Below, piece by piece: positions 1-35,839 of a stretch of 35,839 nt of DNA. The DNA is taken from NCBI GenBank assembly GCA_031277715.1, contig JAITLW010000016.1, forward strand, positions 1-35,839. Direction: 5' to 3'. The notes beneath the pieces are model-generated. The model searched no databases. It had not been told where the DNA came from and saw nothing but the letters and a program-made list of their open reading frames with translations. The stretch's first letter is position 1. Every line of letters begins with the position of its first letter. The position numbers and the translations under genes were made by a program. The DNA comes from Sphingobacterium sp. Lineage in GTDB: Bacteria; Bacteroidota; Bacteroidia; Sphingobacteriales; Sphingobacteriaceae.

Positions 1-740
1 TTGACAACAAAAAGGGGTAAACAAGCTATTCCCAGATTACTGATTACACTTTGTTTTGTTGATTCTATACTCCATACCTCCAGAGTTTGTCCTGTAAGTT
101 TTATTTCTTTTCCCCTTAAGTATTCTCCAAAATAAATCTGATAAATCGCATTAGGATCATTGTTAATAATAGAGATATTTTTAGTTTGATTGCTCGTGTC
201 AAAATCACGTTGAGAAATTGCCATATCAGGTGATACAATTATACCAATACTGAAATCCTTTATTTTGTTTACAATAATCTGTTCATCGTATTCAAAAGCT
301 TGGTAATGGATTCCTAAGTCTATTTCATTACGGATGACTTCTTTTTGAATGTCGTACCGGTTTTTCACCTTAAGCTTTAACGTGACATCTGGAGCTTTTT
401 TTATAAACTTTTTTAAAACCGGTTGGATAATATATGTCAAGATACTATCAGAAACTGAAATCGTTAAACTGCCTTCTATCTTTTTGCTTTTAGAATTCAA
501 TAAACGTATTTGTCCTATTTGGTCTTCTATTTTTTTGATATGTGGTATCAGTTTTAGTGATTGTTCAGTAGGAAGCATTCTTCGGCCAATTTTCTCAAAC
601 AATGGAAATTTTACCTCATTTTCCAATTGTTGCATTTGATAGCTGATAGCCGATAGAGAGTAGTTTAGCTCACTTGCCGCATCTTGAAAATTACCTTTTT
701 CTACAATTGTTTTAAAACTTAGGAGATGTCGAATATCCAT
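1..740 (-). CDS. LysR family transcriptional regulator (C-terminus truncated by window edge)
   Basis: Reverse-strand reading from ATG at 740: MDIRHLLSFKTIVEKGNFQDAASELNYSLSAISYQMQQLENEVKFPLFEKIGRRMLPTEQ..., typical LysR winged HTH followed by a substrate-binding domain. No stop before base 1, so it is absent from the ORF track. Confidence 0.93.
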   Translation of the reverse strand, partial: MDIRHLLSFKTIVEKGNFQDAASELNYSLSAISYQMQQLENEVKFPLFEKIGRRMLPTEQSLKLIPHIKKIEDQIGQIRLLNSKSKKIEGSLTISVSDSILTYIIQPVLKKFIKKAPDVTLKLKVKNRYDIQKEVIRNEIDLGIHYQAFEYDEQIIVNKIKDFSIGIIVSPDMAISQRDFDTSNQTKNISIINNDPNAIYQIYFGEYLRGKEIKLTGQTLEVWSIESTKQSVISNLGIACLPLFVV

Positions 741-759
741 ACTTCAATAAATTTGAAGT
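741..759. promoter_or_regulatory. Putative LysR-type binding site ACTTCAA-N5-TTGAAGT (contains T-N11-A)
   Basis: Perfect 7-bp inverted repeat in the lysR/tauE divergent intergenic region, centred about 66 bp upstream of the TSS predicted from the TACTTTTG -7 box. Confidence 0.6.
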
Positions 760-779
760 AAAATTACGAATAATTCCGA

Positions 780-810
780 TTGTTTGAAGAGTTGTTGTGT
801 GTTACTTTTG
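780..810 (+). promoter_or_regulatory. Putative Bacteroidota-type promoter for the TauE/SafE gene (TTG, N20, TACTTTTG)
   Basis: -7 box TACTTTTG (803-810) matches TAnnTTTG; TTG at 780-782. Confidence 0.5.
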
Positions 811-909
811 TGAAAGTAAGTTTATATGTACTTGTTTAAATTTATAGCAGGAATTACAAATCATATAACGGATTTTTAAGAACACATTATCAAAACTAAA
901 AGCTTAAAA

Positions 910-1665
910 ATGAGCGATTACTCGACGTTGAATATTTTATTAATCATCATCACATTCTTTATTGCAGGATTTGTTAAAGGAGTGGCCGGGATGGGGTTAC
1001 CCACGATGGCAATGGGAATACTTAGCGTAGTTATGTCTCCAGTCAGCGCTGCTTCACTTTTAATCATTCCATCCTTTGTGACTAATTTTTGGCAACTGTT
1101 TACCGGACCAAATTTTCGCGGATTAATAAAGAGATTTTGGATAATGATGGTGGGGATAGTAATTGGAACGCTTGCCGGATCATGGCTCCTTACGAGTGCC
1201 AATACCCCGTATACAGGAATAGTGTTGGGGCTTGCTTTACTAATCTATTCTATACACGGATTGACTGCAAAACCATTGTCTACTCCCTTAAGATTGGAAC
1301 GTCGATTATCGCCAATTATGGGAGTGATAACAGGACTTCTCAATGGAGCCACAGGTGTTTTTACGTTGCCAGCGGTTCCTTATATCCAGTCTCTGGGGCT
1401 TTCTAAAGATGATCTGATCCAGGCACTAGGTTTGGCGTTCACGGTCTCAACAATTGCCCTCGCGACAGGGCTAGTCAAAGGTGGCGCTTTCCATCTTGGC
1501 AATATTAGTCTATCGGCGCTTGCTGTTGCACCTGCATTGTTCGGTATGTGGGCTGGTACTATAATTCGCAAACGCATTAGTGTAAAAACTTTCCGTATTT
1601 GCTTTTTTATATTTATTGCAGTACTAGGTCTAGAACTAGCTCTTCATCCTATTTTGACGACTTAA
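910..1665 (+). CDS. TSUP family sulfite exporter TauE/SafE-like permease
   Basis: 251 aa multi-TM protein; FIAGFVKGVAGMGLPTMAMGIL... and internal repeat GVITGLLNGATGVFTLPAVPYIQSLGL typical of TSUP permeases. Confidence 0.88.
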   Translation: MSDYSTLNILLIIITFFIAGFVKGVAGMGLPTMAMGILSVVMSPVSAASLLIIPSFVTNFWQLFTGPNFRGLIKRFWIMMVGIVIGTLAGSWLLTSANTPYTGIVLGLALLIYSIHGLTAKPLSTPLRLERRLSPIMGVITGLLNGATGVFTLPAVPYIQSLGLSKDDLIQALGLAFTVSTIALATGLVKGGAFHLGNISLSALAVAPALFGMWAGTIIRKRISVKTFRICFFIFIAVLGLELALHPILTT

Positions 1666-1778
1666 TGATTCTAAAATATAATGTTCTTTAGAAAACAGAA
1701 CTACGTAACGCCCAGTTCATTCAAGAAGTATCTTCATTTCATTACTTCCATATTGTTAGGTCATTCATTACTGTTTAC

Positions 1779-2540
1779 CTAGTGGCCTACATAGAGCATT
1801 GTATCGTATTTAAATAGCACTTTACCTTTCTCTTGATAGCTGTCAAAGAGTTCTTCTAAAGCATTCATTACCTCATCATAGTTTTTGTCCTCTTCTTTTG
1901 GAGCGTAAGAAGAGGAGCGAAGCCTTCCTTTTAGTTCCGTTAGATTGAAGACCTGCTGATTTTCCAGTTCAATTAATTGCATCGACTTGGGAGCTAAAAA
2001 TGAACTGATTTCATCTATATTAATATTCCTTTGCGTTACTTTAGCATACTCTGGTATCAAGCTCCTCATTAGGTGTTCATACTCTTGCTGGAATGGATCG
2101 TCTATACTTCTTTCGTTCCATGCCAGTACAATTGTCCCTTCGCGCTTTAAAATCCGAAGGAACTCTTTTTTTGTTTTATCGAAGTCAAACCAATGATATG
2201 CCTGCCCACAGAAAATTAAATCTATGGACCGTTCTTCCAAAGTAGTTTCCTCTGCTGTACCATTTATAGGCTTGAAATTTTCATTACCTCGAAAAAGAGC
2301 TTCACTGGCCCGTCGCATTTCTAAATTAGGCTCGACTGCATAAACAAGATTTCCTGCCTCTACAAATCGCTGTGAAGACAGTCCGGTTCCGCTACCGATA
2401 TCTGCCACCACAAAATCACTGTCTAGACCTATAGTCTGGGACAGTTTCTCGATAATCTCTGCAGGATAGTGAGGTCTATATTTGACGTAGTCAGCTACCC
2501 GATCTGAAAATCTTGTTGTATTTGATCTATTTGTTTGCAT
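1779..2540 (-). CDS. Class I SAM-dependent methyltransferase
   Basis: Motif I VVADIGSGTGLSSQRFVEAG, motif VYAVEPNLEMRRAS, and FCGQAYHWFD. Confidence 0.9.
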   Translation of the reverse strand: MQTNRSNTTRFSDRVADYVKYRPHYPAEIIEKLSQTIGLDSDFVVADIGSGTGLSSQRFVEAGNLVYAVEPNLEMRRASEALFRGNENFKPINGTAEETTLEERSIDLIFCGQAYHWFDFDKTKKEFLRILKREGTIVLAWNERSIDDPFQQEYEHLMRSLIPEYAKVTQRNINIDEISSFLAPKSMQLIELENQQVFNLTELKGRLRSSSYAPKEEDKNYDEVMNALEELFDSYQEKGKVLFKYDTMLYVGH

Positions 2541-2629
2541 AGCTCTTAATAAACTATTATCGTATTTTCTAATTTAAGACTAAATAGCGGTTAATTCAAG
2601 TTGGACTTTTTTTTCCTCATCTATTCTTG

Positions 2630-3787
2630 TTATCTATAAATCACAGCCTGCTCGCGAAGTACGTTGTTCTCCCGTTCGATTTCGGCGATGAGCTCTTCTT
2701 CCGATGGCAGTTCAAGTAGATATTTGCTTACGAACAATTGTTGATCGCTATCCGCGATAGCATATTCGACCAAAGCTTTGTTTTGATTGGTTACGAGCAA
2801 TAGTCCGACAGGCGGGTTGTCGTCCTTTTGCATCATCTCCTTTTTGTAATAATTCACATAGGTCTTCAATTGTCCGATATGCTCATGTTTGACTTCATCC
2901 ACTTTGAGTTCCACAAGGACGTGACATTTTAGTGTCCGATGGTAGAACACCAGATCGATAAAGAAGTATTCACCACCAATCAGGATACGCTTCTGTTTAG
3001 CTTCGAAACAGAAGCCGTGTCCCATTTCAAGAAGAAAGCTCTCTAGATGCTCGAGTAGCGATCTTTCGAGGTCACTTTCATAGACTACGTCTTTGGCTTT
3101 GAGTCCGAGAAATTCAAAGGTAAAAGGAGACTTGATGATGTCTTTTGCTGCAATGGTTTCTGCCGTTTGTTTGACCATCTTTGATAACATGTCCGGCTTT
3201 TTACTTATTTCGCTTCTTTCGTAGTAAAGGGTATTGATTTGTCTTTTTAACTCTCGGACACTCCAAGCGTTTTTAATTGTTTCAAATTCAAGAAATGTTC
3301 TTTTCTTAAGATCAGTAATGGGAATAAGCTCTAATAGATGTGAAAATGATAGGTTGTAGAGTAACTTTTTAGGAGAAATTGGCGTTGATAGGAATTCATC
3401 AGACATTGTTTGATGAATTGTAGTGTCTTTATTATCAGTTGTTTGTAATTGGTCGGACAGTGTCTGACCAATTCGAATTCCTTTGGAGCTACTATTTGCA
3501 AGATTCTCTTTTACAGCAGATTGTAAGTGAGGATATGCTACATAGAACTGCCTGCATAGCTTTAAATTGGTAATAGACAGTCCCTTTATTTTAATAGAAT
3601 TTGCAAGCTCAGGGAGTAGGCCTTCACCATACCTAGCCCTGTCTTCACCATTCTGTTCGAATTCGACAATGTATAGCCCAATCAACCAGTTGCGTAGGGT
3701 AAGCGATTGGTTTACTGCCTTAACAGCAGAAAGCTGTAGCTCCTCGTGCGTATTTTGTATACTGCTTACAAGTTTATCAAATTCCAT
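2630..3787 (-). CDS. DUF1016 / PDDEXK nuclease domain-containing protein (YhcG-like)
   Basis: N-terminal DUF1016_N-like region (NWLIGLYIVEFEQNGEDRARYGEGLLPELA), WSVRELKRQINTLYYERS, C-terminal nuclease core FIDLVFYHR...HVLVELKVDEVKHEHIGQLKTYVNYY. Confidence 0.92.
   Translation of the reverse strand: MEFDKLVSSIQNTHEELQLSAVKAVNQSLTLRNWLIGLYIVEFEQNGEDRARYGEGLLPELANSIKIKGLSITNLKLCRQFYVAYPHLQSAVKENLANSSSKGIRIGQTLSDQLQTTDNKDTTIHQTMSDEFLSTPISPKKLLYNLSFSHLLELIPITDLKKRTFLEFETIKNAWSVRELKRQINTLYYERSEISKKPDMLSKMVKQTAETIAAKDIIKSPFTFEFLGLKAKDVVYESDLERSLLEHLESFLLEMGHGFCFEAKQKRILIGGEYFFIDLVFYHRTLKCHVLVELKVDEVKHEHIGQLKTYVNYYKKEMMQKDDNPPVGLLLVTNQNKALVEYAIADSDQQLFVSKYLLELPSEEELIAEIERENNVLREQAVIYR
3393..3419. 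repeat. 27-bp imperfect palindrome A inside the DUF1016 CDS
   Basis: AATTCATCAGACA-T-TGTTTGATGAATT, 12 of 13 arm positions pair; encodes IHQTMSDEF on the minus strand. Confidence 0.85.
3447..3473. repeat. 27-bp imperfect palindrome B inside the DUF1016 CDS
   Basis: AATTGGTCGGACA-G-TGTCTGACCAATT, 12 of 13 arm positions pair; encodes IGQTLSDQL on the minus strand; centre 54 bp from palindrome A. Confidence 0.85.
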
Positions 3788-4072
3788 CAGAATATTTTTT
3801 AAAAAATGTTAATAATTGGATTCAAACACCTAACTTACAATAAGTTAATGAATAATATTTTAAACTAAAAATTTTAGTATACAAATTGTTTACTTAATCC
3901 TACCGTTCATACTCTTTTCAGCGATGAAGCGGTGTTAAAGAGGGAAGAAGAGGGGATGTTTGTTTGGATATTCTACCTTATAATTGAGGACTGAGTATCT
4001 TTTAATAGTGTGGGTTATTTTAATAACGATAAGCACCTCATAGAAAAATAGATTACCTTTCATTATCTCCAT

Positions 4073-4106
4073 TTTGTTTCAGATTTATCGATTCTTTGTA
4101 TCTTAG
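4073..4106 (+). promoter_or_regulatory. Putative promoter for the DedA gene (TTTG, N22, TATCTTAG)
   Basis: Near-consensus Bacteroidota -33/-7 elements about 45 nt upstream of ATG 4151. Confidence 0.35.
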
Positions 4107-4150
4107 CACTTGATTATAATTTCCTGTAATCTTTGCTTGAAACTCTTAAT

Positions 4151-4813
4151 ATGGATATTTTTTTTGAATTTTTAAACAACCTGTCCAATCCGGATTGGAT
4201 CGTATCGCATGGAGGATTGTATCTTTTGTTGTTTATTGTTTTTGCCGAAACAGGGATTATGATTGGATTCTTCCTTCCTGGAGATCCCCTACTTTTTATC
4301 GCTGGAATGATTGTATCCAATATGACACTTTCTCCAGGAGCAGAATTGCCTACACTCTTAAGTTGGATCTTGCTTATCTCACTTTCTGCCGTTTTGGGTA
4401 ATTTTTTGGGCTACTGGTGCGGTAAGGTTTTTGGCAACCGGATAATGGGAATGAAAGATACCTGGTTTTTCAAAAGGCACTATATTGTTAAAGCCCAGGA
4501 GTTCTACGAAAAGCGAGGCGGTGGTGCGATTGTTTTGGCTAGATTTCTTCCGGTGGTGCGTACATTCGCACCCATCGTGGCTGGTATTGTAAACATGGAC
4601 TTTAAGAAATTTGTCATTTATAATATCCTCGGTGCGGTTATATGGGCCGGAAGTTTGATGACCTTAGGTTATTTGCTGGGTGAGAATCCGTGGGTACAAC
4701 GTAATCTAGAGTTCGTTATCTTAGGGATCGTACTCGTTGCAACTGCTCCCGTCATCTTAAAAGCTCTTGTTGGGAGAGGCAAAGTAAAGACTTCGGTTAG
4801 TGATACTGATTAG
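4151..4813 (+). CDS. DedA/SNARE-associated family membrane protein
   Basis: MDIFFEFLNNLSNPDWI...ETGIMIGFFLPGDPLLFIAG...GNFLGYWCGKVFG...ARFLPVVRTFAPIVAGI typical of DedA. ATG at 4151 preferred over the ORF-track start at 4133. Confidence 0.93.
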   Translation: MDIFFEFLNNLSNPDWIVSHGGLYLLLFIVFAETGIMIGFFLPGDPLLFIAGMIVSNMTLSPGAELPTLLSWILLISLSAVLGNFLGYWCGKVFGNRIMGMKDTWFFKRHYIVKAQEFYEKRGGGAIVLARFLPVVRTFAPIVAGIVNMDFKKFVIYNILGAVIWAGSLMTLGYLLGENPWVQRNLEFVILGIVLVATAPVILKALVGRGKVKTSVSDTD

Positions 4814-4881
4814 CAACAGCCTATCTTTTTTGATTAGCGTTCTTCCTATTTGTTTATACTTTAATAAAGCATCATTAGGCA

Positions 4882-5460
4882 ATGATAGATAATATAAAGA
4901 TCTTAGACACCGAAATTCTGTCCGACAATTGGTACATCCTTAAAAAGATAACCTACGAGTACGTTAAAAAGGATGGCACCAGATTGACCCAGAGCAGAGA
5001 ATCTTATGACAGAGGTAATGGAGCGACGATTTTACTTTATAACAAATCACAAAAGACCGTCATACTGACCAGGCAATTTCGCTTACCGACGTTTGTTAAC
5101 GGCAATGAGTCAGGTATGTTGATCGAATCCTGTGCAGGCCTGTTGGACAAAGACAATGCAGAAGATTGCATCAGAAGAGAAACAGAAGAAGAGACTGGCT
5201 ATAAAATTACTGATGTCCAAAAGATTTTTGAAGCCTATATGTCACCGGGTTCAGTCACCGAAATTTTATATTTCTTTATCGCTGAATATTCGAAAGAGAT
5301 GAAGGTCACCGATGGTGGTGGTCTTGAAGAAGAGGAAGAAAATATTGAAGTGTTAGAACTAGAAATCGAGGAAGCGATGAATATGCTCAAGTCCGGAGAA
5401 ATAAAAGATGCTAAGACAATTATGCTTCTTCAATACATTAAGCTTAATAATATTTTATAA
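4882..5460 (+). CDS. nudK: Nudix hydrolase, GDP-mannose pyrophosphatase NudK-like
   Basis: [39 protein letters not shown], Nudix box with [29 protein letters not shown]; resembles E. coli NudK throughout. Confidence 0.87.
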
Positions 5461-5586
5461 CCCTCTGTTTTCTATCTCTTTTTACCTTTCTCTCCTACCA
5501 CAGATGGCTCTGGATCTATGGAATACACGTGCTTCTGTTTTTAATGATTAATACGAGAGCGAGGAGAGGGGAATTGACAGTTATTA

Positions 5587-5609
5587 GGCACTTCAAATAT
5601 TGAAGTGCC
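5587..5609. repeat. Intergenic palindrome GGCACTTCAA-ATA-TTGAAGTGCC
   Basis: Perfect 10-bp arms with a 3-nt loop, flanked by TAGGC/GCCTA that can extend pairing; no T-tract follows. Confidence 0.75.
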
Positions 5610-5665
5610 AGCCTAAGGGAATACTTAGAGCCTAAAGCTATTTTGAGCTAAGCGTAATACAATGA

Positions 5666-5708
5666 CAAACCAATGGTTTCTGAAAAAAATCTTTGGTTTG
5701 TTTTTTTT
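5666..5708 (+). terminator. Putative intrinsic terminator
   Basis: CAAACCAA (5666-5673) pairs with TTGGTTTG (5693-5700), followed by eight T. Confidence 0.5.
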
Positions 5709-5751
5709 AAATGGTTAATTTTTTTTATTAAAAATCTAACGCAATAAACCG

Positions 5752-6396
5752 ATGAAAGTGATAATAACAGGAGCGACAGGCATGGTAGGCGAGGGCGTAC
5801 TATTAGAATGTCTAAACAATACGGCGGTGAGTCAGGTGTTGAGTGTTTCGAGAAAATCTTCAGGAATCAGTCATCCCAAGATGAAAGAGTTGCTGGTCAC
5901 TGATTTTACAAAAATGGCGGATTATAAAAATGAAACGACAGGTTATGATGCTTGTTTTTTCTGTGCAGGAATCAGTTCTGTGGGTATGTCCGAAGAGAAA
6001 TTCACACAAATTACTTACACGACCACGATGGCATTTGCCAAATCTTTATTGGAAGCAAATAATCATATGACTTTCATTTATGTCAGCGGATCAAGTACCG
6101 ATTCTACAGAAAATGGAAGTGTGATGTGGGCTCGGGTCAAAGGAAAAACAGAAAATGATTTGGCAAAATTGGGTTTTCAAAAAGCATTTAGTTTCCGTCC
6201 CGGCGGTATGTTGCCGTACAAAGGGCAGATGCACGCCCGTAAAAGTTATGTGGTCATTGCCAACATCTTGAAATTTATTTTACCAAGTAAAATATTATCG
6301 CTCTCAGAAGTGGGACAGGCTATGATTCATGCAGTACAGCGAGACGATGTCAAGCCTATTTTAGAAATCAAAGATATCAAGGCTTTGGCAAAGTAA
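5752..6396 (+). CDS. NAD(P)H-binding / NAD-dependent epimerase-like short-chain protein
   Basis: MKVIITGATGMVGEGVLLECL Rossmann motif; FIYVSGSSTDS; FRPGGMLP. Confidence 0.88.
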   Translation: MKVIITGATGMVGEGVLLECLNNTAVSQVLSVSRKSSGISHPKMKELLVTDFTKMADYKNETTGYDACFFCAGISSVGMSEEKFTQITYTTTMAFAKSLLEANNHMTFIYVSGSSTDSTENGSVMWARVKGKTENDLAKLGFQKAFSFRPGGMLPYKGQMHARKSYVVIANILKFILPSKILSLSEVGQAMIHAVQRDDVKPILEIKDIKALAK

Positions 6397-6738
6397 ATTG
6401 CTTTGTCCGCTCGATAGCAATTTTAAAACTATCTTTCGAAATCTGGTGATCTGGCCACAGCTCAAAGTTACCTGCCGGTCTTTAATACAGCAAAAACTGG
6501 TTATTTAGCCGCGAATCTAGGAGTGTCCTATCCCGAATACTTCGTATGCTATGGCTGTCGCATTAGCTATACCTGATAAAGTATACGTAAGTTTCCATTT
6601 TAGGTTCTGTCTCCAAAGTAGAGAAAAAACTGTTCAAAATGAATGTTCTTGAATTTTACTTTTTGAACTGATCAAAGTTTTCTTTAAAATTGTCCGATAA
6701 TCAATTTTCCAAGACGATACACCTGGAATCAGATCACC

Positions 6739-7320
6739 ATGCAACATACCGAAAAGTCAATCTTACAGTCTATAAAAATGAAGGATAAAAAAGGCCTCGA
6801 GGCTCTTTTTAGACAATTTTATAGACCATTGGTAATGTATGCCGGTCAGTACCTAGATAGACAGGATGAAGCAGAAGATCTCGTTCAGGAAGTGTTTGTC
6901 AGATTATGGGAGAGAGACTCTTTGCAAAATGTAGACTCGAAATTATACTCCTACCTGTATACCTCTGTAAGAAATGCCTGTCTGAATAGATTGGAAAGTC
7001 TGAAGGCTGTCAGGCAGTATACCTTAGATGAACTACCTGATGTCGCTGAAGAACAGCCTTTCGATGAAGCTGCTTGGGCGGTATACATTCAAAAAGTACA
7101 TGATGAAATCGATAAACTTCCGGAGCGTACACAGTTAATTTTCAGAGCTATAGTTCTAGATAAACGTAAGTATAAAGATGTAGCGCAAGAGATGGATATT
7201 TCTACAAATACCATAAAAACCAGTCTTTCGCGTGCCTTCGCCCGATTGCGTACGATATTCAAAGACGATGATATGGCACTATTCATGCTTTTCTGCATCT
7301 GTACCCGAATTCTAAAATAA
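6739..7320 (+). CDS. ECF RNA polymerase sigma-70 factor (sigma 1)
   Basis: AEDLVQEVFVRLWER (region 2) and YKDVAQEMDISTNTIKTSLSRAFARLR (region 4). Confidence 0.93.
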   Translation: MQHTEKSILQSIKMKDKKGLEALFRQFYRPLVMYAGQYLDRQDEAEDLVQEVFVRLWERDSLQNVDSKLYSYLYTSVRNACLNRLESLKAVRQYTLDELPDVAEEQPFDEAAWAVYIQKVHDEIDKLPERTQLIFRAIVLDKRKYKDVAQEMDISTNTIKTSLSRAFARLRTIFKDDDMALFMLFCICTRILK

Positions 7321-7359
7321 CAAAGAATGGTACTTCAAAAAAAATATTTTTTTGTTGTC

Positions 7360-7390
7360 ACCCATTTGCATTTAAATCCTGTCATACTAT
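7360..7390 (+). promoter_or_regulatory. Putative ECF-dependent promoter upstream of fecR 1 (ACCC, N17, GTCATACTAT)
   Basis: T-tract, ACCC and GTC-type -10 arrangement similar to the one between sigma 2 and fecR 2. Confidence 0.35.
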
Positions 7391-7451
7391 CAGAACGAAG
7401 CCAATACCCTATTCCTCTTTGCTGAGGGAAGCGTATAAATAGAGATAAACT

Positions 7452-8609
7452 ATGCAGGATATTATTTACGAGTTGATTCTTAATGAGCGATCTGGAAAGC
7501 TTAGCGATAGCGAAGCCGATAGATTGCGCGCATGGCGCGATGCTAATGCCGAAAATGAGGAGATCTATAAAAAACTCAATAGTTCACTTGATGATTATAT
7601 ACTTGTTGATCGTTTTGAATCCATCGATATCGATCAGGCATGGGCTAGTGTAGAACGCCGATTAGTGGTCGAGCCTAAAATCATAGCGATACGTCGATAT
7701 GGAGTGGCGGCTGCCTGTGTGATACTCGTTGGTATTTTTGCTTTACTGGCAGTTTTAAGAAATCAGGATCATACTGCGTCCAATGGGATGATTTCGGTTT
7801 TGGAGCGAAAAATGGATCAACATACGACAGCCTATATTCAGCTTGCTGACGGGCGTAAGATGGATCTAAATGCCGAGCAGGGGACTTTACATTTGGAAAA
7901 TGGTTTGACATTAGGAAATAACAACGAAGGGATCTTACATATGGATACCGATGATATGAACGCCGATGGCACACAGTGGGTCGATATCATTGTTCCGAAA
8001 GGGAGTAGCTATCAGTTAGTGCTTAATGATGGTACCAAAGTATTTCTTAATGCAGAGAGTAAACTCCATTATCCGTTACGCTTTGCTTCAACTAATAGAG
8101 ATGTAGAACTATCAGGAGAAGCCCTTTTTGAAGTAGCCAAAAATCCGGATGCACCATTTTCAGTAAACAGTAACGGGATGCGGACGCGTGTCCTGGGCAC
8201 AACATTCAATGTGAGCAGTTACCCGGAGGATAGAGTACAGCATATCACCTTGGTGGAAGGTAAGGTTGAGGTAGCCAAGTCGGATAAGGCATATATTTTG
8301 CATCCTGGAGAGCAATTCTTAACAGAGGGTTTGAAGTCGGGAGTTTATAATGTAGATCCTGAATTATACACCAGCTGGACTCGGGGTACAGTGCGTTTTC
8401 AAGGGATGAAACTCGAGGATATGGTTCAGAAGATACAGCGCTGGTATAATGTGGATTTCGTATTTCAGGATCCCTCGACCAAGTCTTTGCGGTTTACAGG
8501 CGCATTTGACCGGACAGCCAGGCTGGGCGATTTGTTGACCGTTATTGAATCGATGACCAATGTTAGGTTTATTGCACAAGGAGAAGTAGTAAAAGTACAG
8601 AAAAAGTAA
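7452..8609 (+). CDS. FecR family anti-sigma factor (FecR 1)
   Basis: Single TM (YGVAAACVILVGIFALLAVL), DGTKVFLNAESKLHYPLRF, GEALFEVAKNPDAPFSV, TRVLGTTFNVSSY; located after an ECF sigma. Confidence 0.93.
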   Translation: MQDIIYELILNERSGKLSDSEADRLRAWRDANAENEEIYKKLNSSLDDYILVDRFESIDIDQAWASVERRLVVEPKIIAIRRYGVAAACVILVGIFALLAVLRNQDHTASNGMISVLERKMDQHTTAYIQLADGRKMDLNAEQGTLHLENGLTLGNNNEGILHMDTDDMNADGTQWVDIIVPKGSSYQLVLNDGTKVFLNAESKLHYPLRFASTNRDVELSGEALFEVAKNPDAPFSVNSNGMRTRVLGTTFNVSSYPEDRVQHITLVEGKVEVAKSDKAYILHPGEQFLTEGLKSGVYNVDPELYTSWTRGTVRFQGMKLEDMVQKIQRWYNVDFVFQDPSTKSLRFTGAFDRTARLGDLLTVIESMTNVRFIAQGEVVKVQKK

Positions 8610-8620
8610 CCCTAAATTTG

Positions 8621-8639
8621 TGAGCCTTAAACAGGCTCA
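8621..8639 (+). promoter_or_regulatory. Hairpin in the fecR1-susC1 leader (TGAGCC-TTAAACA-GGCTCA)
   Basis: 6-bp perfect inverted repeat in the 51-nt gap. Confidence 0.45.
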
Positions 8640-8660
8640 AACTAACCTATAAATACATTT

Positions 8661-11600
8661 ATGAATATTAAACATGAAGCGATGACAATTGTCAAGGCAA
8701 GGAAACTCATGTCTGTTTTCTTTCAGTTGCTACTATTCTTAATGATTCTTTCTGCTAGCCGTTCTTATGGGCAAGAAGTTAAGATAAGTGCCAAAGAAAT
8801 GAGTTTAGAGAGCGTTTTTAAAGCCGTTGAGAAGCAAACAGGCCTGATTACAATGTACAGTAATGATGAACTTGATGCCAAGAAACGTAAACAATTTGCA
8901 AAACATAATTATGATTTAGAAGATCTGTACACCTTCCTGCTCAAGGGCGAAAAACTACATTTTGAAATCACCAAGAAGTATGTTATCATCAAGCCTATTC
9001 TATCTGAAAAGGTTCAGGAAACTGCTAAACCAAGAAAAGAAACCGAAATAGTCATTGGTAAAGTCGTTGATGGTAGCGGGCAGGCGACACCGGGAGTCAC
9101 CGTCCCCTTGAAGGGGACAAAGATTGCAACCTCTTCCGATTATGGTGGTAATTTTAAACTCACCATTCCCAAGGATGATAATTATGCACCTGCATTTGTT
9201 TTTTCTATTATTGGAAAGCCAGCTGTAGAACGTTTTTTCTATGGGGACAAAAATTGGGTTGTACAGCTCAAAGATGGTGAGTCTGAGATTACAGAAGTCG
9301 TAGTGACCGGTTTTCAGCGTATTAATAAGCGACAGCTGACAAGCGCAGTCAATACCGTCAAGGTCGAGGATATCTGGCGACCCGATGTTAGTTCTATCGA
9401 TCAGATGCTGGAAGGGCAGGTGCCGGACATGATGTTTATGTCCAATTCGGGTGAGGTGGGAGTCGTTCCCAAGCTACGGATACGTGGGACATCTTCGTTG
9501 ATCGGTAATCGTGAACCCTTGTGGGTTGTAGATGGTATCGTCGTACAGGATCCTGTCAAGATTTCTCCCGAAGAGTTAAATGATCCCGATTATATCAATC
9601 GTATTGGTAATGCCATCGCGGGACTTAATCCGCAGGATATCGAGCGTTTGGATGTTTTAAAAGATGCTTCCGCCACTGCGCTTTATGGTACCAAAGCAGC
9701 CAATGGCGTAATTGTCGTTACAACGAAACGGGGTCGTAAGGGAAGACCTATGGTCCAGTACGGTAATTCAATGACTTATAAATTAAGACCCAGGTATACG
9801 GACAAATCGATCTATCTGATGGATTCCAAAGAACGGATGCAGTTCTCTAAAGACCTATTTTCCCTACAATACCGCTATCCCTCTGTCATATCCTGGGTAG
9901 GATATGAAGGACTACTCAAGCAGCTTTATGACAAGCAGATCGATCAATCAGAGTTTGACAAACAGGTACAGCGGCTCGAAACCATGAATACCGATTGGTT
10001 TAGCCTATTGACCGAGGATAGCTTTTCTCACCAGCATACCCTGAGTATGAATGGAGGTTCGGATCAGAGCCGGTATTATGCTTCCATTGGATATACCGCC
10101 AACAACGACGTTATTAAGTCCAACAAAAACGATAGGTATTCGGCTATGTTGAATCTGGACACTGAATTCAACAAATGGTTCTCTGCTTCTTTTGGCTTAA
10201 ATGGGAATGTCAGTAGCCGTGACTATTATCAACAGAGCATAGCACCGATGGACTATGCTTACAACACAAGTCGGGCGATTCCAGCTTATGATGATAATGG
10301 AGAATATGCCTTTTATACCCGTAACGTCACCGCTCTTACCGGTTATAAGTATAACGTTATGAATGAGCTGGAGAACAGTTCTTACGAACAGAATATTTCG
10401 GCTATTACGGTCAATACCAACTTGAGGTTTAAATTTTTGGACTGGTTGACCGGTAATGCCATCGCTGCATATACCGCTACCTCCACGGGTATCGACAACT
10501 ATTGGGGTGATAAGACCTTTTATGCCGCGGGCTTACGTAGTACAGATTATGGCACTCCTGCACCGAGTTGGAGTTTACTTCCTCAAGGGGGCGAGTGGGG
10601 GCAGGAGACCTACCGGAATAATAGTTACACCGTACGTTTGCAGTTGGATGCCAATAAGTACTTTGGCGAGGATAGTAAACACAATATCAGCGGAGGTGTA
10701 GGCTACGAGATGGCATCTACCCGCTATGTGGGGCATAGTGCGATTAGCAGAGGGTATTACAAAGACCGGGGCAAATCTTTTGTGTCTAATGTGAGTCTCA
10801 CCGATTATCCTGCGTATGGCAACTGGTTAGCTAGTAATACACCTAAACTGAAGGATGACTTAAATAACCTGATGTCATTTTATGGAACAGCGACCTATGG
10901 TTTCAAGCGCTTATTCTATGTCAATGCCAACGCACGCGTGGATGGATCTAATCGTTTTGGCAGCGGTAGTAATAAAAAATTCTTGCCGATATGGTCTGTT
11001 TCAGGTTCCCTCAATGTTTCTGAGATCGGTAATCTGCAATCGGTAGAATGGTTGGATTTTCTAAATTTCAAGGCCTCATATGGCTATCAGGGAAATATGC
11101 TGGATAGCGAATCACCAATATTGATTATAAAGAAAAATCCATTGGACAGCTATTATGGCGAGTATACGGCTACAGCCAATAATAATCCAAATCCTAACCT
11201 GAAATGGGAAAAGACCAACTCAACCAATTTTGGAGCAGAGGCTTCTTTATTTAATAACAAAGTACAGTTGGAGGGATCCTTATATTTCAAACGTACCAAT
11301 GAAGCTTTTATGCAGAAGACCATATCGACTGTCAATGGACGTGATTCCTACATTATCAACAGTGGTGTAGTCGATAATAATGGTTATAGTGTCTCCATGA
11401 CGCTCTCTCCGATCAAAAAAGAAGATTGGCGCTGGACCTTTACCACTTCTTTTTCACGGACGATAAATACGTTGAAGAGCAAACCAGATGCGGAGCAATA
11501 TGAGCTTAGCAATTTCCTGAATGGAACCGCACTGGTAAAGGACAAAGCGGTTGGGACATTCTATTCCTATCGATTTTTAGGATTGAGTGCGACGGATGGT

Positions 11601-12284
11601 GGTCCCCTGTTTGACGATTATGAAGACCGTCCAGATCAGCTGGTCGGATTGAGTAAGTATGATACCTATACCAAAGTACTGGAGGCTTCCGGTAATAGAG
11701 AGCCGATTATGGCAGGAGGATTGAATACTTCTTTACGTTACAAACAGTTCCGTATCGCAGCGATGTTTGCTTATAGTTTGGGTGCTAAGACACGTCTTTT
11801 TGGTATGTATACTAATGCAGCTAGCCCAACAATGAATGCAGACGAGATCAGACCGGAGAATAATGTGAGCCGGGACTTCTTAGATAGATGGCAGCAACCT
11901 GGTGACGAACGCCATACCGTTATTCCGGCCATTATTAGTCCATCCAGTGCAGCTTTCTATAAGTATAAGGATCATTTCTCGGATATGACAGACAATGTAC
12001 AGCAGATTGCTACCAATTATTGGGATATGTACGATTACAGCAATCTACGCGTGGTCAGTTCAAATTACCTAAAGCTGTCATCCCTCAACTTTACCTATGA
12101 ACTGCCTACAGAGTGGCTTAAAAGATATAGCTTATCCCGTTTGGCTCTTTCGCTGACCGGGAACAACCTATACACTTGGTCCGCGAAGGGATTGCGTGGA
12201 CAGACACCTACGCAGGGTGGATTTTCCCAGATCCAGTTGTCGGATAGGCCGAGTTTTTCTTTTGGTATCAATGTTTCTTTTTAA
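8661..12284 (+). CDS. SusC/RagA family TonB-linked outer membrane protein with N-terminal STN domain (SusC 1)
   Basis: STN-like VKISAKEMSLESVFKAVEKQTGL, carboxypeptidase-like fold, ITEVVVTGF TonB-box-like segment, plug (LNPQDIERLDVLKDASATALYGTKAANGVIVVTTKRG), C-terminal aromatic beta-barrel. Confidence 0.96.
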   Translation: MNIKHEAMTIVKARKLMSVFFQLLLFLMILSASRSYGQEVKISAKEMSLESVFKAVEKQTGLITMYSNDELDAKKRKQFAKHNYDLEDLYTFLLKGEKLHFEITKKYVIIKPILSEKVQETAKPRKETEIVIGKVVDGSGQATPGVTVPLKGTKIATSSDYGGNFKLTIPKDDNYAPAFVFSIIGKPAVERFFYGDKNWVVQLKDGESEITEVVVTGFQRINKRQLTSAVNTVKVEDIWRPDVSSIDQMLEGQVPDMMFMSNSGEVGVVPKLRIRGTSSLIGNREPLWVVDGIVVQDPVKISPEELNDPDYINRIGNAIAGLNPQDIERLDVLKDASATALYGTKAANGVIVVTTKRGRKGRPMVQYGNSMTYKLRPRYTDKSIYLMDSKERMQFSKDLFSLQYRYPSVISWVGYEGLLKQLYDKQIDQSEFDKQVQRLETMNTDWFSLLTEDSFSHQHTLSMNGGSDQSRYYASIGYTANNDVIKSNKNDRYSAMLNLDTEFNKWFSASFGLNGNVSSRDYYQQSIAPMDYAYNTSRAIPAYDDNGEYAFYTRNVTALTGYKYNVMNELENSSYEQNISAITVNTNLRFKFLDWLTGNAIAAYTATSTGIDNYWGDKTFYAAGLRSTDYGTPAPSWSLLPQGGEWGQETYRNNSYTVRLQLDANKYFGEDSKHNISGGVGYEMASTRYVGHSAISRGYYKDRGKSFVSNVSLTDYPAYGNWLASNTPKLKDDLNNLMSFYGTATYGFKRLFYVNANARVDGSNRFGSGSNKKFLPIWSVSGSLNVSEIGNLQSVEWLDFLNFKASYGYQGNMLDSESPILIIKKNPLDSYYGEYTATANNNPNPNLKWEKTNSTNFGAEASLFNNKVQLEGSLYFKRTNEAFMQKTISTVNGRDSYIINSGVVDNNGYSVSMTLSPIKKEDWRWTFTTSFSRTINTLKSKPDAEQYELSNFLNGTALVKDKAVGTFYSYRFLGLSATDGGPLFDDYEDRPDQLVGLSKYDTYTKVLEASGNREPIMAGGLNTSLRYKQFRIAAMFAYSLGAKTRLFGMYTNAASPTMNADEIRPENNVSRDFLDRWQQPGDERHTVIPAIISPSSAAFYKYKDHFSDMTDNVQQIATNYWDMYDYSNLRVVSSNYLKLSSLNFTYELPTEWLKRYSLSRLALSLTGNNLYTWSAKGLRGQTPTQGGFSQIQLSDRPSFSFGINVSF

Positions 12285-12294
12285 TCGATATAAT

Positions 12295-13839
12295 ATGAGA
12301 CGAAGACTTTTTTTAACAATACTTTTTTTTGGAACACTAGCTTTTTCTTCTTGTAGCAAGTTTTTAGAAGATTACTCCCAGGATTTGTCCAAGGTCGAAG
12401 GCTGGCAGGATTTGGATGAACTCTTACTTGGGGATGGCTACATGAAGCCCAGCATGATTACTTATCGTAATTCTAGCGTTTCCTTTGATAATCCCAATCT
12501 TGTATTCATGCATTTTATGACTGATGAGTTGGAGCAGAATCCATTGGACGATTATGGCGATATGTTCAGTTATATAGAGAGGTATGGTGGCTTTGGATAT
12601 TATACCTGGCAACAAGAAACCGGGCTGGACAAAGATGGACGTTATAGAAGCGGTACCGAAGCGCCTTGGAATCTATTGTACAAACATATCAATGCTGCCA
12701 ACATCGTCCTGACACAGATCGATGTACAAAGCGAAGCAACAGCCAAAGACCGGGAGGCAAAGGAGCGTATAAAAGGCGAGGCTTATTTCCTTCGTAGCGC
12801 ATATTATTTTTTGCTGACGAATCTATATGCAGAACCTTACAATCCAGCGACAGCAGATAAGACCAAAGGAATACCGCTCAAGCTGACCGATTATGTCGAA
12901 GACAGAGAGTTTGATCGTCCTTCTTTAACAGCGGTATACGGTCAGATTTTACAGGATTTAGAACAGGCGGAGAAATTACTCCTCAATAAGGATGGAAGTT
13001 CGGTTTACCGGGCCAATATCACTGCTGTTTATCTATTGAAAAGTAGAATTTATCTCTATATGCAGGACTATACATCTGCGGCATTGTACGCTCAAAAAGT
13101 CCTGGATAATAATAGTAATCTCGTGCGGTTAGCTTCTATTCCGGCCGGAACTGATGCGCTTACCAAAGCCTCCAAAGAAACTATTTTTAGCATGGGCGGA
13201 TATCTATTGGCAACACTTTCCTATTCACATCTTAATAGAGAACCTGCACATGTGATAGCGAAGACTCTCGCCGATTTATATACTACAAATGACTATCGTC
13301 TTGGTACTTATGTCAAGCGATTGCCAAGTGGACAGACGGTGTTTACCAAAGTAGGAGGAATGTCCAATGTATGGAATAAGCCTTTTGAGGTTTCTGATTG
13401 CTTCCTTTTACGGAGTGCCGAAGCTTATTTGACTTTGGCTGAGGCATCAGCTATGTTGAAAGAGGAGAATAAGGCCAAGTCAGTGTTGACGACGTTTCTA
13501 GCCACCCGTATGAAGGTACCGGTCGATTTGTCTTTCGCAGGAAATGATCTTATTGATTTTATTCGAGAAGAGCGTGCTCGCGAATTCTGTTTGGAGGGGC
13601 ATCGTTGGTTCGACCTAAGACGTTATACCGTTTCGAATGAATATAAATGGTCCAAGGAGATTGAACACGGTTTTACAGAGTATAATTATGGTGATCCGAT
13701 CCGGACAAAATACTATAGACTGGAAGCCTATGATAAGGCATATACATTAGATATACCTAAGGCAGTCGTTAACTTTCAGCCCTCGTTGGGTGAATTGTTC
13801 CGTCCCGACCGCCCTGTCATCCGTGTTGTCAATTATTAA
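12295..13839 (+). CDS. RagB/SusD family nutrient uptake outer membrane lipoprotein (SusD 1)
   Basis: Lipobox LAFSSCSKFLEDYS; AEAYFLRSAYYFLLTNLYAEPYNP; EERAREFCLEGHRWFDLRRY. ATG 12295 gives a clean signal peptide. Confidence 0.94.
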   Translation: MRRRLFLTILFFGTLAFSSCSKFLEDYSQDLSKVEGWQDLDELLLGDGYMKPSMITYRNSSVSFDNPNLVFMHFMTDELEQNPLDDYGDMFSYIERYGGFGYYTWQQETGLDKDGRYRSGTEAPWNLLYKHINAANIVLTQIDVQSEATAKDREAKERIKGEAYFLRSAYYFLLTNLYAEPYNPATADKTKGIPLKLTDYVEDREFDRPSLTAVYGQILQDLEQAEKLLLNKDGSSVYRANITAVYLLKSRIYLYMQDYTSAALYAQKVLDNNSNLVRLASIPAGTDALTKASKETIFSMGGYLLATLSYSHLNREPAHVIAKTLADLYTTNDYRLGTYVKRLPSGQTVFTKVGGMSNVWNKPFEVSDCFLLRSAEAYLTLAEASAMLKEENKAKSVLTTFLATRMKVPVDLSFAGNDLIDFIREERAREFCLEGHRWFDLRRYTVSNEYKWSKEIEHGFTEYNYGDPIRTKYYRLEAYDKAYTLDIPKAVVNFQPSLGELFRPDRPVIRVVNY

Positions 13840-13851
13840 ACTAACGAAATT

Positions 13852-14736
13852 ATGAAACTCAAAATAATAAGTACCATAGGCCTTGTTTTTATATTACTGG
13901 GCTGTAAGAAAGAACGTGAATTGATACCCAATCCGGTAGAAATCAATCTTTTTGCGGTTCCTGAAGATGCTAATGATCCGGAGTCCTTATTAAGGAGGCA
14001 GTTCTTTACAGATGAAAATACCTACTTGCTGTTCAATGATACATTACGTAAGGAATACCAGGGCAAGGATGCTTACGGCGATGATACTTGGTTTGTCGAG
14101 CGTGTCAACATCGACTATGCCATCAATAATACGGGGGATTGGGGGCGGGTCACCCCGCTTATAGGTATTCTACAGAAACAGCAGGCGATAGACTTTGTTA
14201 AAGTCAATATACTGTCCCATCTGGGGCCGAAGCTTCGACCTTATTCGCTATTGCTGACCGATAACTATGCTATTTACGATAGCTATCGCAAGACCTGGAA
14301 AAAATATAATATCAAATCTGGAATTCGTTGTGTTGCACTTTCGCTGGCAGAGGTGCTTCAGCAGAATAGCATCCAGCAACAGGTCTATATTAACGAAGTA
14401 CTTTTCGAAATCCTTAATTCAGCTTTAAGCAAGCAACAAGACGATGTACTGGCTGATTTCTATGCTTTTAGTGCGCAATATCATTCCTTGGATAAAGCAG
14501 AGGATTTGGGCTGGCCTTATGTTTTGGATGATGCTAAAGTGAGAGAAATTGGCTTCCTAAAAGATGTGTCTAGATATTATCTACCATCAAAGAAGCAGGA
14601 TTTAGACGCTTTTCTGCAACAGGTGCTGACCACAAAACGAGCTGATTTTGTATTAAGTTATGGATCCTATCCCTTGTTGCTGGCTAAATATGACAAATTA
14701 AATGAAATACTGACGAAACTAGGATTTATACAATGA
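13852..14736 (+). CDS. Lipoprotein resembling SusCD-associated zinc metallohydrolase-like lipoproteins, lacking HExxH
   Basis: Lipobox FILLGCKK; position after SusD and C-terminal YDKLNEILTKLGF resemble that family; no HExxH anywhere in the translation. Family assignment is tentative. Confidence 0.5.
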   Translation: MKLKIISTIGLVFILLGCKKERELIPNPVEINLFAVPEDANDPESLLRRQFFTDENTYLLFNDTLRKEYQGKDAYGDDTWFVERVNIDYAINNTGDWGRVTPLIGILQKQQAIDFVKVNILSHLGPKLRPYSLLLTDNYAIYDSYRKTWKKYNIKSGIRCVALSLAEVLQQNSIQQQVYINEVLFEILNSALSKQQDDVLADFYAFSAQYHSLDKAEDLGWPYVLDDAKVREIGFLKDVSRYYLPSKKQDLDAFLQQVLTTKRADFVLSYGSYPLLLAKYDKLNEILTKLGFIQ

Positions 14737-15458
14737 AGAATCAACTAAATAAAAGAATGAACTATTTCTATTGCCTGATGATATGCAGCTGTCTTGTTTC
14801 GTTTGTAGCATCCTGTAAAAAAGAGGATAAAATCAGCGAGGTGAGCCCAGTGGTTTCGGGTACAGTAGCGGATAAAGAAGGTATCCTATATGATTGGGTA
14901 CAGATCGGTGACCAACAATGGACCACGGTCAATGCCCGTTCAGGGACACCTTTTTTCAGGTTATTGGAGCCACCCTATTTTACGAGCCGATTGATTAGCG
15001 TAGGAGATACCTTGGAGGTCAAAAGGTTCTATAACGAATATGGCAATCTATATGCTTTTGAAGATGCCTTGGCTTTAGCACCCGAAGGTTGGCATTTACC
15101 TACAGATGAGGATTGGATGATTCTTGAGAGAAACCTGGGTATGAGCGATACCGAAGCGCAGCGTATCGGTTGGCGGGGACAACATATGGATGAACTGTTA
15201 CTGCCTTCGGAAAGTGCGAGTCAACTTGGACTTAAAATGGGTGGATTGGTGCTGAAGAAAGGAAGGCCATTTTGGTTGAGCTATACTTATTTCAAGGACT
15301 ACGGCTATTACTGGACATCCACAGTCGAGGAGGAGACACCAAGCGGAAAACATGTCTATTTCCGAAAGCTAGTAGTGGGCGGGGATCAGATTGGTCGTTA
15401 CGTGACCAATTCCAATGAACTGTTTATGAGTGTACGTTACGTAAAAAATATAAAATAG
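14733..15458 (+). CDS. FISUMP (Fibrobacter succinogenes major paralogous domain) lipoprotein
   Basis: Lipobox FVASCKK; YDWVQIGDQQWTTVNAR, GWHLPTDEDWMILERNLGM, YGYYWTSTVEEE, VRYVKN. Start overlaps the upstream stop by 4 bp. Confidence 0.87.
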   Translation: MKNQLNKRMNYFYCLMICSCLVSFVASCKKEDKISEVSPVVSGTVADKEGILYDWVQIGDQQWTTVNARSGTPFFRLLEPPYFTSRLISVGDTLEVKRFYNEYGNLYAFEDALALAPEGWHLPTDEDWMILERNLGMSDTEAQRIGWRGQHMDELLLPSESASQLGLKMGGLVLKKGRPFWLSYTYFKDYGYYWTSTVEEETPSGKHVYFRKLVVGGDQIGRYVTNSNELFMSVRYVKNIK

Positions 15459-15463
15459 AGAAG

Positions 15464-16678
15464 ATGAAATTTAGTTTAAAATGTCTTAAAGCATTGCTTT
15501 TAGTAAGTAGTATCGCATTGGGCACAACCTATGCGCAGTCCAGAGGTGAAGTTGTAATCACGGGTCAGATACCAGGGGCAAAGGACGGAACTCCAATACG
15601 TCTGGTTCGTATGGAGGATAAAGAAGATAAAATACAATTTGCCACTGGGGCGATAGAAAAGGGAACATTTGCATTAAAGGGAGAGCTGATCGGACCTACT
15701 GTTGTATACTTACGGGTTGGACAAGGAAAAATCAATGCCAAGGGGCTTCCTGATCGTTGGGCTAGTATTCCTATGATGTTGGAACAGGGAAAAGTTAAGG
15801 TCAAGGTCGTTCATATCGATAGTATTCCTTTGGAATATGGGGACCAAGGACCAATAAGCTTTAACCGTAAGAATGTCGATGTACAGGGGGCAGGCAAAAT
15901 ACAAGCACAATACGAGGAATACCTAGCCAGAGTCAAAGATGCAGACTTTAAAGTTTGGAAGGCAGAGCGTACAGCTACAGATTATTTTATGAGCGGTGGT
16001 GCTAGGTTAGATTCCTTATCTAAGCTTCATTATAAAATAAAAGTACAAGAGATTAAAAAGGACAGTATTGCCGATGTATTTATGCGCCAACATCCAATGT
16101 ATGCGGTCTCGGCGTGGATAGGTCTAAAGCAAGCCAAAAGCCAGTTTACCTATAGTGGACAACAGCTTCAGGATATGACGGTAGTCCTCAAAGACAACCC
16201 TGATCAGAATCGATACCAACAAATCTTGGTGGAGGTAGAAAAGAACAAAGCTTTCGCTCTTCATGTTCCTTTTGGTGATCTTCAGGTCGAGACACCTACT
16301 GGTGAAGTGAAACAGATGGTTCCATTGATGGGGATGAACAAGGGCAAGTATACCTTAGTCGATTTCTGGGCCAGCTGGTGTGGTCCTTGTCGATCGGCCA
16401 TTCCACATGTACGTTCCTTACATCAGCAATATGGTCAGCAACTGGAGATTGTTGCTGCATCTTTGGATGAGAAAGCCGCTAATTGGAAGAAAGCAATGGA
16501 CGACGAGAAAATGGAATGGACACAGGTTATTCTTCCAGGGAAGAGTGCAAATGAGATAATGGGGCGGTTCAATATCAATTCTATACCAACCCTGATGATG
16601 GTCAATCCTGCAGGTGAGGTAGTCCTATTGACCAATAGTTCGGACGAGATATCGGCTTATATCAAGAAAAATCTGTAA
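15464..16678 (+). CDS. TlpA-like thioredoxin family protein with N-terminal DUF4369-like domain (TlpA 1)
   Basis: Signal peptide, ITGQIPGAKDGTPIRLVRMEDKE..., VDFWASWCGPCRSAIPHV. Confidence 0.93.
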   Translation: MKFSLKCLKALLLVSSIALGTTYAQSRGEVVITGQIPGAKDGTPIRLVRMEDKEDKIQFATGAIEKGTFALKGELIGPTVVYLRVGQGKINAKGLPDRWASIPMMLEQGKVKVKVVHIDSIPLEYGDQGPISFNRKNVDVQGAGKIQAQYEEYLARVKDADFKVWKAERTATDYFMSGGARLDSLSKLHYKIKVQEIKKDSIADVFMRQHPMYAVSAWIGLKQAKSQFTYSGQQLQDMTVVLKDNPDQNRYQQILVEVEKNKAFALHVPFGDLQVETPTGEVKQMVPLMGMNKGKYTLVDFWASWCGPCRSAIPHVRSLHQQYGQQLEIVAASLDEKAANWKKAMDDEKMEWTQVILPGKSANEIMGRFNINSIPTLMMVNPAGEVVLLTNSSDEISAYIKKNL

Positions 16679-16680
16679 CC

Positions 16681-17871
16681 ATGACAAATAAATATACAAT
16701 GATTAGTCTCTGTGCAGCTTTATGGTTTTGTGTGCACAGTATGTCCCTTTATGCGCAGTCTTTTGAGATCAAAGGGCAGGTGACGGGTGTCAAAGATGGA
16801 ACCCGAGTCAAGCTAGTGAAAGCAGAGGATGGCCGTAAGGACAGTCTTGCTGGCGCGACATTCCGCGGAGGAAAGTTTGTGCTGAAAGGTAAAGTAGCTT
16901 CTCCCGCACTGTGTGAGATCCAGATTGAATCGCTGGAAAACGAAGGTGACGGGAAGTCTTACAAGTCCAGCAGGGATGCCAAGCTCATGTTGGATAATGT
17001 CAAGATGAGCTATTATGCTCCTCACCTAGATAGTATTCCCTCTTTTATGCATGGCATTACAAAAGAGAAAAATGTAGTCATTAAAGGAGGAGAAGTCCAG
17101 CAAGAATATCAACAATACCGGGACTACATGTACCCATCCGAATTGGAGGTTTATCACGCATGGAGAGAGCTCTATTGGAGCTCATCGCATAAGCGTAAAT
17201 CTGCAGAAGAGGAAGAGCGAGGTAAAGCTGTGCTGGAAGCGGCGGAGGCAAAAGTAAGGGAACAACAGCAGTTGTTTGTGACTGCGCACCCGACTTATGC
17301 GATATCTGCTTTTTTAGTTTCCCAATGGGTTACTGAGGCTTTTGCGTACACGGCAGAGGAGCTAGATGCTCTGTATGCAAGTTTGACTCCCGGAAAAGAT
17401 AAAGCCAGATTGGCTCAGGTCAAAAGAACTATCGATGCTACGAAAAGATATCTGAGAGGCAGTACTTACACAGACCTCAATATGCTTACCGTAGATAAGA
17501 AGGAGACAACATTAAAAGACAACTTGGATTCAAAGAAATATAATCTGATTGATTTTTGGGCCTCCTGGTGTGGTCCATGCCGTGCCGCGATTCCCAACGT
17601 TCGAAAATTGTATAAGGTCCATTCAGCCAATTTAAATGTTTTGGCTATCTCTGTCGACGCCAAAGAAGGCGATTGGTACAAAGCAATGGAAGAGGAAAAA
17701 ATGGAATGGAAGCAACTTTGGATACCGAAGGAACTGGTCAAAGCGGTGCAGGAAAACTACCGGCTACAGAGCATTCCCTTTTTGTTATTGATCGATCCTC
17801 AGGGACATATCGTATATGCAGGACATAACATCAACGAAATACAGGCCATATTGAAAGACAGCTTAAATTAA
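16681..17871 (+). CDS. TlpA-like thioredoxin family protein with N-terminal DUF4369-like domain (TlpA 2)
   Basis: IKGQVTGVKDGTRVKLVKAEDGR..., IDFWASWCGPCRAAIPNVRKL; tandem paralogue of the preceding gene, 2-nt gap. Confidence 0.93.
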   Translation: MTNKYTMISLCAALWFCVHSMSLYAQSFEIKGQVTGVKDGTRVKLVKAEDGRKDSLAGATFRGGKFVLKGKVASPALCEIQIESLENEGDGKSYKSSRDAKLMLDNVKMSYYAPHLDSIPSFMHGITKEKNVVIKGGEVQQEYQQYRDYMYPSELEVYHAWRELYWSSSHKRKSAEEEERGKAVLEAAEAKVREQQQLFVTAHPTYAISAFLVSQWVTEAFAYTAEELDALYASLTPGKDKARLAQVKRTIDATKRYLRGSTYTDLNMLTVDKKETTLKDNLDSKKYNLIDFWASWCGPCRAAIPNVRKLYKVHSANLNVLAISVDAKEGDWYKAMEEEKMEWKQLWIPKELVKAVQENYRLQSIPFLLLIDPQGHIVYAGHNINEIQAILKDSLN

Positions 17872-17900
17872 TTATCAAAGACGAATTGTAAAACTAAGTT

Positions 17901-19529
17901 ATGTGTGGTATTGCAGGCATATTTATGCCAAAAGAAAATGAAACTGTATTACGCCAAAGGCTATTGGAAATGGCTCGACGTATACGCCATAGGGGGCCGG
18001 ATAGTTCTGGTGTCTACCATAGTTCAGAAGCTTATTTAGCCCATGAGCGTCTAGCAATCATGGATTTGGAATCTGGAACACAACCTATATATAGTCCGCA
18101 GAGGGATGTCGTTTTGGTGGTCAATGGCGAGATTTATAATTATCAGGAACTGCGATTGCAGGCAGGAGATTATCCATATAGTAGCCAATCCGACTCGGAG
18201 GTTCTTATGGCGCTTTATCTTCGTTATGGAGTTAGTTTTCTAAACGACCTGAACGGCATGTTTGCCCTGTTGATTTATGATACGAGAGACAGCTCTTTTT
18301 TGATTGCCCGTGATCATATCGGTATTATTCCCTTGTATTACGGTAGTGATCATTTCGGACAGCTCTATGTCGCATCGGAGCTTAAGTCTTTGGAAGGGTT
18401 TTGCCAACAGATGGATCAGTTCCCTCCAGGACATTATATTCACAGCAAGCTTAGTCTCAGACCGATGATCTGGTATTCCAGGAGCTGGCAGAATGAGGTA
18501 GGTACCAAGCAGGACCTGGGCAGAATACGGACGACACTTGAGTTGGCCGTAGCACGCCAGTTGATAGCAGATGTTCCTTTTGGGGTGCTGTTGTCAGGAG
18601 GTTTGGATTCTTCCCTTATTGCAGCTATTGCCAAACGTTTAATGGGGCAACAACCATTGCCCTCTTTTGCGATTGGGCTAGAGGGCGCTCCCGATTTGGC
18701 GGCCGCGCGGAGAGCCGCCGATTTTATCGGTACCGATCACCAGGAGATACATTTTACCGTCCAGGAGGGATTAGATGCGTTACGAGATGTTATCTATCAC
18801 TTAGAGACCTACGACGTTACCACTGTGAGAGCCTCTACGCCTATGTTTCTTTTGGCACGGGCTATTCGCGCCCGGGGGATCAAGATGGTACTTTCGGGTG
18901 AAGGATCTGATGAGCTTTTTGGAGGCTATCTTTATTTTCATAAAGCCCCCCATGCACAGGCTTTTCATGAAGAAACAGTGCGTAAGATCAGTAAATTATA
19001 TCAGTATGATTGTCTGAGAGCCAATAAGTCCCTCTGTGCCTGGGGAGTGGAAGGACGCGTGCCATTTTTGGATAGGGATTTTATCGATGTTGCAATGGAA
19101 TTGGATACCGAAGACAAAATGATAAAAAACGGGCGCATTGAAAAATGGGCGTTGCGGCAGGCCTTTCAGGGAGAGCTTCCCGAAGAAATCTTATGGAGAC
19201 AGAAAGAACAGTTCTCTGATGGTGTCGGTTACAATTGGATCGATAGCTTAAAGGAATTTGTAGAACAGGAAGTATCTGATGTTAATTTTAGTTATGCAGC
19301 GGTAAATTTCCCCCTGCAGACACCGAGGACCAAAGAAGAATATTACTATCGGAGTATATTTGAAAGCTATTATTCTTCTCCCGCCGCCGTGATGACTGTT
19401 CCTTCCGCCCGTTCTGTCGCATGCAGTACCCCTGAAGCCCTGGCCTGGGATCCCACATTTCTTATGGCAGATGAGCCTTCAGGTAGATCGATAGCGAATA
19501 TCCATCGCGAGGCATATCATGTTAGCTAA
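17901..19529 (+). CDS. asnB: Asparagine synthase B (glutamine-hydrolysing)
   Basis: MCGIAGIF with Cys2, RHRGPDSSGVY, VVNGEIYNYQELR, GVLLSGGLDSSLIAAIAKR, HFTVQEGLDALRDVIYHLETYDVTTVRASTPMFL, LSGEGSDELFGGYLYFHKAP; resembles E. coli AsnB over its length. Confidence 0.95.
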   Translation: MCGIAGIFMPKENETVLRQRLLEMARRIRHRGPDSSGVYHSSEAYLAHERLAIMDLESGTQPIYSPQRDVVLVVNGEIYNYQELRLQAGDYPYSSQSDSEVLMALYLRYGVSFLNDLNGMFALLIYDTRDSSFLIARDHIGIIPLYYGSDHFGQLYVASELKSLEGFCQQMDQFPPGHYIHSKLSLRPMIWYSRSWQNEVGTKQDLGRIRTTLELAVARQLIADVPFGVLLSGGLDSSLIAAIAKRLMGQQPLPSFAIGLEGAPDLAAARRAADFIGTDHQEIHFTVQEGLDALRDVIYHLETYDVTTVRASTPMFLLARAIRARGIKMVLSGEGSDELFGGYLYFHKAPHAQAFHEETVRKISKLYQYDCLRANKSLCAWGVEGRVPFLDRDFIDVAMELDTEDKMIKNGRIEKWALRQAFQGELPEEILWRQKEQFSDGVGYNWIDSLKEFVEQEVSDVNFSYAAVNFPLQTPRTKEEYYYRSIFESYYSSPAAVMTVPSARSVACSTPEALAWDPTFLMADEPSGRSIANIHREAYHVS

Positions 19530-19567
19530 AAGCCAATTTTAATTCAATATCTATGTAGTTAGGTGTA

Positions 19568-19588
19568 GGAGTACTCTTAGAGTACTCC
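19568..19588. promoter_or_regulatory. Double palindrome GGAGTACTC-TTA-GAGTACTCC between asnB and the Lrp/AsnC gene
   Basis: 9-bp perfect inverted repeat; each arm holds the self-complementary octamer GAGTACTC (19569-19576, 19580-19587), centres 11 bp apart. Confidence 0.65.
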
Positions 19589-19612
19589 ACATTATTCAGC
19601 CTATTTAATTGT

Positions 19613-20086
19613 ATGATGATGGACTTGGACCAGACAGACCTAGAACTGTTGCATTTGCTCCAAGAGGATGCGACAATGAGTAAAAAAGAACTTGGACTTT
19701 TGGTACACAAGTCTTTTTCTGTAGTTCACGAGCGGATTAAACGTTTAAAAAAGTATGGATATATTAAAGACGTGCGAGCCATACTGGATAGAGATAAGAT
19801 CGGTATTGGTTTGATCTGCTTTTCCCAGGTTTTTTTGAGCGATCATAGTTATGGTGCACTTGAAATGTTTGAAAATAGCGTGTCTCAGTTTCCCGAAGTT
19901 ATGGAGTGTTTTCAGATGTCGGGATCGTATGATTTTTTATTACATATTGCCACCAATGACATGGAGAGTTATCAGTTGTTTTTAAGAAATAAATTAGCCG
20001 TACTGCCTAGTATAGACAGGATTCAGAGCTTTTTTGTACTATCCGAAGCTAAGTCGGACCTAGTATATCCATTGTTTGGCAACTAA
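19613..20086 (+). CDS. Lrp/AsnC family transcriptional regulator
   Basis: LDQTDLELLHLLQEDATMSKKELGLLVHKSFSVVHERIKRLKKYGYIKDVRAILDRDKIG HTH and RAM-like domain. Confidence 0.93.
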   Translation: MMMDLDQTDLELLHLLQEDATMSKKELGLLVHKSFSVVHERIKRLKKYGYIKDVRAILDRDKIGIGLICFSQVFLSDHSYGALEMFENSVSQFPEVMECFQMSGSYDFLLHIATNDMESYQLFLRNKLAVLPSIDRIQSFFVLSEAKSDLVYPLFGN

Positions 20087-20260
20087 ACAGGAAGATTTCC
20101 GTAGCCTATACCGCATTATTTTATGGGGACACTACTACTAGATAATAGACATTCGTATTTTTGAATGAGGAGAGATGCAAAATTCGCTTTTATATTTTGA
20201 CATAATTATATTGCTTGTAAAGGTGAATTTATGTAGGTTTGAGAGAATATTGTATTTCCC

Positions 20261-20851
20261 TTGGTAAATAATAATACATACAACGAATCTGAATTACTTT
20301 TACTGGTAGCCAATAAAGACGAGCCTTCCTTTAATAAAATCTATAATATTTACAGTGATCGTATTTATGCTTTTGCTTTACGCATCTTGCAAAATGATGT
20401 ACTAGCGGAAGAAATTGTACAGGACGTATTCACCAAATTTTGGCGCTACGATCAGAAAGAGGAGATAAGGAACCTGTATGCTTGGTTTAGGACGCTTACT
20501 CGTAATCAAGCACTCAAGCTGTTACGAAGACAAGCTATTGAATTAAAAGCGGGCGAATCTCTTGCCCGGGACTGGAGTGAGGAGCAGAACAATACCGAAC
20601 TTGAGATAAACTATAGAGATATAAAGCGAATTTTGGACGAGACGATTGCGCAACTACCTGAACAACAGCGCAAAGTGTATCTCCTGTGTCATGTTGATGG
20701 CCTTAGCTATGAAGAAGCTGCTAAAGAGCTAGCGATATCGAAGCTTACTGTGCAGACCCACATGAAGATGGCACTTCGTAATATTAGAAATACCTTACTT
20801 AAAGGTAATAAACTGCTCGCTCTTTTGTTTTTCTATGGAGCCTTACGTTGA
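20261..20851 (+). CDS. ECF RNA polymerase sigma-70 factor (sigma 2), TTG start
   Basis: LAEEIVQDVFTKFWRYD and LSYEEAAKELAISKLTVQTHMKMALRNIR; reading frame opens with TTG, no nearby in-frame ATG. Confidence 0.92.
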   Translation: MVNNNTYNESELLLLVANKDEPSFNKIYNIYSDRIYAFALRILQNDVLAEEIVQDVFTKFWRYDQKEEIRNLYAWFRTLTRNQALKLLRRQAIELKAGESLARDWSEEQNNTELEINYRDIKRILDETIAQLPEQQRKVYLLCHVDGLSYEEAAKELAISKLTVQTHMKMALRNIRNTLLKGNKLLALLFFYGALR

Positions 20852-20915
20852 TACCTGCTTTTATATCCTTTTCATCTTAAAGTAACATTTTTTTTATTTT
20901 TTCTTAAAACAGGCT

Positions 20916-20950
20916 ACCCCGTCGGATAGGAGCCAAGGGTCTTATATATA
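20916..20950 (+). promoter_or_regulatory. Putative ECF-dependent promoter upstream of fecR 2 (ACCCC, N18, GTCTTATATATA)
   Basis: T-tract, ACCC and GTC arrangement as upstream of fecR 1. Confidence 0.35.
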
Positions 20951-20969
20951 AAAGACCAAGTAACGTGTT

Positions 20970-21944
20970 ATGGACAAAAGGCTAACATATCTTTATCAGC
21001 GATATATAGATCAGACATGTACAGATTATGAACTGAACGAATTTTTTCAGAAAGTGGCTCAAATGGAAAATGAATCCGAGATGAACATTCTTTTGGATAC
21101 CTCCTTTGATGAAGAAAGTATTATAAAGCTCTCCTCAGACCAAAAAAAACAGATCTATACTAAAATAAGAGTACAACATAAGCCTGTGGCAAAAGTTTAT
21201 AGGTGGAAATCTGTTTTTAAATATGTCGCTGCAGCAATGCTGGTTATCGCCGCAGGCAGTATCTATTGGTTACAACATACAAAATCTACTTTTGAATACA
21301 ATGAGCTTGAAAAGCCAATAACAATACAGCATGATCGGATTATTATTTTACCTGATAGTAGTGTTGTCGTCTTAAATAAAGATGCAAAGGTTGCCTATAC
21401 CAAAAACTATGGTAAAATCGATCGCGTCGTTAATCTAGTTGGCGAAGCTTACTTTAGTGTAACACCTGATAAAAATCGTCCTTTTATTGTAGTAACAAAA
21501 TCTGGAATAAAAACACGTGTACTTGGTACAAAATTTAATATAAAAGCTTTAGATACGAAGACTGTTGAAGTTACGGTTTCCGAAGGCAAGGTGCAGGTAG
21601 AAAGTGAAACTAAAGTCTTGCATATTCTTGAGGCAGACCAGCAATTGATCTATTCACTACCGAACCAACGATACTCTTCGCAATCTGTGGATGCAAGTAA
21701 AGTGGTGTCTTGGCAGAATAAAGATTTGTATTTTAATAATTTAACTTTAGGAGAGATTGGCGCGCGCCTGGAGAAAAAGTATCAGGTAAAGATCGAACTA
21801 CAAGGTTCTATATCTAATGATACACGGTTATCTGCTACATTTCTTAAAGACGAGTCATTGGAAGATGTATTGAATACGCTGACAGCTTTTCTTGATGCGA
21901 AGTATGAAATAGATACGACTGGTCGTGTAAAAATTTATCGATAA
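20970..21944 (+). CDS. FecR family anti-sigma factor (FecR 2)
   Basis: TM segment YVAAAMLVIAAGSIYWL; LPDSSVVVLNKDAKVAYTKNYGKIDRVVNLVGEAYFSV; TRVLGTKFNIKAL. Confidence 0.93.
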   Translation: MDKRLTYLYQRYIDQTCTDYELNEFFQKVAQMENESEMNILLDTSFDEESIIKLSSDQKKQIYTKIRVQHKPVAKVYRWKSVFKYVAAAMLVIAAGSIYWLQHTKSTFEYNELEKPITIQHDRIIILPDSSVVVLNKDAKVAYTKNYGKIDRVVNLVGEAYFSVTPDKNRPFIVVTKSGIKTRVLGTKFNIKALDTKTVEVTVSEGKVQVESETKVLHILEADQQLIYSLPNQRYSSQSVDASKVVSWQNKDLYFNNLTLGEIGARLEKKYQVKIELQGSISNDTRLSATFLKDESLEDVLNTLTAFLDAKYEIDTTGRVKIYR

Positions 21945-22045
21945 GACTACGGAGGTAGATAGGTGAAATAAAATCAAGAAAGGAGGGATTTCTTTTAGAT
22001 AGGCATTTAACGAATTAGGGGTTTAGATACCCTATATGAAATGAA

Positions 22046-22076
22046 GCCTGTAACGGGCGGGAACCAGGTTACAGGC
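22046..22076 (+). promoter_or_regulatory. Stem-loop in the fecR2-susC2 leader (GCCTGTAAC-N13-GTTACAGGC)
   Basis: 9-bp perfect arms; preceded by a second small stem TAGGG/CCCTA (22016-22034). Confidence 0.65.
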
Positions 22077-22120
22077 AGTTGTTTTAAACTCTTACTAATC
22101 ATTTAAAACTGTACTAAAAT

Positions 22121-25100
22121 ATGAAAATTTTTTGGGGAATTGTTCCCCCTACTTTACTATATCAAATTATGCGCATAAGCATACTGTTTTATGTCATTAT
22201 GACATTGGGTTTTCAGTTGCTCGCTTCCGAAAGCAACGGACAGAGTATGGCAAAGACTACTGTTGCCATCACTTTGCAGGAGGCAGATCTAGAAACTGTA
22301 ATTTCGGAGATTGAACGAGTTTCGCCCTTTCTGTTTATCTATCAGTTAGAAGATATTAGAGCGGTACAAGGAATCTCACTTAGGACAAATAAATCAGCAA
22401 AACCGACGGTCAAAGAGATTTTAGAGCAGGCCCTAATTGGAACTGATCTGAATTTTTCACAGGTAGGAAATAAGATCCTGATTAAGCGCAATCCGAATAG
22501 TGTTGTTTTTTCGGCACAGGAAGGTCAGCAGATTAATGTGCACGGGCAGGTAATCGATTCATTTGGAAAACCTGTTAGCGGTGTTACAGTTAGAGCTGTA
22601 GGTACTAACACGGCAGTAGTAACGGATAGTGAAGGAAAGTTTAGCCTTCTTAATGTGCCACAAGGTACCAAACTACAATTTCGGATGATTGGCTATGAAG
22701 AGGAGATTGTTACGGCCAGCGTGCAAATGCTAATCAAATTACGTCTTGAAGTTGGTGTAATTGAAGAAGTGTTAGTCAATACAGGATATCAAACTATTGC
22801 GAAAGAGCGGACTACGGGTGCTACGGTTACGATCGGTCAAGCGGAGCTGGAAAAGAGAAATGTAATTAATATAATGGATAATCTGGAAGGGCGTGTTCCA
22901 GGGCTGGTCCGTTACAATGGTAATACTTCTATTCGAGGTATCGGTACATTGACCGCAGATAAGAGTATTCTGATTGTCGTGGACGGTTTTCCACTGGAAG
23001 GTGGTATAGAGAATATCAATCCAAACGATGTCGAGCGGATTACGGTACTGAAAGATGCCGCTGCTACAGCCATCTATGGTGCACGAGCGACCAACGGCGT
23101 CATCGTTGTAGAAACCAAGAATGCTAAAAAAACTGGAAAAGTACAAATTGAGGCTGCCGCCAATTTACATATTACAGAGAAGCCTGATTATAGTAACTAC
23201 AATTATATGACTCCTTTTCAACAAGTCGAGTCCGAACGCTTATATGCCGACGAGTGGTTCAATAGTGGGATAAAAGGAAGTCTTCAGGAAATGATAGGTT
23301 CTTTTGAAAGAGAAATCGAGACCGGGGTAAGCATTACGCCTGTCCAGTATTTGTATTATCAAAAGGCCAAGGGGCTAATAACGTCGGAAGAATTGCAGGG
23401 AAAACTCAATGAGTTGAACAAAGGCGATTTTCTGAAAGATTATAAAAAGTATGCTTTAAAAAATCAAGTTATACAACAGTACAATCTTGCTTTGCGTTCA
23501 GGAACAGACAATACTTCTAGTAATTTGGTTCTTAACTACCGATCGGATAATTCCGGTTTTATCAATGCTTACGATCGTCAGCTCAATATCCAATATAGAG
23601 GAAGTTATCGACCGGCTAAATGGGTAGAAGCATCCTATGGCGTGAACAGTATACTCAACTACAATAGAAAACACAACAACGTATTAGCGACCGATCCCTT
23701 TAATGTTCCAAGTTATTATAGCTTAATCGATAGCGAAGGTCTACGAACGAATTATAATCTAAATGATTTTAACTTGTATAGCTCCTACAATACGCTTTTC
23801 GAACAGCAACCCAAGCTATTTTCTATGGGATTCAACCATCTGGATGAGTTGGAAAAAGACTATAATAACAGTATCATGCGTAACACCCGGTTTTTTATAG
23901 ATCTCGCTTTAAAACCTTTTGAAGGACTCGTGATACGTCCACAATTCCAATATGAAGACAATAGGCTCGAGAATTCGATCTATTCGGAAGAAGAAAGTTA
24001 CACCATGCGCAGATTGATTAATACGTTTACGTTGCAGAACACAAACGGATCGTATACAAATCTTATTCCTGTCGCAGGTAGATTACGGACAGGAGCAACC
24101 AATAGTCCAAGTTACACCGCGCGTATACAAGGTAATTATGACAAATCAATTGGCAATCACTCCGTTTCGGTTATTGCGGGGTCAGAGTTTAGACAGCTTC
24201 GTTCATATACGAGATCAAGTGTGTTGTTTGGGTATGATGACCAGCTGCAGACACAGGCCAATTCGAGTCTCGATTACAATGCGATGCGGAGTGTCATGGC
24301 TCCATTTTGGGGATCGAAAGTGTATCCTAGTGTATTGCTAGGTACCGAAGTTAATGTCTTTGGAACGAGAGATGTTCTAAATAGATTCGCCTCTGCCTAT
24401 GCAAATATGACCTATACTTATCAGCGCAAGTATAATGTTTTTGGATCTATAAGAAAAGATTATGCCGATCTGTTAGGTAGCGATGATAGGTATCGAGGCA
24501 GACCTCTCTGGTCAACGGGTGTTTCGTGGAATATCTCCAATGAAGATTTCTTTAAAGATAACAAGTGGTTTGATCAGTTGAAATTACGGACAAGTTATGG
24601 TGTTACCGGAAATATAGCTATGAATTATACAGCTAGAATGACAGCTACTATTGCCGGCACTAATTTATATAGTGCACAACCCATAGCAAATGTAGACAAC
24701 CCTCCCAATGATGCTTTGAGATGGGAGAAGACAAGCACCTTCAATATAGGGTTAGACTTTGCTACTAATAACAATCGCCTTCGGGGTACGCTAGATTGGT
24801 ATCGTAAATCAGGAACCGATTTGTTGGCTATAAAGCGTTTAGATGCTACGCAAGGGTTTACACAGATGATGATCAACAATGGCGATATGATCAATAATGG
24901 AATTGAAGCCAATATCAGTTATGATTGGTTTTCGTCCGGGAATGCCAATAATTTGAGTTGGACGACAACTATTAATATGGGACACAACAGAAATAGAGTC
25001 ACGAATGTGGATGAGATCGTTACCAATCCGCTGGTGCTGGCTGGACAGGGTACCTTAACCGTGGGGAATCCTGTCAACTCCCTGTATTCTTATCAATTTA

Positions 25101-25684
25101 AAGGCTTAGATCAGAATGGAGTCCCGTTATGGACGCTGTCTGACGGAACGGTCAAAAATCAGATTCCTTCTACCGATTTGAATGCTGTCGTATATTCTGG
25201 TGGCACGAATCCAGCGACGAGTATAGGGGTTAATAATGAAGTCAATTACAAGGGGATTGGGCTACAGGTATTTGTAACCTACTACGGTGGGCATTACCTG
25301 AGAAACAACCCGCCCATGTTGTATAATAATATGATATACGGAGCTGCTCCAAATTATCTCTTAGACAGTTGGAGACCCGATTATACCGATACTGATATAC
25401 CAGCCTATGGTGTGTATTTTAATACAGCGGCCAATGCCCATCCTATGATTTTTGCGGACAAGTGGGTGGTACGAGCAGATGTGTTAAAGGTGAGGAACAT
25501 TATACTTAATTACCGTCTTCCGGATCCAATTGGGAAGCGTTTGAGTGTTTCGAATCTACGTTTGAGTTTTCAGGTCAACAATCCAAATATACAATGGACC
25601 AAATCTGATTTGGCAATCGATGCTGAGACTCAAGGATTAAGAATACCGACCTCATACGTTTTGGGATTAAATTTTAACTTTTAG
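22121..25684 (+). CDS. SusC/RagA family TonB-linked outer membrane protein with STN domain (SusC 2)
   Basis: STN-like VAITLQEADLETVISEIERVSPFLFIYQ, CarboxypepD_reg-like NVHGQVIDSFGKPVSGVTVRAVGTNTAVVTDSEGKF, plug INPNDVERITVLKDAAATAIYGARATNGVIVVETK. Confidence 0.96.
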   Translation: MKIFWGIVPPTLLYQIMRISILFYVIMTLGFQLLASESNGQSMAKTTVAITLQEADLETVISEIERVSPFLFIYQLEDIRAVQGISLRTNKSAKPTVKEILEQALIGTDLNFSQVGNKILIKRNPNSVVFSAQEGQQINVHGQVIDSFGKPVSGVTVRAVGTNTAVVTDSEGKFSLLNVPQGTKLQFRMIGYEEEIVTASVQMLIKLRLEVGVIEEVLVNTGYQTIAKERTTGATVTIGQAELEKRNVINIMDNLEGRVPGLVRYNGNTSIRGIGTLTADKSILIVVDGFPLEGGIENINPNDVERITVLKDAAATAIYGARATNGVIVVETKNAKKTGKVQIEAAANLHITEKPDYSNYNYMTPFQQVESERLYADEWFNSGIKGSLQEMIGSFEREIETGVSITPVQYLYYQKAKGLITSEELQGKLNELNKGDFLKDYKKYALKNQVIQQYNLALRSGTDNTSSNLVLNYRSDNSGFINAYDRQLNIQYRGSYRPAKWVEASYGVNSILNYNRKHNNVLATDPFNVPSYYSLIDSEGLRTNYNLNDFNLYSSYNTLFEQQPKLFSMGFNHLDELEKDYNNSIMRNTRFFIDLALKPFEGLVIRPQFQYEDNRLENSIYSEEESYTMRRLINTFTLQNTNGSYTNLIPVAGRLRTGATNSPSYTARIQGNYDKSIGNHSVSVIAGSEFRQLRSYTRSSVLFGYDDQLQTQANSSLDYNAMRSVMAPFWGSKVYPSVLLGTEVNVFGTRDVLNRFASAYANMTYTYQRKYNVFGSIRKDYADLLGSDDRYRGRPLWSTGVSWNISNEDFFKDNKWFDQLKLRTSYGVTGNIAMNYTARMTATIAGTNLYSAQPIANVDNPPNDALRWEKTSTFNIGLDFATNNNRLRGTLDWYRKSGTDLLAIKRLDATQGFTQMMINNGDMINNGIEANISYDWFSSGNANNLSWTTTINMGHNRNRVTNVDEIVTNPLVLAGQGTLTVGNPVNSLYSYQFKGLDQNGVPLWTLSDGTVKNQIPSTDLNAVVYSGGTNPATSIGVNNEVNYKGIGLQVFVTYYGGHYLRNNPPMLYNNMIYGAAPNYLLDSWRPDYTDTDIPAYGVYFNTAANAHPMIFADKWVVRADVLKVRNIILNYRLPDPIGKRLSVSNLRLSFQVNNPNIQWTKSDLAIDAETQGLRIPTSYVLGLNFNF

Positions 25685-25689
25685 ACATA

Positions 25690-27105
25690 ATGAAAACGAT
25701 AAGATTTATAGTACTGGGATTAGTTTTTTTTCTACTTAATTCCTGTGCAAAATATACAGATATTATTGACCCCAAGGGTAAAAACTTATTGTCTACAGTC
25801 GATGAACTCGACTATTTACTTAATGTCAATATGGCATTAAATAATGGCTTTTACATGCAGAATTTATATGCATTGACAAATGATATGTATTTGACGACGG
25901 TATCTAATATTCTTTCAGGCGACAAAAATATGAACTATACAATTTTGACTTATGATGAAACTGCCGATAGAGCCGATCTGCAAAAAGTAGACATTGTATA
26001 CGAACAATTGTACGCTTTGATCGGAGCCCGCCTCAATGTTGTTCTGGGAGCAATTGATAAGGTAAGTGGCGATCCGGAAAAGGCAAAAAGGATAAAAGCG
26101 GAGGCTTTGACGCTTAGGGCGTATATACATTATATTCTTGTTAATATCTATGCGAAGTCCTATAACAGCGAAACCGCCGAATCGGATGGTGGTATTGCCT
26201 ATATGGATAAAACCGATTTCGAGAAGTCTCCCGTCAAAGAATCCGTTGCCGCAGTATATCACAAAATACTAAACGACCTTCAAGAAGCAGAAGACTTAAA
26301 TGCCTTATACGACCTTCCGCAGGTACCTACACGTGCAAGTAAGATTTTGCTTTACACTTTTAAAGCAGAGGTTTTACGTACATTGACACGGTATCCAGAG
26401 GCGATAGAATACGCAGATAAAGCACTAAAGCTTAACAATATTTTAGAAGATCATCGCCCTTATATAGCTACAGGCCTAGCTGTTCGAGACAACAGAACAG
26501 CTACGGATAATATTTTTCTTGCAGCCAATAAGGTAAATAATCCCACTTTCAACGTGCCTTCTGTGGAAACAATGGAACAGTATTATGAACCAGGAAATAT
26601 TATTCGCTATTACACTTCGACGTATTCTTACACCGTTGCTGGGGTAAACTATAGTGTTCAGCTGGGGACGCAGTATGCTTTTGAAGGAGCTTTGTTATAC
26701 TATAATAACAGTTATCAGCAGAATGCCTCAGGTATGACTGTGTCAGATCTATACTTTATTAAAGCAGAGTCATTGATACATAGTGATCGGATTGCCGATG
26801 GCGTTGCCATTCTAAATTACGTAAAAGAGAGACGTACACATCCAAGCCAATATAAACCAATAGAAGTCTCCAGTAAAGATGAAGCTATGAAAGCGTTTAA
26901 AAAGCTATCGCGAATAGAGTTTTTGATGACTTGGAAGAATTTTGTTAATCTCAAACGCTGGAACAGAAGTAATGAATATAAAGAGACGATTTCCAGGACC
27001 ATCAATGGTAAGACATATACGCTTACACCTGAGTCGCCTTTGTGGACATTTCCTTTTCCCCAGAGTGCTACAAATTATAACTCCAATCTTGCCCAAAATT
27101 ATTAA
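25690..27105 (+). CDS. RagB/SusD family nutrient uptake outer membrane lipoprotein (SusD 2)
   Basis: Lipobox FLLNSCAKYTD; RIKAEALTLRAYIHYILVNIYAKSYN; RIEFLMTWKNFVNLKRWNRSNEY. Confidence 0.92.
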   Translation: MKTIRFIVLGLVFFLLNSCAKYTDIIDPKGKNLLSTVDELDYLLNVNMALNNGFYMQNLYALTNDMYLTTVSNILSGDKNMNYTILTYDETADRADLQKVDIVYEQLYALIGARLNVVLGAIDKVSGDPEKAKRIKAEALTLRAYIHYILVNIYAKSYNSETAESDGGIAYMDKTDFEKSPVKESVAAVYHKILNDLQEAEDLNALYDLPQVPTRASKILLYTFKAEVLRTLTRYPEAIEYADKALKLNNILEDHRPYIATGLAVRDNRTATDNIFLAANKVNNPTFNVPSVETMEQYYEPGNIIRYYTSTYSYTVAGVNYSVQLGTQYAFEGALLYYNNSYQQNASGMTVSDLYFIKAESLIHSDRIADGVAILNYVKERRTHPSQYKPIEVSSKDEAMKAFKKLSRIEFLMTWKNFVNLKRWNRSNEYKETISRTINGKTYTLTPESPLWTFPFPQSATNYNSNLAQNY

Positions 27106-27118
27106 TTCATAAGATAAC

Positions 27119-28225
27119 ATGATAACAAAGATACTATACCCTGTTTTTTTTCTTTTGATTGCCGTTTCAGCAAGCGGGCAGAACCAGATCGCCATAAAAG
27201 GGCAGGTGATTAATCAGCCCTCGATAAAGAGAATATACTTTACAGAGGACTTTAATGGGACAGAGATCAAAGATTCTGCTAATATTGTAAATGGAAAGTT
27301 TGTATTTCAGAAAGTTCCAGAGTATGGCTTTCCAGTACTAAATTTTATATATGTTGGTGTTGAAGATGAACATAAAGTAATGAAGCGCAAGTTACTGGCT
27401 GATTTCTTTATGGAATCCGGAAATACAGAGATCAAAATAACAGGTTTAGAATTTCGGGCAGGAGCGCAAATCACTGGTTCAAAGACGACCGAACACTACG
27501 GACAATATAAAAGCGATAGAGAATCTTATCTTCAGAACAGGCAAAAGCGTAATGCGGACCCTAACTATGTTCCCTTAAAAGGGCAAGCGGCTAGAGACGA
27601 TTATATGGAGGGCTTACGGCAGGTTGGGACTGGGTTTGTAATGGATCATCCAGATTCTTATTTTAGCTTGTTTCTGCTAGAAAAGGATTTGTCAAGCATG
27701 TCGACACCCGATCAACTAGCCGATTTATTTGCAGCCCTAGATCCTGCGCTTCAAAAGAGTGAGAAGGGGCAGGATGTTCTAAAAAATATCACTAGTGCAG
27801 CAAAGGTTAAAGTAGGTACCTTGGCACCGGATTTCATAGAGTTAGATTCCCTCGGTAAGGAAGTAAAGTTGAGTGACTTTAAAGGTCAGTATGTACTAAT
27901 TGATTTTTGGGCCAGTTGGTGCAAACCTTGTCGTGCAGAAAATCCCTATTTGCTTCAGGCATACGCAGCCTATCAAAATAAGAATTTTACGATATTGGGA
28001 GTCTCTTTGGATAAATCCCGTAAAGCTTGGCTCGACGCTGTTAAGCAAGATGGTCTACCTTGGCACCATGTATCTTCGTTAAATCCACAGAAAGCTGAGA
28101 GCGCATTAAAATATGGTGTAACGAGTATACCACGCAATTTTCTGATAGATCCAACTGGAAAGATTATCGCAATGGATTTAAGGGGGCATGAGCTAGAAAG
28201 CCGACTACCTCAGTTGATAAAATAA
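27119..28225 (+). CDS. TlpA-like thioredoxin family protein with DUF4369-like domain (TlpA 3)
   Basis: Signal peptide; IAIKGQVINQPSIKRIYFTE; APDFIELDSLGKEVKLSDFKGQYVLIDFWASWCKPCRAENPYL. Confidence 0.93.
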   Translation: MITKILYPVFFLLIAVSASGQNQIAIKGQVINQPSIKRIYFTEDFNGTEIKDSANIVNGKFVFQKVPEYGFPVLNFIYVGVEDEHKVMKRKLLADFFMESGNTEIKITGLEFRAGAQITGSKTTEHYGQYKSDRESYLQNRQKRNADPNYVPLKGQAARDDYMEGLRQVGTGFVMDHPDSYFSLFLLEKDLSSMSTPDQLADLFAALDPALQKSEKGQDVLKNITSAAKVKVGTLAPDFIELDSLGKEVKLSDFKGQYVLIDFWASWCKPCRAENPYLLQAYAAYQNKNFTILGVSLDKSRKAWLDAVKQDGLPWHHVSSLNPQKAESALKYGVTSIPRNFLIDPTGKIIAMDLRGHELESRLPQLIK

Positions 28226-28231
28226 GGACAT

Positions 28232-28275
28232 AGCCAGTCAGCCCACGAAATAGGGGGTGGCTGGTTTTTAAGTTT
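28232..28275 (+). terminator. Putative intrinsic terminator of the second SusCD operon
   Basis: AGCCAGTCAGCCC...GGGGGTGGCTGG stem followed by TTTTTAAGTTTTT. Confidence 0.65.
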
Positions 28276-28325
28276 TTAAGAATAACCGTGTATTTTCGCT
28301 TATTTTAAAATTATATTTATAGAAT

Positions 28326-28739
28326 ATGGAAAGAAAAAAATTCATTGGATCCAGTTTACTTGCATTGGTGGGTGTAGGTCTGTCGTCCTGTAACCGATCA
28401 GAACAGGAAGCCACTACAATCAAAAATGGGCTTATCATTCATTCTGTTTATTTTTGGTTGAAAGCTGATCTCAGCGAAGTGGAAGAAAGAGATTTTTTAA
28501 AATATTTCGATATCTTGAGAAAAATCCCGGGTGTACAGTCATTAAATTATGGTAAGCCGGCCGCTACTACCCCCAGGGATGTGGTAGATCATTCCTATAG
28601 TTACAATCTTATATTGACGTTTAGTGATTTATCTGCTATCACAGCTTATGAGACACATCCTACACATGTCCAAGGAGCCTCTGAATTTAGTAAATATTGG
28701 TTACGTGTAGAGGTTAAGGATACCCTGATAATTCAGTAG
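28326..28739 (+). CDS. Dabb (stress-responsive A/B barrel)-like domain lipoprotein
   Basis: Lipobox VGLSSCNR; then IIHSVYFWLKADLSEVEERDFLKYFDILRKIPGVQSLNYGKPA...DHSYSYNLILTFSDLSAITAYETHPTHVQ typical of Dabb. Confidence 0.82.
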   Translation: MERKKFIGSSLLALVGVGLSSCNRSEQEATTIKNGLIIHSVYFWLKADLSEVEERDFLKYFDILRKIPGVQSLNYGKPAATTPRDVVDHSYSYNLILTFSDLSAITAYETHPTHVQGASEFSKYWLRVEVKDTLIIQ

Positions 28740-28745
28740 TTACCG

Positions 28746-29519
28746 ATGAAACAACAAATATTTACAGGCAGAGACGGACAGAAATTATATGTAGAATTGC
28801 ATACAAATTATCGCGATAGACCAACAATCGTATTTCTACATGATAGCCTAGGTTGCGTGACCCTATGGAGAGATTTTCCGGAGCAACTGGCCGCGGTTAC
28901 AAATTGCAATGTGTTGATGTACGATCGCTTGGGGTATGGGCAGTCGGATCCAATGCCGACATCAAAGAGATCAAACACCTATTTAGAATCAGAAGCAGAT
29001 ATTTTAAGCCAACTGCTTCAAGAACAAGGTTTAAGAGATGTAATTCTATTTGGACATAGCGATGGTGCGTCTATTGCTTTGATTGCGGCTAGCAAATATC
29101 CAAGAGGAATAAAGTCTGTTATCGTAGAAGCTGCCCACATTTTTGTTGAAGATATTACGCTAAGGGGAATTTGCGAAGCTATGGAAGCCTATAAAACGAC
29201 CAATCTACCCGAGCGCTTGGCCAAGTATCATGGCGACAAAGTGGATACCATATTTAAAGCGTGGACAGAAACCTGGACTAGCAACGATTATAGAGACTGG
29301 AACATCGAACATCTCCTATCCCGTATTACCTGCCCGCTTTTATTCATTCAAGGCGAATCGGATGAATATGGGACATTGTCGCAGGTAGAAAAGACCGTAA
29401 GGCAGGTCGGTGGAAGATCAGAAAAATATATTATTCCGGGCGTTGGTCATACACCGCATAAAGAAGTTCCGGATTTAGTTTCCAAAGTAGTGTCAAAATT
29501 TATTAATACATTAGTGTAA
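28746..29519 (+). CDS. Alpha/beta fold hydrolase
   Basis: IVFLHDSLGCVTLWRDFP, LMYDRLGYGQSDP, ILFGHSDGASIALIAA nucleophile elbow, GVGHTPHKE catalytic His region. Confidence 0.93.
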   Translation: MKQQIFTGRDGQKLYVELHTNYRDRPTIVFLHDSLGCVTLWRDFPEQLAAVTNCNVLMYDRLGYGQSDPMPTSKRSNTYLESEADILSQLLQEQGLRDVILFGHSDGASIALIAASKYPRGIKSVIVEAAHIFVEDITLRGICEAMEAYKTTNLPERLAKYHGDKVDTIFKAWTETWTSNDYRDWNIEHLLSRITCPLLFIQGESDEYGTLSQVEKTVRQVGGRSEKYIIPGVGHTPHKEVPDLVSKVVSKFINTLV

Positions 29520-29539
29520 ACTAAATTAGGTTAATATTC

Positions 29540-29923
29540 ATGGAAGGAACCTTAGGAATTATAGCAAAAATAGTCATCGGTATAGTTGCCCTCGAGCATC
29601 TTTATATTTTATGGATTGAAATGTTTGCCTGGGAGACCAAAGGCAAGAGTACATTTAAATCTTTGCCCAAACACCTGTTTCGCGAGACAAAAGGTTTAGC
29701 TGCCAATCAAGGACTCTACAATGGTTTCCTTGCCAGCGGGCTTATTTGGTCTTTATTGATCTCAGACAACCTATGGCAGCACAATGTCGCATTATTTTTT
29801 CTGGGTTGTGTTATTGTCGCCGCGACTTTTGGTGCCATCACAGCAGATAGAACTATATTTTTTAAGCAAGGAGTTCCTGCAGTTTTGGGATTTATACTTG
29901 TGATGTTAAGTTCGGTTTACTAA
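29540..29923 (+). CDS. DUF1304 family membrane protein
   Basis: ALEHLYILWIEMFAWETKG...LAANQGLYNGFLASGLIW typical DUF1304. Confidence 0.88.
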   Translation: MEGTLGIIAKIVIGIVALEHLYILWIEMFAWETKGKSTFKSLPKHLFRETKGLAANQGLYNGFLASGLIWSLLISDNLWQHNVALFFLGCVIVAATFGAITADRTIFFKQGVPAVLGFILVMLSSVY

Positions 29924-30060
29924 ATCAAACAATCCTAAATAGCCTAGGCCTCTAATAACTGCCTGTCTTTCCTCCATTAGCGATACCATTAGGTCATAGC
30001 GGATAACGGCAAAAAGCGAGGCTTCTATTGAATAATTTTTAAAATTAATATTAAATAAAT

Positions 30061-30089
30061 TTTGAGGTAAAATGAGATGGATATTTTTG
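30061..30089 (+). promoter_or_regulatory. Putative Bacteroidota promoter (TTTG, N17, TATTTTTG) for the lipoprotein gene at 30107
   Basis: TAnnTTTG match 18 nt upstream of the ATG. Confidence 0.35.
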
Positions 30090-30106
30090 TTAGCAAATTA
30101 TCCTAA

Positions 30107-30715
30107 ATGAAAACGTACAACAAAATAGTGGGAGTTAGTCTGTGTCTGGCTTTCATATCCTGTAATCAGAACAGTCCTAAGGGTGCGGTATCAGATCCTA
30201 TTGACAGCGATACACTTCGGCCAAAAGCCGCAGAAGTGGTGAAAACAACCCCTGAATTTAATTTAGAACAGATACCAATATCGACGATTGACCTTGGAGA
30301 TTTTCCATACCTGACCGCACCCGACAAATACAAGTATTCGGGTGATACCAAGAGACAGCTGGAAGAAAAATATTTCTTCTACAATGACAGTCTAGTTCGC
30401 AAAGTAAATGGAGAATATTTCCATACCACTATTTTTCCAACGGGAGATGCTTTTGAGGATACTTTTGTCGTCTCTGAATACACGAAGGCCATTGAAAAGT
30501 TAGGAGGTGTGGAGGTCTATTCTGGAGGCCTACCTGTCGCTGCGGCCGAACTAATTGACAAAGAGAAACCTGTGTATGTCAGTGATATGTACGATCCAAG
30601 AGCATATAAGTATAAGCAGTTTTTGATCAGAACATCCAATACCAATATATGGGTAGAGTTGTGCCATGGACTCAATGCACAGCAGATCGACTTGACCGTT
30701 ATCAAGGAACATTAA
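30107..30715 (+). CDS. Hypothetical lipoprotein
   Basis: Lipobox LAFISCNQN; 202 aa, no family recognised. Confidence 0.75.
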   Translation: MKTYNKIVGVSLCLAFISCNQNSPKGAVSDPIDSDTLRPKAAEVVKTTPEFNLEQIPISTIDLGDFPYLTAPDKYKYSGDTKRQLEEKYFFYNDSLVRKVNGEYFHTTIFPTGDAFEDTFVVSEYTKAIEKLGGVEVYSGGLPVAAAELIDKEKPVYVSDMYDPRAYKYKQFLIRTSNTNIWVELCHGLNAQQIDLTVIKEH

Positions 30716-30746
30716 GATTCTGCTTTTACCCAGTCGGTAAGAAAAT

Positions 30747-32609
30747 TTAAGCTAAGGGATTTGCAACTATATTCTTTAAATACGCTAGCAAGTCCATTTT
30801 TGAATTTAATCCTAATTTTTGCTTTAATCGATATTTAGTCATTCTCACGCTTTTTGCCTCTACGCTCAGGATATTTGCAATCTGTTTGGTATCCATTCCA
30901 AGATAAAAGTATGCACAATACTTCAGGTCTAATAAAGTAAGCTTCTGTTTCGCGTTTTCATTAATAGCCTTAAAGAAATTAGGATGAATTTCCTGAATCT
31001 GAAATTTAGCTTTTTCAAAATCCTTATCCAACAGGTTTTCATCTCTTATAATCTGTTTTAGATCCACAGACTTGTCATCTTCCAATTTTTCTTTCAATTG
31101 CTGTAAAATTTCATTTTTATGTTGGATATGTAATTGGTTTGCCATTACTTCATCTTTCAGCTTCTGTTGTTGGAAGGTCAATAATTGTTGTTCTGCTTTC
31201 AATCGTGATTGTTCTTCTTTTTCAAACTTTATCTGTAATTCAGCTTCGTGTTTTTCGGTTATTAGTTTTCTTTCCTGTTCCATTGAATACCGTAGTCGGA
31301 AATGATAGGAGCGGAACATGAAAAATGCCCCTGCGGTACCGATCAATCCTAAACCTGCATATAAAAGTTTTTGTTTCCGTTGGTTTTCCGAACGTTCTTT
31401 CAGTATCAGTATTTCTTGTTCTTTCTTCTCAGATTGGTATTGTACTTCTAATTTTTTTACCGCTTCGGCTTCAGATTGGTTGAATAGCAAAGCTCTGTAT
31501 TCATTATGTTTCTTTTGAAATTCGAGTGCCTTTTTCAAATCATCCTTATGTTCATAGATATCAGAAAGTTCACTTACGACGCGCGACATAATATGATAAT
31601 AAATGGGATTTTGCGTGAGCATCACTGAATATGCTTTTAGCATATATTGTTCTGCTTTAACTAAATCGCCATCCTGCTTTGCTAGATTAGACAGCATTCC
31701 TAAACTTGCTGTCTGTGTAGCCTGTGCGAGAGGTAGTTTGGACGAGATATCCAAAGATTCGGCGATGTTATGTTCAATTTTATTTCTGATTTCCGCTGTT
31801 ATTTTTGGTGAATACCTCAATAGATAACTTGCTTTATTATTGCGTGCTATACTATAGGTATATCCACTTACCTGTCCTGGAAATTGTGTGTATAGTAATG
31901 CCGCTTTTTCACAATAATCTAAAATAGCCTGCGAATCAGCTGAAGAATTTGTTTTTTCATATTGATAAGTAAAGACTACAGCCATAGCCGAATAAGCATT
32001 ACTTAAGTCGTTTTTATTTCCTGATTTCAAGGCCGCTTCTATCGCCTTTTGAGCATATTTTTTAGAGTTTTCTAAATCATTCCATTCGGTGTAGATACCA
32101 TATAGCTGATAATTAATTTTAAACTCCAATAAGGGATTTGCACTACTGTTTTCTAAAAGTGAAAGGGAGTTTAGTCCATCATTCATAGCTTTTTTATAAT
32201 CACCTAATGATTTTGATAGATATAGCGTCAAATAAGCAGAGTAGGCGGCAGCTATTTTGTCTTTGGTTTTTGACGAACTCATTTTTGCAGAGTCAAGGAA
32301 TAGCTCAGCTTTCTCATATTTTCCTTGGTTTACTAAAATTACACCTTGATTAACATAAGCTTTGGTTATTTCCGTCTGTGCATTTTGATCTTTTGCCAGT
32401 TCTATATATTTTTTATTGATAGAAGAAGCTTCATCATACATCATAGAAATACGATATTGTTCTACCAATAAATTGTATGTTTCCATTTTTTTTGACACAC
32501 CTGTTTTGGATTGATTTAAACCGTTTATTAAGCTGTCCATATAGGCATTTTGAGCTTGTAGATTGCAGGATATTAGAAAAAATGTAATGAATAAAATTCT
32601 GATTTTCAT
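30747..32609 (-). CDS. TPR-repeat membrane regulator with C-terminal LuxR-type HTH
   Basis: Signal peptide, multiple TPR-like helices, TM segment (LLYAGLGLIGTAGAFFMF), coiled coil, C-terminal KLTLLDLKYCAYFYLGMDTKQIANILSVEAKSVRMTKYRLKQKLGL. Confidence 0.88.
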   Translation of the reverse strand: MKIRILFITFFLISCNLQAQNAYMDSLINGLNQSKTGVSKKMETYNLLVEQYRISMMYDEASSINKKYIELAKDQNAQTEITKAYVNQGVILVNQGKYEKAELFLDSAKMSSSKTKDKIAAAYSAYLTLYLSKSLGDYKKAMNDGLNSLSLLENSSANPLLEFKINYQLYGIYTEWNDLENSKKYAQKAIEAALKSGNKNDLSNAYSAMAVVFTYQYEKTNSSADSQAILDYCEKAALLYTQFPGQVSGYTYSIARNNKASYLLRYSPKITAEIRNKIEHNIAESLDISSKLPLAQATQTASLGMLSNLAKQDGDLVKAEQYMLKAYSVMLTQNPIYYHIMSRVVSELSDIYEHKDDLKKALEFQKKHNEYRALLFNQSEAEAVKKLEVQYQSEKKEQEILILKERSENQRKQKLLYAGLGLIGTAGAFFMFRSYHFRLRYSMEQERKLITEKHEAELQIKFEKEEQSRLKAEQQLLTFQQQKLKDEVMANQLHIQHKNEILQQLKEKLEDDKSVDLKQIIRDENLLDKDFEKAKFQIQEIHPNFFKAINENAKQKLTLLDLKYCAYFYLGMDTKQIANILSVEAKSVRMTKYRLKQKLGLNSKMDLLAYLKNIVANPLA

Positions 32610-32663
32610 TTAGCAAATTTACAAATTCTGTAGATACGGCGTCTTCATATAAGGATTTTTTAA

Positions 32664-32717
32664 ACTACATTATAAGAGGTAAGTATTTGATTATTAGTTT
32701 TTAAAAAATAATGTAGT
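32664..32717. promoter_or_regulatory. Inverted repeat ACTACATTAT / ATAATGTAGT in the divergent intergenic region
   Basis: 10-bp perfect arms (32664-32673, 32708-32717); further TGTAG copies at 32629, 32723, 32741 and 32755. Confidence 0.5.
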
Positions 32718-32827
32718 CATTTTGTAGATGCTTGCTTCTTTGTAGTAGTAATTCTGTAGGTTGTAAAAATTAGTGTTGCTTTTAAAAAATAGTCAAATTA
32801 GCTTTTCAATAATAAAACAAAAAAGCA

Positions 32828-33151
32828 ATGACTAACAAAACACTTTCAATTGTATCTTACATCACATTAATCGGATGGCTTATCGCTTATTTTTCAGGAA
32901 AAGAAAATGCAAACAGTTTACTTAAATATCATTTAAGACAATCTTTTGGTTTACTTATTACGAGTATTGTTTTTAATGTTGTGGTCAGTATTTTGATTAG
33001 TATTATTCCATTTCTTGGTTTATTAAGTTATGTAGGAATCGTATTTCTTGGCTTAATGATTATTGGTATCATAAACGCTTCCAATGAAGTAGAAAAGCCA
33101 TTGCCCCTGATTGGTAGATTGTTTGAAGGCAAATTCGGATTTATAGGATAA
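32828..33151 (+). CDS. DUF4870-like small membrane protein
   Basis: SYITLIGWLIAYFSGKENANSLLKYHLRQSFGLLITSIVFNVV...GIINASNEVEKPLPLIGRLF. Confidence 0.78.
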   Translation: MTNKTLSIVSYITLIGWLIAYFSGKENANSLLKYHLRQSFGLLITSIVFNVVVSILISIIPFLGLLSYVGIVFLGLMIIGIINASNEVEKPLPLIGRLFEGKFGFIG

Positions 33152-33170
33152 ACCTTAAAATCAAAGTAAT

Positions 33171-33370
33171 ATGAGAAAAACAGTTTTTTACCTTTTAGTT
33201 TTTTAGGTATTACATTCGTTTCATGGGATAATTGGTAATAAAATACCTTCTAATTTCAAACGTAGTTTCGACGAAATAAGAGCACAAAAGGAATAGGTAA
33301 TCTAAAGGTGTATTCTTACATAAAAAAGAAAAAGGTTTTAAGCACTATCACCGATATTTTTAAAGATTGA
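33171..33370 (+). pseudogene. Frameshifted remnant of a small membrane-protein gene
   Basis: Protein-like segments in alternating frames: MRKTVFYLLVF / LGITFVSWDN / IGNKIPSNFKRSFDEIRAQKE / GIGNLKVYSYIKKKKVLSTITDIFKD*. Confidence 0.5.
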
Positions 33371-33372
33371 TT

Positions 33373-33822
33373 ATGAATCTAAAACACTTCAAGCAGGAAG
33401 GAAGTCTGTTGTATGAGATGAAACCTCAATACGGATCCAGTATTATACTCATTGCAGGTTTGTTTGCCTTCGCATTTGTTGGATATTACGTCGCTATTTA
33501 TGGCCTAATGTGGGTCATGCTGATTTTGGGCGTTTTGTCCTTTTGGGCTATAGCTACCAAAAAAATGAGTATTGATATGGATAAAAGATTGTTACATGCA
33601 AAAGTCGGTTTGGCAAAGCCACAAGTTACCATTTCTATAGATAGTATTCAGCGTTTTGAATTATTTACCATGTCCAATAATTTTATCAAGACCAATGCTA
33701 TGCTTAGTGCCTACTATTTGGATGAGAGTGGAAAAGAAAAAGCTATTCAGATTGCTCAGGGATTTAGGGTGAAAGCCATGCAAAGTATCCTGAACGAAAT
33801 GGAAGAAATCATTGGGCGATGA
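33373..33822 (+). CDS. Hypothetical membrane protein (PH-like topology)
   Basis: Two TM segments followed by a beta-rich region; ATG at 33373 preferred over the TTG at 33367. Confidence 0.72.
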   Translation: MNLKHFKQEGSLLYEMKPQYGSSIILIAGLFAFAFVGYYVAIYGLMWVMLILGVLSFWAIATKKMSIDMDKRLLHAKVGLAKPQVTISIDSIQRFELFTMSNNFIKTNAMLSAYYLDESGKEKAIQIAQGFRVKAMQSILNEMEEIIGR

Positions 33823-34358
33823 GAGATAGATATCAAATCGAGGAAAGCGCTTCTGTTTTTTCTTTTAAGCCGTTTCATCCCTATCGAAGCAAGCTCAAAT
33901 GGTATGGGCTGGCAATAGTGATTTTTGGAGTATTGTCGGTATTTTATTATGCGTCAATGAGTAAGCTATTCTTAATCATTAGCGCTACACTTTTTGTCAT
34001 GACTGTTTGGTTCTTTCTTAAAGAAATCCTGTTATATATCCCTCTTAGGTATATTTTTGACCGATCAACGAATGAAGTTTATCAAAGTAGCCTATTCCTG
34101 TCGAAGAGGAAGATCATGAACCTAGATGAGGTTGTTATCTATCAAAGTTCCGAAATGGGAAGTTGGCAGTACAAAATCGGTAAAAAGAAAATGCAATTTG
34201 TAAAGAGTTACGCAATTAGTGAGTATTTTTCTATAAAGAAAGACAATGAACAAGTGGTTGCTTATCGAAGTGAAATCTTGACTAAAATAGAACAAATGGT
34301 AACAGAATCATCGTTGACAATTCCCTCCAATTCCGGTCGTTCATCTTTTAATCATTAA
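33819..34358 (+). CDS. Hypothetical membrane protein
   Basis: ATGA overlap with the upstream gene; two TM segments then a soluble region. Confidence 0.72.
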   Translation: MRDRYQIEESASVFSFKPFHPYRSKLKWYGLAIVIFGVLSVFYYASMSKLFLIISATLFVMTVWFFLKEILLYIPLRYIFDRSTNEVYQSSLFLSKRKIMNLDEVVIYQSSEMGSWQYKIGKKKMQFVKSYAISEYFSIKKDNEQVVAYRSEILTKIEQMVTESSLTIPSNSGRSSFNH

Positions 34359-34367
34359 AAAATAAGA

Positions 34368-35663
34368 ATGCTAAAATCGTATTTAATTCTAATATGTCTG
34401 TCGGTAAACTTCTCAGGATTCGCTCAACATTACCAATTGGACTCTGTCGTTCACAGCATAAATGGTGTTCAGGTTATCACCACTCAAAAATATGACGCTG
34501 AAAATGAGAAGGCAGAACTTGTAAGGTACAAGCGACAAGGAGCAAATGATATTATTCAAAGAAGTGAGCGTATACAGGTAGCATACGATGACAAAGGAAA
34601 TGAGCTATACCGTATCTCTTCAGTTTGGAACCCTGTACGTGATACCTGGGATGAAGAAGAGAAAGTAGAACAAGAATTCAATGCTAACAACAAATCAATC
34701 CAGTTCAGTAGCTATCAGAAAAGAAATAATCAATGGATAAAAGTGTTTGAAAACAAACGAATATATACCCAAGATTCAATTATAGAAACAGATTACGATA
34801 CTAAGGACGATAAATTTCAGCCCATACAAAAGAATGTATCCGTCATTAATGCATTTGATAAGATCAAAACCCATGAGGCTTTCCTTTGGAATGATAAAGA
34901 ACAGACTTGGCAACCGTTAATCCAAACGGTAAACGTCTATCAAAAGGATACGATTATAATTGGTTTTGAGACCATAGAGTGGAAACAAAACCAATGGCAC
35001 AAACAAGAAAAAGTCGTTTATGAGTTAGATAAAGATAGTGTCAGAACAGAAAGCTATATTCTTTACAAAGGGCAGAACAATAGCTGGATGCCCGTTTCCA
35101 AGTTTGGAGAAGAGTTGTGGCCGGAGCAGAACAAAAAAAAGAGCAGCAGTTATAAATGGGAGGATATCAATAGTAAATGGATGATACAGACACAAGTCGA
35201 GACCTATTTCAATAAGCAAGGCAAAGCGCAAGATATTTTGTTTTCAGAAGTAGATACGGCCAATAATCAATTAATGCTTCAATTGGAGCAGATACACCTT
35301 TATGACAAAGAAGGGCGCTTGACACTTTTTCAGGATCTTTCCCATTCTTATGATGCAATAACGGGAACACAAAGCACTGTCAAATTTGATAAAGAAGGAA
35401 ATGTCATCCGAGAAAGTACGTATGATTTTGATCCCGAAAATGATACTTGGAATGAGAAAATAACGACAGAGTTTGTATATGACAAAAGCATAGACGTGTA
35501 TACGGTACCTGCCACGCGCAAGAGGCATGATTTATTCGACTTGAACCCGTACGGTTACATTACCAATAAATCTGCGGTAAAGCAAGTGAAAATCTATCTT
35601 TATAACCAGGGAAAAAAAGTTTTATCTGAAGAATTTGAGTTTTTCTATTCATCACTTCCATAG
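34368..35663 (+). CDS. Secreted hypothetical protein with W-containing repeats
   Basis: Signal peptide (LILICLSVNFSGFAQ); repeated segments such as RDTWDEEEKVEQEFN, NQWIKVFENKRIYTQ, QTWQPLIQTVNVYQK, NQWHKQEKVVYELDK, DTWNEKITTEFVYDK. Confidence 0.75.
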   Translation: MLKSYLILICLSVNFSGFAQHYQLDSVVHSINGVQVITTQKYDAENEKAELVRYKRQGANDIIQRSERIQVAYDDKGNELYRISSVWNPVRDTWDEEEKVEQEFNANNKSIQFSSYQKRNNQWIKVFENKRIYTQDSIIETDYDTKDDKFQPIQKNVSVINAFDKIKTHEAFLWNDKEQTWQPLIQTVNVYQKDTIIIGFETIEWKQNQWHKQEKVVYELDKDSVRTESYILYKGQNNSWMPVSKFGEELWPEQNKKKSSSYKWEDINSKWMIQTQVETYFNKQGKAQDILFSEVDTANNQLMLQLEQIHLYDKEGRLTLFQDLSHSYDAITGTQSTVKFDKEGNVIRESTYDFDPENDTWNEKITTEFVYDKSIDVYTVPATRKRHDLFDLNPYGYITNKSAVKQVKIYLYNQGKKVLSEEFEFFYSSLP

Positions 35664-35839
35664 GCTCCCTATCTACAATGGCGTACTCAAGTTTTTCCGT
35701 GTTAATACCAGGGCAAAATCAGGCTTCCCGGAAAGATACAGCAGGTACTACTTTTATGTTTTATCAACCACTTTTTTTTGGTAATATTGAAAGTAGATAG
35801 TTATCATTTAGTTACATTCTAATCATTTCATTCGCATGG

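What the first reader, a model, noticed from the sequence alone, without database searches (positions are those of the whole stretch)
3393..3473. Two covarying 27-bp palindromes inside a DUF1016/PDDEXK nuclease gene, encoding a repeated QTxSD peptide
Seen directly: AATTCATCAGACA-T-TGTTTGATGAATT (3393-3419) and AATTGGTCGGACA-G-TGTCTGACCAATT (3447-3473) have the same length, edges and core, with centres 54 bp (18 codons) apart. Their arms differ at CA versus GG, and the partner positions change in step (TG versus CC), so pairing is kept in both. They encode IHQTMSDEF and IGQTLSDQL in the linker between the DUF1016 N-terminal region and the nuclease half. Inference: a coding palindromic element that has inserted or duplicated, or a structured DNA/RNA site kept within the gene (perhaps recognised by the nuclease itself), rather than chance codon usage.
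Basis: partly seen in the sequence, partly recalled or inferred. Interest (0 to 1): 0.7.

Follow-up and report, generated by a model that had tools for sequence, protein, structure and literature searches.

The report
Nuclease gene carrying its own binding site
Genes of a widespread, unstudied bacterial nuclease family (YhcG/DUF1016, including E. coli yhcG) nearly always carry, inside the coding sequence, one to a few palindromic DNA sites that change in step with the amino acids of the protein's own DNA-reading helices, so the nuclease most likely binds its own gene.

Summary
Both palindromes are at the stated coordinates, and synonymous-codon shuffles of the gene give two such sites in 9 of 5000 trials. 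Of 261 near-full-length DUF1016 genes, 187 carry such a palindrome at the same linker, against 13.6 after codon shuffling. They use 92 different arm sequences. Genes from Pseudomonadota, Acidobacteriota, Actinomycetota and Fusobacteriota, including E. coli K-12 yhcG, carry them too, some weaker. Four-fold degenerate codon positions are dictated by the partner base and G·U is not tolerated, so the constraint acts on DNA, not on mRNA or peptide. Arm bases covary with residues at the starts of predicted DNA-reading helices: R73 with G at -7, S/T149 with A/T at -3. The N-domain remotely resembles the ParB/Noc DNA-binding domain, and its main covarying residues match, by profile alignment or by eye, ParB's specificity residues. 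Best reading: the nuclease binds its own gene as a symmetric dimer at a parS-like site, probably for autorepression. Binding is strongly inferred; regulation or cleavage is untested.

The parts
2630..3787 (-). DUF1016/YhcG nuclease gene, 385 aa (P0001)
   Evidence: ORF; PF17761 E 8e-26 and PF06250 E 3.4e-52; PADLOC PDC-S02 E 1e-121
3447..3473 (-). First palindrome in gene order: AATTGGTCAGACA-C-TGTCCGACCAATT, encodes IGQTLSDQL; proposed binding site
   Evidence: same place in 187 of 261 homologues
3393..3419 (-). Second palindrome in gene order: AATTCATCAAACA-A-TGTCTGATGAATT, encodes IHQTMSDEF; proposed binding site
3536..3640 (-). Residues 50-84: predicted helix-turn-helix 1 (helices 50-65 and 72-84); residues 71-77 covary with palindrome positions -5 to -9
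   Evidence: AF2; couplings
3386..3469 (-). Residues 107-134: disordered linker encoded by the palindromes, splitting the DNA-binding domain
   Evidence: AF2 pLDDT below 50 for 107-134
3326..3349 (-). Residues 147-154 (SFSHLLEL), aligned with ParB S-x-GHAR; residue 149 covaries with palindrome position -3, 152 with -4
3233..3310 (-). Residues 160-185: second helical pair (WSVRELKRQI); residues 177/178 covary with position -3
2693..3142 (-). Residues 216-365: PD-(D/E)XK nuclease domain, with D278, E293 and K295 present
   Evidence: PF06250; conserved columns; Foldseek to NucS/EndoMS E 1.4e-4

Best explanation
The palindromes are double-stranded DNA binding sites for the protein that the gene encodes. 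Two copies of the DUF1016_N domain, a remote relative of the ParB/Noc DNA-binding domain, bind each palindrome as a symmetric dimer: the first recognition helix (residues 71-79) reads positions -9 to -5 of each half-site and the second region (residues 149-152 and 177-178) reads -4/-3 near the dyad. The site lies in the coding DNA of a disordered linker, where almost any in-frame peptide is tolerated, so it can mutate to match the protein and cannot be separated from its gene. Shown by computation: DNA-level palindromy, its near-universality, and specific residue-base coevolution. Inferred: physical binding. Inferred and untested: the main outcome is negative autoregulation, the bound dimer blocking RNA polymerase inside its own gene, as shown for C.Kpn2I (PMC6237814), keeping a hazardous nuclease scarce. 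My probabilities: self-binding 0.9; autorepression as main role 0.5; self-directed cleavage or recombination 0.2; tethering, titration or other 0.3.
For: Palindromy at DNA level: 187/261 genes against 13.6 codon-shuffled, perfect stems 118/261 against 1.2. Leave-one-out pairing far above expectation at pairs 3-9, with all four pair types in use; four-fold sites follow the partner base (A->T 84/99, G->C 92/96, T->A 44/46, C->G 18/27), G-U almost absent. Palindrome similarity tracks the N-terminal half given the C-terminal half (partial r 0.12-0.21, 0 of 200 permutations reach it) and not the reverse. Blind MI picked residues 149, 177, 73, 152, 77, 76, with chemistry of the expected kind: R73 with G, N74 with A, E76 with C, R152 with C on one strand, i.e. 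G on the other. In 86 non-overlapping sister pairs the six strongest of 1855 couplings are 149/-3, 177/-3, 73/-7, 76/-9, 76/-8 and 72/-8; four have z of about 4.5 or more against a null 99% maximum of 4.23; residue 73 and base -7 changed together in 22 of 31 pairs against 5 of 55 without a residue change. Window and L047 (S149, A at -3) differ from L046 and L048 (T149, T at -3) in both palindromes at once. E. coli Z142-6 has a different N-module with different palindromes and the same C-module. ParB relation: hhalign 77.5%, residue 149 on ParB G201; Foldseek top 17 hits all ParB/Noc/Spo0J. Rare extra sites upstream of the gene (L033, L174).
Against: No binding data exist. Foldseek matches to ParB are individually weak (E 0.45 and above), the profile match covers only residues 146-187, and 73 on ParB R173 is by eye. 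About 28% of near-full-length genes lack a palindrome at the 9/10 threshold, although most of these have shorter ones at the same place. The same residue often goes with more than one base, and several sites within one gene can differ. Palindrome positions are also amino-acid positions, so part of the coupling could in principle act through the linker peptide. Upstream sites, the usual place for an operator, are rare. The held-out non-Bacteroidota test had 12-13 genes and little power.
Confidence: 0.75

Rival explanations
1. The palindromes are cleavage or recombination sites of the nuclease (or of cellular hairpin nucleases): breaks there promote exchange of N-terminal specificity modules or gene spread.
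For: E. coli alleles exchange the N-module together with its palindromes at the linker. Three different deletions remove palindromes 2 and 3; an insertion in E. coli B-type alleles lies at the edge of palindrome 3 and an IS1 in SC516 next to its core. Fragmented DUF1016 copies are common.
Against: Intact genes with intact sites persist in thousands of E. coli genomes, so routine self-cleavage is unlikely. Palindromes are generally prone to deletion and IS capture. Does not by itself explain residue-base coupling unless the protein also binds there.
Confidence: 0.2
2. Mobile palindromic coding element (like Rickettsia palindromic elements or PARCELs) inserted repeatedly into DUF1016 genes.
For: Coding palindromes with copy-number variation; up to about 36 tandem copies beside one gene.
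Against: A phylum-wide pattern search found good copies almost only in DUF1016 genes; codon phase fixed in 280 of 291; 92 different arms; arms coupled to recognition residues.
Confidence: 0.03
3. Structured RNA: hairpins in the mRNA control translation or bind the protein.
For: Hairpin potential is strong in most genes; inner loop positions are relaxed in some clades.
Against: G-U pairs are avoided (G partnered by T in 2 against C in 92 at four-fold sites); the coupled residues lie in predicted DNA-reading helices of a ParB-like domain.
Confidence: 0.04
4. No function: perfect palindromes are kept by template-switch correction of quasi-palindromes in a tolerant linker.
For: The linker is disordered and tolerant; template-switch correction is an established mutational process (own knowledge).
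Against: Conserved position, codon phase and AATT ends across phyla; coevolution with specific residues.
Confidence: 0.03

Closest known systems
ParB-parS and Noc-NBS (Jalal et al. 2020, PMC7383237)
   Same: 2-fold symmetric dimer reads a palindrome through a recognition helix (ParB R173 with G1, the outer position) and a second region near the dyad (201 with position 6); our blind covariation picks the apparent equivalents, 73 (R with G at -7) and 149 (-3). hhalign puts residue 149 on ParB G201 and 152 on R204.
   Different: No ParB CTPase domain; fused to a PD-(D/E)XK nuclease; the DNA-binding domain is split by a linker that encodes the site; the site is private to each gene with about 92 arm types, whereas parS is highly conserved. 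From memory, B. subtilis spo0J also holds a parS; I could not confirm this in the library.
C.Kpn2I controller protein of a restriction-modification system (PMC6237814)
   Same: Protein binds a site inside its own coding region and blocks elongating RNA polymerase; the authors suspect this is widespread among C.Kpn2I-like proteins.
   Different: Small dedicated regulator rather than the nuclease itself; not this protein family.
YhcG family as PD-(D/E)XK nucleases (Kosinski et al. 2005, PMC1189080)
   Same: Same family; its C-terminal nuclease domain was predicted there.
   Different: The paper reports no fold for the N-terminal domain and, in the passages read, mentions no palindromes.
PARCELs (PMC2996958) and Rickettsia palindromic elements (PMC4316617)
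   Same: Palindromic DNA inside coding sequence.
   Different: PARCELs are DUF285 tandem repeats with imperfect dyads; RPEs are about 100-150 nt selfish elements in many genes; neither is described as coevolving with the encoded protein.

Membership tests
YhcG/DUF1016 nuclease family (PF17761 + PF06250; PADLOC PDC-S02) | Both Pfam domains above curated cut-offs | tested here: met
   PF17761 91.2 bits (cut-off 32.8), PF06250 176.9 bits (cut-off 32.5); PDC-S02 E 1e-121
YhcG/DUF1016 nuclease family (PF17761 + PF06250; PADLOC PDC-S02) | PD-(D/E)XK active-site residues | tested here: met
   D278 and K295 invariant, E293 nearly invariant in 43 homologues
ParB/Noc family | ParB-type helix-turn-helix DNA-binding domain | tested here: inconclusive
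   hhalign 77.5% over 42 columns (38.9% with the smaller alignment A2); Foldseek top 17 hits ParB/Noc/Spo0J, each E above 0.4; HTH_ParB weak in 4 of 41 members
ParB/Noc family | N-terminal ParB CTPase (ParB/Srx) domain | tested here: not met
   No such Pfam hit in P0001
Intragenic autorepressor (C.Kpn2I-like mode) | Cognate site inside own coding region | tested here: met
   By position and residue-base coevolution, not by binding data
Intragenic autorepressor (C.Kpn2I-like mode) | Bound protein blocks transcription | not testable with these tools
   Needs in vitro transcription or reporter assays
Rickettsia palindromic element / PARCEL | Insertions dispersed over unrelated genes, or DUF285 repeats | tested here: not met
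   Good matches almost confined to DUF1016 genes; Pfam shows no DUF285
mRNA hairpin | G-U tolerated in stems | tested here: not met

The most novel reading that the evidence does not exclude
A pan-bacterial nuclease family is self-addressed: each gene carries in its own coding DNA the private palindrome that its ParB-like domain reads, specificities diversify by compensatory mutation and N-module exchange, and the self-site does more than autorepress, for example nucleating the nuclease on its own locus so that it polices or excludes incoming DNA or rival DUF1016 alleles with the same address.
Probability: 0.3. Interest if true: 0.95.

Novelty: new variant of a known kind. Interest (0 to 1): 0.86.

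Why it matters
YhcG/DUF1016 is a candidate phage-defence nuclease family (PDC-S02) without known function, found in 4434 of 5426 complete E. coli genomes (partial genes included). This gives its N-terminal domain a likely fold relationship and function (ParB-like, site-specific), supplies a predicted target site for nearly every member straight from its own gene, and gives a first residue-to-base code from roughly a hundred natural specificities. A long-unassigned gene becomes testable with one gel-shift experiment. It is also an unusual case of protein and binding site encoded by the same stretch of DNA.

Tried and rejected
RNA hairpin: rejected by G-U avoidance; a first crude count (A-C 92, G-U 46) was confounded by codon opportunity, so base-resolved tables were used. 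Codon bias or peptide repeat: rejected by four-fold sites and codon shuffles. Mobile element: see rivals. Regular operator upstream of the gene: only L033 (identical palindrome in the upstream intergenic stretch) and L174 (just before the ATG), so not general. Centre codon NTG as an internal start: dropped, since CTG and non-NTG centres are common. Search for extra sites in the K-12 genome: record not held by the tool. Literature on DUF1016 palindromes: none found; the library lacks many subscription papers. parS inside spo0J: not found in the library. Full-length AF2 model had low confidence in the nuclease half; the N-domain alone was better.

Full report
WHAT IS THERE. Each has 12 of 13 complementary pairs. 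The host is Sphingobacterium-like by nearest homologues. Synonymous codon shuffles reproduce two such sites in 9 of 5000 trials.

HOW GENERAL. Homologues were collected from named genomes, species genomes, plasmids and phages and E. coli. Almost every full gene has a palindrome at the same linker, residues about 90-140: 187 of 261 near-full-length frames at 9/10 pairs against 13.6 expected from codon shuffles, and 118 perfect stems against 1.2. By the closely similar count (186 of 261), a further 28 have a hairpin by a looser score and most of the other 47 a 15-19 bp palindrome at the same place. Of 303 frames, 197 have one to three sites; 280 of 291 sites have the dyad on the first base of a codon; 92 different six-base arms occur; successive sites are mostly 36, 39 or 54 bp apart. 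It is not a Bacteroidota peculiarity: Legionella, Collinsella, Pseudomonas, Diaphorobacter, Granulicella, Burkholderia, a fusobacterium and phage contigs have it, the Rhodococcus gene only a weak hairpin. E. coli K-12 yhcG has three.

LEVEL OF CONSTRAINT. Judging each pair only by the others, pairs 3-9 are Watson-Crick in 77-92% of sites against about 31-52% expected from column composition, with A-T, T-A, G-C and C-G all used. At four-fold degenerate third codon positions the base follows its partner across the dyad (A->T 84/99, G->C 92/96, T->A 44/46, C->G 18/27). G-U is practically absent. So the constraint is on double-stranded DNA, not on mRNA structure or peptide. Candidate sites were chosen for being palindromic, so leave-one-out counts, not raw counts, carry this argument.

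WHO READS IT. Palindrome similarity between genes follows similarity of the N-terminal half after controlling for the C-terminal half (partial r 0.12-0.21, 0 of 200 permutations), not the reverse. A blind mutual-information scan of 268 protein columns put residues 149, 177, 73, 152, 178, 77 and 76 on top. The tables look like a recognition code: R73 with G at -7; N74 with A and E74 with G at -5; R77 never with A at -5; E76 with C at -8; S149 with A, T149 with G or T at -3; R152 with C at -4. To remove shared ancestry I used 86 non-overlapping sister pairs: the six strongest of 1855 residue-base couplings are 149/-3, 177/-3, 73/-7, 76/-9, 76/-8 and 72/-8. Four exceed the 99% point of the permutation maximum. 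Residue 73 and base -7 changed together in 22 of the 31 pairs where the residue changed, against 5 base changes in 55 pairs where it did not; for 149/-3 the figures are 27 of 35 and 5 of 51. Over all genes, presence of R73 and of G at -7 agree in 163 of 174. Within Sphingobacterium, window and L047 have S149 and A at -3; L046 and L048 have T149 and T at -3, in both palindromes on both arms.

STRUCTURE. AlphaFold2 models the N-domain well (pLDDT about 90) except residues 107-134, the stretch encoded by the palindromes. The coupled residues sit at the start of helix 72-84, in helix 148-154 and at the start of helix 177-185. Foldseek returns ParB, Noc and Spo0J DNA-binding domains as its 17 best matches, individually weak. 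A profile comparison with 27 ParB domains gives 77.5% and aligns S149 with ParB G201 and L152 with R204 (numbering from PMC7383237). In ParB/Noc, residue 173 reads position 1 (R with G) and 201 reads position 6; the residues found here blindly, 73 (R with G at -7) and 149 (at -3), occupy the same roles. The 73-to-173 equivalence is by eye. The nuclease half resembles NucS/EndoMS.

NATURAL EXPERIMENTS IN E. COLI. Strain Z142-6 carries a divergent N-terminal half and different palindromes joined to a near-identical C-terminal half; its R73/W76 and the G at -7 and T at -8 of its first palindrome fit the code. Three different deletions remove palindromes 2 and 3 but keep 1, one of them in frame. 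An insertion in B-type alleles and an IS1 lie at palindrome 3. These show modular exchange and local instability; they do not decide between binding and cleavage.

MECHANISM. Best-supported: the encoded protein binds the palindrome in its own gene as a symmetric dimer. Most likely consequence: autorepression by roadblock, the mode shown for C.Kpn2I, whose site lies in its own coding region (PMC6237814). The linker tolerates almost any peptide, so the site can evolve with the protein and travels with it. Rivals: self-directed cleavage or module exchange, tethering, or an addressing role. Which of these holds needs experiments.

NOVELTY. No paper in the searched library describes palindromes in DUF1016 genes or a fold for its N-domain. 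Intragenic self-binding has precedent (C.Kpn2I); coding palindromes have precedent (RPE, PARCEL). A family-wide, rapidly diversifying site that lies inside the coding sequence of the very domain that reads it is, to my knowledge, new.

Noticed in passing
L169:4123-7161 (G503 C102): About 36 tandem 78-bp copies of the palindrome in a 1013-aa open frame directly upstream of a DUF1016 gene, between a SNF2/NOV_C helicase gene and a DUF1156 methylase gene (looks like a defence island); possibly a decoy array.
   Followed up: partly
L033:1132-1158; L174:2023-2049: Extra palindromes upstream of the DUF1016 start: in L033 an identical copy of its own site in the upstream intergenic stretch, in L174 about 10 nt before the ATG; operator-like positions.
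   Followed up: partly
L225, L341, L342, L343 (E. coli yhcG): At least three different deletions remove palindromes 2 and 3 while keeping palindrome 1.
   Followed up: partly
L224, L344, L227 (E. coli): Insertions at yhcG palindrome 3: a transposase-bearing insertion in B-type alleles and an IS1 in SC516.
   Followed up: partly
L159, L161, L164-L168 (viral contigs): Same-type palindromes outside DUF1016 genes, mostly intergenic; L159 has two abutting ones with different arms.
   Followed up: partly
L170:464, L171:1793 and 5563 (G208 C5): Three identical palindromes (core GCAGGCA) next to reading frames whose translation looks like CRISPR repeats.
   Followed up: no
L002, L004, L001 (host genome): The host has further DUF1016 copies, some truncated; L002 ends soon after its palindrome.
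   Followed up: partly
G300, G328, G398, G409: Several genomes of one genus (g81) have 13-14 DUF1016_N matches each, many apparently fragments.
   Followed up: no
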